Origin: Verrucomicrobiota bacterium
GTDB taxonomy: Bacteria > Verrucomicrobiota > Verrucomicrobiia > Verrucomicrobiales > DEV007
Assembly (NCBI GenBank): GCA_020630975.1
Contig: JAHDID010000010.1
Coordinates: 1-56,464, forward strand
Reading direction: 5' to 3'
Length of the DNA stretch: 56,464 nucleotides
Shown: one piece after another, positions 1 to 56,464 of the stretch
Layout: the number at the start of each line of letters is the position of its first letter
How positions within the stretch are numbered: the stretch's first letter is position 1
Program-made: the position numbers and the translations under genes
Notes under the pieces: model-generated
Told to the model about the DNA's origin: nothing
The model's database searches: none
The model's input: the letters and a program-made list of their open reading frames with translations, nothing else

Positions 1-78
1 AGTGGGATCACCACCCAGCCACCACTTTTTTGTTCTTAGCTATGGGATGGCTGTGGATTTTGATATATTCTTCGGCGC

Positions 79-1125
79 ATGTTGTGGTTTGAAAAACTAA
101 TGGGCTTTAGCGAAGAGAGCCCAGAACAAGTGCGCGAATTAACGCGTGTAGAGGATGGTTGGCTTCATTCATTAGTGAATGGTGAAAAATATCGTGTTGG
201 AGCCTTCGAGTGTGTTTCGCTTGATGAGCTACGCAGTCGAACAAACTCGGGTAGTGGCAAAGACTGGGGATGTCCGAGTTCTTTGAGTATTGGGGAGGTA
301 GTCGGCGATGTTCAGGAATTGCATCGGGATCCACAAAACAGCGGGGCTTTGTTTCAGGTTGCCTCTCAGTTTAATTTACTAGAGATGGTCTCGCCCGAGG
401 TGTCTCCAGAGGCTGGTGTAGCGCGGTACGAGATGGATTTCACACAGGGGCCTGCCTGTGCCATAGCTGCCGGGGCGGGTACGATATTCCGAAATTACTG
501 GATTCCTATGCCGGAAGGGCAGGTTGGACAAACTCGAGAGCAACAGATCGATTGTCTGGCAGGGATTGGTGAAGAGCTTGGGAATGATCAAGGGAATCTC
601 TGGCAGATGCGAAATGGATATGTGTTACCTCCCAGGAGCGCTGCTCTCGCTGAAGTAAACGCTATGTTACAGCAATTATCTGCTGATGATCTTTCTAGTT
701 TGCAGGGTAAACTGAAGATCGGTGTGCATTGGGATGTGGGTGTGACGCTCGAGGGCTGTGATCACTCGGTGGCGCAAGTGTATGCATCAGCGTTGCCAGT
801 TGCTTATTCAGTTATCCAATCTGGGCTATGGGAGCCCTTCGCGAGAATGGTGTTAGAGGCAGCTTACGAAGCTACTCTACGGGCTGCCGTCATCAATGCC
901 AAGAGAACTGGCAATCGGAGGGTGTATTTGACCCTACTGGGTGGTGGCGCCTTTGGTAATCGGAGCGAGTGGATCTGCGATGCCATCGTTCGAGCACTAC
1001 AGCTAGGGTATTCACAGCAGTTAGATGTTTCCATCGTAAGCTACGGTGGGCCAAGTCCGGAAGTCGAATCGATTATTCAGCGAGTATCTGGATTGCCGGT
1101 AAACCTTGGGTCACTACCCAATTGA
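79..1125 (+). CDS. Macrodomain-like protein of unknown function
   Basis: This 348-residue protein has no signal peptide or membrane segment and is probably cytoplasmic. Distinctive stretches are FNLLEM (residues 99-103 region), TQGPACAIAAGAG (122-134) and a glycine-rich GGGAFGNRSEW (288-298). The last resembles the phosphate-binding loop near the end of macrodomain and PARG-type folds, where a hydrophobic strand leads into G-G/C-G-A-F-G-N followed by a helix. I infer an ADP-ribose or nucleotide-ligand fold, but the function is unknown. The ATG is used because no in-frame upstream start is visible in the window; its ribosome site is weak. It stands alone, convergent with a sulfatase, with a degenerate palindromic repeat behind it. 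Confidence 0.6.
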   Translation: MLWFEKLMGFSEESPEQVRELTRVEDGWLHSLVNGEKYRVGAFECVSLDELRSRTNSGSGKDWGCPSSLSIGEVVGDVQELHRDPQNSGALFQVASQFNLLEMVSPEVSPEAGVARYEMDFTQGPACAIAAGAGTIFRNYWIPMPEGQVGQTREQQIDCLAGIGEELGNDQGNLWQMRNGYVLPPRSAALAEVNAMLQQLSADDLSSLQGKLKIGVHWDVGVTLEGCDHSVAQVYASALPVAYSVIQSGLWEPFARMVLEAAYEATLRAAVINAKRTGNRRVYLTLLGGGAFGNRSEWICDAIVRALQLGYSQQLDVSIVSYGGPSPEVESIIQRVSGLPVNLGSLPN

Positions 1126-1159
1126 TATTTAATCTATTTTGCCATTTCCGTAGGCGTTG

Positions 1160-1205
1160 TCGGATAGGCTTTGCGTTCCACTGGCGTTCGTAGCCACATT
1201 TATGG
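1160..1205. repeat. Degenerate copy of a dispersed palindromic element
   Basis: The gap between two convergent genes contains GATAGGCTTTGCG followed by a CACTGGCGTTCG...GCCACATTT run. The same order of words occurs in the gap at 26415-26455, and a related core lies at 19416-19438. I read it as a decayed member of a REP-like intergenic family. Boundaries are approximate. Confidence 0.45.
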
Positions 1206-1235
1206 TTGGAGGTTCTTCAAATGTAGGGTTTGGAT

Positions 1236-2642
1236 TTATTCTGTTGATTCGATCTCTGTGAGTTCAGCTAGTAGTGCTTCGGCTTTTTCAGGATACTTAT
1301 CGTAAACATTATTCCGTTCGCCTATATCTTCTTTCAGGTTATAGAGCTGAATTTTTGGTGCATCTTTGGGCGGCTTGTGCTCGCGGCCGGAGAAGCCTCC
1401 GGAATCCGTGCCTACGATGAGCTTCCAGTCTCCCTTGCGGATCATGCGGTGCTTTCTACCCGCGTGCATCACGATGGGTGGGCGTTGGCTTATCGCCTGG
1501 GCATCGTCTAGCGAGCTGAGAAAGCTGTAGCTATCTGGCGCCTGGCCATCTGGGATCTGTACCTGTAGCAGGTCGGCCATGGTCGCCATGATATCGGTGA
1601 AACAGATGGTCGCGTCGCAGGTGGTTCCAGCTTTGACTCTCTCTGGCCAGCGCACGATGAAAGGCATGCGATGCCCTCCCTCCCAAGCACCGCCTTTGAT
1701 ACCGCGCAGCGGCCCAGCCGAGGCATGCTGAAATCGCTTCACATCATTTTCGAACCACACCGGGCCATTGTCGGAGGTGAAGATCACGATGGTGTCGTCT
1801 TTCATATCGGCAGCATCGAGCGCATCTATGACCTCGCCGATGTTGGCATCGACCATGGCTGTGAAGTCGCCATACAGACCGACCTCGGTGGTGCCTACAA
1901 ATTCATCACTCGGTAGCCATGGTGTGTGTGGTGCTGGGTAGGCTAGATATAGCATCAGAGGTTTGTCGGAGCCATGCCCCTCGATCACAGAAATCGCCTC
2001 GTCGGTGAAGCGAGGTAACACCTCATGCAAATCCATATCTGGAGAGATACCTCCCTCTCGCCAAAACTTGCCTTGTATATTAGTCCATCCTTCGGTCCCG
2101 TTGGCTTCGATCGTCTCGGTAGGCGGCTGTATCGCTCGATCACCTATGATGTAGAAATACGGTGGGATATCGGTAGACGCCCGAATACCGAAATACTCGT
2201 GGAAGCCACGGTCTACTGGGCCGCCACGCAATGGCCCTTTGAACTCTGGATCTTCGAAAAATCCCAGGTGCCACTTGCCCACCATGTGCGTTTGATAACC
2301 CGCCTCCTGCAGCATAGCAGGCAGGGTCAACCGATCTTCATCGATGACCGCGTTGTTTATCCAGTGGATCTCCTTGCGAAATGGGTAGCGCCCCGTCATC
2401 AATCCATAGCGAGAGACATGGCAAAGCGGCCCCGGCGCATGCGCATCGGTGAAGGCCATGCCTTCGCTGGCCAACTGGTCTAGTCTAGGTGTAGGGATCT
2501 TTGAGTCAGGATTGTAAGCGCCCACATCGCCATACCCCAGATCATCGACGAGTATGATTAGCACGTTTGGCGCGGACAGGGCCGAGGTTGTTAGGACCGC
2601 CCCGAGAGCAAGGGTGTAGAATAGTTTTGAAAATCGGCTCAT
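1236..2642 (-). CDS. Secreted arylsulfatase-family sulfatase with atypical CHVSR motif
   Basis: The 468-residue product starts with a signal peptide (about residues 1-23) and continues into the alkaline-phosphatase-fold sulfatase domain. The metal-binding pair is Asp33-Asp34 in LVDDLGYGD, and a second metal motif FTSDNG lies near residue 288. The active-site segment reads C74-H-V-S-R, whereas the formylglycine-modified consensus is C-x-P/A-x-R; valine replaces the proline. Downstream residues YGLMTGRYP match the family. It probably removes sulfate esters from polysaccharides in the periplasm or outside the cell, but the changed motif leaves maturation uncertain. It is a monocistronic gene, and no clear Shine-Dalgarno sequence precedes the ATG. 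Confidence 0.9.
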   Translation of the reverse strand: MSRFSKLFYTLALGAVLTTSALSAPNVLIILVDDLGYGDVGAYNPDSKIPTPRLDQLASEGMAFTDAHAPGPLCHVSRYGLMTGRYPFRKEIHWINNAVIDEDRLTLPAMLQEAGYQTHMVGKWHLGFFEDPEFKGPLRGGPVDRGFHEYFGIRASTDIPPYFYIIGDRAIQPPTETIEANGTEGWTNIQGKFWREGGISPDMDLHEVLPRFTDEAISVIEGHGSDKPLMLYLAYPAPHTPWLPSDEFVGTTEVGLYGDFTAMVDANIGEVIDALDAADMKDDTIVIFTSDNGPVWFENDVKRFQHASAGPLRGIKGGAWEGGHRMPFIVRWPERVKAGTTCDATICFTDIMATMADLLQVQIPDGQAPDSYSFLSSLDDAQAISQRPPIVMHAGRKHRMIRKGDWKLIVGTDSGGFSGREHKPPKDAPKIQLYNLKEDIGERNNVYDKYPEKAEALLAELTEIESTE

Positions 2643-2704
2643 GGAATATTTTTGGTTCAGCTAATGACGATTTCTTGGAATCTTAGAGCAGATAGTTTTT
2701 ACAG

Positions 2705-3127
2705 CTACGACACACTCAATATACCGCACCTTATCTGGACCTGTCGGATTTCAACGCATTCTATACGATTTAGTCGCAGTAGGTTTACGGTGACTCTTCC
2801 GATTGCGGTTTGAGCTTCGATATGGCCTGAACTAAGAAGCTGAAAGTGGTCCGTCCAGCGGTCATTGCGGGGGTGGAACAAGCGCACGATTGCATCTGAT
2901 ACTGGATCTATTGAGCTGAGATCTGTTCCCTTGTATTTGTTGCACAGGCAACATGCGAGAGCCAGATTCTGAGACTCTGTTTCGCCGTTATGTTTTTCAG
3001 CGATGATGTGCTCAACTTCGTGAGAAAATAAGCCCTCTCCTTCGGGTTGCAGGCAATATTCACAGGTTAATCCAGCTCGCTCCCTGACTTCTCGCCTCAG
3101 ATTAGCAGGAACATAAGTTTTACTCAT
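2705..3127 (-). CDS. HNH endonuclease
   Basis: A 140-residue HNH nuclease. The sequence shows CEYC near the N-terminus, HEVEHIIAEKHNGE as the metal-binding beta-beta-alpha core, an asparagine in NLALACCLC, and CCLCNK as the second zinc-type pair, followed by KGTDLSSIDP, which is typical of this subfamily. The start is taken at the ATG inside ATGAGTAA, overlapping the stop of the upstream small gene by 8 bp; an upstream in-frame start would give an implausibly longer overlap. Translation is therefore probably coupled to that gene. I recall this same two-gene arrangement from other bacteria. Whether it acts in defence, as a toxin or in mobile-DNA maintenance is not known. Confidence 0.85.
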   Translation of the reverse strand: MSKTYVPANLRREVRERAGLTCEYCLQPEGEGLFSHEVEHIIAEKHNGETESQNLALACCLCNKYKGTDLSSIDPVSDAIVRLFHPRNDRWTDHFQLLSSGHIEAQTAIGRVTVNLLRLNRIECVEIRQVQIRCGILSVS

Positions 3128-3485
3128 CAGCGTCTGTAGCAAGCTTCAACCTGGCCTGAGCCTTTGACTTGCGGACCATCTGTTCGAGACGCTCATAGCG
3201 CTGCCATTCTAGTTCTTCAGAGGCACTAAGACCGCCAGTTTGCTTGCTTTTCTCTAGCAGTTGGGAAACACGGTGCTGTAGCACTGGTGAGGGCTTTAGA
3301 GCGATTACCTCTTCTGGTTCGGGGAAATTGGCAAAGACTTCCAGCAAATCGGCTTCTCCGGTATACCCTTCGTGACTACCACCGTCCCAATATCGGAACC
3401 CGCATTCTAGCACCTCGGGTAGGGAGGTGCCTGCGTCGTTCACTTTATCACGCAGCGCTTCTGGAACTTCGATGGTTAATTCCAT
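3120..3485 (-). CDS. Small partner protein of the HNH endonuclease
   Basis: This 121-residue protein begins MELTIEVPEALRDKV, a short beta-strand/helix opening like that of small antitoxin or DNA-binding proteins. The middle has FPEPEEVIALKPSP, and the C-terminal half is highly charged and helical (ELEWQRYERLEQMVRKSKAQA). It overlaps the HNH gene by 8 bp, so the two are made together. The ATG giving MELTIEV was chosen over one six codons upstream because the motif is the conserved start I remember for the family. By position and composition it could be an antitoxin or specificity partner, but this is inference from context only. Confidence 0.75.
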   Translation of the reverse strand: MELTIEVPEALRDKVNDAGTSLPEVLECGFRYWDGGSHEGYTGEADLLEVFANFPEPEEVIALKPSPVLQHRVSQLLEKSKQTGGLSASEELEWQRYERLEQMVRKSKAQARLKLATDADE

Positions 3486-3577
3486 GCAGATAGACTCGCA
3501 CAAATTGAAGACGGGCGCAAAGGTTCTGAAGTGTGGCTAAGGAAAATCTCAAAGCCTAGCCCTTGAAGAGCCCAACA

Positions 3578-4702
3578 TCACAACAGTGGATTCCAGTAGC
3601 TCGGTGGCCAGCCTTTCATTCCCTGTGGGAGCACGCCTGTGGGTGCCTCGGGATCTAGGCGGAAGGAGACGGCTAGGGGGAATTCTCCGGGCTCTCGGAT
3701 GCCGGCTATGTTGGTGTTTCCGTAGTAGGAGCCCTCGGCTACCATCTTCAGCTGGGTGATGCGACCTTGGTCATCGCCTCGGATATGGCCTAGGACATGG
3801 GCGGTGTAGCCTGCTTGGTTCTTTTCGCTCTTTAGCACGAAGCTACCGGAGAGCTTGCCGTCGACTAGGGTTAGCGATTCGCTGATGATGTCTTGTTTTT
3901 TCCAGCGTTTGGGTTCGCCCAGAGTGTTGTCGATGAAGTGATATCGGAGTAGGCGATATTTGATCTCGTCGGTTAGAGTGTTGTCTAGCAGTCGTTTTTG
4001 TTCGTCGGCAGTCAGCCAGAGGAAATCTTGGGAGACGGGTGAGTCGGTTTGGGCGATTGCCTTGGCATGGACTCGGGCGATCACGGCACCGGCAGGGAAA
4101 CGTGGGGTGGTCTTGAGGTCGGGAGTGGGCACGGTGAGCTTGGGCATGACCTCTGCGGTGCTGGGGGCGAAAGTGTCTAGTACATCGACTAGCTCTTTTT
4201 TGAAAGTCGGTAGTTGCCACTGGTTCAGTCCAGCGCTTTTTGAGTAGAGCAGCTTACCGCTGGGTGATACTAGGTAAAAGCCCTGTGTGGTTTTGCCCTT
4301 TTCGTAACCACGTTGTTTGACGATGCTCCAGTAGTATTCGCCCTCCTTATCGCTCTGGCGGCGAGTGTAGAATTGGTCAATCGTTACTGGTATACACTTT
4401 TCTCTGATCGTAGTGAGCACCACATCATCTTCAAACATCAACGCACGGTCGACGACGCCATTGTTTCACACACAGCCGATGGGGTGGCCATCCATCGCCC
4501 AGATGAAGATAGGTTTGCCAGTGTCTACGGAGCGATGCTGAGCCTCGACCAGTGAGGTGAGCCAGCCTACGGAGGTCCATTTCTGTCCGGCTGCAGGTTG
4601 GACAGTGGACATGAGGGTTTGAAAGCGTTCTTCGCTGATCTGGTTGAGGCCGACGCCTGTCGTGAGACATAGCATGCTCAGTGTGCATAGAAACTTTATC
4701 AT
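3578..4702 (-). CDS. Thioredoxin-like secreted protein, probable selenoprotein (TGA read as Sec79)
   Basis: Read through one TGA (4468-4466), this is a continuous 374-residue frame. Residues 1-20 form a signal peptide. Residues 66-110 look like a thioredoxin-fold core: KPIFIWAMDGHPIGC77-V-[TGA79]-NNGVVDRALMFED, then a strand IREKCIPVTID and later QGFYLVSPSGKLLYS, where a thioredoxin would have its C-terminal strands. The C-terminal half is a separate beta-rich region of unknown function. The frame is open on both sides of the TGA without any shift, and the TGA falls where a redox Cys would sit, making a C-x-U pair. A SECIS-like hairpin follows 11 nt later. A recent nonsense mutation is the alternative. 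No selenocysteine machinery lies in the window. Confidence 0.65.
4436..4454 (-). promoter_or_regulatory. SECIS-like hairpin after the in-frame TGA
   Basis: In the transcript, 11 nt after the UGA, CGUCGAC (4454-4448) pairs with GUUGAUG (4442-4436) in seven base pairs, two of them G-U, around the loop CGUGC. The apical loop starts about 18 nt after the UGA and has a G in its first two positions, which fits the loose bacterial SECIS rules (stem-loop in the coding sequence just after UGA). Short hairpins of this kind also arise by chance. Confidence 0.4.
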
Positions 4703-4818
4703 GACTATGATTAGAGTACTTTTGGGTAGGAGGAAAGCAAAGCTAGCAGCGGATATTCGTAGGGGCTCCCCTCTGAATAAAGCGTGACAGAGGGAAGGGC
4801 TAGTTGGTAAAAAGGGGT

Positions 4819-5655
4819 ATGAAATTGAGCGAAGAGCAGCTGAGCGCGTACCGGCGCGATGGTTATTTGTTTGTCAGCGGTCTGCTCGATCAGGAGGAGG
4901 TGGGCCTGCTGCGAGAGACGGCTCAGGCAGATCACGCCATGGATCAGGCGTCTAGCTCTAGAGACGATGGTGAGGGAAATGATGTGCGGCTCGCGCTGTG
5001 GAATCACCCTGGGGATGGTATTTATGGGATGATCGCCCGCGCGAGGAAAGTGGTCGAACCAGTGGAGCAGATCCTCGATGACGAGGCCTATCACTACCAC
5101 TCGAAGATGATCCTGAAAGATGCCAAGACAGGAGGCGCCTGGGCATGGCATCAGGACTACGGCTACTGGTACCAAAACGGGGTGCTCACGCCGAATCTGT
5201 GCAGTGTGATGATCGCTGTGGATCGGGCGACTCAGGAGAATGGCTGCCTGCAGGTGCTGAGAGGGTCGCATCATCTCGGGCGGGTGAATCATGTGCTATC
5301 TGGGGATCAGGCTGGTGCGGACATGGAGCGAGTCGAGGAGGCAAAAAAGCGCATGGAATTGGTCCATTGTGAGCTGGAGCAGGGCGATGCGGTCATCTTT
5401 CATTCCAATCTATTGCACTGCTCGGCGTCGAATGAGTCGGACCACTCACGCTGGGCGATGATCTGCTGCTACAATGCCAAGTCGAATGATCCCTACAAGG
5501 AGTCGCATCATCCACGCTACACCAAGCTGGATAAAGTAGAGGATGATCAGATCCTAGCAGTGGGTAGAGATCGCTCGGCTAGAGCGGCGGTGGATTATGT
5601 GGATCTCGATAGTGATGATCATAGTGCCAAGGAGCTAGAGGAGGAGCTGGTATGA
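4819..5655 (+). CDS. Phytanoyl-CoA dioxygenase (PhyH) family protein
   Basis: A 278-residue non-heme iron(II)/2-oxoglutarate-dependent oxygenase. The iron-binding facial triad is visible as His111-x-Asp113 in WAWHQDYGYW and His200 in SNLLHCSA, with Arg211 in HSRWAM likely to bind the 2-oxoglutarate carboxylate. The core between them (GCLQVLRGSHHLG) is characteristic of PhyH. The ATG after AAAAGGGG was chosen over a TTG five codons upstream. Its stop overlaps the next start as ATGA, so it leads a three-gene operon with an epimerase-like TIM barrel and an oxidoreductase. The substrate is unknown; the neighbours suggest a sugar or polyol rather than a fatty acid. Confidence 0.88.
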   Translation: MKLSEEQLSAYRRDGYLFVSGLLDQEEVGLLRETAQADHAMDQASSSRDDGEGNDVRLALWNHPGDGIYGMIARARKVVEPVEQILDDEAYHYHSKMILKDAKTGGAWAWHQDYGYWYQNGVLTPNLCSVMIAVDRATQENGCLQVLRGSHHLGRVNHVLSGDQAGADMERVEEAKKRMELVHCELEQGDAVIFHSNLLHCSASNESDHSRWAMICCYNAKSNDPYKESHHPRYTKLDKVEDDQILAVGRDRSARAAVDYVDLDSDDHSAKELEEELV

Positions 5656-6476
5656 ATTTAGGTATCATCAATAGCGCTTTTTCTCAGGCAGGTGTCGATA
5701 CCAAGACTGGGCTGGAGCATATCGCTCGGATTGGTTTTGATACGGTCGATATTTTTACTGAGGCGATGTCGATCAGCGAGGAGGAGATCCGGCTGATCGA
5801 GAGCACCTGCCAGGCGAATGGGCTACCTATCATCTCTCTGCCGGTGGTAGCGATTGGGTTGATTGATTTCAATGATCCAGTGCGGGAGTTTCATGTGAAT
5901 CGTTGTAAAAAGTTCATCGATTTGGCGAAACGACTGGGAGCGAAAAATATATTACTGGTCTTGGGAGAATACATTTGGCAGCGCGAAGTGATTCCTCCAG
6001 AGGACCAGTGGCAGTGGGGAGTGGAGACAGTGCGTGAGCTGGGCGAGTATGCGGCGACAGCCGGTATCGAGATCGCTCTGGAGCTGGAGCCGTTTCGCCT
6101 GAGCCTGCTCAATAATATCTCCGAGATGGTTCGCTTTGTCGACGACTGTGCGATGCCCAATGTGTTGGCCAATATCGATATCAGTCATCTGGTGCTGGCC
6201 GATACTTCGGCTCAGGAGGTGGCGCAGCTGCGCGGCAAGGCGGCGCATGTACACATCAGCGACTGCGATGGCAAGGTGCACGGGGATCTGCCGCCGGGGC
6301 GTGGGGTGGTGAAGTTTGCACCCTATCTGCAGGCGATCAAAGAACTGGAGATCGATGGGACTGTATCGATCGAGCTCGAGTATTCTCCAGATCCGGCAAA
6401 GATCGTAGAATGGGTCGAGGAAGCCTATCAATCGACAGCGGACCTGATGAACCAAGTCGGACTACGCGATGCCTGA
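5652..6476 (+). CDS. Sugar phosphate isomerase/epimerase family TIM barrel
   Basis: The 274-residue protein has the AP-endonuclease-2/xylose-isomerase-like barrel: GFDTVDIFTEA early, AKNILLVLGEY, the metal-ligand strand IEIALELEPF, NVLANIDISHL, the histidine-bearing VHISDCDGK and a final glutamate in TVSIELEYS. Members isomerise or epimerise keto-sugars or inositols using a divalent metal. It overlaps the PhyH gene by ATGA and the following oxidoreductase by 8 bp, so the three products are probably made in fixed ratio and act on one substrate. No signal peptide; cytoplasmic. Confidence 0.85.
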   Translation: MNLGIINSAFSQAGVDTKTGLEHIARIGFDTVDIFTEAMSISEEEIRLIESTCQANGLPIISLPVVAIGLIDFNDPVREFHVNRCKKFIDLAKRLGAKNILLVLGEYIWQREVIPPEDQWQWGVETVRELGEYAATAGIEIALELEPFRLSLLNNISEMVRFVDDCAMPNVLANIDISHLVLADTSAQEVAQLRGKAAHVHISDCDGKVHGDLPPGRGVVKFAPYLQAIKELEIDGTVSIELEYSPDPAKIVEWVEEAYQSTADLMNQVGLRDA

Positions 6477-7569
6477 GGACGATCACGATAGTGAGTATGG
6501 GCTGAGCGTGGCAAAGGAGGTGCGCGAGATCGAGCCGCCGGCTATCGACTACCTGCCTCCTGCTCCCCAGCACTACCGTCCCAGGATAGGACTGATCGGT
6601 ACAGGCGGTATCAGCGAGATGCATCTGCGAGCCTACCAAGCATGCGGCTGGGATGTGGTAGGTATGACCAGCCGCACCCTAGCCAAGGCAGAGTCGCGGC
6701 GGGATGAGTTTTTCCCCGAAGCAAAGGTCTACACCGATAGCCAGGCGCTGCTGAGTGATCCCGATATCGATGTGGTAGACATCACTCCACACCCACAGGA
6801 GCGCCTACCTATACTGGAGGCAGCCATCGATGCGGGGAAACATATACTCAGCCAGAAACCCTTTGTGCTGGATCCGGCGGAGGGTGTTAGGCTGGCTGAA
6901 AAAGCTGAGCGAAAAGGAGTGAAGCTAGCCGTGAATCAGAATGGCCGATGGGCGCCACACTTTGCCTATATAAGGCAGGCGATCGATACCGGTTTGATCG
7001 GCGAGGTGACGAGTGTCGATTTCGTCCTGCAGTGGGATCAGACGTGGGTGGCGGGAAATCCTGATTTCGAGAAGATCCATCACCTCATTTTGTTCGATTT
7101 TGCGATCCATTGGTTCGATATCGCATCGTGTTTCATGGGTGATCGCCGGGCTGAGTCGGTGTATGCCTGCGCTACGAAGTTTGGCGCTCAGAGCTTTGGT
7201 CCGCCCGCGCTAGCTTCTGCGATCATCGAGTATCCTGGGGCACAGGTGCGGATGGCCTTTCATGCGCACACACAGCTGGGCGAGGAGGACTGCACCACCG
7301 TAGTGGGCACTGAGGGAACTTTGAGAAGCCGAGGGCCTGGGCTGAATGAACAGCCTGAGATGGAGTTATACCTGCCTGATGGACAGGCGCGAGTGCCGCT
7401 GCAGGGTTGTTGGTTTGAGTCGGGCTTTCAAGGCGCTATGGGAGAGCTGCTATGTGCCATCGAGGAGGATCGAGAGCCTTACCACTCGGCGGCGAATAAT
7501 CTGCGCTCTCTAGAGCTGTGTCTGGCAGCGATCGAGAGTGCAGATAGTGGCGAGGTGAAAAGGCTCTGA
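6469..7569 (+). CDS. Gfo/Idh/MocA family oxidoreductase
   Basis: The 366-residue product has a Rossmann nucleotide-binding start at residues 41-52 (IGLIGTGGISEMH), the family strand DVVDITPHPQERL, and the catalytic lysine motif in HILSQKPFVLDPAEG, followed by the C-terminal substrate domain (LFDFAIHWFDIASCFMG). Such enzymes oxidise or reduce sugars and inositols with NAD(P). It ends the PhyH-epimerase-oxidoreductase operon; the start ATG lies within the last codons of the epimerase gene. The first 40 residues are a longer N-terminal lead than usual and have no signal peptide. Confidence 0.9.
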   Translation: MPEDDHDSEYGLSVAKEVREIEPPAIDYLPPAPQHYRPRIGLIGTGGISEMHLRAYQACGWDVVGMTSRTLAKAESRRDEFFPEAKVYTDSQALLSDPDIDVVDITPHPQERLPILEAAIDAGKHILSQKPFVLDPAEGVRLAEKAERKGVKLAVNQNGRWAPHFAYIRQAIDTGLIGEVTSVDFVLQWDQTWVAGNPDFEKIHHLILFDFAIHWFDIASCFMGDRRAESVYACATKFGAQSFGPPALASAIIEYPGAQVRMAFHAHTQLGEEDCTTVVGTEGTLRSRGPGLNEQPEMELYLPDGQARVPLQGCWFESGFQGAMGELLCAIEEDREPYHSAANNLRSLELCLAAIESADSGEVKRL

Positions 7570-7607
7570 TAGATAGCCGGCGGGGATTTCGGCGGGTCCC
7601 GGAGGAG

Positions 7608-8642
7608 CTAGCCTTCGGTTTTGGAGTAGGTCTGCCAGGCGGCTTTGATGTTTGCGGCATCTGCGTTGCCTTCGTGGAGGATGATGCGGTGTTTCAGGGT
7701 GATGGTCTCGCCTTCCGCCAGTGTGATATCGCCGGACTCGTCTTCGCCTGCGACCTCTTTCAGAGCAAAGGGATTGGCGGTGAATAAGCCGTAGGTGCGC
7801 ACGTGCCACGGGGTCGGGTAGCGAAAGCTAGAGGGGTGATTGAGCATGGCGATGCCCATTTGTTTTCCGTCGACCAGTCCGTAGAAGTCGACCCACGGAG
7901 CGCGTTTGCCCCAGGCATCGGCATCTTTATCGCCAGCGCTATTGACGATGTGGCCACCCTCTCCGGCATCGACACATATGCTGTGGGCGACGCGTATGCT
8001 CAGGCCAGAGTCTTTTTTGCCAACGATCTCTGTGCCGCCATGAGCTCCGTGTAGCGAGATGGTGGCATCGATGATGCGCGAGCCGTCTGCTGCTACATGG
8101 AAATCGAATTGGCGAGTCTGGGTGAGGTAGACTTTGCCCTCGGGACAGACATTCTCGGTGTGGGTGATGAGCGTAGCCGTGTCTCCAGCGGCGGTAGCAG
8201 TGACGACTTTTTTATGAACCTGCTTGCCCATATTTGCCAGTTTGGCCTCATTCACTTTGCCATTTTTGGTGAAGGTCAGGCGCTCGTGCCAGGTATTGAA
8301 TCCGCCTGCCTCCTGTAGGCCAAAACAGATCGACCGATGATGTGGGTGGTCCTGCTTTTCGCCTTCGACATCTTTCATCGGGAAGTTGCGAGTCATCTCG
8401 ATGCCATCGGGGCCGATGACTGGCCAGAAGTAACATTTGTTGGTCTCAGCATCGCTGGTCACATAGCGGGTAAAGAGTTCGCCATCGATGTGGATGGCGA
8501 TATCGCCGCTAGACTCCTGCTCGATTGAGAATTCGGCTGCCCCCAGTTGGCCGAGTAGCAACGATAGCGCTGTGAGGGTCGTGCAGATTATTCCCAGAAT
8601 GGCACGAGAACAAGATAGGCGCTGCAATTGCCGAAGACTCAC
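7608..8642 (-). CDS. PmoA family (DUF6807) secreted protein
   Basis: About 344 residues with a signal-peptide-like start (GIICTTLTALSLLLGQLGAA) and the DUF6807 beta-sandwich: PVIGPDGIEMTRNFPM, DHPHHRSICFGL with a His-rich motif near residue 110, and NHPSSFRYPTPWHVRTYGLFTANPF. Proteins of this kind are annotated as PmoA-like in Verrucomicrobiota and Planctomycetota and sit among glycan-utilisation genes; the reaction is unknown. The start is uncertain: GTG at 8642 and TTG at 8627 both give a signal peptide, while an ATG further upstream would run the frame through a large inverted repeat and was avoided. It follows a sulfatase on the same strand. Confidence 0.82.
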   Translation of the reverse strand: MSLRQLQRLSCSRAILGIICTTLTALSLLLGQLGAAEFSIEQESSGDIAIHIDGELFTRYVTSDAETNKCYFWPVIGPDGIEMTRNFPMKDVEGEKQDHPHHRSICFGLQEAGGFNTWHERLTFTKNGKVNEAKLANMGKQVHKKVVTATAAGDTATLITHTENVCPEGKVYLTQTRQFDFHVAADGSRIIDATISLHGAHGGTEIVGKKDSGLSIRVAHSICVDAGEGGHIVNSAGDKDADAWGKRAPWVDFYGLVDGKQMGIAMLNHPSSFRYPTPWHVRTYGLFTANPFALKEVAGEDESGDITLAEGETITLKHRIILHEGNADAANIKAAWQTYSKTEG

Positions 8643-8645
8643 GCT

Positions 8646-8732
8646 CAAGGAGGGGCTGCTTTTAGCTGCCCGACAGGCTGTGCCATTTGCTTCGGCCGAG
8701 GTAGCCGGGCAGCTAAAGGCAGCCCCTCCTTG
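8646..8732. repeat. 27-bp inverted repeat, palindromic element
   Basis: The arms 8646-8672 and 8706-8732 are inverted copies matching at 26 of 27 positions, with a 33-bp loop. The arm begins CAAGGAGGGGCTGC and ends GCAGCTGCCCG-like. It lies just upstream of the PmoA-like start, so on the minus transcript it would form a strong 5' hairpin. It is either a REP/MITE-like insertion or a leader structure; on the minus transcript the first arm carries AAGGAGG. Confidence 0.85.
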
Positions 8733-8833
8733 AACCCTAAAATTTGCCATGTCATTTGCTTGTCGTGAGATCATGCTGAAAGGTTTCAAAACACGGAGGC
8801 TTGTCAAGATGCGGGTCGGAGGGGCGGGTAGTG

Positions 8834-10483
8834 CTATGGCGTTTCGGATCGAGGCTTCAGGTAGCGCACTTTCAGATCATCCGGCAGTGGGGTTACGTGA
8901 TTGTCTGCGGCCCATGTCTCCCAGGCGGCGTTGAGTTCTGCCACTTTCTTGGGATGCTGAGCGGCTAGGTCGTGGCTCTCTATCCGGTCTGTTTCGATGT
9001 TGTAGAGCTCCCATGGCTTTCGATTGAGGGCCACCAGTTTCCACTGCCCGTGGCGCACGGCGCGGTTGCCCTGGTGTTCGAAAAACAGCATGCGATCGGT
9101 GCTGGCGCGAGGCTGATTGATGGTAGCGATCAGGTCGTGCCCGGGCATTTCTAGCTGGCCATCGTAGCTGGCGCCGGACGCGACTATGGCGGTAGGCATC
9201 AGGTCGATGATGTGGGTGGCCTGGTGCAGGATAGCGCAGGGCTCCGTCTGCAGTCCCTGAGGCCAGTGGACGATGCCTGGCGAGGCGATACCGCCCTCGT
9301 GGTTGAAATGTTTGTACTGCCGCCACGGGGTATTGCTGGCATTCGCCCAGCCAGAGCCGACGCTGTGGTAGGTGCCTGGGCCGCCCATCGATGCAATAGC
9401 GTCGCCTTTATGTAGTTGGTTTTCGTTACCCGATTTGATGTCGAAGCCAAAGGGATCCCACTCGAAGCATGCGCCATTGTCGGAGGTGAAAATGATGAGT
9501 GTGTTGTCGAGTTCGTTGGCGACTTTTAGATCGGCGATGACTCTACCGATCTGCTGATCGAGCCGATCGACCATGGCTGCGTAGATGGCCATGCGGCGAG
9601 CGAGGTCGAGCCTGCGCTCCTCGGGTAGCGAGTCCCAGGCGGGATTGGTGCCGGTAGCGGTTTCACCATAGTTTTGCCACGTCGATCTGGCGGATAGGGC
9701 TGTATCCTCTGGCACGATTCCCAGTTTTTTCATCCTAGCTAGCCGCTCGGTGCGCAGCCGATCCCAGCCTGTGTGGTAGCGGTCCTTGTACTTATCGATT
9801 TCCTCCTGTGGAGCCTGTAGGGGGAAGTGCGGTGCGTGGTAGGCGAGGTAGAGAAACCATGGTCGGTCTGGTGTATCGCGAGCGAGGTCGAGAAAATCCA
9901 GCGCATGATCAGTGACCGCATCAGTCGCGTAAAAGTCGCTCTCCTCGTAGCTGCGAGGAGCTCTGTCTGCGGGTAGGCGCAGCATGTGGTCGGGATCGAA
10001 GAATCGCTTGGCACTGACCAAGGTGCCGTAAAATTCCTCGAAACCATGTTTGGTCGGATCATCAGTACCCAGGTGCCATTTGCCTGACATGAATGAGCGG
10101 TAGCCAGCCTGATTGACCACCTCTGCGATAGTCTGCGCCTCGGCAGAGACGACACCGCGAAAGCCAGGGTGGCCGAGATCATTACCCGTCATGTGGCCGA
10201 GGCCGACACGGTGGGGATACTGTCCAGTGAGCAGTGCTGCTCGCGATGGGCAGCAGCGGCCAGTATTGTATAGCTGGGTGAGCCGCACGCCATCGCTGGC
10301 TAGAGAGTCAAGGACGGGAGTCGCGATCTCTCCGCCGAAGCAGCCGAGATCACTAAAGCCTAGGTCATCGACTAGTATGTATAGTAAATTGGGTCTCTCA
10401 GCGGAGAGAGCTAGGCTCGTTGCTAAAAGGATCGATAGCGTCAGGGTATAGGTTTTTAGCGCTGAAAGTCTGGTGAAATCCAA
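8834..10483 (-). CDS. Secreted sulfatase with canonical CCPSR motif
   Basis: The 549-residue protein has a signal peptide (cleaved after about residue 28), metal ligands Asp39-Asp40 in ILVDDLGFSD, and the formylglycine motif C77-C-P-S-R81 followed by AALLTGQYPHR. FTSDNG lies near residue 333. This is an arylsulfatase A-like enzyme, exported to hydrolyse sulfate esters of carbohydrates after conversion of Cys77 to formylglycine. The start is a TTG at the edge of a repeat doublet, with no ATG available before the signal peptide. It sits between a small membrane protein and a PmoA-like protein on the same strand. Confidence 0.92.
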   Translation of the reverse strand: MDFTRLSALKTYTLTLSILLATSLALSAERPNLLYILVDDLGFSDLGCFGGEIATPVLDSLASDGVRLTQLYNTGRCCPSRAALLTGQYPHRVGLGHMTGNDLGHPGFRGVVSAEAQTIAEVVNQAGYRSFMSGKWHLGTDDPTKHGFEEFYGTLVSAKRFFDPDHMLRLPADRAPRSYEESDFYATDAVTDHALDFLDLARDTPDRPWFLYLAYHAPHFPLQAPQEEIDKYKDRYHTGWDRLRTERLARMKKLGIVPEDTALSARSTWQNYGETATGTNPAWDSLPEERRLDLARRMAIYAAMVDRLDQQIGRVIADLKVANELDNTLIIFTSDNGACFEWDPFGFDIKSGNENQLHKGDAIASMGGPGTYHSVGSGWANASNTPWRQYKHFNHEGGIASPGIVHWPQGLQTEPCAILHQATHIIDLMPTAIVASGASYDGQLEMPGHDLIATINQPRASTDRMLFFEHQGNRAVRHGQWKLVALNRKPWELYNIETDRIESHDLAAQHPKKVAELNAAWETWAADNHVTPLPDDLKVRYLKPRSETP

Positions 10484-10485
10484 AA

Positions 10486-10522
10486 TTCAATAGGGTACAA
10501 TTTTTATTCAATAGGGTGCAAT
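10486..10522. repeat. 21-bp-spaced direct repeat doublet, copy 1
   Basis: TTCAATAGGGTACAAT at 10486-10501 recurs as TTCAATAGGGTGCAAT at 10507-10522, exactly 21 bp apart. The doublet abuts the start codon of the minus-strand sulfatase. Other copies are at 18339, 24366 and 43254. Confidence 0.9.
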
Positions 10523-10541
10523 CGGCTGGTGGTCGGAATCT

Positions 10542-10856
10542 TCAGGAGAAGAATTTCTTGATCAACGCTACTAGTGTTGCAGCGACCGAAAAGACAGTAA
10601 TTAGCAGGGCGAGATTCGACCATGTAGGATTCTTTGAATATCGTTCGTTGATCATCTGCTCTTCTGCCTTAAAAACCTCTGCAGCCCTAGTAGCTTTCCA
10701 AGCAAGAATTGGCGCCAATATCAAAAAAGGAACAGCCAACCACCAAAGTGCTCGGATTTCCTGAAGGAAAGCGATAGAACCGAGGAAAAAACCTAATAGT
10801 AGCGAAATACCAAAGCCAAACCACAATTCGACTCTTCTCTGCTTTATGTAGTGCAT
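10542..10856 (-). CDS. Small three-helix membrane protein
   Basis: A 104-residue protein with three hydrophobic segments: about residues 11-31 (LWFGFGISLLLGFFLGSIAFL), 37-52 (LWWLAVPFLILAPILAW) and 80-100 (NLALLITVFSVAATLVALI). A charged loop (KAEEQMINERYSKNP) separates the second and third. I do not recognise a family. It lies 20 bp downstream of the sialate O-acetylesterase gene and may share its transcript. Confidence 0.65.
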   Translation of the reverse strand: MHYIKQRRVELWFGFGISLLLGFFLGSIAFLQEIRALWWLAVPFLILAPILAWKATRAAEVFKAEEQMINERYSKNPTWSNLALLITVFSVAATLVALIKKFFS

Positions 10857-10876
10857 GTTGTAAGCTGAACTCTAGG

Positions 10877-12625
10877 TTAACGCTTGGTAGCTGTGGCGCG
10901 CCATTTTTTCATCAGTTCGGCGTGTTGCTCGGAGACTTGTTTGAATTCCTCACTCTTGCGGTCGAGTGCTTTACGTTTGGTAGCTAGTTCTTTGATTTGT
11001 TTCTGTAGCTGTCTGCGGGCTTCGGCATTGGCAGCGGCTTTTAGGTCGGCTTGAGAGACGACATCGTCCCAGTCGTCGGTGCGGAATACCGATGTGGGTA
11101 GACCTTCGCTGTTGACTAGATTTGCCTCCTCGGGATTGGAGGCCCAAGCGTAGCGTACAGCGGCTGGTGTGGCTACAGATGGGCTACTGACGATGACGGT
11201 GTCTGCGCCTGCGATCTCGGCATCGGCCCAGTGCCAGACTTTGTCTTCGCCAGCTATTTCAAAGCGTTTCAGCGGCTCACCATCGGTGCGACTGCGGAGC
11301 CCTGTGCCGACTTGGTCGAAGCTCACCGTGGCCTGGCCTTTGGAAAACTCCACAGCCCGATACAGAGGGCCGGAGTAGGCGGAGAGTGGCTGGTCGTAGT
11401 CTTTGGCCAGGGCCCAGAGGGCGAGGCGCTGGCCGACGTCGTGTTTATTCGGTGGGTGGATATTGTTGGCCATGCCGGTGTCATTGATGATCGCCATACC
11501 GGTCTTTGGTGTCGTCGCTAGCACGCGGCGCATGCGATCCTGCAGTAGCGGCCAGGCATCGGCTACGCCGGGCTCGGTGGTGGCTTGGCGAAAGTTGGCC
11601 AACTGTACGTAGTAGAACGAGAACTCATCTCCCCAGCGGTCGCGCCAGTCGTTGATGAGCAGGGGTAGGGTCTGATCGTAGGGGACCGCGCCGGCCTTGG
11701 CATTTGCCTCGCCTTGGTACCAGATCGCACCGCGTAGGGTGTAGCCGATAAAGGGGTGGATCATAGAATCGAATAGGACTCCGGGCTTGCCTTCGGTATC
11801 TAGAGGGCGCTTCGGCGAGGAGGGTCTTTTCGGGGCGCGCTTGCGCTGGTCTTTGGGTAGTTCCTTCCATTTGGCGAGAGCGGCTTCCCAGTCGGCGAGT
11901 CGCTTTTGGTAAAAGGCCTGAACTTGTTCGGCATCGTAGTTGGTATCGGCGGCTAGCACATCGTCGACGAGTATCTTGGTAGCGGGGAGCGTGCTGAGAG
12001 CCTCACGGCTGGTAAAGGTCTCTACTGGCTTGCCGCCCCAAGCTGTTTTGATGATACCGATGGGTATATCCAGAGTCTGGTGCAGATGTTTGGCAAAGAA
12101 ATAAGCCACGCCCGAGTAGTCGGCGACGGTGTCTGCACTGGTCAGGCTCCACTCACCAGCGATATCTGCCTGCGGCTCGATGGCAGTCACGGTCGGTGCA
12201 TTGAAAAAACGTAGTCCGGGGAAGTCGGCGGTGGCGATTTCTTCCTCATAGATGCCGGAGCGATCGAGAGTCCAGACCATATTCGACTGGCCCGAGGCGA
12301 CCCAGACCTCGCCGACGAGCACATCCTGAATCTGGATAGTCTCTTCGCCAGACGTTATCGACAGCACTGCACCCGTGGCATCTGCAGGTCCGGTCTGTAT
12401 CGCGGCTTTCCAGCGACCATCCGGCGCAGCAGTAGCAGTGGCCTGATTGTCTTTGAAGGCGACTGTCACCCCTGCACTGGGAGCTGCTTGGCCCCAGATC
12501 GCTGCCGTGCCATCGCGCTGCAGCACCATGTGATCGCTGAAAAACTGAGGGACCGAGAGCTGCTGAGAGAGTGCGCTGGGCAGATAGAGAAATACCGCGA
12601 GCAAGATGAGAGATAGCCGGATCAT
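10877..12625 (-). CDS. Sialate O-acetylesterase (SGNH family), secreted
   Basis: The 582-residue product carries a signal peptide ending near residue 20 (SALSQQ). The SGNH nucleophile is Ser114 in ASGQSNMVW, the oxyanion region follows, WYQGEANA is the block III motif, and the catalytic His lies in NNIHPPNKHDVGQRLALWA. These enzymes remove acetyl esters from sugars; in marine Verrucomicrobiota related proteins often act on acetylated polysaccharides rather than sialic acid. The last 60 residues are a charged, coiled-coil-like tail (LQKQIKELATKRKALDRKS), unusual for the family. The neighbours are a sensor kinase upstream and a sulfatase downstream. Confidence 0.9.
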   Translation of the reverse strand: MIRLSLILLAVFLYLPSALSQQLSVPQFFSDHMVLQRDGTAAIWGQAAPSAGVTVAFKDNQATATAAPDGRWKAAIQTGPADATGAVLSITSGEETIQIQDVLVGEVWVASGQSNMVWTLDRSGIYEEEIATADFPGLRFFNAPTVTAIEPQADIAGEWSLTSADTVADYSGVAYFFAKHLHQTLDIPIGIIKTAWGGKPVETFTSREALSTLPATKILVDDVLAADTNYDAEQVQAFYQKRLADWEAALAKWKELPKDQRKRAPKRPSSPKRPLDTEGKPGVLFDSMIHPFIGYTLRGAIWYQGEANAKAGAVPYDQTLPLLINDWRDRWGDEFSFYYVQLANFRQATTEPGVADAWPLLQDRMRRVLATTPKTGMAIINDTGMANNIHPPNKHDVGQRLALWALAKDYDQPLSAYSGPLYRAVEFSKGQATVSFDQVGTGLRSRTDGEPLKRFEIAGEDKVWHWADAEIAGADTVIVSSPSVATPAAVRYAWASNPEEANLVNSEGLPTSVFRTDDWDDVVSQADLKAAANAEARRQLQKQIKELATKRKALDRKSEEFKQVSEQHAELMKKWRATATKR

Positions 12626-12682
12626 CCGCTAGGTTAGCGGTGGGGTGGGAGTGCGTCGAGGCACTCGATCGAGTGGGGCAGG

Positions 12683-15445
12683 CTAGGCACCGGCCTCGGC
12701 TGGAGCATTCTCCAGCACATCGTGGATCGACTGGCGGAGGGAGTCGATGCTCACAGGCTTGCTGGCGAGAGCATCGATATCTGGCATCTCATTCTTGTCG
12801 AGGAATTGGCCAAAGCCCGACAGCATGATGACCGGTGTGTGGTGAGAGATCTTTTTGATCTCGGTCGAGAGCTGGGTGCCGCTCATCTCTGGCATGGCCT
12901 TGTCGGTGATGACGAGGTCGAAGTCCTGTGGATGGGCCTGGAATTCGTTGAGCGCTTTGCGGCCATCCTCTACGGCTATGGTCTGGTGGCCTTCTTTACG
13001 CAGGACTGTCTGGAGGAAAGCTAAGATGGATTTTTCGTCGTCGGCTAGGAGGATACGCAGTGGTCGGTGGTGAGCTGCTGTGGCTTCGTTTTCTCCCGAC
13101 TCGTCGGCTGTGGACTCCAGTGAGCCTGCTGTGTAGATGGGGAAAGAGATCTGGAAGGTCGTGCCGACACCCACTTCGCTTTCGATATCTACTAGGCCTT
13201 TGTGCCTTTGGATGATGCCGAATACCATCGCCAGACCGAGCCCTGTCCCGCGGTCGCCTTTGGTGGAGAAAAATGGCTCCAGGCAATTCTTTCTGACCTC
13301 GTCGGTCATCCCTGTGCCGCTATCGGTGATGTGTAGATGGACTCTGCCGCCTTCGGTATAGGTACGGAGTGAGATCGTGCCGCCATCGGGCATGGCATCG
13401 ACGGCATTGAAGATCAGATTGGTCATCGACTCTCGGAGTGGCGACGCTTCTCCGAGGATCAATGGGAGGTCGGACTGTAGGTCTGTCTGGATCTGGATGT
13501 CGATATTGCTGTTCTGAGCCTGTTGCTTCCAGCGGGGCTGAGTGAGGTGGATGGTTTGGTCGACTAGTTCGTTTAGATTGATACCGTGCTGCTCGCCGTG
13601 CTCGTAGTCGGGTTTGTAAAATTCGCGCAGGCGGCTGACGACACTGGCTGCGTCTTGAGCAGAGGTTTGAATGAGGTCGAGAAACTGGCGGCGAGCGTCG
13701 GCATCGATGGTGTCGTCGGTGTCGTTGAGCAGGAGATCGCTGAAGCCCATGATCGGCGATAGCGCATTATTAAAATCGTGAGCGACACCGCTGGCCATTT
13801 CGCCGAGTGCGCGCAGTCGCTCCTGCTGGATCACATTGTCCTGAGTGGAGCGCAGATCGGAGAGTGCTTTCTCGAGGTGAGCATTCAGCTCTTTCATCTG
13901 GAGTTCGGTCTCCTTTTTGTGAGTGATGTCGAATAGGGTGCCTTCGTAGTGGTAGCCGCGAGGGTCGAGTGGATCGGCGACTTGAGTCATGTTTTGCGAG
14001 ACCCAGGTGCGCTGCCCGCTAGGAGCGATGAGCTCGGCCTCAAATCCCGAGACGGAGCCTCTGCGCATGACATCGCCTACTAGGAGTGTGCACTGTTTGA
14101 TATCTGCAAAGAGAGAGGCAAACTGGCAAGGCACGGTGCCCGGAGTCTCACCCATCATAGTCTCCGGTGAGTCGAATCCACAGATCCTGGCTAGGGCGGG
14201 ATTGGCACTGACTACGGCACCATCGCCGGATAGAATGAAGATGCCCTCGACCGCATTTTCGAATAGGCTGCGATAGCGCTGCTCGGATTGGCGATAGGCT
14301 TCTTCGGCCTGGTCGCGCAGCTCCTTATTCTCCTTGGAGGCCTCTGCGAGTTCCTCGATAGGTTTAGAAAGAAGTCGGGATATGATGTAGCTGGCGACAA
14401 AACCAACAAGAAGTGTGATCAGGCCAATCAGGGCGATCTTCGCTTGTTGTGCTTTGCGAGCAGCGATGGAATCGCTAAGTGAAAAGAAACTGACCCAATG
14501 AATGGATGGATCTTCATCGAATGGACGTGTGCATACGAAGTGTGACTCGCCATCGATATCGGCTCGGAGCTCGATATCAGCAGTTGGTTCGCTCGTAGTC
14601 GTGGCGAGTAGCTCTTGGCTGATCATACGGCTTTCTTCTGGGGAGAGGCCGTTGGAGTAGAGCCTGCCATTGGTGAAGTAGCCAACCTTTTCCGCCCAGT
14701 CATACTTCAGCTGAGCTTCTTCGACACAGATGGCTACAGCGATGGCGCCTTGAGATTCGTTGCCCCATCGAGTTTGCATGGAGGTGATGACTACCTCTAG
14801 CAGGTGGGTTTTGTTAGTGATGGGATTGGGCACTTCGACATAGATGGTTTTTTGATCTTCGGGGATGCAATCGAGTTGGAAAGAGTCGGTCCACTTTGTC
14901 GCAATCGGTTGATGGGGATTGGGGATCGCCTGGCCATTCTGGTCCAAAAAGGCAAACTGAAAACTACTGGGCACATTCGAGTAATCTGCGGTGTTTTTTT
15001 GGGGCGAGAAATTCTCTGGGGCTCCTTTGGGGCGTCCATTGAGCCGCTTGGTGGGGGCGGGGCCAGCACCGAAAAGCACGTGAGGCAGTTCGAGTTTGGC
15101 TAGATCGTAGAGCAAATCGATTTCCTCGCGCTCCATAGCTCCTTTGATCCTGGGGGAGCTCGCCACGATTTTACTTTTTTCAGTGATGCTACGGCGGCGC
15201 TCCTCGCCCTGCTTTAACATCACGTAGTGAAGGCGGGTGAACTCATTGGTCATCTGCTGCTGATCTGACTGTCGTGCTGCATTTTCGACTAAGACTATGG
15301 CGGAGACCGTGAGCAGAAGGATAGCCAAGCACATGGCTATCAGTAGTTTGTGATGAAAGGATATGCCTTTTCGAGAAGCCTTGCGTTGAGCGGCTTCTGG
15401 CTTGTCACGATCGGTACGATCTGACAGCTGCTTTAGGGAAAACAT
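12683..15445 (-). CDS. Hybrid sensor histidine kinase (sensor, PAS, HisKA, HATPase, REC)
   Basis: A 920-residue inner-membrane sensor. Segments in order: TM1 (about 33-55), an extracytoplasmic sensor of some 275 residues, TM2 (337-360), a PAS domain (390-512), a HisKA domain with phosphorylated His556 in GVAHDFNNALSPIMGFS, an ATPase domain with NLIFNAVDAM, DSGTGM and GTGLGLAMV boxes, and a C-terminal receiver with phospho-acceptor Asp in VITDKAMPEMSG and Lys in ASKPVS. It has no DNA-binding output, so signal must pass to another protein. Position 57 bp upstream of glycan-degradation genes suggests it senses a carbohydrate-related cue. ATG at 15445 was preferred over TTG one codon earlier. Confidence 0.93.
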   Translation of the reverse strand: MFSLKQLSDRTDRDKPEAAQRKASRKGISFHHKLLIAMCLAILLLTVSAIVLVENAARQSDQQQMTNEFTRLHYVMLKQGEERRRSITEKSKIVASSPRIKGAMEREEIDLLYDLAKLELPHVLFGAGPAPTKRLNGRPKGAPENFSPQKNTADYSNVPSSFQFAFLDQNGQAIPNPHQPIATKWTDSFQLDCIPEDQKTIYVEVPNPITNKTHLLEVVITSMQTRWGNESQGAIAVAICVEEAQLKYDWAEKVGYFTNGRLYSNGLSPEESRMISQELLATTTSEPTADIELRADIDGESHFVCTRPFDEDPSIHWVSFFSLSDSIAARKAQQAKIALIGLITLLVGFVASYIISRLLSKPIEELAEASKENKELRDQAEEAYRQSEQRYRSLFENAVEGIFILSGDGAVVSANPALARICGFDSPETMMGETPGTVPCQFASLFADIKQCTLLVGDVMRRGSVSGFEAELIAPSGQRTWVSQNMTQVADPLDPRGYHYEGTLFDITHKKETELQMKELNAHLEKALSDLRSTQDNVIQQERLRALGEMASGVAHDFNNALSPIMGFSDLLLNDTDDTIDADARRQFLDLIQTSAQDAASVVSRLREFYKPDYEHGEQHGINLNELVDQTIHLTQPRWKQQAQNSNIDIQIQTDLQSDLPLILGEASPLRESMTNLIFNAVDAMPDGGTISLRTYTEGGRVHLHITDSGTGMTDEVRKNCLEPFFSTKGDRGTGLGLAMVFGIIQRHKGLVDIESEVGVGTTFQISFPIYTAGSLESTADESGENEATAAHHRPLRILLADDEKSILAFLQTVLRKEGHQTIAVEDGRKALNEFQAHPQDFDLVITDKAMPEMSGTQLSTEIKKISHHTPVIMLSGFGQFLDKNEMPDIDALASKPVSIDSLRQSIHDVLENAPAEAGA

Positions 15446-15579
15446 CAAAAAGTGGGGCTTTTTTGCTTAGTAAATTACCTTAAAATCATGAAAATTCTAA
15501 AAAATTATTAAAAATTTAATTCATTTATCTACCTCTGACCTAAAAAGTTTAGAGGGTCGACTCGGATTTGTCGGAGAAT

Positions 15580-18339
15580 TTAACCTTTTGCCGTCAAGGC
15601 ATCGCGCCAAGCGAAAAACAGGCGGCGACCCTCGATCACATCGGGGTGCTCTTTCTCGTGGCCGATGCGCTGAATCATCTCGCGCAGCAGCTTCAGGGCG
15701 TCTAGTTCGCGGCCTTTGGCGTGTATGATCTTGGCGGACTCGACGTAGGCTTTGGCCGACCAATCGATCTGCCCTGGGAAGTTGGAGTAGACATTCACAA
15801 AGGTGGCGACTGCCTCGTCGCGATCGCCAGCCTGGAGTAGGCACTCGCCATAGCGGTAGCTGGCCTCGGCGCGGGCGGATCGCCAACTGGGCTCCTGGCG
15901 GTAGCGCTGCCACCAGGCGATAGCGGCATCGTAGTCGCCTGCGGCACTCTCGAGTCGAGCGATGCCGAGTACGGCAGGCTCGTGCGCGGCGATGTCGTCG
16001 ACTTCGTTGAGCACTCGCTCGAATAGCTGTTTGGCTTTGTTGGGGGCTTTCTCGACCTGTAGCTGTGCTAGATCGCCCAGCGCCTGCCCTGCCGCCTCGC
16101 CACCAGGCCGATCAGCTAGGATAAACTCGTAGATGTCGCGGGCCTCGGCTTCGTTGCCGCCATTGGCCAGATTGTCGCGGGCTAGCTTCACCAGTGTGGC
16201 GCTGCTCAGCTTTTTGCCATGCTGCTCATAGATCGCGCGCAGCTGGGCAAAGGTCTTTTTGGCCACCTCGGGGTCTTCAGCTAGCTCGATCTGGGCTAGG
16301 TAGATCCAGGCGCGCAGAGCCACAGGCTTGGGATCGGGGAAATTGGCCAGTGCATCGGTGGCTTCTGCCTGGCTCAGGTGTTGTTTGAGAAAGTCGAGGT
16401 AACTGGCAAACAGGGTGTCGAGCTCGGTACTGTTGGGATCCTGAGCTGCGGTCTGTACATTCTGCTCCAGTAGCTGTCTCGCCTCATCGGCACGGCCGCT
16501 ATTGACTAGCGGGCCGATGGCGAGCGTCAGCACATCGGAGCGCCAGTTGGTATCGCTGTAGTCTTTGGTGAAGCGATCGTAGAAGCTGGTGGCTAGCTCC
16601 CACTGCTCGGCCGCGGCGGCTTGGTTTAGTAGTTGGCGCAGGGCGTAGCCAGCTACATTGGCGTCGCCACGGTTTTGTTTTTCGACCAGGTCGAGAGCGC
16701 GCTTGTAGCAGTCTGTCACCTCGCCGTAGGGCTTGTCGCGAGCGGCTAGGATATCGCCGAGGATGTTGTGGCTATTGGGCACCTCGGCCGCGTCGCGATG
16801 TTTGACCTGCAGCTCGATCATGCGGCTATTGGCGGTCAGGTAGTCCTCGCCGACGAAGTGGCCGAGCCCAGAGAAATAGAGTGCCGAGGGGCGAAAATCG
16901 GAGCTCTCGTAGGTTTCCAGAAATTCATCCAGAGCGGCGGTGCCCTCATCCCAGCGCTGCTGGCTGATCAGATTGGCGCCCAGGTAGTAGCGGGCGGAGT
17001 CGACGCGCGAGCCAGAGGGGTATTGCTCGAGGTAGGCAGTCAGATCTTCGGTGGCCTCCTGGTGGCGCCCGAGATGGTATAGCGCGGCACCAGTGGCAAA
17101 GGCTGGCACCTCGGCCTCGGGTGAGCCGCTTTTCAGGGTGCTGCGGAGTTGATTGCCGACACGCAGCACCTCGGCGAACTCGCCCTGTACAAACAGGCCA
17201 TCGACCAGTGTGCTAGCCATCACGGGGCGCAGTTCGTCTTCCGGGCGTTCTTTGAAAAACTGCATGCCATAGCGAGAGGCGGCATCGAGATCGCCCTGTT
17301 TCACAGCGGCCATGGTCAGATTGTGCAGGATCACACCGCGCTGCGGGTGGTTGGGGAAGCGGTTGGCTAGCTCCAGGTAGTCGGCCTTGGCCTTGTCCAG
17401 CTGACCGAGCGCGAAGTAAGCCGAGCCGCGACCCATCAGGATCTGGCCGAGTTGTTCCTTCTGCTTGCGCAGATCGCTTTCGAGCTTATCCAGGCGCACG
17501 GGATTGCTGCCAGTCTTGCGCAGTTTTTGGGCCTCGGCATTGTAGGCGCGGCCGACCTCGACGGGCGAGATCATCTGCTGGTACCAGAGCAGCGCGCGAT
17601 CGGGCTGCTCGGCGGCTACGGCCTGAGAGGCGAGTCGATTGTACACGGGGTTCTGCTTCTCATAGCGATTGACCAGTGTGTCGCTCTGCATCAGCGGGCC
17701 GTATTTTTTCAGGTAGGTATTGATCTCGGCTATCGGTGCAGTGGGCGACCAGTCGGCGAGTAGGATGAGGAACAGCGAGCGCTTCATCGGATCGGTCGCT
17801 TCGGGATCGTCCATCCGCTGGCTGATGAAGTCTTTGCCCTGCGAGGACTCGCCCGAGAGCATCAGGCATTTCGAGAGGTTTACCTGGGTCTCCAGCCGGT
17901 TCAGCTGGGGCTTGTACTTTTCCGTGCGCGCTAGAGCGGCTTTGTACTTCTCGGCAGCGGCGCCGTACTTCTTCGTCGCCATCAGGCAGCCCGCCCACTG
18001 GGCCAGTGCCTCGGAGAGAAACACATTTGGTAGGTCCTCCGTGTCGTTGGGAAATTTCTCGTAGCAGGTCTGAAAGCTCTGAATCGCCTGCGGGTATTCC
18101 TTCTTCTTCACATGCAGCATCCCCTGCAGGTAGTAGAAATGCCCAAACACCGATCCATAGCGCTCCTTGCCCGTGGCCCCGTGGGTGGCGATGACATTGC
18201 CGATGGCTTTCAGGCCCTCATCATACTTGCCCTCCTCCATAGCTTTCACCCCGGCATCGTAGGCCTTAGGGACATCGAGAACTTCTTGAGAATGCGCGAG
18301 GCTGAAAATCAGGATAAACAGGAGTGAAAAAGCTCTCAT
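15580..18339 (-). CDS. Secreted TPR-repeat protein
   Basis: The 919-residue protein has a signal peptide (FSLLFILIFSLAHSQE) and tetratricopeptide helices along nearly its whole length, for example FGHFYYLQGMLHVKKKEYPQ, YFALGQLDKAKADYLELANR, and YRYGECLLQAGDRDEAVATF near the C-terminus. It resembles periplasmic or outer-membrane-associated scaffold proteins such as the YbgF/BamD type, but is much longer. No catalytic domain is visible. The start codon lies at the edge of a 21-bp-spaced repeat doublet. It probably gathers partner proteins in the envelope; partners are unknown. Confidence 0.85.
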   Translation of the reverse strand: MRAFSLLFILIFSLAHSQEVLDVPKAYDAGVKAMEEGKYDEGLKAIGNVIATHGATGKERYGSVFGHFYYLQGMLHVKKKEYPQAIQSFQTCYEKFPNDTEDLPNVFLSEALAQWAGCLMATKKYGAAAEKYKAALARTEKYKPQLNRLETQVNLSKCLMLSGESSQGKDFISQRMDDPEATDPMKRSLFLILLADWSPTAPIAEINTYLKKYGPLMQSDTLVNRYEKQNPVYNRLASQAVAAEQPDRALLWYQQMISPVEVGRAYNAEAQKLRKTGSNPVRLDKLESDLRKQKEQLGQILMGRGSAYFALGQLDKAKADYLELANRFPNHPQRGVILHNLTMAAVKQGDLDAASRYGMQFFKERPEDELRPVMASTLVDGLFVQGEFAEVLRVGNQLRSTLKSGSPEAEVPAFATGAALYHLGRHQEATEDLTAYLEQYPSGSRVDSARYYLGANLISQQRWDEGTAALDEFLETYESSDFRPSALYFSGLGHFVGEDYLTANSRMIELQVKHRDAAEVPNSHNILGDILAARDKPYGEVTDCYKRALDLVEKQNRGDANVAGYALRQLLNQAAAAEQWELATSFYDRFTKDYSDTNWRSDVLTLAIGPLVNSGRADEARQLLEQNVQTAAQDPNSTELDTLFASYLDFLKQHLSQAEATDALANFPDPKPVALRAWIYLAQIELAEDPEVAKKTFAQLRAIYEQHGKKLSSATLVKLARDNLANGGNEAEARDIYEFILADRPGGEAAGQALGDLAQLQVEKAPNKAKQLFERVLNEVDDIAAHEPAVLGIARLESAAGDYDAAIAWWQRYRQEPSWRSARAEASYRYGECLLQAGDRDEAVATFVNVYSNFPGQIDWSAKAYVESAKIIHAKGRELDALKLLREMIQRIGHEKEHPDVIEGRRLFFAWRDALTAKG

Positions 18340-18375
18340 TGAATAGGGTACGGTCCAGACTCAATAGGGTACAAA
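18339..18375. repeat. 21-bp-spaced direct repeat doublet, copy 2
   Basis: TTGAATAGGGTACGG starts at 18339 and CTCAATAGGGTACAA at 18360, again 21 bp apart. The left unit overlaps the ATG of the TPR gene on the minus strand. The rest of the gap, to 18524, has no gene I can support. Confidence 0.88.
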
Positions 18376-18524
18376 TCGGCATCGAAGGCAATGCTCAAAT
18401 CAGATTTTTCGAGGCTAGAGAGAAGAAGCCACGCAGCATAGATAAGGGGCTCCTTACCAAAGCTAGTATCACAGAGATCTCAGCTTGTCGTCTAGGGCGG
18501 AGACCTGCGGCTACATTCTTTCTC

Positions 18525-18950
18525 TCACCCCAAGCCGCTCAGCCAATCGCGCACCAGATCTTCGCGGTGGTGGCGTTCGGCGGCTTCCCAGAGGGGGCGG
18601 AGGGGTTCGCCTTCGGGTTTGTGGAGGTATTCTTTGAAGCGGCGCATGGCTCCTCGGCCGCGGACTAGGCGATCGAGCGCTATGCGCTGGGCTCCGTCTT
18701 CTAGGGTGTCGATGAAGTTGAGGATGCGCTCGTAGCGATCGAGGGTGGTTTCTTCGAATTTTGGGAAAGGGATGTGGGTGGGGCTGTCTTGGCAGAGGTT
18801 GAGAGCAGCTTCGGTCTGTGGGTGGGTGACTTGGCCAGTGTCGGTATCGAGAAAAGCGATCCATGGGGTATCCGAGGAATCGGGATGTGCGAGCTCTAGC
18901 TGCTCAAACACATCGGCGATCGCCTCGAACTGTTCGTCATTCACTACCAT
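18525..18950 (-). CDS. UPF0158 family protein
   Basis: A 141-residue soluble, acidic protein. The C-terminal part, LVRGRGAMRRFKEYLHKPEGEPLRPLWEAAERHH, matches the UPF0158 pattern (GRGAFRRFK...L...W) as I remember it; the first half has WIAFLDTDTGQV, which would be the beta-strand portion. Function is unknown. It is the last gene of the minus-strand membrane cluster, 6 bp beyond the DoxX-like stop, and so is probably cotranscribed. Confidence 0.72.
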   Translation of the reverse strand: MVVNDEQFEAIADVFEQLELAHPDSSDTPWIAFLDTDTGQVTHPQTEAALNLCQDSPTHIPFPKFEETTLDRYERILNFIDTLEDGAQRIALDRLVRGRGAMRRFKEYLHKPEGEPLRPLWEAAERHHREDLVRDWLSGLG

Positions 18951-18956
18951 AATTTG

Positions 18957-19367
18957 TTAGTCACTGATTTTTGGCCGCCGCGGCACGATGGGCGCTAGTT
19001 GCCAGACGACCCAGGCTACGGCGTAGAGGCATACGTCTTTGGCGATGCCGCCGTGCAGATCTTTTAGAGAATCGGGATTGTTGCCGACTACTAGAAAGAT
19101 CAGGATGGTCATGGCGACCGATGCCGTCAGCACACTGGCTCGCTCGAGCCAGCCGATGCAGATGATGATGCCGGCGATGATCATACTGATGCCCATGACC
19201 AGTAGCCAAGTATCGATATCTGGCCAGTAGAGGCCGCTGCGCTCTACGATCTGAGCCTGGAGCGGAGTGGGAGCTAGGATCTTTGGCACGAGGCCTTCCC
19301 AGATCCAGACTAGGCCGAGTGACCAGCGGCAGACGAGTTTGAGGTGGTAGAGTTGTTGGTTATTCAT
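18957..19367 (-). CDS. DoxX-like membrane protein
   Basis: A 136-residue protein with four predicted membrane helices: RWSLGLVWIWEGLVPKIL, WLLVMGISMIIAGIIICIGW, ASVLTASVAMTILIFLVV and DVCLYAVAWVVWQLAP. The spacing and the WIWEGLVPK motif fit the DoxX-like family. ATG at 19367 is used; an earlier GTG/TTG would translate a dispersed repeat. It belongs to the GbsR-headed cluster; DoxX-like proteins often accompany TIGR01777 epimerases, as here. The role is unknown. Confidence 0.75.
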   Translation of the reverse strand: MNNQQLYHLKLVCRWSLGLVWIWEGLVPKILAPTPLQAQIVERSGLYWPDIDTWLLVMGISMIIAGIIICIGWLERASVLTASVAMTILIFLVVGNNPDSLKDLHGGIAKDVCLYAVAWVVWQLAPIVPRRPKISD

Positions 19368-19415
19368 AGGTAGTTGGGTGGTGGCTTTGGTTAGTTGGCG
19401 CGCAGGGTGGAGCTT

Positions 19416-19438
19416 CACTCGCTGACGCTCGCCGCCAC
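19416..19438. repeat. Copy of dispersed repeat CACTCGCTGACGCTCGCC
   Basis: This short stretch matches the arms of the inverted repeat at 26362-26453 (21 of 23 positions to the right arm core). It lies between two minus-strand genes of the membrane cluster and may be a partial copy. Confidence 0.6.
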
Positions 19439-19467
19439 TTTTGGTGGTGATTGTTGGTTGGTAGGGA

Positions 19468-19893
19468 TTACTGAAAGGCGGCGTAGAGGTAGGTGAGGGT
19501 GCAGCCTCCGTAGCAGATGGTGAGAATCCAGTGCACCGCTGTGCGGCCGCGATCGCCTCGCCAGTGGCTGCTGCTGTAGAATGCCCACTGCAGGATAGTG
19601 CGGATACCCCAGAAGATACCGACGCCGGCGGCGAACCAACGAGTCATCTCATAGGCAGCACTGCCGATATCGGCAGCGAAGCGGATGGTGATGGCACCAA
19701 ATACTAGCAGTGTGATGGTGATGAAATACTTGTGCACCTGAAACACCTCCTGCAGCAGTAGCTCGACATTGGCCAATTGGATATCCCATTTGAGTATGCG
19801 ATCGAGGCGTAGGTTGAGCAGCGCGATAGCGATCTGGCCGATAGCGGCTGCGATGAGTAGTGGCTCTAGGTAGTTTGCTATGATGTTTGTCAT
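19468..19893 (-). CDS. Four-helix membrane protein, paralogue of the 20832-21254 product
   Basis: A 141-residue protein with about four hydrophobic helices: LEPLLIAAAIGQIAIALLNL, KYFITITLLVFGAITIRF, WFAAGVGIFWGIRTILQWAF and HWILTICYGGCTLTYLYAAF. The IFWGIRxIxQW block and the overall layout are shared with the product of 20832-21254, so the two are diverged copies flanking the epimerase gene. No known family recognised. Possible roles are subunits of one complex or alternative partners of the epimerase. Confidence 0.75.
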   Translation of the reverse strand: MTNIIANYLEPLLIAAAIGQIAIALLNLRLDRILKWDIQLANVELLLQEVFQVHKYFITITLLVFGAITIRFAADIGSAAYEMTRWFAAGVGIFWGIRTILQWAFYSSSHWRGDRGRTAVHWILTICYGGCTLTYLYAAFQ

Positions 19894-19908
19894 GATAGGT
19901 ATTTGTTT

Positions 19909-20817
19909 TTATGGTTTAGGAAATAGGTCGATGAGGGCGGGATAAAGATCGGGGTAGCGAAATGAGAAGGCGTGCTCCATGAGCCGTGTCGGTGCGCAGC
20001 GCCGACCAGTCAGGGCGATCTCGGGATCGCTATCTAGGATGGGAGCGCCGAGTCGCACGAGGAAAGCTGGAGCGGCTAGCCCGATAGGTAGGCGCAGCAC
20101 ACGGCGCAGCTGCCGCATGAACTCGCGATTGGTCACTGGGGTGGGGCCGGTGGCATTGTAGGTGCCGTGGTAGTCGGGCGAATCGATGGTCTCGACAAAC
20201 AGGTCGAGCATGTCCTCCAGATGAATCCAGCTGATGTATTGCTGGCCACTACCGATATGGCCGCCGAGACCGAGTCGGCATAGTCTCACGAGGAAAGGCA
20301 GTGCGCCGTCATGATTGCCTAGGACGAAACCGATGCGTAGATTCACACAGCGTATGTCTGTGGCAGTGACGGCAGCTAGGGCATCCTCCCAGGCGGTGCA
20401 GACTGTGGCAGGGTAGACGGTGTCTGCCTCGGCATCCTCCGATAGCATGGCGCTACCGCCGTCGCCATAGATCGCTAGGCTGCTGGCCTGTACCCAGACT
20501 TTGGGTGGTTCGGCTAGGGTTTCGATAGCGGCAAACAGGCGGGTGACACTAGTGACTCGAGAGGTGACGATCTCGGCTCGGTTTTTTCGAGTCGGTCGGC
20601 AGTTCACGTTTTTGCCGACTAGGTTGACCAAAGCATGGGCACCATCTAGCTCAGCCTGCCAATCGCCTCCCCAGCCGATGGCGCGACCTGGGCCGCTATA
20701 CTTTTCTGGGTAGCGGGAGATGATGACCACCTCACGATTTTCGGCTGCTAGGCGGTTGGCCAGAGCGACTCCGAGGAATCCTGTACCACCAGCGATTACG
20801 ATTTTCTGTCGATTCAT
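19909..20817 (-). CDS. TIGR01777 family NAD(P)-dependent epimerase
   Basis: The 302-residue protein is an extended SDR. It has the Rossmann motif IAGGTGFLGVALAN at residues 7-20, ISRYPEKYSG, the family motif LVNLVGKNVNCRPT, an active-site region SSLAIYGDGG and ITGRR-type C-terminus (EIALTGRRCAPTRL). This is the YfcH/SDR39U1-like group, whose substrate is unknown. The ATG at MNRQKIV was chosen as it gives the normal start; the upstream open frame overlaps the previous gene. It lies 14 bp downstream of one four-helix paralogue and 15 bp upstream of the other. Confidence 0.88.
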   Translation of the reverse strand: MNRQKIVIAGGTGFLGVALANRLAAENREVVIISRYPEKYSGPGRAIGWGGDWQAELDGAHALVNLVGKNVNCRPTRKNRAEIVTSRVTSVTRLFAAIETLAEPPKVWVQASSLAIYGDGGSAMLSEDAEADTVYPATVCTAWEDALAAVTATDIRCVNLRIGFVLGNHDGALPFLVRLCRLGLGGHIGSGQQYISWIHLEDMLDLFVETIDSPDYHGTYNATGPTPVTNREFMRQLRRVLRLPIGLAAPAFLVRLGAPILDSDPEIALTGRRCAPTRLMEHAFSFRYPDLYPALIDLFPKP

Positions 20818-20831
20818 AGTAGGTAGTTTGT

Positions 20832-21254
20832 TTAGCTGACGGCTAGCCAGGTGTAGGTAGCGGTGAGGTAGATGAAAGTGAGAGTGAGCAGCTGGTAGCC
20901 GACCCGATAAAACCAGGTGGTGAGGAATGGCTCTGCATCGAAGACGAACCACTGAATGATCAGGCGGATGCCCCAGAAGATGGCGATGACAGCAGCTAGT
21001 GCTCTAGCGAGTGGCGTGCCGCTCATCATCTCGTGTGGGAAGCAAACGGTGATCGTGGCAAAGCTGATGATCATCAGCACGATGTAGATGCCATATACCC
21101 AAAACATCTGTCTGAGTAGAGTCGGGAGGGTCTTCAGGTGTTTTGCCCAGTCGAGCGCCTTGGGTGTGCTCGCGCTGGCGATGAGTATGCCAAACTGGGC
21201 AATACCGGCGAGATAGGTAATATAGAGTAAGATAGGTATCGGAGTGTCGTTCAT
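20832..21254 (-). CDS. Four-helix membrane protein, paralogue of the 19468-19893 product
   Basis: A 140-residue protein with helices ILLYITYLAGIAQFGILIAS, YGIYIVLMIISFATITVCF, ALAAVIAIFWGIRLIIQWF and YQLLTLTFIYLTATYTWLAV. The IAIFWGIRLIIQWF block aligns to GVGIFWGIRTILQWAF in its neighbour. It follows the DCC-MBOAT gene by 19 bp in the same direction. Function unknown; membrane-embedded. Confidence 0.75.
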   Translation of the reverse strand: MNDTPIPILLYITYLAGIAQFGILIASASTPKALDWAKHLKTLPTLLRQMFWVYGIYIVLMIISFATITVCFPHEMMSGTPLARALAAVIAIFWGIRLIIQWFVFDAEPFLTTWFYRVGYQLLTLTFIYLTATYTWLAVS

Positions 21255-21273
21255 GATGTTTCGATAGGATTAT

Positions 21274-22473
21274 TTAGAAAGTAGGTAAAAGGCTGGTCAT
21301 CGGGTAGAAGACGCACTTGAGGAAAGCGGGGAAGAACAGCAGGAAGGGAGCGGGTATCAGCACGACTGCAGCGAGCCACAGTCTGCTGAGCCAGTGGCGG
21401 CGACGCAGGCGTAGGCGCTTTTCGATATGGATGCCGACGGCCTGTAGAAGAAAGTAGATAGTCGGTAGCCCATAGCCAGCGCGGCACGGCACCGTGATCG
21501 CTAGCTCGTGGGCCAGGCCGCTGGCTAGAAAGCCGCCATACATACCGATCGTCCGCCCCCATCGTGCGGTGAGCGGCTGAAATAGGAAGACTCTGGCCCA
21601 GTCGCTGTAGCCGCGATTCCAGCGGTTTCCCCAGAAGTCTCCCAGACCACGAGCGAGCCATGGCTGGCGCATGATCGGCTGGGCGGGGATGCCTAGCCGC
21701 TGCCAAAATCGGGCCATAAAATCGAAGCTACCGAAATGCAGCAGACACAGCATGGCGATGATCGCCAGTCTTCCACGTGCGTAGGGCTGGTCCGTGATGG
21801 TGAGTAGACCTAGGCAGGCGATACCAGCGATGATGAAACCCGTGGCGGCACCGAGACGAGTCGTGTGATGAGGTGTGGCTCGACGATCATAGGTGAAGTC
21901 GGCCGCATCCATGCCGGGCCAGAGGAAAAAGGCTGGGTGCACCTCGGCGAGACCGCCATGGTGGCGGTAGCACATCACTTTAAACCCGAGCCACATGGCT
22001 ATGGCGAGTAGCCACATCCAGAGCCAGCCAGCTAGATCGAAAAGCGTGCCGATGGCCAGCGCTGCTGCCACTAGATTGGCCAGGATCAGCCAGCCGCTGC
22101 TCTTCTTTTCGGGGTAGAGGGCGCAGTTCCGAGTATTGAAGCGGTGGCGATTCCTCGCTACCCATCGGTACACTCGATCGGTAGCAGGCATCAGCAGAGG
22201 GCTACCGAGCAGCCGAGCGATCGGGCGCGTGATCCACCACTGCTCAGCTAGGTAGAGCATGGCTTCTGCACCGTGCAGTGTGCCGGCACCGCGCAGATCG
22301 AGGACTGCCTCTGGCTGGGTGGCGCCCTCGCGGAATGGGCAAAGGTGAATGCCGACAGTAGCCAGTGGCTTTTCCAGTCGACGGGTGCCACCGCTACACA
22401 TCTGGCAGGTGCCATCGTAGTAGAGAGTGGCGGTCTTGGCTGGATATACAGGCTTGTTTGTTGTTTCGGTCAT
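21274..22473 (-). CDS. DCC thiol-disulfide domain fused to MBOAT/wax-synthase-like domain
   Basis: A 399-residue two-domain protein. Residues 14-110 are a DCC (YuxK-type) domain: LYYDGTCQMCSGG with the paired C23/C26 and the family RLLGSPL block. The remainder has several membrane helices and the wax-synthase-type MBOAT signature GDFWGNRWNRGYSDW (278-292) with a candidate catalytic His at about 322 in LASGLAHEL. MBOAT enzymes move acyl groups to hydroxyl acceptors in membranes. The fusion suggests redox control of, or thiol chemistry in, lipid acylation. ATG at 22473 is immediately preceded by a palindrome resembling the regulator's operator; an upstream open frame was rejected because it overlaps the regulator. 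Confidence 0.8.
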   Translation of the reverse strand: MTETTNKPVYPAKTATLYYDGTCQMCSGGTRRLEKPLATVGIHLCPFREGATQPEAVLDLRGAGTLHGAEAMLYLAEQWWITRPIARLLGSPLLMPATDRVYRWVARNRHRFNTRNCALYPEKKSSGWLILANLVAAALAIGTLFDLAGWLWMWLLAIAMWLGFKVMCYRHHGGLAEVHPAFFLWPGMDAADFTYDRRATPHHTTRLGAATGFIIAGIACLGLLTITDQPYARGRLAIIAMLCLLHFGSFDFMARFWQRLGIPAQPIMRQPWLARGLGDFWGNRWNRGYSDWARVFLFQPLTARWGRTIGMYGGFLASGLAHELAITVPCRAGYGLPTIYFLLQAVGIHIEKRLRLRRRHWLSRLWLAAVVLIPAPFLLFFPAFLKCVFYPMTSLLPTF

Positions 22474-22490
22474 TTCTGTTTTTAGAGAAA
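22473..22490. promoter_or_regulatory. Operator-like palindrome at DCC-MBOAT start
   Basis: TTTCTGTTTTTAGAGAAA (18 bp) abuts the ATG and matches the palindrome at the regulator's own start in 15 of 18 positions. The position suggests repression of transcription or initiation by the GbsR-type protein. Confidence 0.6.
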
Positions 22491-22529
22491 TAAAAATGTA
22501 AATAAAAAAGGAGGGGGGAGGCGGGCTCC

Positions 22530-23060
22530 CTAGAGCCCGAGAAGTTTGATGACTTTGTCGCCCATGCGCAGGACCTTGATGGCCGATTTGGTGGGTAGCT
22601 TGTTCATCCGGTCGTAAAAGTCGCAGAAGGTTTCGAAGAATTCGTGCACCTCGTCGATCTTGCCTTTGGCAAATTGCTCGTCGTCGTTGCCCGCCTCCTC
22701 GGCCTGAGCGCTGCACTCGCGGAGCATGCGAAGAGCGGGATCCACCTCGCGGCGTTTGCGCTCCTCGGCGATCACACGAAACATCTCGTAGGTATCGGCC
22801 ATGCTGGCGAAGTGGTCGCGGCGATCACCGGGCAGGTGGACCACCTTTACGATGCCCCAGTTCTGCAGTTCCTTTAGGCTATTGCTGGCATTCGACCGAG
22901 CGATACCTAGTACTGCGCAGATCTCTTCGGCATTCTTCGGCTCCTCGGAGATGAATAGAAAGGCGTGCACCTGAGCGACGGTGCGGTTGATGCCCCATTT
23001 GGCACCGAGCTCACCCCAGTGGAGGATAAAATTGCGGACAAATTCGGGAAGTTCATTCAT
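22530..23060 (-). CDS. GbsR/MarR-family transcriptional regulator
   Basis: The 176-residue protein has a winged helix-turn-helix (about residues 20-85: INRTVAQVHAFLFISEEPKNAEEICAVLGIARSNASNSLKELQNWGIV, read with wing KVVHLPGDRRDHF) and a helical C-terminal dimerisation region. It fits COG1510/GbsR, which senses small ligands and represses nearby genes. A perfect 7-4-7 palindrome overlaps its start and a near copy lies at the next gene's start, so autoregulation of the cluster is likely. It lies divergent to a fatty-acid-hydroxylase-like gene. Confidence 0.85.
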   Translation of the reverse strand: MNELPEFVRNFILHWGELGAKWGINRTVAQVHAFLFISEEPKNAEEICAVLGIARSNASNSLKELQNWGIVKVVHLPGDRRDHFASMADTYEMFRVIAEERKRREVDPALRMLRECSAQAEEAGNDDEQFAKGKIDEVHEFFETFCDFYDRMNKLPTKSAIKVLRMGDKVIKLLGL

Positions 23061-23077
23061 TTCTGTCTATACAGAAA
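23060..23077. promoter_or_regulatory. Perfect palindromic operator at regulator start
   Basis: TTTCTGTCTATACAGAAA is an 18-bp sequence with perfect 7-bp arms around CTAT, touching the ATG of the GbsR-type gene. It sits at the head of the divergent region (to 23246), so it could control both directions. Confidence 0.7.
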
Positions 23078-23246
23078 CTTATAAACGATCGGAAATCAAC
23101 CAAGGAATTTGAGAAAAGTGAGAGCCTGTGCTTGGATCTGGTATCTCAAGCGGGGTATTTTTAACAAATTTGCGTCCATTTTATGGAAAATTTAAAAAAT
23201 ATGCTTGTTCGAGACATGGAAACCCATTATCAATTAACCCCGCACC

Positions 23247-24356
23247 ATGGTTTTATCTCCCTCACGGAAGAAAACTGCATCCCAGGACGCTATCGAGCCA
23301 GCTGGAGGTGTTTATCGTCTTTGGGGCAAAGGGGCGAGAGGTGGTATCTACAATAGCCATTTCGTATCGGCAGGTGTGGTGGGGCTTTTGGGCGTGTTTG
23401 GCGTCGTCAGCTGGTGGATGGTCGCCTGGCTGAGTGTCTGCCTGGTGGTCGGCATCATGCTCGATCCCAAGCCGCTGCGCGCAAAGATCAAGCTGAAGTC
23501 GGTCGGCAGCCAGGTGGGGCTGTATAGCCAAGTGCTAGTGCAGGCAGCTCTGAATGCCCTGCCGTGGTATGCTCTGGCTTTTGGTATTTATCTCTGTGTC
23601 GCGCCTCTCTTGGCCCGAGTGAACTTAGGCTTCAGTACCTTTCTTTTGCTCTACGGTTTCTATATGGTTGACCGAGTTATTTGCCTGACGCTGCATATGG
23701 TCCGGTTTGCCCGTGAGGAGCGGCAGGGAGATGAGGCTAAGAAAGGGGATTTTTACCAAGGGGCCAATCTGAAGGATCTGCCTACGGCTCGGCGTCATGT
23801 GCTGTGGTCGTTTTTTATCGGAAATATCGGCCTAGCAGTACGCTGCTCGAGCTTTTTCCTGACGGTCGGGCTATTTGAGCTGGGGCGCCAGACAGTGATC
23901 AGCCAGTGGGATAGCCCGGTGTTTACCACTCAGGTGACGACCTTTACCTGGGTCGCGATAGGTGTGTTTGCCGCAGGGCTGTTTTTCAATCTGAAGTCAG
24001 CGATGCTCATTTACTATCGCACGCATCGGACCTTTCATGTGAATCCTGCGCTGTATGACTCCGTCCATGGTGTGCATCACCGTGGTGTTTATCCGACTCG
24101 TCTCGACTCGGGGACCATCTCGCCATTCGAGTTTTTCATCACTGAGATGGCCTTTCCGCTAGGTATGCTGGTGCCCAACTGGTGGTGGGTGGGCGCTCAG
24201 ATCGTGGTCGCCTACACTGGGCATTTCCCCGGACACGATGCGAAGAAGCGCAGCGAAATGGGAGAGCATCACCTCGATCACCATCGCTACTTCAATGTGA
24301 ACTTCGGTCTGACTGCAGCAGAGGATAAGAAGTATGGCACGATGCGCAGTGCTTAG
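23247..24356 (+). CDS. Sterol desaturase/fatty acid hydroxylase superfamily protein
   Basis: The 369-residue membrane protein has about six hydrophobic segments and the diiron histidine clusters of the superfamily: VHGVHHRG, GHFPGHDAKK and EHHLDHHRYFN near the C-terminus. The family hydroxylates or desaturates lipid chains or sterol-like lipids. A shared 186-bp region with the GbsR gene and its operator suggests that this enzyme belongs to the same regulon as the DCC-MBOAT protein, pointing to a membrane-lipid modification pathway. The start ATG has no strong Shine-Dalgarno sequence. Confidence 0.85.
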   Translation: MVLSPSRKKTASQDAIEPAGGVYRLWGKGARGGIYNSHFVSAGVVGLLGVFGVVSWWMVAWLSVCLVVGIMLDPKPLRAKIKLKSVGSQVGLYSQVLVQAALNALPWYALAFGIYLCVAPLLARVNLGFSTFLLLYGFYMVDRVICLTLHMVRFAREERQGDEAKKGDFYQGANLKDLPTARRHVLWSFFIGNIGLAVRCSSFFLTVGLFELGRQTVISQWDSPVFTTQVTTFTWVAIGVFAAGLFFNLKSAMLIYYRTHRTFHVNPALYDSVHGVHHRGVYPTRLDSGTISPFEFFITEMAFPLGMLVPNWWWVGAQIVVAYTGHFPGHDAKKRSEMGEHHLDHHRYFNVNFGLTAAEDKKYGTMRSA

Positions 24357-24365
24357 GGAGACCCG

Positions 24366-24403
24366 ATTGTACCCTATTGAGTGTTTATTGTACCCTATTG
24401 AAA
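24366..24403. repeat. 21-bp-spaced direct repeat doublet, copy 3 (inverted)
   Basis: ATTGTACCCTATTGA occurs at 24366 and again at 24387, 21 bp apart, in the opposite orientation to the other copies. It lies 10 bp after the hydroxylase stop and about 40 bp before the GNAT start. Confidence 0.88.
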
Positions 24404-24442
24404 ATTGCTAGTCGGAGCCGTATTTGGTAGTTAGGTAGCGTT

Positions 24443-25375
24443 ATGTTTACGATTCGCACGATGCTGCCGGGGGATTTCGATGAGGTCGCGGAGCTGATTT
24501 ATCACTCGACCAACTCCTGGTATCAGGAAAATCGCGGCTTCGATATCTTTACCGGTGGTGCGCAGGTGTGTCGCCTATTCTGCGAGGTGTATGAGGATCT
24601 CGACCCTAGCTGCGCGCTGGTGGCCGCTCATGACGACAGCGGGAAGCTGATGGGATCGTGCTTTGTACATCCGCGCGAGACGCATGTGTCGCTAGGTATC
24701 ATGAATGTGCACCCCGACCACTTCGGTGATGGTGTGGCTGGAGCTCTGATGGATCGCATCACGGGACAGGCCGATCAGCTAGGTCTGCCGCTGCGGCTCG
24801 TCTCTTCGGCGATGAATTTGGATTCCTTTTCACTCTATAGCCGCAAAGGCCTGTCGCCGTATGCCACCTATCAGGATGTGATATATGAGGTGTCGGAGAC
24901 AGGGATGGAGCGACCATTGCCAGAGATGGCTGCGGAGATATCGGTGACGCAGGCCACCTCGGATGATGTGGCCGATATCGTAGCGCTCGAGCGAGACATC
25001 AGCGGCATCTCTAGAGAGCAGGATTATCGTTACTTCATAGAGAATGCCTCGGGTATCTGGCAGACTCTCGTGGTGCGCGGAGCAGAGGGGGCACTCGAGG
25101 GATTTCTGGTATCGGTCGACGATCCCGGTAGCCGGATGATCGGTCCCGGAGTGAGCCGTAGTGCAGCAGTGGCCGCAGCACTCACTTACCAGCAGCTCGA
25201 TCGCTTTCGAGGTAAATCAGTGGTGTGTCTATGCCCCTCTGATCAACCCGCTCTGGTGCAGGCGATGTATGCCATGGGCGGACGTAACTGCGAGATTCAT
25301 CTGGGTCAATGTCGAGGTGAGACACAGGAGATCCGTGGTGTGGTGATGCCTACGTTTATGCCGGAAACAAGCTAG
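24443..25375 (+). CDS. GNAT family N-acetyltransferase (tandem domains)
   Basis: A 310-residue protein with a GNAT domain in the first half (TIRTMLPGDFDEVAELI at the start; acetyl-CoA loop in GIMNVHPDHFGDGVAGALMDRI at about 86-107) and a second, weaker GNAT-like half from about residue 165 (ISVTQATSDDVADIVALERD). The second half lacks an obvious acetyl-CoA loop and may be degenerate. Substrate unknown. It follows a repeat doublet and is followed by a secreted esterase. Confidence 0.85.
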   Translation: MFTIRTMLPGDFDEVAELIYHSTNSWYQENRGFDIFTGGAQVCRLFCEVYEDLDPSCALVAAHDDSGKLMGSCFVHPRETHVSLGIMNVHPDHFGDGVAGALMDRITGQADQLGLPLRLVSSAMNLDSFSLYSRKGLSPYATYQDVIYEVSETGMERPLPEMAAEISVTQATSDDVADIVALERDISGISREQDYRYFIENASGIWQTLVVRGAEGALEGFLVSVDDPGSRMIGPGVSRSAAVAAALTYQQLDRFRGKSVVCLCPSDQPALVQAMYAMGGRNCEIHLGQCRGETQEIRGVVMPTFMPETS

Positions 25376-25410
25376 AGCGATCGGTGGAAATATGTCGTAG
25401 GGGTTTAGGT

Positions 25411-26343
25411 ATGAGTGTCACTACCAGACTATTGCTGAGTTGTCTTTTTCTTGCTCCTGTGTTGTCGATTTCCTTTGCTCAGGATGTGCAGAAATCAGCG
25501 TCAAAGAAGAAAGTCGAGCGGGAATTTTCCTGGGTATCACGTCTCGGTGAGGTGGGGGAGAAATATCTCCCGAAAGGCGTGAAGCATGGCAGCTATAAGA
25601 GTCCATCGATGGGTGTGGATGTGGGCTACTACATCTATCTGCCGCCCGGGTATGATGAGAATCCTGAGAAACGCTACCCAGTTGTCTATCACCTGCATGG
25701 TGGCAGGCCGGGTGGTGAACACAAGAGTGTGAAGCTAGTGAAGTTCATCGATCAAGCGATCCGAGATGGCGAGATCTCTCCTAAGATATACGTCTGGCCC
25801 AATGGAGGTCCGATGAGCTGGTACAATTACCCATCCAAAAAGTTGGCTATGGGTGAGGATGTATTCATCAAAGAGACCATTCCCCACATCGATGCGACTT
25901 ATCGCACCATCGCCAAGCGGAGTGGCCGTGGCATCGAGGGCTTTTCCCAAGGCGGCCGTGGTACGACACGGATTATGTTCAAATACCCTGAGCTGTTTGC
26001 CTCTGCCGCACCGGGTGGCTCTGGCTACGGTCCGGAAAAGCGGATCCAGGAAAATAATGGGGCTGAGAGTGAGTATGTGAAGTTTGAGCCTGGGAATAAC
26101 ACTTGGGATCTCGCTAAGGGGTATGTGGCTAAGGAGGATGCGCCTGATCTAGAGCCTTTGATTTGGGTGGGGACCAAGGGATTTAACTATGAGACCAATC
26201 TCGAATACATGGATTACCTAAAAGAGTTGGGTATCCCCTTCCAAAAGATCATCACCCCAGGGGCTAGGCATAGTGCGCATGAGATCTATGAGGCCGATGG
26301 GCTGAAGCTGATGCAGTATCATGATCAGCGATTGAGGAAGTAG
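25411..26343 (+). CDS. Secreted alpha/beta-hydrolase esterase (esterase D/Fes type)
   Basis: The 310-residue enzyme starts with a signal peptide (RLLLSCLFLAPVLSISFAQ) after a GGGG-type ribosome site; this ATG was chosen over an earlier start nine codons upstream. The alpha/beta-hydrolase features are YPVVYHLHGGRPGG (oxyanion region), the nucleophile Ser in IEGFSQGGRGT and a C-terminal His in GARHSAHEIYE. Related enzymes are feruloyl or acetyl esterases acting on polysaccharide side groups. It fits the glycan-degradation theme, but the substrate cannot be read from sequence. Confidence 0.87.
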   Translation: MSVTTRLLLSCLFLAPVLSISFAQDVQKSASKKKVEREFSWVSRLGEVGEKYLPKGVKHGSYKSPSMGVDVGYYIYLPPGYDENPEKRYPVVYHLHGGRPGGEHKSVKLVKFIDQAIRDGEISPKIYVWPNGGPMSWYNYPSKKLAMGEDVFIKETIPHIDATYRTIAKRSGRGIEGFSQGGRGTTRIMFKYPELFASAAPGGSGYGPEKRIQENNGAESEYVKFEPGNNTWDLAKGYVAKEDAPDLEPLIWVGTKGFNYETNLEYMDYLKELGIPFQKIITPGARHSAHEIYEADGLKLMQYHDQRLRK

Positions 26344-26361
26344 TGACGGAAGGCTTGAGCT

Positions 26362-26453
26362 ATGTGGTAGCGAGCGTCAGCGAGTGGGGTTTCATTGGCA
26401 GGAGTAGTGGCTGATAGGCTTTGCGGGGCACTCGCTGGTGCTCGCCGCCACAT
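26362..26453. repeat. Inverted repeat, dispersed palindromic element
   Basis: The 25-bp arms 26362-26386 and 26429-26453 are inverted copies matching at 21 of 25 positions, with cores GCGAGCGTCAGCGAGTG and CACTCGCTGGTGCTCGC. The element lies between convergent genes, where a bidirectional terminator is expected. Related pieces are at 1160-1205 and 19416-19438. Confidence 0.75.
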
Positions 26454-26470
26454 TTTCCATAGTCAATTTG

Positions 26471-27217
26471 CTACTCGTCTTCCTCTAGCAGGCGGGCTAG
26501 CATCCCATCGCGATTGGAGAGGAAGCGTTGGGTGATTTGGTAGGGTTGGCTTTCTTCGTAGGTGATCTGCTGGATGCCGTTTTCGTCTAGCTGGTAGATG
26601 GTGGACTCGGGGTAGCCTAGTAGGATGGGGGAGTGGGTGGCGATGATGAACTGGCTATTGTCATTGATCAGATCATGCATGCGCACGAGAAAGGCGAGTT
26701 GGCGTTGGGGTGATAGGGCGGCTTCTGGCTCGTCGAGGATGTAGACACCGTCGCCGTGGAAGCGCTCTTTGAATAAGGTGAGGAATGATTCGCCGTGAGA
26801 TTGGGCGTGTAGGGATTTACCACCGTAGCTGAAGTAGCCATTGCCGGTGAACTCGCCTTGCTCCAGCTCATCGATGTAGTTGGCGTAGTTGAAAAAACTC
26901 TCGGCTCTCAGGAAGAAGCCGTCCATGGGATTGCAGCCGGGTTTGCGATTGATAAACATCGATGGGCCCAGCTCTGACCAGGGAGCCTTGGCGTAGAGGT
27001 TGTTATTTCTGCCGCCGCCTTCGCGCTCGTAGCCCCAGCGGTCGGCGATGCCTTCGAGGATAGTGGATTTGCCAGATCCATTCTCGCCGACTAGGAAGGT
27101 GACCTTTGGGTGAAAGCGCAGCATCTCCTCGGAGAGAGCCTGCACGGCGGGGATGTCGAAAGGGAACACATCCTCATCGCCATCCGGGTTCAGGCTGAGC
27201 GTTTGGAGAAAGGGCAT
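26471..27217 (-). CDS. AAA-family ATPase (COG3910-like)
   Basis: A 248-residue ABC-type ATPase with Walker A GENGSGKST (residues 45-53), the signature-like SHGES in the middle, Walker B GVYILDEPEAAL and a switch ATHSPILL. It has no transport partner, and its small size fits the COG3910 predicted ATPases. It is 18 bp downstream of the VIT-domain gene on the same strand. Similar stand-alone ATPases occur in DNA-related and defence contexts, but nothing here shows that. Confidence 0.85.
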   Translation of the reverse strand: MPFLQTLSLNPDGDEDVFPFDIPAVQALSEEMLRFHPKVTFLVGENGSGKSTILEGIADRWGYEREGGGRNNNLYAKAPWSELGPSMFINRKPGCNPMDGFFLRAESFFNYANYIDELEQGEFTGNGYFSYGGKSLHAQSHGESFLTLFKERFHGDGVYILDEPEAALSPQRQLAFLVRMHDLINDNSQFIIATHSPILLGYPESTIYQLDENGIQQITYEESQPYQITQRFLSNRDGMLARLLEEDE

Positions 27218-27235
27218 GTCTTCGTCGGAAGGGGC

Positions 27236-30200
27236 TTACTGGCCGAATGGATCGGGCTCTTGCCAGGTGTCGGTAGGCTCTGGGGCTGGCTGGAATCTAT
27301 CGGGTATGTCGATTTCGATATCATCCCAGCTCAGGTCGGCCTGGCCAGCTTTGTAGGGATCTGAGGCCCCTTGCCTGATCAGAATGGTTTGGTTTAGAAT
27401 GATTTTCTCGCCGCCCTGTCGACCTAGATTTTTGGTAATACGGATGTGGTAGGTGCCGGGTGCTGCATCGGTGAGAAATACCTCGTTGATACCAGGCATA
27501 CCTTTGCTAATGATGTGCTCGGACACACCTAGGATACTGGCCTCGTAGTGGGCATTGGGGTCTGCGACGCTGAGGTATTTTTCGGGAACGCTGACGGATA
27601 ACTGATAAGGCTGCTCTAGTCCAGTCACGACGACTCGTACGTCAGCGGTGAGTTTTTCCTGAGGAATACCCGAGAGTTTCGCCTCGCTATCGAGTGAGTA
27701 GAGGTCGGTGAGCGCGATCGAGAATAGCTCTCCCAGTCCATCGGTGGCCTGGGCGATATCGACTGCCTGTCGGCAGTGCTCGGCGCTTTGGGTGATCTGG
27801 GCGATATCGAAGTGAAGTAGAGCTAGGTCGGCAGGGCGATCTGCCGCCAGCGGTAGCACATTGCGTAGCCGCTCGGCAGCACCATCGCTATCGCCAAACT
27901 CGGCTTGCCAGTAGGCGATGATACGTGTGGCGAGTAGTGGGTCGGCGACGACCTCGTAGACTTGCTCAAGTATCTCGAGCGCTAGCTGTGTCTGGTCGCG
28001 TTGGTTGAGGATCTGGGCAGTGGAAACTAGATCGTTTTCTGAGAAGCCGCCGCCATTGCTATAGATTTCATTCAGGTAGCTACTGGCATCTGGGTGGGTT
28101 TTGATTTGTTCGAAGAAGTTCTCTGGAAGCCCTCGGCCAAAGCGCTGTTGGCCTCGGTAGCTGCGCTGGGTTTTCACGATAGATGTTTGCTGGCCAAACG
28201 GATCATTGGAGCCCCAACCAAAGGTGGAACCACCAAAGGGATCACTTTGTCGACTAGTGGATTCCTCTTCTTCCAGAATAGCGGGCTGATTTGAGAGAAG
28301 AAAAGAGCTGCGATTGGGGCTAGGCTCAGCAAAGGGATCGATAGGCCCGCCACCTCGACCGTAGTATCGGTCTGGCGCGCCCTCCACTACGATCATATCG
28401 CCCCACTCTAGCGGCACAGGTAGGTAGTCTTGGCTGAGCATATTGTAACCAGTGCGCCTAGCGTCTCGGTATAGGTATACCCTGCCTAGATCATCCCACC
28501 CCTGTGTGCCGCCTGCCTGTGTGATGGCGGAGCGCAGGCTGAAGGCAGGCTCCTGCGACATGATACCACGGGTGCGGGTGCGACCTCGCACGGAGACATG
28601 TACCTGGCCGTCTGGCGATACATTAGCTTTTTCATTGCGAATGTTTTGCAGCGACTGCAGATGGGTATCGATCTCCTTCAGCCAATCGCGCATCTGCTCC
28701 CCTGAGGAAATTTGATCGCGTCGGAGTATGGTTTGAGCGGCGTCTTCATACCAGGTCTCGTAAGCCAGTATTGATTCGGCATTGAGCTTGTCAGCAGGAA
28801 ATGCTGTGCGACTGGCGTGAGCCCACATACCGACTGTGCGTAGTTCGTCGCGCAGATCGAAGTCGAACCAATACACTGGCAGCTGCGACCAGTTGTGTTT
28901 GCGAGTCCAAGCTTCGGTATTGAAGCCTTTGGTGCTATCGAGTTCTTTAGCGATTGCTTGTTTGTACTTTTGCAGGAGATCTGGCTCTGGCGGCGGTATG
29001 CGGTAGGTGATGTGGTCCTGAAACCTCTCGAGGACGATCACAGAGGTGTAGTCGCTGACCAGTCGCTCGGAGATAGCAAAATCGGTAATCTCTCGCTGAG
29101 ATGCGTAGCGCTCGAGTGAGGCGAGCTTTTTTTCGGCCCATAGCCGGCGAGCTAGTCCCCACTCTGTGCGGTGATCGACGTTTCGTATCTTGGCGATATT
29201 GCTGCGCCCTTCGCCAAGGGACATTTCGAAACGGTAGAGCCAAGTAAAAGGAATCTTGGCGTAGATAGTAAATCGGTTTTCCCCCTCGTCGCTGTAGATC
29301 CAGTGCTGTCGCGGCAGATTGGTGCGCAGCCGGTGGCCAGAACCCGAGAGAAATGTGGTCCACCACAGGTCGGTATCGATGGCGAGAGTCTCTCGAGCGA
29401 TATCGACTAGGGTAGGGCTGACCTTATCGAAAGATGAGTGGCAGAGATACAGATCGCCACAGCTATGGCCGGCTACAGGCGCCCATGTAGGTAAGATGGC
29501 TTCTCCATCGGAGAGTAGGAGAGTTTTGCCTTGGTGTCCTGTGAGGGCTTTGAAATTAGCGATGCCGTGGTAGGCGGTACTTTTGAGATAAGTGATGAGC
29601 TGATCAATATCGGCATCGCTATCTACGGGAAAAGTGCGCGCGTCGGTGAGTTCGCCGCGCAATAAGTGTACGGCTACCTCTGTGGCTGAAGCGAAATTGA
29701 GGATTTTTTTGATAGCTGCGTAGCGCTTTTCCTGATCGGCTCGCCCACTGGAGAGTGAGGCATCCCAGACGATGCGGAATGTCGACCAATTCTCTGGCTG
29801 CACAGATTTGTTTTCGGCTACGGCCTGACATACCAAGTGGGTGTCGCCGGATTTATCTCGTTGGAAGAAGATGATTGGTTTCACCAAATTTGCCGTGACT
29901 GCTGTAGCGGTAAGGCTGCCGTTATTCAGTTGGGCATTTTCGATCTGCCAGGTGTGCTTGTGTTCAGAGGATTCGGAGGCTCCGACGAGATTGCCTGCTA
30001 GAGTGAGCGTAGGGGGCCCGACCCATTCGCCGTTCATGGTAATGGCTAAGCTCTTTACATTGATCTGTTTAGCGAAGGGGAAATGGTAGACGCCATCGAC
30101 TAGACTGTGGGTAAAGCCAATACGGACTCGTTTGTGTTTCTTGGGGAAGATCGGAAAGATCCGAGTGCGATAGACATTGTCAGCCTGCCGCTCGACGATA

Positions 30201-30574
30201 CCGGGATCGATATTTCGTCGCTTGATCGTCTCGTAGGCATGTTTGGCCTGGGCTTTCTCCACAGCCACTCCGGGGCGCATTTTGCCATTTACGTCGAGGG
30301 CGTAGCTGGATACGGTGGCTCCCTCTGGTAGTTTTAGAGAGAATTCGCCTTCGGCATTGCGAGTGCCTTCATTGTAGTAAGTCAGATTGAGGACGGTCTC
30401 GGCGAGATTTCCGGTGATAGTGACTTCGATAAAGAGATCGACTAGCGTGGGTTGTCGGCTGTCGTTTTGATCGGGGATGACTAGGTCTGGCAGTGAGAGG
30501 GCCTGCGCAGCGGAGCAGGATGCGCCTCCCAGCAAGGTCGCGCAGAAGAGAGACAGAAGCAGTCGCAGTTTCAT
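27236..30574 (-). CDS. Large secreted VIT-domain protein with SLBB-like segment
   Basis: A 1112-residue protein. After a signal peptide (CATLLGGASCSAAQA) comes a VIT domain (about 45-190) with the typical ETVLNLTYYNEGTRNAEGEFSL-type strands and RRNIDPGIVERQADNVYRTRIFPI. The middle (about 670-760) has an SLBB-like stretch, VHVSVRGRTRTRGIM...YLYRDARRTGYNMLSQDY, seen also in polysaccharide export proteins. A long C-terminal helical and beta part follows. I see no von Willebrand A metal motif in the expected place. It is probably an envelope or extracellular scaffold. It lies 12 bp downstream of the secretin-like gene and 18 bp upstream of the ATPase, forming one operon. Confidence 0.8.
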   Translation of the reverse strand: MKLRLLLSLFCATLLGGASCSAAQALSLPDLVIPDQNDSRQPTLVDLFIEVTITGNLAETVLNLTYYNEGTRNAEGEFSLKLPEGATVSSYALDVNGKMRPGVAVEKAQAKHAYETIKRRNIDPGIVERQADNVYRTRIFPIFPKKHKRVRIGFTHSLVDGVYHFPFAKQINVKSLAITMNGEWVGPPTLTLAGNLVGASESSEHKHTWQIENAQLNNGSLTATAVTANLVKPIIFFQRDKSGDTHLVCQAVAENKSVQPENWSTFRIVWDASLSSGRADQEKRYAAIKKILNFASATEVAVHLLRGELTDARTFPVDSDADIDQLITYLKSTAYHGIANFKALTGHQGKTLLLSDGEAILPTWAPVAGHSCGDLYLCHSSFDKVSPTLVDIARETLAIDTDLWWTTFLSGSGHRLRTNLPRQHWIYSDEGENRFTIYAKIPFTWLYRFEMSLGEGRSNIAKIRNVDHRTEWGLARRLWAEKKLASLERYASQREITDFAISERLVSDYTSVIVLERFQDHITYRIPPPEPDLLQKYKQAIAKELDSTKGFNTEAWTRKHNWSQLPVYWFDFDLRDELRTVGMWAHASRTAFPADKLNAESILAYETWYEDAAQTILRRDQISSGEQMRDWLKEIDTHLQSLQNIRNEKANVSPDGQVHVSVRGRTRTRGIMSQEPAFSLRSAITQAGGTQGWDDLGRVYLYRDARRTGYNMLSQDYLPVPLEWGDMIVVEGAPDRYYGRGGGPIDPFAEPSPNRSSFLLSNQPAILEEEESTSRQSDPFGGSTFGWGSNDPFGQQTSIVKTQRSYRGQQRFGRGLPENFFEQIKTHPDASSYLNEIYSNGGGFSENDLVSTAQILNQRDQTQLALEILEQVYEVVADPLLATRIIAYWQAEFGDSDGAAERLRNVLPLAADRPADLALLHFDIAQITQSAEHCRQAVDIAQATDGLGELFSIALTDLYSLDSEAKLSGIPQEKLTADVRVVVTGLEQPYQLSVSVPEKYLSVADPNAHYEASILGVSEHIISKGMPGINEVFLTDAAPGTYHIRITKNLGRQGGEKIILNQTILIRQGASDPYKAGQADLSWDDIEIDIPDRFQPAPEPTDTWQEPDPFGQ

Positions 30575-30586
30575 AGACTGGTGAGA

Positions 30587-31366
30587 CTATTTTTTATCGA
30601 TAGGCAGCCCGACGTAGAGAACTTCGGCTTTCAGGAAAACCATGAACTTCCGACTGGGATCGGCCTCCCCCGTCTTGATGTCGCGTGGAGTGAGCACACC
30701 CATCAAAGTGGTCTCGCCATCTATGACGGTGAGCTGTGTGGTGACTTTTGCTGTGTAGAAATTAGGCATCACAATGTCGACTTGATTATCTCCCTCGCGA
30801 TAGGTGCCGTAGGGGGTGTTTTCGTTTCGGTATACCAACTCTGGAGAGAGATTGACATTGATGGTCTTGTCATCGGCACCCAAAGTCGGGTCGACTTCCA
30901 ATGTCGCGCCGACATTGCGAACTTCGAAGGCGGTAGGCGTCGGTAGGGTGACGGCGATCTCTGGCTGGTTATCCTTTTGCATAGCTAGCCCAGCTCTAGG
31001 AGGGTCGTATTCCGTCGGGTAGATGAACTCCATGACGGACTCGGCCTTGGCTCGATTGCCGCTCTGGGCGATGACCATCATGGTCTCGGTCACGCTGGCG
31101 TCGCCTTTCTTTATCAGTTCTGTCAGCTCATCTCGCAGGGGCTGATCATTGCTCGATAGCAATCCTTCGACCTGTGCACGGCGGTCTTTAGCCAGAAGAT
31201 CGGTCAGTATTTCGTGCTTCACCTCGATCCACTCCAGCTGGACGCGGATCAGTTTGTCCATGTTATTGGTAATGGTCCGGCCCAGTGGATCGAAGTCGGA
31301 CTGTCCGAAGGCATTCGTAAAGATGGTACAAAGAATGGCCGCAAAAAAGGGGAGCATGGATCTCAT
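30587..31366 (-). CDS. Secreted protein with secretin-like C-terminal domain
   Basis: The 259-residue protein has a signal peptide (LPFFAAILCTIFTNAFGQ). From about residue 145, EVRNVGATLEVDPTLGADDKTINVNLSPELV and VMPNFYTAKVTTQLTVIDGETTLMGVL resemble the gated-channel strands of type II/IV secretins, but the protein is far too short for a full secretin. It could be a secretin-derived scaffold or a plug. Two ATGs (31366 and 31357) lie inside a strong hairpin, so the start and its translation are unusual. It leads the operon with the VIT protein. Confidence 0.7.
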   Translation of the reverse strand: MRSMLPFFAAILCTIFTNAFGQSDFDPLGRTITNNMDKLIRVQLEWIEVKHEILTDLLAKDRRAQVEGLLSSNDQPLRDELTELIKKGDASVTETMMVIAQSGNRAKAESVMEFIYPTEYDPPRAGLAMQKDNQPEIAVTLPTPTAFEVRNVGATLEVDPTLGADDKTINVNLSPELVYRNENTPYGTYREGDNQVDIVMPNFYTAKVTTQLTVIDGETTLMGVLTPRDIKTGEADPSRKFMVFLKAEVLYVGLPIDKK

Positions 31367-31377
31367 GCTCCCCTTTT
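31345..31377. terminator. Bidirectional terminator-like hairpin overlapping a start codon
   Basis: AAAAGGGGAGCATG (31345-31358) pairs with CATGCTCCCCTTTT (31364-31377) in a 14-bp stem with a 5-bp loop and a T-run on each side. It lies 54 bp after the pyrophosphorylase stop on the minus strand and would terminate that transcript, but it also contains the ATG of the secretin-like gene. Confidence 0.8.
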
Positions 31378-31430
31378 AGGAAATAAAACTTACTGAGGTA
31401 AGCAAAAAATGCAGAAATAATACTATCTGA

Positions 31431-32852
31431 CTAGTTCACGTCTAGCACAGTGCCTGCGGTGATCTCGGGGCGACTCTCCGCGACTCGCTCGGCGAAGATT
31501 TTGGCATTGGTCGCATAGAGTGGGCTCACCTCGAATTCGAATGCAGGTAGACCAGTCTCATCCACCTCGATATCGTAGTCTGCAGCTATGGCCCAGCGGG
31601 CGAACTGGCGGAGTTGATCCTGGCGAGAGGACTCGGGCGAGTCGATACCTTCAGCATTCTTTACCGGGCTAAAGTCATCGGCACGAGCGGTCTCGATGAC
31701 GACGGGGTTCTTTGCGAAAGGCAACGCATCGAAACCGAACATCTCGAACTTCACGCCATTGGGCTCGGATGGAGCGACTGGATCACCCGCTGCATCGACA
31801 GTGGGTATTTTCTTGTCGGCACGGTGGAAAGGTAGCTTCACAGAGGCATCGTCGCCACCGACCCTGGCGATGAGGCTACGAGAAAAGATGTGGATCGCGA
31901 TACTGCCAGCTCGGTAGACGAGATCGCCATTTGCCTCGGTGGCTTCGGCGAGTTCGTCTGGTAGATCGCTGTACTCGATGACCTGAGTCTTGCCGTCGAT
32001 CTCGGCGAATACACCGACTTTCTCTTTGGGGTAGGCTTTTAGGCAGGCTTTGCTACTGAGTTCTGACTCACCCATCACGTGAAAACCGATGAATTCGGGG
32101 TCGATACAGCGCACCATGGGGTTATCCACTTGGAAAAAGCAGACACAATCGATACCGCGTGCCTCCATATCGGCGATGCTGCCACTGCGGACGAGAGCTC
32201 GTAGAGATCCGCCGTGTCCATCGGGGCTCAGCGCAATTGTGTCTTTGTCGGCAAGGATGATCTTTCCGTCGAAATCTACGGCAGGCATCGTGCCTTGGGC
32301 GAAATGCGTCACACTATCGGGATCGAGACCAAAAAAGTCGTTTTCCTCAAAAAACCTAACAGTGGCCTCATGATTTCCCTGAGATGTCATAATATACCAA
32401 GGAATCGTCACCCCATATCGAGTGGAAGCGGCTTTGATTTTCTCTGCAAATACCTGAAACAGAGACTTTTTCACAATAGGTGTAACAGCGAAAGTACCCT
32501 TCGGGCCATCGTAGCCGAGGCGAGTGCCCTGTCCACCTGCAGGGGTGAAAGCGGCTACGCGGCCATCTCTTAGTGCCTGCTCGCCAACGCTTTCTGCCTG
32601 ACTCCAAAGCTCTGAATCACCACCTGCATCGGGTAGTGGAGTGTAGGGCGCTGGGGTCATGCCCTCGAAGTTGATATGATCGTCGCCGTCGCCTAAAACA
32701 AGGGTATTCACCAGATCGGAGAGTTCTTTGAGATCGATTGCTTCTGCTTGTTGTAACAGTTGTTCCTGTTGAGAGGCATTGAGTGAATCGAAAAACTGAA
32801 AGACATGGCCTTGGCCAGATGTTTCGAATTGGTTGCGGATATCAGCTGACAT
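31431..32852 (-). CDS. UDPGP-family UDP-sugar pyrophosphorylase
   Basis: The 473-residue protein belongs to the eukaryote-like UDPGP family (UAP1/AGX-type rather than GalU or GlmU). The nucleotide loop is FTPAGGQGTRLGYDGPKG near residue 95, followed by TSQGNHEATVRFFEENDFFG, FFQVDNPM and GSIAIHIFS. It makes UDP-GlcNAc or UDP-glucose from the sugar-1-phosphate and UTP. ATG at 32852 is used; a TTG five codons earlier is possible. The gene is monocistronic and preceded by a long leader region. Confidence 0.9.
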   Translation of the reverse strand: MSADIRNQFETSGQGHVFQFFDSLNASQQEQLLQQAEAIDLKELSDLVNTLVLGDGDDHINFEGMTPAPYTPLPDAGGDSELWSQAESVGEQALRDGRVAAFTPAGGQGTRLGYDGPKGTFAVTPIVKKSLFQVFAEKIKAASTRYGVTIPWYIMTSQGNHEATVRFFEENDFFGLDPDSVTHFAQGTMPAVDFDGKIILADKDTIALSPDGHGGSLRALVRSGSIADMEARGIDCVCFFQVDNPMVRCIDPEFIGFHVMGESELSSKACLKAYPKEKVGVFAEIDGKTQVIEYSDLPDELAEATEANGDLVYRAGSIAIHIFSRSLIARVGGDDASVKLPFHRADKKIPTVDAAGDPVAPSEPNGVKFEMFGFDALPFAKNPVVIETARADDFSPVKNAEGIDSPESSRQDQLRQFARWAIAADYDIEVDETGLPAFEFEVSPLYATNAKIFAERVAESRPEITAGTVLDVN

Positions 32853-33005
32853 GATGTGGAAAACCAAGAATGAGAAGAGGTGAGTCCAGATTGTTAATCT
32901 TTCTTAACTTTTTGATCATTACATTATTTATCCCCATTAACAACCAACCAAGGGGGGCAAAAACGTAAAAAGTGTCTAAATTTGGCAAAATTAATCATTT
33001 AAAGG

Positions 33006-33033
33006 TTGCCAGTTAGGATTTCCACAATATGAT
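33006..33033 (+). promoter_or_regulatory. Candidate sigma-70-type promoter for the small RNA
   Basis: TTGCCA and TATGAT are separated by 16 bp, close to the sigma-70 consensus. The predicted start, about 6-7 bp downstream, falls at the first base of a strong hairpin (33039). Confidence 0.5.
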
Positions 33034-33038
33034 CAAAC

Positions 33039-33148
33039 CGTCGTCTTGGGGGAGACGACGCTTAAAGGCGGTTCGATAGATTATTACTTTTCCGTGAGTT
33101 TCGGGGGTTTCTTGCGGGAGTAGCTATCGAGCCGCCTACTTCTTTTTT
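33039..33148 (+). ncRNA. Candidate structured small RNA (about 110 nt)
   Basis: A 5' hairpin CGTCGTCT/AGACGACG (33039-33060) with loop TGGGGG is followed by a long stem AGGCGGTTCGATAG/CTATCGAGCCGCCT (33066-33079 with 33124-33137, one G-U) that encloses a second G-rich loop. The stem ends in ACTTCTTTTTTAG, a T-rich tail like an intrinsic terminator. It has its own promoter-like sequence and no downstream gene on that strand, so a stand-alone RNA is more likely than a leader. I do not recognise a known class. Confidence 0.5.
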
Positions 33149-33373
33149 AGGGCTCCCCAATCCTGTTAATCCCTTACCATCAGCGAGTTACACGTTCTTC
33201 GACTCCTGATTTCGACAACTCAACAACCAAGTTACGCACAGTTTTATCTGGTTGAGTTTTGTGGTTTTGTTAGGGTTTATTTTTGGTACTTGTTAGGATT
33301 CGCCCGATTTAAGGCTGAAAGCTCTGCAAAGGCAGTATTTTGTCGCGATTTACTATTTGGTAGACGGAGCCAA

Positions 33374-35086
33374 TTAGAATTCGATCGACTCGACTAAGAA
33401 TGGATCGATGTCGAATCTCTCATGATCATTGAAGATCGGGGTGTCTTCGAGGTTATCGACGTCGAAGAGCGATCTCAATTTGAGGTGGTAGAGCTGACCT
33501 GTTTCTAGCTCGGAGTAGGTTTGGCGAAGTTTGTTAGTGTTTTGTAAGAAGAAGACATAAATATCACTATCGTAGTATTCACCGGCTTTGACTTGGGTTT
33601 CTCCGAAGATCGCGCTGCATAAAGCAGGGCCTGTGAAATCGCCTGGAAATGCGGATTTTTTCAAGAGTTTGGCAGTCACTATGAGCTGGTCATCGGCGGA
33701 GGTTTCTTTAGTTGGCTGTGGGCTCTCGGCTGGGTGTATTGCCATTGGTTCCTCGTTGAAGGTGACAGGTGTCCAATGGACCTTTGCGGCGATGGCATCG
33801 CTGCGAGAAAGTAGGAAGTCGCGCGCTGCGATCGCCCAGATTACGAGCTTCTTTGAGCGCACCACGTCGTCTGGCAGCATGGCAAAGGCTTTGCGCACAT
33901 CGCTGGCTCCACCACCATTGATGGCGATAGAATGGATGCGCTGCTCTAGCTCTGCGGTGAGATGAGAGCCAAAGCCAGCACCGACCAGACCGGGCTGAGC
34001 CTCGTCGGCAAATCCTAGACCGGGTTCCTCGTAGATATTCACAAAGCTATCGCCTAGGAGCGTGACTGGAGCTGATAGGTCGCCTTCTACTGCCATGCCT
34101 GTGCTCGCATCGTGGATGAGCTCTAGCTGCTGGTGTTCGGGCGTGAAAAGCCGCTCCCTGTCAGACGATTGTAGGGCGAGCATATCGACTAGGTCGCCCC
34201 AGGCGCTGCGCTGCACGGTGGATCTCTGGAGTGGTGGGAGGTTCTTTGGTGAGGTGGCATACCAGTCTCTGCTTTTCACTGTCTGGGCGATCTCTTGAGC
34301 TGCGAGTTTGGCCACATCGGCTCGCCAGTGGGTGTCCTGGTCTAGGTAAAGTGACGTTCCTCCGGTTTTTGCCTCTAAAAAGGTGGGGGCGAGGTCGATT
34401 ACTGTGATCCCCATCTCGCGCAGGCGGTCGTAGAAGCGGTCTTGATCGGGGTGTCGCAGTGCCTGGTGGAGGCCTAGTCCCTCTGGCTCGAGCATAGGTT
34501 TCACTGGGATCGGCACGATCATCAGCTCGATACCGCGCTCGTTCAGCTGGGCGGCGAATTCTTCGATAATAGGGAGGGGAGGGCGCCAGTTGGTTTCAGC
34601 AGGGTCTGCAGCTACGCTGAGGGCTCTCTGGGATAGCGGGCCGGGTCCGGTGAGGCTAGTTACGGCTGGGCGGTAGTAGAGGCGGCCTGAGCTGCCGATG
34701 ATGACTTTTCGGTTTCCCTCGCGTAGCGACTGAGTCTTCGTAGCTTGGAGAGACTGGCGGATGGATCTCTGCATGGGGCCATCCTCGAGGCCTTTCTCAA
34801 AGGAGCGGAAATGATCGGAGAGATTAGGGGTGTCGCGGTCGATTGTTGGGTCGGTGTCGCGTTTGGCAAAGAGGAGATTGTAGGACTTTTGGTTGGGGTG
34901 GCGGAAAAGTTCTCGCAAGGGGAGCCAGCGCTCCTCTATGGGCTGCTGGGCCTCCCAGATGTGGCGGGCGATCGGTATGACTAAGAGTAGGCTGGCTATC
35001 AGGCCGATCAGAGTGCGTGTCAGCTTCGGGCTGAGGATGATTTGGCTCGGAGATGAGTCGTCCTGATCTGGGTAAGGATTCTTCAT
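33374..35086 (-). CDS. AlgX/AlgJ-like polysaccharide O-acetyltransferase
   Basis: The 570-residue protein has one N-terminal membrane anchor (LIGLIASLLLVIPIARHIW) and an SGNH-like AlgX catalytic domain. The nucleophile Ser lies in VTLLGDSFVNIY and a Asp-His pair in YLDQDTHWRADVAK, the pattern of AlgJ/AlgX. A C-terminal beta domain of about 130 residues is extra. It acts in the periplasm, passing acetyl groups to an exported polysaccharide. It is 9 bp downstream of the AlgI-like gene, its usual partner. Confidence 0.85.
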   Translation of the reverse strand: MKNPYPDQDDSSPSQIILSPKLTRTLIGLIASLLLVIPIARHIWEAQQPIEERWLPLRELFRHPNQKSYNLLFAKRDTDPTIDRDTPNLSDHFRSFEKGLEDGPMQRSIRQSLQATKTQSLREGNRKVIIGSSGRLYYRPAVTSLTGPGPLSQRALSVAADPAETNWRPPLPIIEEFAAQLNERGIELMIVPIPVKPMLEPEGLGLHQALRHPDQDRFYDRLREMGITVIDLAPTFLEAKTGGTSLYLDQDTHWRADVAKLAAQEIAQTVKSRDWYATSPKNLPPLQRSTVQRSAWGDLVDMLALQSSDRERLFTPEHQQLELIHDASTGMAVEGDLSAPVTLLGDSFVNIYEEPGLGFADEAQPGLVGAGFGSHLTAELEQRIHSIAINGGGASDVRKAFAMLPDDVVRSKKLVIWAIAARDFLLSRSDAIAAKVHWTPVTFNEEPMAIHPAESPQPTKETSADDQLIVTAKLLKKSAFPGDFTGPALCSAIFGETQVKAGEYYDSDIYVFFLQNTNKLRQTYSELETGQLYHLKLRSLFDVDNLEDTPIFNDHERFDIDPFLVESIEF

Positions 35087-35095
35087 GAGGAATCG

Positions 35096-36520
35096 CTAGA
35101 ACTGAAAGTAGAGAAAGGGATTGAACTCCTGGTGATACATCAGGCACACGCTGATAATGAGCAGCACGATGCCGACGATGCATTTCCAGCAGGTGAGAGT
35201 GTCGAGAAAGCGAGAGGTATTGGGGCAGATCCACACCAGGGCAGCAGCGATCGTCAGGGCGGAGAGATTGATCGGTGTCAGTACGGTAGCGTGTAGCAGG
35301 GCGGCGGTATCGGAGGTGGGGCTCAGGCCAAACATCGAAGAGAGGTAAGCGAGTGCGGCATCTAGGCTGCTGGCTCGGAAAAATACCCACGTGATCAATA
35401 TCAGAACGAATGTGCTCGCGATGCGTAGAGGGTGAGGGATTTTACCCAAAAATGCGGAGCTGCAGCATCTCTCGAGCACTAGCAGGATGCCGTGGAGTAG
35501 TCCCCATATCACAAAAGTCCACTGGGCACCGTGCCACAAGCCGCCGATGGCCATGACGATCATGATATGGGTGAGGGTGCGGATCTGTCCGGAGCGATTG
35601 CCGCCTAGCGGGATGTAGAGGTAGTCTCTGAGAAAGCTCGACAAAGAGATGTGCCACCTGCGCCAGAAGTCTGAGAACCCTGCGGCTCGGTAGGGGGAGT
35701 TAAAATTCTCTGGGTAGCGAAAGCCAAACATCCGCCCTAGGCCGATCGCCATATCGGAATAAGCGGAGAAATCGAAATAGATCTGAAAGGCATATGCTAG
35801 GACTCCCAGCCAGGCCATGGTGGCGGATAGTGAGCCATCGCCTGCGCCGAAGCAGCTATCAGCGACGATGCCGACTTGATTGGCGATCAGGATCTTTTTT
35901 GCGAAGCCATAGCTGAAGCGGGTAAAACCGGCAATGAATCCCTCGATGCTGTGCTGGCGCTCACGTAGCTGCTCGGCGACAGAGCCATACCGCACGATGG
36001 GCCCTGCGACGAGCTGAGGAAACATCGACACATAGCAGGCGAAGTCGATAAAGCTGCGTGCTGGTCGGGCGTGGCCTCGATACAGGTCTATCGAGTAGCT
36101 CATCGACTGAAAGGTGTAGAATGAGATGCCGACAGGTAGGATAATCGCGTACAGAAAATCGGCCTGCGGCAGGGCGATACCGATCGACGCAGCGCTATTG
36201 GCAAAAAATAGGCTGTATTTGAAAAATCCTAAGACGAAAAGGTTGGTGCAGACTGAGATCCAGAGCCCTGCTCTGCGCCGCTGGCTGGAGGATGGCTCGG
36301 CAGAGATGAGCTTGCCACAGCCGTAGTCGACCAAGGTCGATCCTAGCATGAGCAGGGTAAACCATGGGCTCCACCAGCCGTAGAATAAGTAGCTGAGTAG
36401 TGTCAGCGATGTGGCTCTGAATCGGCTGGGGGTGGCGTAGTAGACCAGCAGTGCAAACGGCAGGAAGTAGAAAAGAAAAATGTGAGAGCTAAAGACCACG
36501 CTGGAAAAAGTGGTTAACAT
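35096..36520 (-). CDS. AlgI-like MBOAT O-acyltransferase
   Basis: The 474-residue multi-spanning membrane protein has the AlgI features SPWFTLLMLGSTLVDYGCG, YLYIPLGGNRSG and WHGAQWTFVIWGLLHG with the conserved MBOAT His. It is thought to carry acetyl groups across the inner membrane for polysaccharide O-acetylation by the AlgX-like partner. The ATG after a GGTAAAGGT site was chosen; the longer upstream frame would overlap the divergent dihydroorotase gene. No polysaccharide synthase lies within the window, so the modified polymer is made elsewhere. The gap to pyrC is only 16 bp. Confidence 0.9.
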   Translation of the reverse strand: MLTTFSSVVFSSHIFLFYFLPFALLVYYATPSRFRATSLTLLSYLFYGWWSPWFTLLMLGSTLVDYGCGKLISAEPSSSQRRRAGLWISVCTNLFVLGFFKYSLFFANSAASIGIALPQADFLYAIILPVGISFYTFQSMSYSIDLYRGHARPARSFIDFACYVSMFPQLVAGPIVRYGSVAEQLRERQHSIEGFIAGFTRFSYGFAKKILIANQVGIVADSCFGAGDGSLSATMAWLGVLAYAFQIYFDFSAYSDMAIGLGRMFGFRYPENFNSPYRAAGFSDFWRRWHISLSSFLRDYLYIPLGGNRSGQIRTLTHIMIVMAIGGLWHGAQWTFVIWGLLHGILLVLERCCSSAFLGKIPHPLRIASTFVLILITWVFFRASSLDAALAYLSSMFGLSPTSDTAALLHATVLTPINLSALTIAAALVWICPNTSRFLDTLTCWKCIVGIVLLIISVCLMYHQEFNPFLYFQF

Positions 36521-36536
36521 ACCTTTACCTTCTCGA

Positions 36537-37646
36537 ATGTCGAATATCGAGATAGAGCTACCCAAGTGGTTCGACCTGCACACTCATTTCCGCCAAGGGG
36601 CCAATGTGAGCGCCTACATCAGCGATCACCTCAGCACGGCCTGTGCGGGTGCTCTGGCGATGCCCAATACGCTGCCGCCAGTGGCTCGTGTCTCCGGGCC
36701 CAATCAAGATGATAGCTGGTCGATCGAGTCGTATCGCGAGATGCTGATCGAGGCGGGGGCTGATCAGTTCGAGGAGCTGATCGTGCCGCTATACCTCTCG
36801 GGGATGACGACGGTCGAGGATATCGAGGCGGGAGCGAAGTCAGGGCTGCTGCGAGCGGCGAAATATTACCCACCTCATGGAACAACGAATTCCGCTCATG
36901 GGGTGCCGATGGAGCAATGGCTGGGGTCCGATGTGTTTCGAGCGCTGGAAGACAGTGGCGTGATTTTGTGCCTGCATGGCGAGCAGCATGGACTGGCTGG
37001 TGCTGAGTACTTCGATGAGTCGGCGACAGCTGAGTCGCGTTTTTATCAGGAATGGATGCCTAGACTGCGTGAGAGCCACCCGAATCTGAGGCTAGTCTGT
37101 GAGCATATCACCACTCACGAGGCGGTGGACTTTGTCCGTGAGTCGCCTGCGGATCGAGTCGCGGCTACGATCACGCCGCAGCATCTGCTCTACACGGTGG
37201 GGCACCTCATCCAGGGGCTGCGCTATCATCTCTACTGTCTGCCGATCGTGAAGTTCGATGCCGATCGCCAGGCGCTGCGCACTGCGGTGGTAGCCGAGGG
37301 GCAGAGCCAATTTTTCGCAGGCACGGATAGCGCGCCACACACGACCAAAGCGACAGAATGCGGCTGTGCGGCAGGTTGTTACACCGGGAGTTGTGCTCCG
37401 CAGTTGTATGCGATGGCGTTTGAGGAGGCGGGTGTGGATTTGTCAGAAGAGTCTGGGCAGGCAAAGTTGCGTCGATTCCTATCAGAGAATGGCCCAAGAT
37501 ATTACGGTTTTTCGCCTTCTGCTGAGAAATTTCGCCTCGTAAAATCGAGTGCCCCTGCCGAGATCGACGAGACGGTAGCGCCCGAAGGTACGGTGAAACC
37601 GCTGCCTTTGGGGATGGGGCTGGAGGTCACTTGGTCGCTTGTCTAA
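36537..37646 (+). CDS. pyrC: Dihydroorotase, class II (PyrC type)
   Basis: A 369-residue amidohydrolase that closes carbamoyl aspartate to dihydroorotate in pyrimidine synthesis. Visible motifs are DLHTHFRQG (metal ligands), MPNTLPPV, LHGEQHG, LVCEHITTHEAVDFV and GTDSAPHTTKATECGCAAG, the last typical of PyrC-type enzymes. The ATG at 36537 gives a start directly before IELPKWFDLHTH and avoids overlap with the divergent AlgI-like gene. Confidence 0.92.
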   Translation: MSNIEIELPKWFDLHTHFRQGANVSAYISDHLSTACAGALAMPNTLPPVARVSGPNQDDSWSIESYREMLIEAGADQFEELIVPLYLSGMTTVEDIEAGAKSGLLRAAKYYPPHGTTNSAHGVPMEQWLGSDVFRALEDSGVILCLHGEQHGLAGAEYFDESATAESRFYQEWMPRLRESHPNLRLVCEHITTHEAVDFVRESPADRVAATITPQHLLYTVGHLIQGLRYHLYCLPIVKFDADRQALRTAVVAEGQSQFFAGTDSAPHTTKATECGCAAGCYTGSCAPQLYAMAFEEAGVDLSEESGQAKLRRFLSENGPRYYGFSPSAEKFRLVKSSAPAEIDETVAPEGTVKPLPLGMGLEVTWSLV

Positions 37647-37705
37647 TTGGTTTTTTTAGTAACAGCGGTATTTTTGCTTTTACCTAAGGCGTCACTCTGG
37701 TCTAA

Positions 37706-39427
37706 TTGAGTGACTGCCGTGCACGTCACAGCGAAACCCATCTTCCTGCTTTGTACCATAACGAAAAATATCTCATAGAGTTGCTCAAGGAGGCCTCTTT
37801 GCTCGACGAAGCTCAGATCGAGGACGCAACTCATCAGAAGAAGAACAACGAGTCGCTGCTGGAAGCTCTCGTACGTCAGAACTTCGTATCCGAAGAGAAT
37901 GTCGCCCAGACTCTGGCGGTCAACTCTGGCATGGAGTTCGTCGATCTGCTGAAAATGCCGAATATCGATCCTGCCGCAGTGCAGACGATCACGGCGGATG
38001 CGGCAGCGCGTTTCAAAGTGATACCGATCGTTAATTCCGGTGGTCAGCTAGTCGTAGCGGTGGTGGATCCACTGGATTTCGATGCGCTGGACTCAGTGCG
38101 CCACGTGCTGCCGATGGAGCCAGAGTTTGTCTGTGGCACTCGCTCGGCTATCGAGGGGCTGATCGTAGAGCACTTTCAGACTGAGCTGGACGAGGCGCAG
38201 ATGAAAAATCTCGGTGCTGAGGCGATGAAAGGCATGGACGAGGCTGATGGGGAGGACGCTCCAGTCATCCGAATGGTATATGGCATGCTGCAGGAGGCCT
38301 ATCAGGCCAAGGCATCGGATATCCACATCGAGCCGATGGAGAATGAGATGCGTGTGCGCTACCGCATCGATGGTGCGCTGCACAAGGTGCAGGAGCACCC
38401 TTCTGAGCTTTTGGGAAATATCGTGTCTCGTCTGAAGATCATGTCGGGCACGATGTCGGTGGCTGAGAAACGAATCCCGCAGGATGGACGTATCCAGGCT
38501 AGTTTCGGCAATGCTGACCTAGACCTACGTGTCTCGAGTGTGCCGACCACAGCAGGTGAGAGTATCGTCATGCGTATCCTCGATAAGAGCTCGCTCTCGC
38601 TAGGTCTCGATACGCTCGGCTTTTTCACAGATGACCAGGCGACTATCGATGATCTGATTCGCCTGCCAGACGGGATCATCCTGGTGACGGGACCGACAGG
38701 ATCGGGTAAGACGACGACGCTTTACTCCTGTCTACACGCTATCAACAAGCCGGATCGCAAGATCATCACCGTGGAAGATCCGGTGGAGTATCTGCTGTCT
38801 GGTATTAACCAAGTGCAGGTGAAAGAAAGCATCGGTATGACCTTTGCGGCGGCGCTGCGGGCGATTCTCCGCCAGGCGCCGAATATCATCATGATTGGTG
38901 AGATTCGAGACTTGGAGACAGCATCGATCGCGATCAATGCCAGTCTGACAGGTCACTTGGTGTTCAGTACGCTGCACACGAATGATGCACCGTCTGCTGT
39001 TGCCCGTCTCGCCGATATTGGTGTGAAGAAATTCCTGATTGCTAGTGCGGTGCGCTCGATCATGGCACAGCGTCTGGTACGAAATATTTGTAGCGACTGT
39101 GGCGCGCCTACTGATCTGACTGAGAAAGAAATGCGCGCACTCAGTCTATCTGCAGATCAGCTCGCGGGGGCGACGATCACAGCCGGTAGTGGCTGCCGCT
39201 CATGTCGCATGACTGGCTACAAAGGCCGTATCGGGTTGTTTGAGATTTTCAATATCGACGAAGAGGTCAGGCTTTTGATCAATGGTGATCAGTCGACTCC
39301 AGAGCTGCGTAAGCGGGCTCGTGAGCTAGGTATGCGTACCCTGCGCGAGGATGGTATCCGCAAGGTGCTGGCTGGCCGAACCACAGCATCTGAAGTGATG
39401 CGTGTCACGATGGCTGACTCTCAGTAA
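37706..39427 (+). CDS. GspE/PilB-type secretion/pilus assembly ATPase 1
   Basis: The 573-residue frame has an N-terminal GspE_N domain (to about 170), then the ATPase: Walker A TGPTGSGKTTTL, an Asp box (IMIGEIRDLETA), a His box (TGHLVFSTLHTND) and a tetracysteine zinc motif CSDCGAP...CRSC. It powers pilus extension or type II secretion at the inner membrane. The start is uncertain: TTG at 37706 or TTG at 37751 (LYHNEKYL); no ATG fits. It leads an operon with a second ATPase, GspF and a pseudopilin. Confidence 0.92.
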   Translation: MSDCRARHSETHLPALYHNEKYLIELLKEASLLDEAQIEDATHQKKNNESLLEALVRQNFVSEENVAQTLAVNSGMEFVDLLKMPNIDPAAVQTITADAAARFKVIPIVNSGGQLVVAVVDPLDFDALDSVRHVLPMEPEFVCGTRSAIEGLIVEHFQTELDEAQMKNLGAEAMKGMDEADGEDAPVIRMVYGMLQEAYQAKASDIHIEPMENEMRVRYRIDGALHKVQEHPSELLGNIVSRLKIMSGTMSVAEKRIPQDGRIQASFGNADLDLRVSSVPTTAGESIVMRILDKSSLSLGLDTLGFFTDDQATIDDLIRLPDGIILVTGPTGSGKTTTLYSCLHAINKPDRKIITVEDPVEYLLSGINQVQVKESIGMTFAAALRAILRQAPNIIMIGEIRDLETASIAINASLTGHLVFSTLHTNDAPSAVARLADIGVKKFLIASAVRSIMAQRLVRNICSDCGAPTDLTEKEMRALSLSADQLAGATITAGSGCRSCRMTGYKGRIGLFEIFNIDEEVRLLINGDQSTPELRKRARELGMRTLREDGIRKVLAGRTTASEVMRVTMADSQ

Positions 39428-39477
39428 AACCAAAAGAACCCCAACCTTTTCTCCGACCTTGATTCAATCCATTTTTT

Positions 39478-41190
39478 ATGACTGTAAGTAGTGTGATCGA
39501 TCTATTGGTATCTCGCGGGCTCATCGATGCCTCGCAGCGGGACCAATACATCTCTGCCATCCAAGAAAGCGGCACCGAGCCGACGGTGGCGATCGAGCAA
39601 TACGGCGTCATCGAGCGCGAGCAACTGCTGACGCTGGTGGCACACGATATCGGCGGGACTTACTACAATCTGGAGGGTCACGAGCCTGCGCCGCAGATAC
39701 TAGCGACGCTGCCCGCGGGCTTGGCGAAGCTGCATAAAGGGGTGCCGATTCAAATCAAGGAAGAGGGCCTAGAGGTGGCTTTTGCGGATCCTCTCGACCC
39801 GCAAAATATCGAGGATCTCGGCTTTGCACTAAATCAGACAATCCTACCTGCTGTGGCTCCACCTGAGCAGATCGAGGCGCTCATTGCTCGCTGCTATGCG
39901 AGTGCAGGTGCCTCTCAGGTAGGAGGCGATGGCAGTGGAGATGAGGCAGGTTCTTCGGCTCCGCAAGATCCTCTCGCTGCGATCCAGGCAGAAATCGCGC
40001 AAATGAGTGCTGACGAAGCTGAAGAAGAGTCGAGCTCTGCGCCAATTATTCGCTATGTCGACTTGGTGCTCTATCAAGCGATCAAGGAAAAGGCTTCGGA
40101 TATTCACTTCGAGCCTTTCGAAGACGACTTTAAAATCCGCTACCGGGTGGATGGTGCTCTCTATGAGATGGCTCCTCCTCCTCAGCACCTGAAGCAGGCG
40201 ATCATCTCTCGTATCAAGGTGATGTCGGCTCTGAACATCGCTGAGACTCGTCTACCGCAGGATGGTAGAATCAGCCAAGAGGTAAATGGCAAGCCGATCG
40301 ATCTCCGTGTGTCGACTCTGCCGACAGCCTATGGCGAGAGTGTGGTGCTGCGTGTCCTCGATCGCTCGAATGCGAATCTCGATCTGGAGATGCTCAATTT
40401 GCCGCCTTTCATCTACGAGTACATCGAGGACACCATCGTAAAGCCGAACGGTATCTTCATCTGTACAGGACCGACTGGTGCGGGTAAGACGACGACTCTC
40501 TACGCCTGTCTGCGCAAGGTGAACACGATCGATAGTAAGCTACTGACAGCGGAGGATCCTGTGGAGTACGAGATCGATGGGATCATGCAGGTGCCGGTGC
40601 AGGAGGCTATCGGATTGACCTTTGGCAAAGTGTTGCGAGCCTTCCTGCGCCAAGATCCCGACCGGATTCTGGTGGGAGAGATGCGTGACCTCGAGACGGC
40701 TCAGATCGCGATCCAAGCATCGCTCACAGGGCACTTGGTGCTGAGTACCCTGCACACCAATGATGCGCCCGGCGCGGTCACTCGTCTGGTGGATATGGGC
40801 TGCGAGCCATTCTTGGTAGCGGCTACACTCGAAGGGGTACTCGGACAGCGTCTGTTGCGCCGGATTTGTCCTGATTGCCGGATCGCCTATCCGCCGAGCG
40901 AGGCTGTGTTGGCCAATATCGGGCTATCTCCTTCTGATATCGGAGGTAAGGAATTTTTCACCGGCCAGGGCTGTGATACCTGTAATGACACTGGCTACAA
41001 AGGGCGTCAGGGCTTGTTTGAGTTGCTCGATATGACCGATCCGATTCGCGAACTGATCTCGAAGCGCGCTGCTACGGTGGTGCTCAAGCAAAAAGCCCGC
41101 GAGCTAGGTATGAAAACGCTGCGCGAGGATGGCTTGCGCAACATTTACGAGGGTATTACCACCATTGAGGAGGTGCTCAAGTACACCTAA
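39478..41190 (+). CDS. GspE/PilB-type secretion/pilus assembly ATPase 2
   Basis: The 570-residue protein is a full second GspE/PilB-type ATPase: Walker A TGPTGAGKTTTL, ILVGEMRDLETA, TGHLVLSTLHTND and a zinc motif CPDC...CDTC. It differs from its neighbour mainly in the N-terminal domain and an acidic linker (around 160-180). Two adjacent paralogues suggest a heteromeric motor or separate extension motors. The ATG is preceded by an A/T-rich stretch and no clear ribosome site. Confidence 0.92.
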   Translation: MTVSSVIDLLVSRGLIDASQRDQYISAIQESGTEPTVAIEQYGVIEREQLLTLVAHDIGGTYYNLEGHEPAPQILATLPAGLAKLHKGVPIQIKEEGLEVAFADPLDPQNIEDLGFALNQTILPAVAPPEQIEALIARCYASAGASQVGGDGSGDEAGSSAPQDPLAAIQAEIAQMSADEAEEESSSAPIIRYVDLVLYQAIKEKASDIHFEPFEDDFKIRYRVDGALYEMAPPPQHLKQAIISRIKVMSALNIAETRLPQDGRISQEVNGKPIDLRVSTLPTAYGESVVLRVLDRSNANLDLEMLNLPPFIYEYIEDTIVKPNGIFICTGPTGAGKTTTLYACLRKVNTIDSKLLTAEDPVEYEIDGIMQVPVQEAIGLTFGKVLRAFLRQDPDRILVGEMRDLETAQIAIQASLTGHLVLSTLHTNDAPGAVTRLVDMGCEPFLVAATLEGVLGQRLLRRICPDCRIAYPPSEAVLANIGLSPSDIGGKEFFTGQGCDTCNDTGYKGRQGLFELLDMTDPIRELISKRAATVVLKQKARELGMKTLREDGLRNIYEGITTIEEVLKYT

Positions 41191-41260
41191 GTCAAAGCAG
41201 AGAGCTATTGACGACTGATTTCATTTTATAGTAAAACCGCTTTCCAATTCACAACCAACC

Positions 41261-42526
41261 ATGGCAAATTTTGAGTATATCGCCCTCGATGCAAAAGGGG
41301 AAGAGACTACCGGCACGCTGAGCGCCAGCGACGAGGCCGATGCTATCAACCAGCTCCGCAAAAGCGGCCTCTACCCCACGCAAGTGGCTGCAGCAGGTCG
41401 TGGTGGAGTATCGAGCACTGCCAAACGCAAAGCCAAGAAAGGCGCTAAGGCGAAGAAGAACGCGCGCGCTGCAAAGGGTGGACGAGTGAAGGGTAAGTCG
41501 CTGATGATTTTCACCCGACAGCTGGCTACTCTAGTGGATGCGGGCCTGCCGCTGATGCGTGGTCTCACAGTTTTGGCTAAGCAGGAGAAAAACCGCAACA
41601 TGGCCTCGGCCATCAATCATCTCGCCGATGCGGTGGCAGGTGGTTCGACCTTCTCAGAAGGTCTCGGCCAGCATCCGAAGATCTTTGATAAGCTTTACGT
41701 GAACATGGTGAAAGCCGGCGAGCTAGGTGGTGTGCTAGAGCTCGTGCTCAACCGTCTCGCTGAGTACCAAGAGAAGGCTGAAAAGCTGAAGAACAAGATC
41801 ATCGCGGCGATGGTTTATCCGATCGTGGTTTTGGTTATCGCGATTGCGATTTTGATCTTCCTGATGATTTTCATCGTGCCTCGATTCGAGGCGATCTTTG
41901 CAGACATGCTGGATGGAGCTCAGTTGCCGTGGCTGACCCGCCAGGTGATTGGTTTCAGTCGATGGATGAAGGAATGGTGGTATGTCATTTTAGGTATTTT
42001 TGCTCTTCTATTTGTTTCATGGAAGCTGATTTGTGCGAGTAAGGCCGGTCGTCGGGTCGTAGATAAGTTGGCTCTCAAGGTGCCGCTGTTTGGTCCTATT
42101 CAGTTGAAAGGCGCTATCTCTCGTTTCACTCGTACGCTGGGTACACTGGTGACTAGTGGTGTCCCGATTTTGCAGGCGCTCAACATCACTCGCGATACGG
42201 CGGGGAATGTGATCGTAGCGGATGCTATCGAAAATGTGCACGCGGCTGTGCGGGAAGGTGACTCTGTGGTCGCGCCTCTAGAGGCGAGTAAGATCTTCCC
42301 TCCTATGGTGATCAGTATGGTCGATGTGGGTGAGGAGACCGGTCAGTTGCCAGACATGCTACTGAAGGTGGCAGACGTCTTTGATGACGAGGTCGATAAT
42401 GCTGTCGATGGTATGACATCGCTGATTGAGCCGATTATGATCGTTCTCTTGGCGTTGATTGTCGGAACGATCGTTATCGCTCTGTTCCTGCCTATGATCG
42501 AGATCATCAAGCAGCTCAATCAGTAA
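41261..42526 (+). CDS. GspF/PilC-type inner-membrane platform protein
   Basis: A 421-residue platform protein with the F-domain starts FTRQLATLVDAGLPLMRGL (about 84) and FTRTLGTLVTSGVPILQAL (about 286), the GxP and GGE/GEETG motifs, and three hydrophobic regions. A lysine-rich linker (KRKAKKGAKAKKNARAAKGG, residues 54-73) is longer and more basic than usual. It works with the two ATPases to assemble pilins. Confidence 0.93.
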   Translation: MANFEYIALDAKGEETTGTLSASDEADAINQLRKSGLYPTQVAAAGRGGVSSTAKRKAKKGAKAKKNARAAKGGRVKGKSLMIFTRQLATLVDAGLPLMRGLTVLAKQEKNRNMASAINHLADAVAGGSTFSEGLGQHPKIFDKLYVNMVKAGELGGVLELVLNRLAEYQEKAEKLKNKIIAAMVYPIVVLVIAIAILIFLMIFIVPRFEAIFADMLDGAQLPWLTRQVIGFSRWMKEWWYVILGIFALLFVSWKLICASKAGRRVVDKLALKVPLFGPIQLKGAISRFTRTLGTLVTSGVPILQALNITRDTAGNVIVADAIENVHAAVREGDSVVAPLEASKIFPPMVISMVDVGEETGQLPDMLLKVADVFDDEVDNAVDGMTSLIEPIMIVLLALIVGTIVIALFLPMIEIIKQLNQ

Positions 42527-42581
42527 GACGGGGCGATCCTCTGTATTGACATTGTATTCTATTTTAGGTTATTATCGTGAG

Positions 42582-43181
42582 ATGAATCAGTCCCACCGAT
42601 CTAACAAGTCAGGCTTTACCCTGATGGAGCTTCTCATTGTCATTGGAATCATTGTGCTACTCGCAGGGCTCGGCATTGCGGCGATGCCAGGTGTACGCAA
42701 GCAGATGACTAAGAGTGCGACCAAGACCTTCATGAAGAGTCTAGAAATGGGCTTGGTAAAGTATAAGCAAGAATACGGCAATTACCCTATCAACGAACCG
42801 TCGAGCGATGATGATGAGCAGCGTGATGCAGATGGGAAGTTGGGGGCGGCAATCCTTTATCTCGAACTTTCAGGAGACATCGATGGTGACGGGGAATTTG
42901 ACGACGCGGATGAGGATAATGGAGGTGTTGTTTTTGTGAAAGGTTTGACCGGCGAGATGAATGAGGAGAATGCTACAGTTCAAAGGTCTCGACGGCTCGG
43001 AGATGACTATCTTTTGATTGATCCTTTTTCCAATCCTATCCGCTACTTAGCTCACAAGCCGAATGCCAAAAACAAGCTGACGCGAAATCCCACCTATGAT
43101 CTCTGGTCGATTGGGGATTCGAGGAATGGTGATTACACGCCTCAAGGGATCGCCAACTGGATCGGCAATTTTAGTCAGTAA
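42582..43181 (+). CDS. Pseudopilin (type II secretion/type IV pilus-like)
   Basis: The 199-residue protein has a class III prepilin peptide: SNKSG followed by FTLMELLIVIGIIVLLAGL, with Glu at +5 after the predicted cleavage site. The C-terminal soluble domain has an acidic, Asp-rich loop (DIDGDGEFDDADEDNG) and ends near WSIGDSRNGDYTPQG, as in GspG-like pseudopilins. The ATG 12 codons into the open frame was chosen so the leader is of normal length. No prepilin peptidase lies in the window. Confidence 0.9.
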   Translation: MNQSHRSNKSGFTLMELLIVIGIIVLLAGLGIAAMPGVRKQMTKSATKTFMKSLEMGLVKYKQEYGNYPINEPSSDDDEQRDADGKLGAAILYLELSGDIDGDGEFDDADEDNGGVVFVKGLTGEMNEENATVQRSRRLGDDYLLIDPFSNPIRYLAHKPNAKNKLTRNPTYDLWSIGDSRNGDYTPQGIANWIGNFSQ

Positions 43182-43247
43182 GCTCGCGATTAGTTATATA
43201 GTGTTAGAGAACCGGTGTCTTGGGTAACCCCTATGGCTTTCTGCGTC

Positions 43248-44696
43248 ATGATATTGAATAGGGTACAATTTTCATTCAATAGGGTACAATCACTGGTTCT
43301 AGGGCTGTTTTTTAGCCTGCTGCTTTGCTTATTTTCTCAGTCGGAGGCCGCGCCTTCATCAAAGAATATCCTTCTCATCTGTGTCGACGATCTTCGGCCG
43401 GAGCTGAATTGTTTTGGGAAATCCTATATTCATTCCCCTCATATCGATGCGTTAGCGGCTCGAGGTAGAGCTTTTCACCGGCACTATGTGCAGGCGCCTA
43501 CTTGTGGGGCGTCTCGGTACACCTTACTTACTGGGACTTACGGTGGCGATGGTAATAGTGCTCTGTTCCAGCGTGGGAAGGGTTCTATTATTCAACCTAG
43601 CTTTCCTGCTTTCTTCCGAAACTTAGGGTATCAGACTGTGTCTGTAGGAAAAGTATCACATCATCCTGGAGGTAGGGGTGGGGCTGATTGGGATAATCCC
43701 GATGTACCCGAAATGCCGGAGTCGTGGGATGTCCACACTTGTCCTTCTGGAGCGTGGCAGCATCCGCGTGGCTGGATGCATGGGTTGGCCCACGGTGAGA
43801 TTCGCCGAAATGCCAAAGACATGGCTGTCTATCAGGCCTTGCCAGGAGATGATACGATTTATCCAGATGGGATCATGATGGAGGAAGCGCTACGGCAGCT
43901 CGATCGGTTGGGCGATGTGCAGTCTTCGCAGCCTTTTTTCCTCACTGTGGGCATTTTGCGGCCGCACCTTCCGTTTGGAGCTCCTGAGAAGTACCTAGAG
44001 CGATACCAAGATGCTGAGCTACCTCCTATCCCTCACTCGGATAAACCCGAAGGGCAGACCACTTGGCACAAGTCCGGTGAGTTCATGAAGTACAACCGGT
44101 GGGGGCGTGACCCTAATCAGGATCATGCCTTTGCTGCTGAGGTGCGCCGCCACTACGCAGCTTGTGTGACCTATGCTGATGCGCAAGTCGGCAGGCTGCT
44201 CGCTAGGCTCGATGCACTACAGCTTCGAGACGACACTATCATTATTCTATGGGGGGATCATGGGTGGCACCTTGGCGAGCGTGCGGTTTGGGGGAAACAC
44301 ACACTCTTTGAGGAATCCCTGAGATCGCCTCTTATCATCAGTCACCCTGGTATGGTGCATGTAGGTGAAAAAGCTGATGGTATCGTCGAGACTATCGATA
44401 TATTTCCTACAGTGTGTGAACTGCTGGATCAACCGATTCCAGACTATGTCGATGGTCAGAGTTTGGTGCCTATCTTAGAGGACCCTAGTGCGCCTGGTCA
44501 TTCAGCGTTATCCTATCGCTCAAAGAATGCTTCTTTACGCACTGATCGGTATCGATTGATCGAGCACGGTAATGGGTCGGTGGAGTTGTACGATTTTTCA
44601 GCAGACGATGGTGGTGAAGATAATATCGCCTCGGATCATCCTGAACTTGTTCTTAAATTGAAAGGACAACTGAAAGCTAAGCTAGCTTTGCGTTGA
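43248..44696 (+). CDS. Sulfatase, iduronate-2-sulfatase-like, secreted
   Basis: The 482-residue enzyme has the [11 protein letters not shown] start typical of iduronate-2-sulfatase relatives and an active-site motif C86-G-A-S-R, the C-x-A-x-R variant. A second metal motif is [13 protein letters not shown]. The signal peptide ([20 protein letters not shown]) lies after a repeat doublet, so the N-terminus has about 15 additional residues if ATG 43248 is used; no later ATG fits. It probably hydrolyses 2-O-sulfates of uronic acid-type glycans. It lies behind the pilin operon on the same strand. Confidence 0.9.
43254..43290. repeat. 21-bp-spaced direct repeat doublet, copy 4
   Basis: TTGAATAGGGTACAAT at 43254 and TTCAATAGGGTACAAT at 43275 are 21 bp apart. 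The doublet falls at the first codons of the third sulfatase, so it would be translated as two NRVQ units if the ATG at 43248 is the true start. Confidence 0.9.
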
Positions 44697-44756
44697 TTCG
44701 CAACGCCAGCTTCTTTGTCAGAGGATTCTTGTTAGCTGAATGAAAGGTATCTGGTA

Positions 44757-45173
44757 GTGCGTATATTGAAAGCATGGTTTAAAGCCGCAATAGTGGGCGG
44801 AGCTCTGTATACTTTGGCGTTGTGTTTGCAGCACTACTTGGAGGGGTGGATAGCAGGTGGTTTAGTGGATTTTGTTACGGAATCTTTGGTCACTTTTATC
44901 TACTCGACTGTGGTAGTAATCTATTTGCTAACTCCAGCTATTCTTTTAGGGAGTATTTTACTGTGGCAGTTGCCTCGCTTGTTTTGGACGAGGTTGTTCT
45001 TTGTCGTTAGTGTTGCAGGAGTAGTAGGCTACCTCGTGGGAAGTGGAAACTCTAAGTTCTTTGATGGGCCGTATGCGACTTCGATGCTTTCGGGCGTTCT
45101 AGTAATCTCTAGCGCATTGTTTGTGCGATGGGCGAACTCAAAGAATATTATCGACCAGTGCTCTATTGGGTAA
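44757..45173 (+). CDS. Small four-helix membrane protein
   Basis: A 138-residue protein beginning with GTG, with four hydrophobic segments, for example LVTFIYSTVVVIYLLTPAIL, LFFVVSVAGVVGYLVG and SMLSGVLVISSALFVRW. No known family is recognised. It is followed within 26 bp by two very short membrane-protein genes on the same strand, suggesting a small operon. Confidence 0.6.
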   Translation: MRILKAWFKAAIVGGALYTLALCLQHYLEGWIAGGLVDFVTESLVTFIYSTVVVIYLLTPAILLGSILLWQLPRLFWTRLFFVVSVAGVVGYLVGSGNSKFFDGPYATSMLSGVLVISSALFVRWANSKNIIDQCSIG

Positions 45174-45199
45174 TTTGCGATCGTGGTTAGCAGTTTTTT

Positions 45200-45373
45200 A
45201 TGAAGGTCGTCAAACTCGTACTATTATTCCTGTTATTTTTAGGATCACTCTATTGTTGTTACCGTTTTGTCTCATCGTTCTGGTTGAGTTGGGGTATCAG
45301 GTCGCTATTGATCTTAGGATTTATTGCAATGGCGATCAAGTTGGTGGGGAAAAGACAGAGTTCCGTTAAATGA
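45200..45373 (+). CDS. 57-residue membrane protein
   Basis: A short gene starting at ATG 45200, which gives a protein with two hydrophobic helices (VKLVLLFLLFLGSLYCCY and SLLILGFIAMAIKLVG) and a basic tail (KRQSSVK). Its stop overlaps the next start as ATGA, the usual sign of coupled genes. It replaces an alternative reading in another frame that is less hydrophobic. Function unknown. Confidence 0.6.
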   Translation: MKVVKLVLLFLLFLGSLYCCYRFVSSFWLSWGIRSLLILGFIAMAIKLVGKRQSSVK

Positions 45374-45528
45374 AAGGCGTTCATCTCATTAATGCGTTCA
45401 TTGGTGTTTTTCTTGGGATAGCTGGTTTGCTCTGTGGTTATCGTATTGCTGCTGTTCTGATCATTGCCGGTATGTGGTCGGTTACCAACGCTTTGCTGGT
45501 TTCTCGAAGGGGGCGTGGAGAGCATTGA
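45370..45528 (+). CDS. 52-residue membrane protein
   Basis: The ATG lies in ATGA at the end of the preceding small gene. The protein is two helices (INAFIGVFLGIAGLLCGY, AAVLIIAGMWSVTNALLV) with a basic end (SRRGRGEH). The coupled overlap, hydrophobic pattern and positive-inside tail support coding. It could be a subunit with its neighbours or a small regulator. Confidence 0.55.
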   Translation: MKGVHLINAFIGVFLGIAGLLCGYRIAAVLIIAGMWSVTNALLVSRRGRGEH

Positions 45529-45647
45529 GCACACCTGACGTCTGGTGAGTTTTCGGTTCAGAGCTCAAAGTTGTCTCTGGAATATTGAAATTTAATTAAG
45601 TTTATAATTTTTATGGATTTATCCGAATTTTATGCGAGGGTGGATTT

Positions 45648-46025
45648 ATGAGATCAGCGATTGGAAATCGACACGTCAACCAGGTGCCCAAGCTTTACCT
45701 GATCGACGGGGGGGAACCGGTCCCTTACACCTTTACCCAGCAGGTGATCACGATCGGGCGTAGTCCTCGTAGTTTGATGAGACTCGATTCTGATACAGTG
45801 TCTTCTAATCACGCTGAGATCCACGTCTATGCGGATGGCTTCGTGCTGCATGATTTGGGCTCGACTAATGGCACTTGGGTGAATGGTGAGCGTATCAGCA
45901 GCTGCCTGATCCAAGATGGCGATTTTATCTGCCCTGGAGGTGAGCTGAATCTTCAATTCTGCATAGAGACCCATGTGGGCTCCACTGCCAGTAACGAGCA
46001 TGCCGAGATGGCTCTGGCTCGATAG
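45648..46025 (+). CDS. FHA-domain protein
   Basis: A 125-residue protein that is essentially one FHA domain: ITIGRSPRS, SSNHAEIHV and LGSTNGTWVNGERI are the phosphothreonine-binding motifs. It should bind phosphothreonine peptides, for example those made by the Ser/Thr kinase encoded at 52513-54453. It converges on the sigma-factor gene. Confidence 0.9.
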   Translation: MRSAIGNRHVNQVPKLYLIDGGEPVPYTFTQQVITIGRSPRSLMRLDSDTVSSNHAEIHVYADGFVLHDLGSTNGTWVNGERISSCLIQDGDFICPGGELNLQFCIETHVGSTASNEHAEMALAR

Positions 46026-46028
46026 TGG

Positions 46029-46742
46029 CTAGAATTGCTCCTGCAGTTGTTTGATCTCGCTTTTGACGAGCGCACCGATGCGGTGTTTGGCCAAGTAAAC
46101 TTGGGATGTGCTCACACCTAGGGCATCCTTCACTTGATCTACTGACCATCCCTTCACCACATAGGCGTCGAATATCTGGTATTGCTTGGGAGAGACATGC
46201 TGTCTCACCCTTTGGAGCGCTACCTCGGATAAGTTGGCTTTCCACTCGCTATCCCACATGCGCTCGAGGATCTGGCCAGCGGCCTCGTCTTCCAGTCTTT
46301 CGATGGTCGCGTCGCGCATTTCTTCGCCATCGTAGGCTGGAGTGCCTCCGGATTGAGCATTGGCTGCGGGGTTGCGCTGTTTTTTTCTGAATTGATCGGC
46401 GATCCGCCAGCGGGTGATGTTGAGCAGCCAGGTTTTGAATGAACCTTTGTCAGGATCGTATTTTTGGCCTTTCTGCCATTGCTTAGCCACAGAGAGCACA
46501 GTCTCCTGCACCACGTCGAATGCTTCATCTCTACCGAGGCCGGCTTTCACAGATACACTGTAGATCAGGCGCCAGTAAGTTTGGTAAAACTCGTCCCAGG
46601 TGCGTTGGTCCTCCCAGTCGGCGAGCTTCTCGATGAGACTCATGCGGGTAGCGGCAAAGCGGTCAGGCTCGTCGTTGGCAGAGTCGGCTTTATCGATGGA
46701 GTGGGACATATCAGTAGGGCGTCGGCGGATAGCAGTCGTCAT
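46029..46742 (-). CDS. RNA polymerase sigma factor, ECF-like
   Basis: A 237-residue sigma factor with region 2 (FYQTYWRLIYSVSVKAGLGRDEAFDVVQETVLSVAKQW, followed by GSFKTWLLNITRWRIADQFRKKQ) and a region 4 helix-turn-helix (VSPKQYQIFDAYVVKGWSVDQVKDALGVSTSQVYLAKHRIG). The linker is longer than in most ECF factors. No anti-sigma factor lies beside it. ATG at 46742 is the first ATG; ATG at 46709 or a TTG at 46793 are alternatives. It is convergent with the FHA gene. Confidence 0.88.
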   Translation of the reverse strand: MTTAIRRRPTDMSHSIDKADSANDEPDRFAATRMSLIEKLADWEDQRTWDEFYQTYWRLIYSVSVKAGLGRDEAFDVVQETVLSVAKQWQKGQKYDPDKGSFKTWLLNITRWRIADQFRKKQRNPAANAQSGGTPAYDGEEMRDATIERLEDEAAGQILERMWDSEWKANLSEVALQRVRQHVSPKQYQIFDAYVVKGWSVDQVKDALGVSTSQVYLAKHRIGALVKSEIKQLQEQF

Positions 46743-46803
46743 AGGCGTCTGCGTATACCGGTCTGACGGAGAGGATCTTTCAAGATCACTCAAAAAAATC
46801 GCC

Positions 46804-47658
46804 CTACACCACTTTTTTGCTCACAGATGGCCCTTCTGATTCATCCCGGTCGAAGTAGAGTCGGTAGCGACCGAGGCGTGACCGCAGTGTCAGATCGCCG
46901 CCGAATGCTTTCGATACAGAGGCGGAGCACAGAGCCTCTCGTTTTTCACCGCAGGCGACGGTCTGGCCATCGCGGAGGACCAGAGCATGAGATATCTCGG
47001 GGATGATCTCTTCGACATGGTGGGTGACCATGATCAGTGATTTGAAGGTGCCCTTTTGGGTGAGCGCCGAGATGAAGTTGAGGAAATTTTCGCGAGCTAC
47101 CGGATCTAGACCTGCACAGGGCTCGTCGAGGATCAGCACGTTTAGCTTGGGGGCCATGAGCGCTCTGCCGATGAGCAGGCGCTGTCTCTCTCCCTGCGAT
47201 AGAAAGGCCCATGGCTGATTGCGGATGCCCTCACAGTGGACTTGGCGCAGCACTTTTTCGGCAGACTTTTCATCAGCCTCTTCGGTGGCGGTGTCTTTTT
47301 GCCAGTAGTTCACCATCGAGTGGCGCCCGGCCATGATCACATCTATCGCGCGCTCAGTAGGATCGATCATCTCGGCAATACTGCTGCTGACAAAACCGAT
47401 AGCTTTGCGCCAGATATCCCACTCCTGCTCAGGGCTGTCGATAGCGGAGAAGCGACCAGGCATCTCGATATCGCCTGCGCTGGGTGTGAGGTAGCCCATG
47501 AGCACGCGCAGTAGAGAGGTCTTTCCAGAGCCGTTTCCGCCGAGTACGGCCCAGTTTTCGCCTTTGGCGACTGTCCAGTCGATGTTGTCTACGATGTTGC
47601 GATCATTCCGAGTGACGGAGATACCAGACATGCTGAAGACGTTGCTGTTTTTGGACAT
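46804..47658 (-). CDS. Single ABC-transporter ATP-binding protein
   Basis: The 284-residue protein has Walker A LGGNGSGKTSLL, signature LSQGERQRLLIGRAL, Walker B NVLILDEPCAGLDP and switch VTHHVEEI. It resembles the ModF/YlmA-type stand-alone ATPases; no permease is next to it. The ATG giving MSKNSN was chosen because the long upstream frame has no domain. Its role could be in transport with a distant permease or a non-transport task. Confidence 0.87.
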   Translation of the reverse strand: MSKNSNVFSMSGISVTRNDRNIVDNIDWTVAKGENWAVLGGNGSGKTSLLRVLMGYLTPSAGDIEMPGRFSAIDSPEQEWDIWRKAIGFVSSSIAEMIDPTERAIDVIMAGRHSMVNYWQKDTATEEADEKSAEKVLRQVHCEGIRNQPWAFLSQGERQRLLIGRALMAPKLNVLILDEPCAGLDPVARENFLNFISALTQKGTFKSLIMVTHHVEEIIPEISHALVLRDGQTVACGEKREALCSASVSKAFGGDLTLRSRLGRYRLYFDRDESEGPSVSKKVV

Positions 47659-47770
47659 AGGGATGGAGTGTTTTCGTGTGGGTTGATTGTGATTTCGGTG
47701 TGGAAAACACGGCCATTGATTGGCGGTGGAATCAAATTGAAAAAACTGTGATCGACTGGAGGCTCCAGAA

Positions 47771-48376
47771 ATGAAAACGCTGCTAGTCGTCGCCACTCAT
47801 AATACTCACAAGACCGATGAAATCCGTGAGATGGTCGGGTCCTCCTTTGAGAGTGTCGTGGATCTCACGGCGTATCCTGAGATCGAGCCTGCTGTCGAGG
47901 ATGGAGACACTTTTGAAGCAAACTCGGCAATCAAAGCTATGGCTGCAGCTGAGGCACTGCCTGATGCGTTTATCCTAGCGGATGACTCTGGTCTCGAGGT
48001 AGATGGGCTAGGTGGGGCGCCTGGAGTCTACTCTGCTCGCTATGCGGGAGAAGGTGCTAGCGATCAGGCAAATCGTGAAAAACTGATGAGTGCCCTTGGC
48101 GATGATCAGAATCGTAGTGCGAGATTTCGCTGTGTACTGACGGTGGTGAAAGGGGCTGAAAAGCTAGCTGTCTTCAGCGGTGCCTGCGAGGGTGGGATAG
48201 CAGATAGTGAGCAGGGAGATGGTGGTTTCGGCTATGATCCTATCTTTATCCCCGAGGGTTATGATCAGACATTTGGGCAATTGTCCACAGATACGAAGAA
48301 CCACCTGAGTCACCGTGCCGTGGCACTGCAGCAGTTTTCCTCTTGGCTGCACGAGGTTGCTGAAAACCTGGACTAG
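47771..48376 (+). CDS. rdgB: XTP/dITP diphosphatase (RdgB/HAM1)
   Basis: The 201-residue housecleaning pyrophosphatase removes non-canonical purine triphosphates. Motifs VATHNTHKTDEIREM, ADDSGLEVDGLGGAPGVYSARY, GFGYDPIFIPEGY and KNHLSHRA are all present. It is divergent from the ABC ATPase gene and converges on the large repeat protein. Confidence 0.95.
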   Translation: MKTLLVVATHNTHKTDEIREMVGSSFESVVDLTAYPEIEPAVEDGDTFEANSAIKAMAAAEALPDAFILADDSGLEVDGLGGAPGVYSARYAGEGASDQANREKLMSALGDDQNRSARFRCVLTVVKGAEKLAVFSGACEGGIADSEQGDGGFGYDPIFIPEGYDQTFGQLSTDTKNHLSHRAVALQQFSSWLHEVAENLD

Positions 48377-48380
48377 TTGC

Positions 48381-51300
48381 CTAGTTGAGGCAAATACCCT
48401 TGCGTGTGCACCAGCCGATAGCTTCTTTGTTATCGGCGAGGGCGGCTTTTTTGTACCAGGCGATTGCTTTGCATGGGTCTTTGCAGCGGCCTAGTCCGTG
48501 CTCGTAGCCTCTTGCTGCTTCGAGCATACATTCTGCGCAGCCGGCTTTAGCCCCGTCTTCGAATACATTGGCTGCGGCCTTAGAATCTGTTGGTACGCCT
48601 TTGCCAAAAGCATAGATGCTAGCCAGTGGGTAGTGCGCAGGGATATAGGCTAGTTCCACGGCTGCTTCATAGAGTTCGATCGCTCTTTCATATTGCGGTT
48701 CACCCGCCCAGCCTTCGAGGTGGCATGTGGCTAGCAGGACCATAGCTCTGGGATCGCCCATCTCTGTAGCTCGCTCTAGCATTTGCATACCACGAGGGAT
48801 GTCTTTGGGGACACCTTTGCCTAGCAGGTATCTTTCGCCTCCGAGGTAGAGCATCGATACGTCGCTTTGGTCGATGGCTTCTCTGAGTTTCAGAAAGCTA
48901 GCCCGCTTTTCAGATTCGCTAATATCAGCGGCAGACAGGATGAGTTCGGCTTCGTGCCTGATGATAGCGAGTGATCGTTCGATCGGGCCCAGTGGCGGTG
49001 GCTCGATCGGGACGGCTGTCACTAGTAGTGGATCATCGGTTTCTGAATTTTCAGATACTGAGGCTTCTTTCTTTTGGGGCGGTTTACTGGTATTTGCCAG
49101 AGTAGGCTGGGACAGCTCGGGTAGGACTTTGGCAGCAGGTATGCCAGCCATGTTCGAGAGAGAGCCTTCTTTGACAGATGGCGAGAATGTCAGCCCCTGG
49201 TCGAGGGTGAGTTTATCGGCGGGAGGCGTATTTGGCTTGCTTTGATCCACTCGAAAATCTGTGTAGTCGATTTCTTTTAGATCAGTGTGTTTGTTTGAGA
49301 TAGCAGTGGTATATGTCCGAGTTTTATCGAGTAGAAATCTGATAATAGGCGCAGTCGGATCGATAGGGTTTCTAGGGCCATCGGGAAATTGATCGATAGA
49401 AGGACTAAATGCTAGTTTCTCGTCCCATTTTAGTTTTTCGTCACTGGGTGCAGATGGGTGGTTGGGGTTCTGTTCTGGGGTTGTGTGGTGGGTATTTATT
49501 TGTACCACATCAGTAGGGATATCCGTAGGTGGATTTAGTGCAGGGCTGGCAGGTGAGGTATCACCATTGTCGTTTTCAATACCGTTATTTCTGTAGTGCT
49601 CGAAATAGTCGTGGTGCAGGCTCGTTTCACTCGGTTGAGGTGCGGGTGAAAGGATTTCGGGAGGATCGGGTCTGAGCATTTCTACGGCAGCGATGTCCTC
49701 TACACTTTCTCGAGCTTCCGCTGAGGGAGGTGACATCACCGGTGGGACTACAGCGCTCGATATCGTCTCAACTACGGTATCGGGCGAGGTCTGGTCTGTT
49801 ATTTCAGAGATGCTCTGCTCCACCTTGCGAGACCACAGGCTGTCTGATTGTCTGAATAGAATCAACAAGCCAATCAAACCAACAAAAGCTGCGGCGAATC
49901 CTATGCAGCCTTTATTTACGGCAAAAGCTACTGCCTTCTTTTCCTCTTTTTCCTCGGTCTTTTCAGGAGTAGTAGCTTCTTTGTCTGTAGTGGCTGGGGC
50001 AGTAGGTGCTATCAGTTTGAGATCGGTCTCTGTGGATTTCTGAGTAGTGGCTGCCTGCGGTTTAGTTCTTTTATCCTTGTTGGGACTAGGCTTGGGAATG
50101 ACCGCTTTCTCTGCTCCCTTCGACTTATCTTTTGCAGAGGTGTTTTCCTCTTTCGTTAAATCTTGGCTCGAAATGATCGATTTCTTGGCTACTTCAGGCT
50201 TGGTTTTTTGAGATTTTTTATCGCCTTTGACTGGCGGGACATTTTTATCGTCGTTGAATTTAGTTCGATCTTCAGTGGAAAGGATTGCCTTTTGGGTAGT
50301 TTTCGGTTTCGCGGGTTCAGGCTTTTTGTCGGTTTCCTTAGTCGAGGCACGTTTGATTTGCTCTAGGTCGCTAGGCTTGGTTCGGTCTTGGCTAGAGATG
50401 ATGGCCTTTTTTGTGGCGCTAGGCTTCGGTCTGTCGTTTTCTTTCGCCGTAGCACGTTTGATTTGCTCCAGGTCGCTGGGCTTGGTTCGGTCCTGGCTGG
50501 AGATGATGGCCTTTTTTGTGGTGCTAGGTTTTGGTGTATCTGCCTTTTGATCGCTTTCTTTTACAGATTTGGCTTTCTTAGTTGGCTCTAAGTCATCGGG
50601 CTTGGCTGTATTTTCGGTTTCCTTGGCAGAGGCGCGTTTGATTTGTTCTAGGTCGCTGGGCTTGGTTCGGTCCTGGCTGGAGATGATGGCCTTTTTTGTG
50701 GTGCTAGGTTTTGGTGTATCTGCCTTTTGATCGCTTTCTTTTACAGATTTGGCTTTCTTAGTTGGCTCTAAGTCATCGGGCTTGGCTGTATTTTCGGTTT
50801 CCTTGGCAGAGGCGCGTTTGATTTGTTCTAGGTCGCTGGGCTTGGTGCGGTCTTGGCTGGAGATGATGGCCTTCTTTGTGGCGCTAGTTTTTGGTGTATC
50901 CGCCTTTTGGTCGCTTTCTTTTGCTGGTTCAGTTTTCTTGGGTTGCTCCAAGTCATTAGGCTCGGTCGGACTTTGGTTCGAACTATCTTGTTTATTGTCG
51001 TTCTCTTTGGCTGATGCGAGTTTGATTTGCTCTAGATCGCTAGGTTTGGTGCGGTCTTGGCTAGAGATGATCGCTTTTTTGGTAGCACTGGGCCTAGGTA
51101 CTGGGCTCGTTTCAGAGGGTACTTTGTTGGTTTGAGCAGTGTCTGGAGAGTCAGGGCGGTCGAAGTTTGCGAGAATCGCTTTCTTGGTAGCGTTAGATCT
51201 CGCTTTTTTGCTTTCTAAAGAGGGTTCTTCGTCAGTTGTATTTCCCTTTTCGCTGGCTGCGGATGTTGTTTGTTCGAAGTTTGAAAGAATTGCTTTTTTA

Positions 51301-52391
51301 GTTTGTGCCGACTTCGTGGTAGCAGCGTCTTGAGTGGATGCGTTCTCAGTCGTATCTGCAGTCTCAAGATTTTGACTTTTGTTTCGGTCGAATTTTGGTA
51401 AGAGAGATTTTCGTTGAGATTTTGTCTCTGACTCGGGTTGGGCGGATTCTTTGGATTCGGTTTCTACTGTTTCGTTTTTATTTGATTTATTCCGATCAAA
51501 TCTGGAAAGGATTGCCTTTTTGGTGGCTTTCGATTTGGCCCTTTTGGCTTCATCTGTAGCAGAAGTGTAGAGGTCCTCGATAGAGCCTGCGTGTAGCTGA
51601 TTTACGTTGTATTCCTCTGGAGATAGGGTTTGTAAAAATGGTTTGGGCAGTCTGTCGTCTTTCCAGTACCGCCTTTTTGTTTTGTTGTTTTTGGCGAAGT
51701 CCGCCAATAGCAATTGAACTGAGCCTAGGGTCTGAATCGAGGGCTCGATTGTCTTTAGCATCGCCTGATAGGCGGTGTCGTCGTGCGATGGGCCTGTGAG
51801 AGTGAGTAGAAGCTCGGGGATAGCCGAGATATTTCCGGCCTCTGCTTCAGCATCCCATACTGGTGCGATTTCTCCGAAGATTAGTTTGGGTTTGGGATCC
51901 GAAGTGAGCCAGAGGGAGCGATGCGAAAATACGTAACGGGTCGGTGGAATCAGAGTCTGGTCGTTCAGGTTTTCCAGCCATTCTGCGACGAGTTGGCAAG
52001 CGATACCCGGAGGTAAGCCTTGGTTATCCTGCTGGATCAAGTATTGATTGATGGGCACGCCCTCTGGAAAGGCACTCACGTAATAGTCGATCTCGTCTTC
52101 TGCGCCGACGGCTTGGATATCTGGAAAGAGGGAAGAGAGGTTCGATTCGGTTTTTGCGGCTTCTTTGAGCAGCAGATTCCAGACAGTGGGTAAGATCTCT
52201 CTGCGATCGAAGTTGTTGGGGTCGAGGACCCTGATTTGGCGGTAAACGCCTGTCTTTGTGTCGAGAACGACGAAGCCGAGCATCCAGTCGCCACTTGATA
52301 TCTTCACTAATTCACCCGTGTATTTGCGGGCGAATCGAAAGTTTCCGATCTCCAGATCTTCGTTGTCTAGTTGTGACGAATTCCCATCCAT
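48381..52391 (-). CDS. Kinase-like/low-complexity/Sel1-repeat membrane protein (1336 residues)
   Basis: The protein starts after an AAGGAGT ribosome site. Residues 1-270 resemble a protein-kinase-like fold without the HRD and DFG catalytic residues, hence a possible pseudokinase. Residues 290-800 are low complexity and Lys/Ser-rich with repeated TKKAIISSQDRTKPSDLEQIK units (at least five). One transmembrane helix follows at about 825-845 (GFAAAFVGLIGLLILF), and the C-terminal 150 residues are Sel1 repeats (YLLGKGVPKDIPRGMQMLERA, LYEAAVELAYIPAHYPLA). The Sel1 end is probably on one side of the membrane and the kinase-like part on the other. It follows the real Ser/Thr kinase on the same strand and may be its substrate or partner. 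Confidence 0.75.
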   Translation of the reverse strand: MDGNSSQLDNEDLEIGNFRFARKYTGELVKISSGDWMLGFVVLDTKTGVYRQIRVLDPNNFDRREILPTVWNLLLKEAAKTESNLSSLFPDIQAVGAEDEIDYYVSAFPEGVPINQYLIQQDNQGLPPGIACQLVAEWLENLNDQTLIPPTRYVFSHRSLWLTSDPKPKLIFGEIAPVWDAEAEAGNISAIPELLLTLTGPSHDDTAYQAMLKTIEPSIQTLGSVQLLLADFAKNNKTKRRYWKDDRLPKPFLQTLSPEEYNVNQLHAGSIEDLYTSATDEAKRAKSKATKKAILSRFDRNKSNKNETVETESKESAQPESETKSQRKSLLPKFDRNKSQNLETADTTENASTQDAATTKSAQTKKAILSNFEQTTSAASEKGNTTDEEPSLESKKARSNATKKAILANFDRPDSPDTAQTNKVPSETSPVPRPSATKKAIISSQDRTKPSDLEQIKLASAKENDNKQDSSNQSPTEPNDLEQPKKTEPAKESDQKADTPKTSATKKAIISSQDRTKPSDLEQIKRASAKETENTAKPDDLEPTKKAKSVKESDQKADTPKPSTTKKAIISSQDRTKPSDLEQIKRASAKETENTAKPDDLEPTKKAKSVKESDQKADTPKPSTTKKAIISSQDRTKPSDLEQIKRATAKENDRPKPSATKKAIISSQDRTKPSDLEQIKRASTKETDKKPEPAKPKTTQKAILSTEDRTKFNDDKNVPPVKGDKKSQKTKPEVAKKSIISSQDLTKEENTSAKDKSKGAEKAVIPKPSPNKDKRTKPQAATTQKSTETDLKLIAPTAPATTDKEATTPEKTEEKEEKKAVAFAVNKGCIGFAAAFVGLIGLLILFRQSDSLWSRKVEQSISEITDQTSPDTVVETISSAVVPPVMSPPSAEARESVEDIAAVEMLRPDPPEILSPAPQPSETSLHHDYFEHYRNNGIENDNGDTSPASPALNPPTDIPTDVVQINTHHTTPEQNPNHPSAPSDEKLKWDEKLAFSPSIDQFPDGPRNPIDPTAPIIRFLLDKTRTYTTAISNKHTDLKEIDYTDFRVDQSKPNTPPADKLTLDQGLTFSPSVKEGSLSNMAGIPAAKVLPELSQPTLANTSKPPQKKEASVSENSETDDPLLVTAVPIEPPPLGPIERSLAIIRHEAELILSAADISESEKRASFLKLREAIDQSDVSMLYLGGERYLLGKGVPKDIPRGMQMLERATEMGDPRAMVLLATCHLEGWAGEPQYERAIELYEAAVELAYIPAHYPLASIYAFGKGVPTDSKAAANVFEDGAKAGCAECMLEAARGYEHGLGRCKDPCKAIAWYKKAALADNKEAIGWCTRKGICLN
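50461..50820. repeat. 180-bp tandem duplication in the repeat protein gene
   Basis: The blocks 50461-50640 and 50641-50820 are nearly identical; from 50470 to 50640 and 50650 to 50820 they match base for base. The copy encodes a 60-residue duplicate. Perfect identity points to a recent duplication or gene conversion. Confidence 0.9.
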
Positions 52392-52512
52392 GATGATATA
52401 ACTCCTTGTAAATGAGGAGTGAATGTTGGGAATTTTAAATAATTATAAAATATTTTAAAATCTTTGTCAAACTTAACTAAACGTTACTTTCGACAAGTGC
52501 CGCTTTTTTGGC

Positions 52513-54453
52513 TTACTTGAGCGCACCACTGAGCAGACGTTTGCTCAGTTCTTGTTTTTCACCGGGTGTGAGTAAGCACCGGTGGATGGATAGAGCGGGA
52601 ATCTCGACCTCTGGTGGAGAAGTGTGGTCTGAGTCGTATGAGAGGTGGCCGATTTTATAGCTAGTCAGGGTGGTTGGGGTAGGATCAGCTTGTAGCTTCA
52701 GCAGTGGGCCGAGTTCTGGGGCATCAAGCTCCGGTGAAAATCGTTCGAGCTTTAAGGTATTGGCAGCGCCATTATACTCTACTATGGCGACTTGATAGCC
52801 GCTTGCTGTCTCTTCAGCAGAGGTAAGCTCGGTACGAGAGTTTTTTGCAAAAGCGCTAGATAGGCGCCACCCATTAGAGAGGGTGGTGGCATCAATGGCG
52901 GTGGGTTGATTATCTAGATTCACTTGGAGCAGTGTGGCGTTGGTGTCTTTGGGCACTCGATAGACGAGGGCAAAGGTGAAGTGCTTTGATAAGATTGTTC
53001 GATTTTTGAAAGCTCGGCTGGGAGGTAGGAGCTGCTGCTGCGGGCTAAACAAGATAGTGAGTTGCCCAGATTCGTTGGGCTGGACGACAGGGGCGTGGCT
53101 GAGTTCGTCGGGTGATCTCAGTAGGTGAAATGGATCTGCAGATGGGGCGATGTTTTCGAGAGCTCCGAGTATAGCGCCTCCGTTTTTTGGGTCGCCGCTG
53201 CGGGGCTGCATTGGGCCTTGGACCGAATAGTAGCTGACTAGAGCGTCTTCCCTAGGTAGTCTGGGTAGGTCTAACGCTGTGTGTCTCTGGTTTTCGTAGA
53301 TGAGATTCGCAGGTGCTTCGATGCTGGCTCGATCGAGATCTTTTTGCCTAGGAGCCGAGGGCCATAGTCGGCCTGCGACGATCGCGATGCCGATGAGGCC
53401 TAATATCAGCCAGAGGCGTTTTTTGCCTTTGTTAGGATTTTTCGGTTTGGAAATGCTCGCTGTCGGCAAGGGCGCTGTGGCAGTGTCGTCTGCAGAAGGG
53501 CTGGGGGTAGCGATGATCTGCGCAGTATAGTGCAGTTCCCGTTCGATGTTTGTGGGCTGAGCACTCTCCGCTACTGGAACAACCGGCTCGCCGGTTGAAA
53601 TATTTACGTTTTGATCTTTCCCTAGATTGTTTCGGACGGCCTGTAGTCCCTCCAAAGCCTCGAGCGAGGAGTTGGGTCTCTCCTCTGGGTGGGGTGACAG
53701 TAACCACATGACCCAACTGCAAGCGGCAGGATCTAGATCTGGACGTAGATTTTTAAGTGGTTCTACCTTGCCTTTGATGTGGTTATTGATTGTCTCTGAG
53801 ACATTTCCACCAGCGAAAGGTGGCTTTTGGGTAAGGGCGAAATAGAGCACACAGCCCAGTGAGTAGAGATCTGTTCGCTGGTCGAGTGGCTGAAGTTCTA
53901 GCTGCTCGGGAGCAATGTAGTCGATCGATCCAAGGAAAGAGCCCTTCTGGTCGAGTGTTTGTTTGCGCGGTTTTTGGGTGAATTTGGATAATCCGAAGTC
54001 GAGGATTTTGATCTGGAATTTACCTGATGGCAGCCAACTCAGCATGATGTTGGCAGGCTTGATATCACGGTGGATGATGTCGACTTCGTGAGCTGCTGCG
54101 AGGGCATCTAGGATCTGCTCGGCGACCTCGAAAAAGTCGTACTCTGAGAGCGCGGCGTCTTGGACGATTTCTTTAATCGTATCGCCATCGATCAATTCGC
54201 AGACCACGTAGGGCCCCTGATCATCTTCACTGAACTCGTGAATAGTGACGATGTTAGGGTGGGATAGAGCAGCTAGAGCTTTGGCCTCCTGTTTGAGGGA
54301 ATCCGCTGAGACGGCTTCGTTGAGATTGGTTTTATCGAGAGGAAGTAGGCGTTTGATCGCTACCACCCTACCGAGATGATGGTCGTAAGCGTGGTAGATC
54401 GCGCCTATGCCACCTCGACCTAGTCTGCCTTTTACCTCGTATCGATCAGACAT
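52513..54453 (-). CDS. Transmembrane Ser/Thr protein kinase (PknB-like)
   Basis: The 646-residue protein has a cytoplasmic kinase domain (about 5-275): glycine loop GRLGRGGIGAIY, ATP Lys34, HRD with Asp130 in IIHRDIKPANI, DFG at 152-154 and the APE motif as IAPEQLE. A linker leads to one membrane helix near 348-365 (LWLILGLIGIAIVAGRLW), then an external beta-rich domain with a concanavalin-like look (FTFALVYRVPKDTNATLLQV). It should phosphorylate Ser/Thr residues of partners, such as those read by the FHA protein. Kinase plus adjacent kinase-like protein plus FHA protein suggests a local signalling set. Confidence 0.92.
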   Translation of the reverse strand: MSDRYEVKGRLGRGGIGAIYHAYDHHLGRVVAIKRLLPLDKTNLNEAVSADSLKQEAKALAALSHPNIVTIHEFSEDDQGPYVVCELIDGDTIKEIVQDAALSEYDFFEVAEQILDALAAAHEVDIIHRDIKPANIMLSWLPSGKFQIKILDFGLSKFTQKPRKQTLDQKGSFLGSIDYIAPEQLELQPLDQRTDLYSLGCVLYFALTQKPPFAGGNVSETINNHIKGKVEPLKNLRPDLDPAACSWVMWLLSPHPEERPNSSLEALEGLQAVRNNLGKDQNVNISTGEPVVPVAESAQPTNIERELHYTAQIIATPSPSADDTATAPLPTASISKPKNPNKGKKRLWLILGLIGIAIVAGRLWPSAPRQKDLDRASIEAPANLIYENQRHTALDLPRLPREDALVSYYSVQGPMQPRSGDPKNGGAILGALENIAPSADPFHLLRSPDELSHAPVVQPNESGQLTILFSPQQQLLPPSRAFKNRTILSKHFTFALVYRVPKDTNATLLQVNLDNQPTAIDATTLSNGWRLSSAFAKNSRTELTSAEETASGYQVAIVEYNGAANTLKLERFSPELDAPELGPLLKLQADPTPTTLTSYKIGHLSYDSDHTSPPEVEIPALSIHRCLLTPGEKQELSKRLLSGALK

Positions 54454-54493
54454 TGGGATCTAGCCAGTCTTCGAGCCAGATGGGTTTTGTTGA

Positions 54494-55075
54494 TTACGGC
54501 TTGGGCGGGTGCATGGGAGGTAGCCCCCGGCGCTCATAGGGCTCTCCAGGATAGAAGAGAAAGCCGGGGTTGGCACTGATCAGCTCGTAGCGACTCAAGC
54601 GGAAAGAAGGTAGCACTAGATCAGAATTGGGGTCGTAGATCTTCTCTGAGGTGAAGGCCCCCCACATCTTGTACTCGTGATTGTGGTCAAATCCATGGGC
54701 ACGGTTCCCATCGGCAGGAGTCTCAGGTAAGCGGTCTGGCTGACGCAAAGATGCCTCGTCCATGACGAAGAGTGTTGCTTTGTCCCAAGTCTGTCGCGGC
54801 TTACGGATGTAGCCCCAATAGCGCGTGCCGTCTGTGAACCAGCGGCGAGCGATGTAGTGGTCGCCAGGGGTCTCCATAGCGATCTGCTGGTTGCGAGACT
54901 GCACTGCAGGAGACTTCATCTTCGAGGCGGGTAGCGCCTTGGCTCTGCCGCTGCTAGATGTGCCAGTCGTCTGGCAGGATGTCAGGACCGTACCGAGCAG
55001 AGCTAGTAGTAGCGCTAGAGTGATCCTAGAGGCAGGGACTTTCTGGTTTTCTGTCGGTTGTGTCGTATTAGCCAT
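54494..55075 (-). CDS. Lipoprotein of unknown function
   Basis: A 193-residue protein with a lipobox at its N-terminus (LALLLALLGTVLTSC), so it is probably a lipid-anchored envelope protein. The rest has ARRWFTDGTRYWGYIRKPRQ and a Pro-rich end (RRGLPPMHPPKP). No family recognised. It lies 40 bp upstream of the kinase gene on the same strand. Confidence 0.75.
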   Translation of the reverse strand: MANTTQPTENQKVPASRITLALLLALLGTVLTSCQTTGTSSSGRAKALPASKMKSPAVQSRNQQIAMETPGDHYIARRWFTDGTRYWGYIRKPRQTWDKATLFVMDEASLRQPDRLPETPADGNRAHGFDHNHEYKMWGAFTSEKIYDPNSDLVLPSFRLSRYELISANPGFLFYPGEPYERRGLPPMHPPKP

Positions 55076-55152
55076 CCGTGTTGTGCTTCAGTGAGGAAGA
55101 TAGGATGAAACACCGATCGCGCAATCTGGATGTGACAGCTATTTTCGCAGAT

Positions 55153-55443
55153 TTATTTCCGGTTTTTCTCCTGTTTGAGAAAGAGGGGCAGCAGTTCGGC
55201 CTCGATCCAAGCAAAAGCGGCATCGGTTCCTTCGGTTTGATAAATGGTGCCGATCTGGGCCTCCACTTTGGTTGGGTTACCGACATTGGCGAGAAAGGCA
55301 TTGCAGGTCATGCGTTTGGCCATCTCTCCAGAGACTGTGCCATGGTTTTTGAGGATCCAGTTGCGAGCATAAAGCTCTAGGATGCAGTCGCCTATCCAAG
55401 CTAGCTCTTGGTCGCGGCGTTTTTGGTCGGGAGAGGCAGGCAT
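55153..55443 (-). CDS. Mini-RNase III-like protein
   Basis: A 96-residue protein with the RNase III signature ELAWIGDCILELYARNW and the second catalytic segment VEAQIGTIYQTEGTDAAFAWIEAELLPLF. It lacks a double-strand RNA-binding domain, as in mini-RNase III, and is shorter than those. Substrate RNA unknown; a role in ribosomal RNA maturation is possible. Its ATG overlaps the Hsp33-like stop as TAATG. Confidence 0.75.
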   Translation of the reverse strand: MPASPDQKRRDQELAWIGDCILELYARNWILKNHGTVSGEMAKRMTCNAFLANVGNPTKVEAQIGTIYQTEGTDAAFAWIEAELLPLFLKQEKNRK

Positions 55444-56264
55444 TAGCTAGATGGGTTTTGTTGTTTTTCCAGGTAAGCATCGAGCATCTCGCGTGTCACT
55501 GCGTAGCGAGCAGCGCAGCGCGGGCAGGTGAGTATAGCAGGGGCGTCGCTATCGCCGAAGACTTCGTCTCTGGACTCAGCAGATAGGTTGCCTAGCATGG
55601 GGAGTAGCTTGAGTAGGCTGCAGCCGCAGTCAAAGGTGTACTGCCGAGTCTCTAGCAGGCTTAGTTCCTCTGTTTTGTCCATCTCGCGGATGGCTTCATC
55701 GGAGAGGCTGTCAAACCACTCCATATCACAATCTGGCTGAGCTGTGATCATGACGAAGTCTTCTTCATCGTAGCGGAAGACTCTGGCTGGGCGCTGCTCG
55801 CTTTGCTCGTAGTAGTCCTCCAGTATGGAGAATAAGCTAGTGTGGTTGGCCTCGATAGTGCTTTGTCGCGTCGGCTGGCCATCGGCTGTGGCTTGGGAGA
55901 AGAAGAGATTTTTGTCATTCTTACGCACATCTTCGGTGAACAGGCGTCCGGTTAGATTGCCCAGGCGGTTGCTTCCAGTCACGAATAGATTGTAGCGCGG
56001 GTCCTGCCAGCTGAGTGTCCAGGCTGCAGATTCATTGCGTGGACGAGATGCCAAGTGTAGCCCTAGAGCTGCAAGAGCTTCTTTCAGTTGGGTATCGAGC
56101 TGGCCATCTTCTTGCTGGATGCTGTGCTGCATCAGATGCAGGTAATAATCGCGATAGATCGTGCTAAAATCGGCGCGCACTGCCAAGGCGTTGCGATGAC
56201 GCACGAAGTAGCAGCGTACTTCGATAGGTTCATTTTCGGACTCTTTGTTTGGGTCGTTTAGCAT
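55443..56264 (-). CDS. Hsp33 family redox chaperone-like protein
   Basis: The 273-residue protein has the Hsp33 C-terminal zinc-switch pattern: CGC in FDCGCSLLKLLPMLGNL and CPRC in ILTCPRCAARYAVTREML, separated by 35 residues. The N-terminal domain is only weakly similar to Hsp33 as I recall it (YYLHLMQHS, NRLGNLTGRLF). Hsp33 is a holding chaperone activated by oxidation. ATG 56264 was chosen over a TTG 13 codons upstream. It is cotranslated with the mini-RNase III-like gene. Confidence 0.8.
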   Translation of the reverse strand: MLNDPNKESENEPIEVRCYFVRHRNALAVRADFSTIYRDYYLHLMQHSIQQEDGQLDTQLKEALAALGLHLASRPRNESAAWTLSWQDPRYNLFVTGSNRLGNLTGRLFTEDVRKNDKNLFFSQATADGQPTRQSTIEANHTSLFSILEDYYEQSEQRPARVFRYDEEDFVMITAQPDCDMEWFDSLSDEAIREMDKTEELSLLETRQYTFDCGCSLLKLLPMLGNLSAESRDEVFGDSDAPAILTCPRCAARYAVTREMLDAYLEKQQNPSS

Positions 56265-56340
56265 TGGTATCGTGGAGCATAGAGCGCTTTGTGTTAGGCT
56301 CAAGCTTCTAGGTTCGATTTGATCGCCTTTGAAAATATGT

Positions 56341-56464
56341 TTGGACGCGCCTACTTACCGCAATTGGACGCGCCTACTTACCGCAATTGGACGCGCCTAC
56401 TTACCGCAATTGGACGCGCCTACTTACCGCAATTGGACGCGCCTACTTACCGCAATTGGACGCG
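56341..56464. repeat. 23-bp tandem repeat array running off the window
   Basis: Five complete and one partial copy of a 23-bp unit beginning TTGGACGCGCCTACTTACCG and ending CAA. The copies are identical and abut with no spacers, so this is a minisatellite, not a CRISPR array. The right end is outside the window. Confidence 0.97.

Follow-up and report, generated by a model that had tools for sequence, protein, structure and literature searches.

A conserved in-frame UGA points to a selenoprotein family with a thioredoxin-like fold in Verrucomicrobiota and Planctomycetota

Does the lone TGA that interrupts a long minus-strand reading frame in the genome of a Verrucomicrobiota bacterium end a gene, or does it encode selenocysteine (Sec)? 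The frame lies in the window, i.e., the whole stretch of 56,464 nucleotides that was analysed. The original prediction had described it as 374 codons long and open except for the single TGA, which falls two residues past Cys77 in a thioredoxin-like protein. Translation reproduces both the frame and the spacing (Table 1), and with the TGA read as Sec the active-site motif becomes GHPIGCVUNNG. The further expectation that usual annotation would miscall the gene is borne out as well, for a plain listing of open reading frames (ORFs) of at least 90 amino acids recovers only the piece downstream of the TGA (3578-4441, from a TTG start). Ordinary gene calling would split or truncate members of such a Sec-containing, thioredoxin-like family. 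Taken together, a conserved UGA, the presence of the Sec machinery and covariation in a downstream hairpin make it very probable that the TGA is a Sec codon and that the gene encodes a real selenoprotein, a reading that appears about as firm as sequence data permit.

Table 1. Features of the putative selenoprotein locus and its flanks, in positions of the window.
Feature	Positions	Strand	Basis
Predicted selenoprotein gene of 374 residues, ending in TGA (3580-3578)	3578..4702	minus	Translation with TGA as Sec; near end-to-end alignment to relatives
Putative Sec-encoding UGA codon, residue 79	4466..4468	minus	TGA in 80/80 relatives
Cys77 codon, CxU partner	4472..4474	minus	Cys at -2 in 80/80 close relatives
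Gln140 codon, cis-Pro position of thioredoxin fold	4283..4285	minus	Profile alignment to VPGUxxT; strand 141-145 directly after
Hydrophobic, signal-peptide-like N-terminus, residues 1-19 (limits approximate)	4646..4702	minus	Crude hydropathy
Predicted thioredoxin-fold domain, residues 40-182	4157..4585	minus	AlphaFold2, VIA-align
Predicted C-terminal beta-rich domain, residues 190-374	3581..4135	minus	AlphaFold2 of domain alone, pLDDT 85.1
Bacterial SECIS-like hairpin; stem 4454-4448 / 4442-4436, loop CGUGC 4447-4443	4436..4454	minus	Fold, synonymous constraint, shuffle test, covariation
Sulfatase	1236-2642	minus	
HNH protein	2705-3142	minus	
DUF6807 protein	7608-8807	+	

Conservation of the codon was assessed with relatives gathered by a scan of GTDB genomes, using six peptide patterns that included the TGA codon in no case. 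The scan produced 85 confirmed relatives, 80 of which were kept; nearly all are from Planctomycetota and Verrucomicrobiota, and phyla beyond these two were reached solely in this way. Every kept relative has TGA at the identical codon together with the Cys two residues before it, and TAA or TAG occurs at the site in none of the 80, with the caveat that the relatives are not independent, so that counts and p-values from them are overstated. A stop codon falls within the locus in 78 relatives, where the terminal codon is TGA in 36, TAG in 23 and TAA in 19. The window gene and 51 of these 78 were joined in a 52-gene codon alignment from which near-copies and genes with uncertain starts were omitted. 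Also omitted were two relatives that run off their contigs (L095 and L099), one with a second TGA 95 codons past the Sec codon (L100) and one with an extra in-frame stop upstream, inside the match (L054). Codon 79 is the sole all-TGA column of this alignment, and 41 columns are invariant across the window copy and the 51 relatives.

The family is sparse within a draw of 387 genomes from the window's own phylum, where it was found in just two (the source genome and one other), both with TGA. Two divergent paralogues on other contigs of the same genome (C57 and C16) likewise have an in-frame TGA, within the motif GHPCGETUNNG. Among 392 genomes of Planctomycetota, 112 match a first profile at E <=0.01 and 121 match a broader one at E <=1e-5, both figures including some weak matches from outside the family. 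The Sec site is spanned by 135 of the 150 listed matches from that phylum, with TGA in 126 of the 135, and at least 90 of the 392 sampled genomes have a TGA-bearing match across the site. Six very distant matches (L269, L271, L276, L278, L279 and L280) also have TGA at the aligned site, in motifs such as RCU and GVCU, and are perhaps further Sec-bearing subfamilies.

A selenoprotein gene calls for the means to decode it, and the Sec genes of the source genome had been named as a check by the original prediction. All were found: selA (522 bits), selD (301 bits), selB (272.6 bits, or 296.5 with its in-frame neighbour, against a cut-off of 242.25) and a tRNA-Sec (58.6 bits) with the anticodon UCA (tca). 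SelB also scores above its curated cut-off in 37 of 43 genomes bearing relatives, in a test that was given 43 of the 80 loci. In Planctomycetota, at a SelB threshold of E <=1e-60 chosen to exclude EF-Tu, 85 of 90 genomes with a listed TGA match have SelB versus 151 of 302 others (Fisher p 1.6e-16, relatedness ignored). The TGA carriers that have no SelB match at 1e-60 (5/90) or none over the cut-off (6/43) likely reflect incomplete assemblies. SelB is missing from four of the nine genomes that have a non-TGA match listed across the site; two of these four have Ser there and one has Pro, and the match in the last, G778, is a Cys row. A selD lies on the window's contig itself (L010, G000:C77:100264-101181); its frame of 763 amino acids is open without an internal stop and is longer than the 311-position SelD model.

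Downstream of the UGA, a hairpin of seven pairs with the loop CGUGC had been described as starting 11 nt after the codon and as consistent with a bacterial SECIS (bSECIS), and it is present just as described. The published bSECIS model has a loop of 3-9 nt, a stem of 4-16 bp, a G within the first two loop positions, a UGA-to-loop distance of 16-37 nt and an energy of at most -7.5 kcal/mol (PMC13188914). In shape, the window hairpin fits, with its 5-nt loop, 7 bp, a G in second place followed by U, and a distance of 18 nt from the UGA. Its own energy is -5.6 kcal/mol versus the model's -7.5, while that of relative L021 reaches -12.1. Dinucleotide shuffles fold as well as the window hairpin in 51 of 200 cases for the 22-mer and in 17 of 200 for the 19-mer. 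The 45-nt region following the UGA in the window folds differently, at -10.1 kcal/mol (z +0.3), and over 105 sequences the same 45 nt give a weak folding-energy signal against synonymous shuffles (mean z -0.27). A search of window positions 4380-4480 against Rfam gave no family match. Since its own energy is modest, the window sequence taken alone is no proof of a SECIS; that comes from covariation across the family.

When synonymous variation in the 52 genes was judged against the expectation from their codon usage, the five least variable of 121 conserved degenerate columns proved to be codons +1, +4, +6, +7 and +9 after the UGA. Of these, +6, +7 and +9 belong to the stem-loop of a single hairpin. 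Among the five columns, the Arg at +7 is CGT in 51 of 52 genes, out of six possible Arg codons, an Asp is GAC in 51 of 52 and a Ser is TCG in 45 of 49. Over all nine downstream sites the contrast in codon entropy has a Mann-Whitney p = 0.06, its strength residing in five of the nine. Five core pairs of the stem hold in 98.9% of cases across 70 distinct main-subfamily sequences, compared with a mean of 90.8% and a maximum of 93.4% in 1000 shuffles, and with 9-41% in register-shifted controls. Between codons +5 and +9 the third bases pair as C-G in 54 sequences, G-C in 12, U-A in three and G-U in one, and between +6 and +8 as C-G in 68 and U-A in two; a change at one third position is thus met by a fitting one on the other side of the stem. 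All five core pairs persist in the window copy, one of them as G-U, and its stem is lengthened to seven pairs.

For a bSECIS-shaped hairpin, stability also exceeds the synonymous-shuffle mean in 96% of the 52 main-family members and in 98% of 47 members of a second subfamily (L149 excluded from these tests), and four control offsets, run on the main family, gave no hairpin excess. For the second subfamily, a six-pair stem as drawn showed no clear covariation, being 73.3% paired against a shuffled mean of 71.8% and maximum of 74.8%, so that its hairpin has the energy test as support. In the main family the hairpin downstream of the UGA is under selection at the RNA level, and covariation, synonymous constraint and the shuffle test with its controls uphold the reading of it as a SECIS.

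These data bear on several other explanations for the interrupted frame. Were the UGA read through as some residue other than Sec, by a suppressor or as a leaky stop, conservation on both sides of the codon would be accounted for, as it strongly implies translation past the stop. This is nonetheless very unlikely, given that 80 relatives yielded no TAA or TAG at the site, that the family is associated with SelB, that SECIS-like pairs covary and that tRNA-Sec is present. A sequencing error or a decayed gene might be suspected from the long branch of the window copy (1.63 changes per column), which means that it evolves faster than its kin, but the same TGA recurs in all 80 relatives from other assemblies and the invariant columns held in common with the 51 aligned relatives have been kept, which leaves the idea extremely improbable. 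As for a genome-wide reassignment of UGA to an amino acid, nothing in its favour was found, and its probability is close to negligible: the window gene itself and the 36 relatives noted above terminate in TGA, which already refutes such a reassignment, and just a single TGA column occurs in the 52 genes. Selenocysteine is thus the preferred reading of codon 79.

If residue 79 is Sec, what replaces it where it is missing? The original prediction had looked to homologues with either Cys or Sec at this position; Sec homologues proved to be many, but no Cys homologue was counted in the family. Among 165 spanning matches to an all-subfamily profile in the collected loci, distinct by the core around the site, residue 79 is Sec in 155, Ser in six, Asp in one, Pro in one and Cys in two. 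The Cys rows (L152 and L266, along with the weak L151) are without the NGHP..NNG motif and resemble other thioredoxin-like proteins; as weak matches with the family motif missing, they were rejected as members by judgement. Cys forms were sought in the GTDB contigs, the 387 genomes drawn from the same phylum as the window and the listed matches from the 392 Planctomycetota, and plasmids were also searched for Cys homologues with no match. The queries used carried Cys at the Sec site, so the search was biased toward finding such forms.

Sec has been lost in eight members, which have Ser, Asp or Pro instead, through four changes on an 80-sequence tree, four being the minimum forced by well-supported branches. 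The Pro row (L143) sits on a long branch and is of unsure placement. One genome (L148 in G537) has both forms, one with Sec and one with Ser, within a single 3-kb stretch. Because sites that lose Sec turn to Ser, Asp or Pro and Gln140 disappears along with it, the active site appears to need Sec itself. There is about an even chance that this is a Sec-obligate family with no Cys version, in which Sec can be abandoned but not downgraded to Cys, since the chemistry would depend on a pairing of Sec with Gln140. According to the 2025 deep-Sep paper (PMC12013277), every selenoprotein known so far now seems to have a Cys homologue, and its method could overlook those without one. A widespread family without a Cys form in these searches would be a candidate counter-example, and one in which to ask what Sec does beyond Cys. 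If the candidate holds, discovery methods based on Cys/TGA pairs would be blind to such a family, and others may remain unseen.

The thioredoxin-like core proposed for the protein is borne out by the predicted fold. AlphaFold2 on the family alignment gave a model with pLDDT 89.5, and VIA-align matched its residues 40-182 to AGR3 (3ph9_B; Z 12.3, rmsd 3.2, 123 residues). A cytochrome c biogenesis-related domain of Bacteroides (3f9u_B; Z 12.3, rmsd 3.5, 132 residues), DsbH (Z 11.1) and the C-terminal domain of DsbD (Z 9.6) also matched. Foldseek with the whole model returned no match at E <0.001. In the model, Sec79 immediately precedes a helix of residues 80-89. A hydrophobic N-terminal stretch occurs in 46 of the 52 aligned members by a crude hydropathy criterion, and the protein is probably exported, judging from this signal-like segment. 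The C-terminal domain has no clear known relative in PDB sequence (no match at E up to 1), Foldseek or VIA-align searches, the nearest being START domains (Foldseek E 0.007) and Cap15, a lyase and nitrobindin (VIA-align Z <=5.5).

What partners might the Sec have? The CxU arrangement of the original prediction stands in the window and its 80 close relatives, yet the Cys is not fixed family-wide: 136 of the 155 distinct matches with Sec have it at -2, while the two paralogues carry Glu there and a Cys at -4. Such a pattern would fit an optional resolving thiol. Residue 140 behaves differently. Of the 152 Sec rows with a residue at this position, 148 have Gln and the other four S, E, V and W; the eight Sec-less members have Glu, His, Gly or Asp instead, never Gln. 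Since Gln140 tracks Sec in this manner and across the four losses, a Sec-Gln catalytic pair is suggested. The active site of glutathione peroxidases comprises Sec, Gln, Trp and Asn, and the new family resembles them in that Gln is conserved together with Sec on a thioredoxin-like fold, a likeness of co-conservation rather than of geometry; no sequence relation to glutathione peroxidase was seen in Pfam and NCBIfam family scans. By this analogy, it is rather probable that Gln140 lies by the selenium and tunes it.

A conceivable scheme runs as follows. With SelB docked on the hairpin, ribosomes would insert Sec at the UGA, and the signal-like N-terminus would export the protein. The thioredoxin-fold domain would then set the Sec79 selenolate at the start of the active-site helix, where selenium could work with Gln140 in place of the thioredoxin cis-proline. 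The activity may be that of a thiol-dependent peroxidase of the cell envelope, a tentative assignment, proceeding through a selenenic acid and then a selenenylsulfide with Cys77 or, where Cys77 is absent, with another thiol. The protein might instead act as a disulfide reductase or isomerase like DsbD or DsbH, as its nearest solved folds (AGR3, DsbH and the DsbD C-terminal domain) and signal-like N-terminus would suit. Weak Pfam similarity points the same way, to Thioredox_DsbH in 36 of 52 members (best E 0.0009) and Thioredoxin_7 in 23 of 52 (best E 0.0018). Against this, there is no CxxC, the cis-Pro position holds Gln and the -2 Cys is missing from 19 of the 155 Sec matches, and a reductase or isomerase is a somewhat doubtful alternative to the peroxidase.

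Comparison with known systems helps to place the family. Thioredox_DsbH (PF03190), Thioredoxin_7 (PF13899), the DsbD C-terminal domain and AGR2/AGR3 have CxxC or variants of it, with a cis-Pro. The new family has their common fold over residues 40-182 and weak profile similarity to them, but it differs in placing Sec in a CxU without CxxC and Gln140 at cis-Pro. Closer at hand is VPGUxxT (types 1 and 2, NF041382 and NF041383; OS_HP5), which has a related thioredoxin fold with Sec in the same active-site region and also occurs in Planctomycetota. By hhalign the two align with 93% probability (E 3e-7), in an exact register that is unsure, as Cys77 is set on the Sec of VPGUxxT and Sec79 on its following Cys. 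The window protein scores 11.4 bits against NF041382 (cut-off 350), and the best E to NF041383 among 52 members is 0.0004 (cut-off 275 bits). The motifs differ as well, VPGUxTC in the one and GHPLGCTU in the other, the VPG(U/C)xxT motif being missing from the window protein. Unlike the new family, VPGUxxT alternates between Sec and Cys, with Cys in 6 of 25 loci, and the Gln140 position, which profile alignment puts on its Pro, holds Pro in most of 17 aligned sequences and Gln in three (by eye). By these comparisons VPGUxxT would be a distant relative. Eleven of its Planctomycetota relatives have two in-frame TGA codons (L201, L203, L204, L210, L212-L214, L218-L220 and L222), a second Sec being possible there.

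TsoC (NF045708, NEPxGxxU) shares the spacing of a PxGxxU motif. Nothing scored over its cut-off in 29 family-carrying genomes, the two weak hits of the source genome being on other contigs. Kinship based on this likeness was not supported, TsoC giving no hit at E up to 1 at the gene or at either paralogue. The protein falls under no model of Pfam or NCBIfam, the nearest being VPGUxxT type 2, Thioredox_DsbH and Thioredoxin_7, and the family is absent, by names and motifs, from Table 1 (119 families or subfamilies) of a 2026 review (PMC13188914). No mention of it was found in the literature covered; prior notice is possible in sources outside that coverage, i.e., most subscription papers and table S9 of PMC4807772, where selenoproteins proposed for two planctomycetes are given. 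Table 2 of PMC2398784 has an entry for a marine selenoprotein family named 'Unknown', with 15 sequences and 0 Cys homologues, which might or might not be related. This is, then, a large bacterial family that is apparently uncatalogued, and its novelty is likely.

No conserved neighbourhood was evident from clusters of ORFs across the 80 loci and the window. The largest adjoining clusters (25 and 14 loci) include ORFs antisense to the gene itself, and another 14-locus cluster and a sulfatase cluster of 11 adjoin it in a minority of loci. In the window, beyond the neighbours given in Table 1, positions 4804-7569 of the + strand hold a divergent run of overlapping genes for a PhyH dioxygenase, a xylose-isomerase-like TIM barrel and a GFO/IDH/MocA oxidoreductase.
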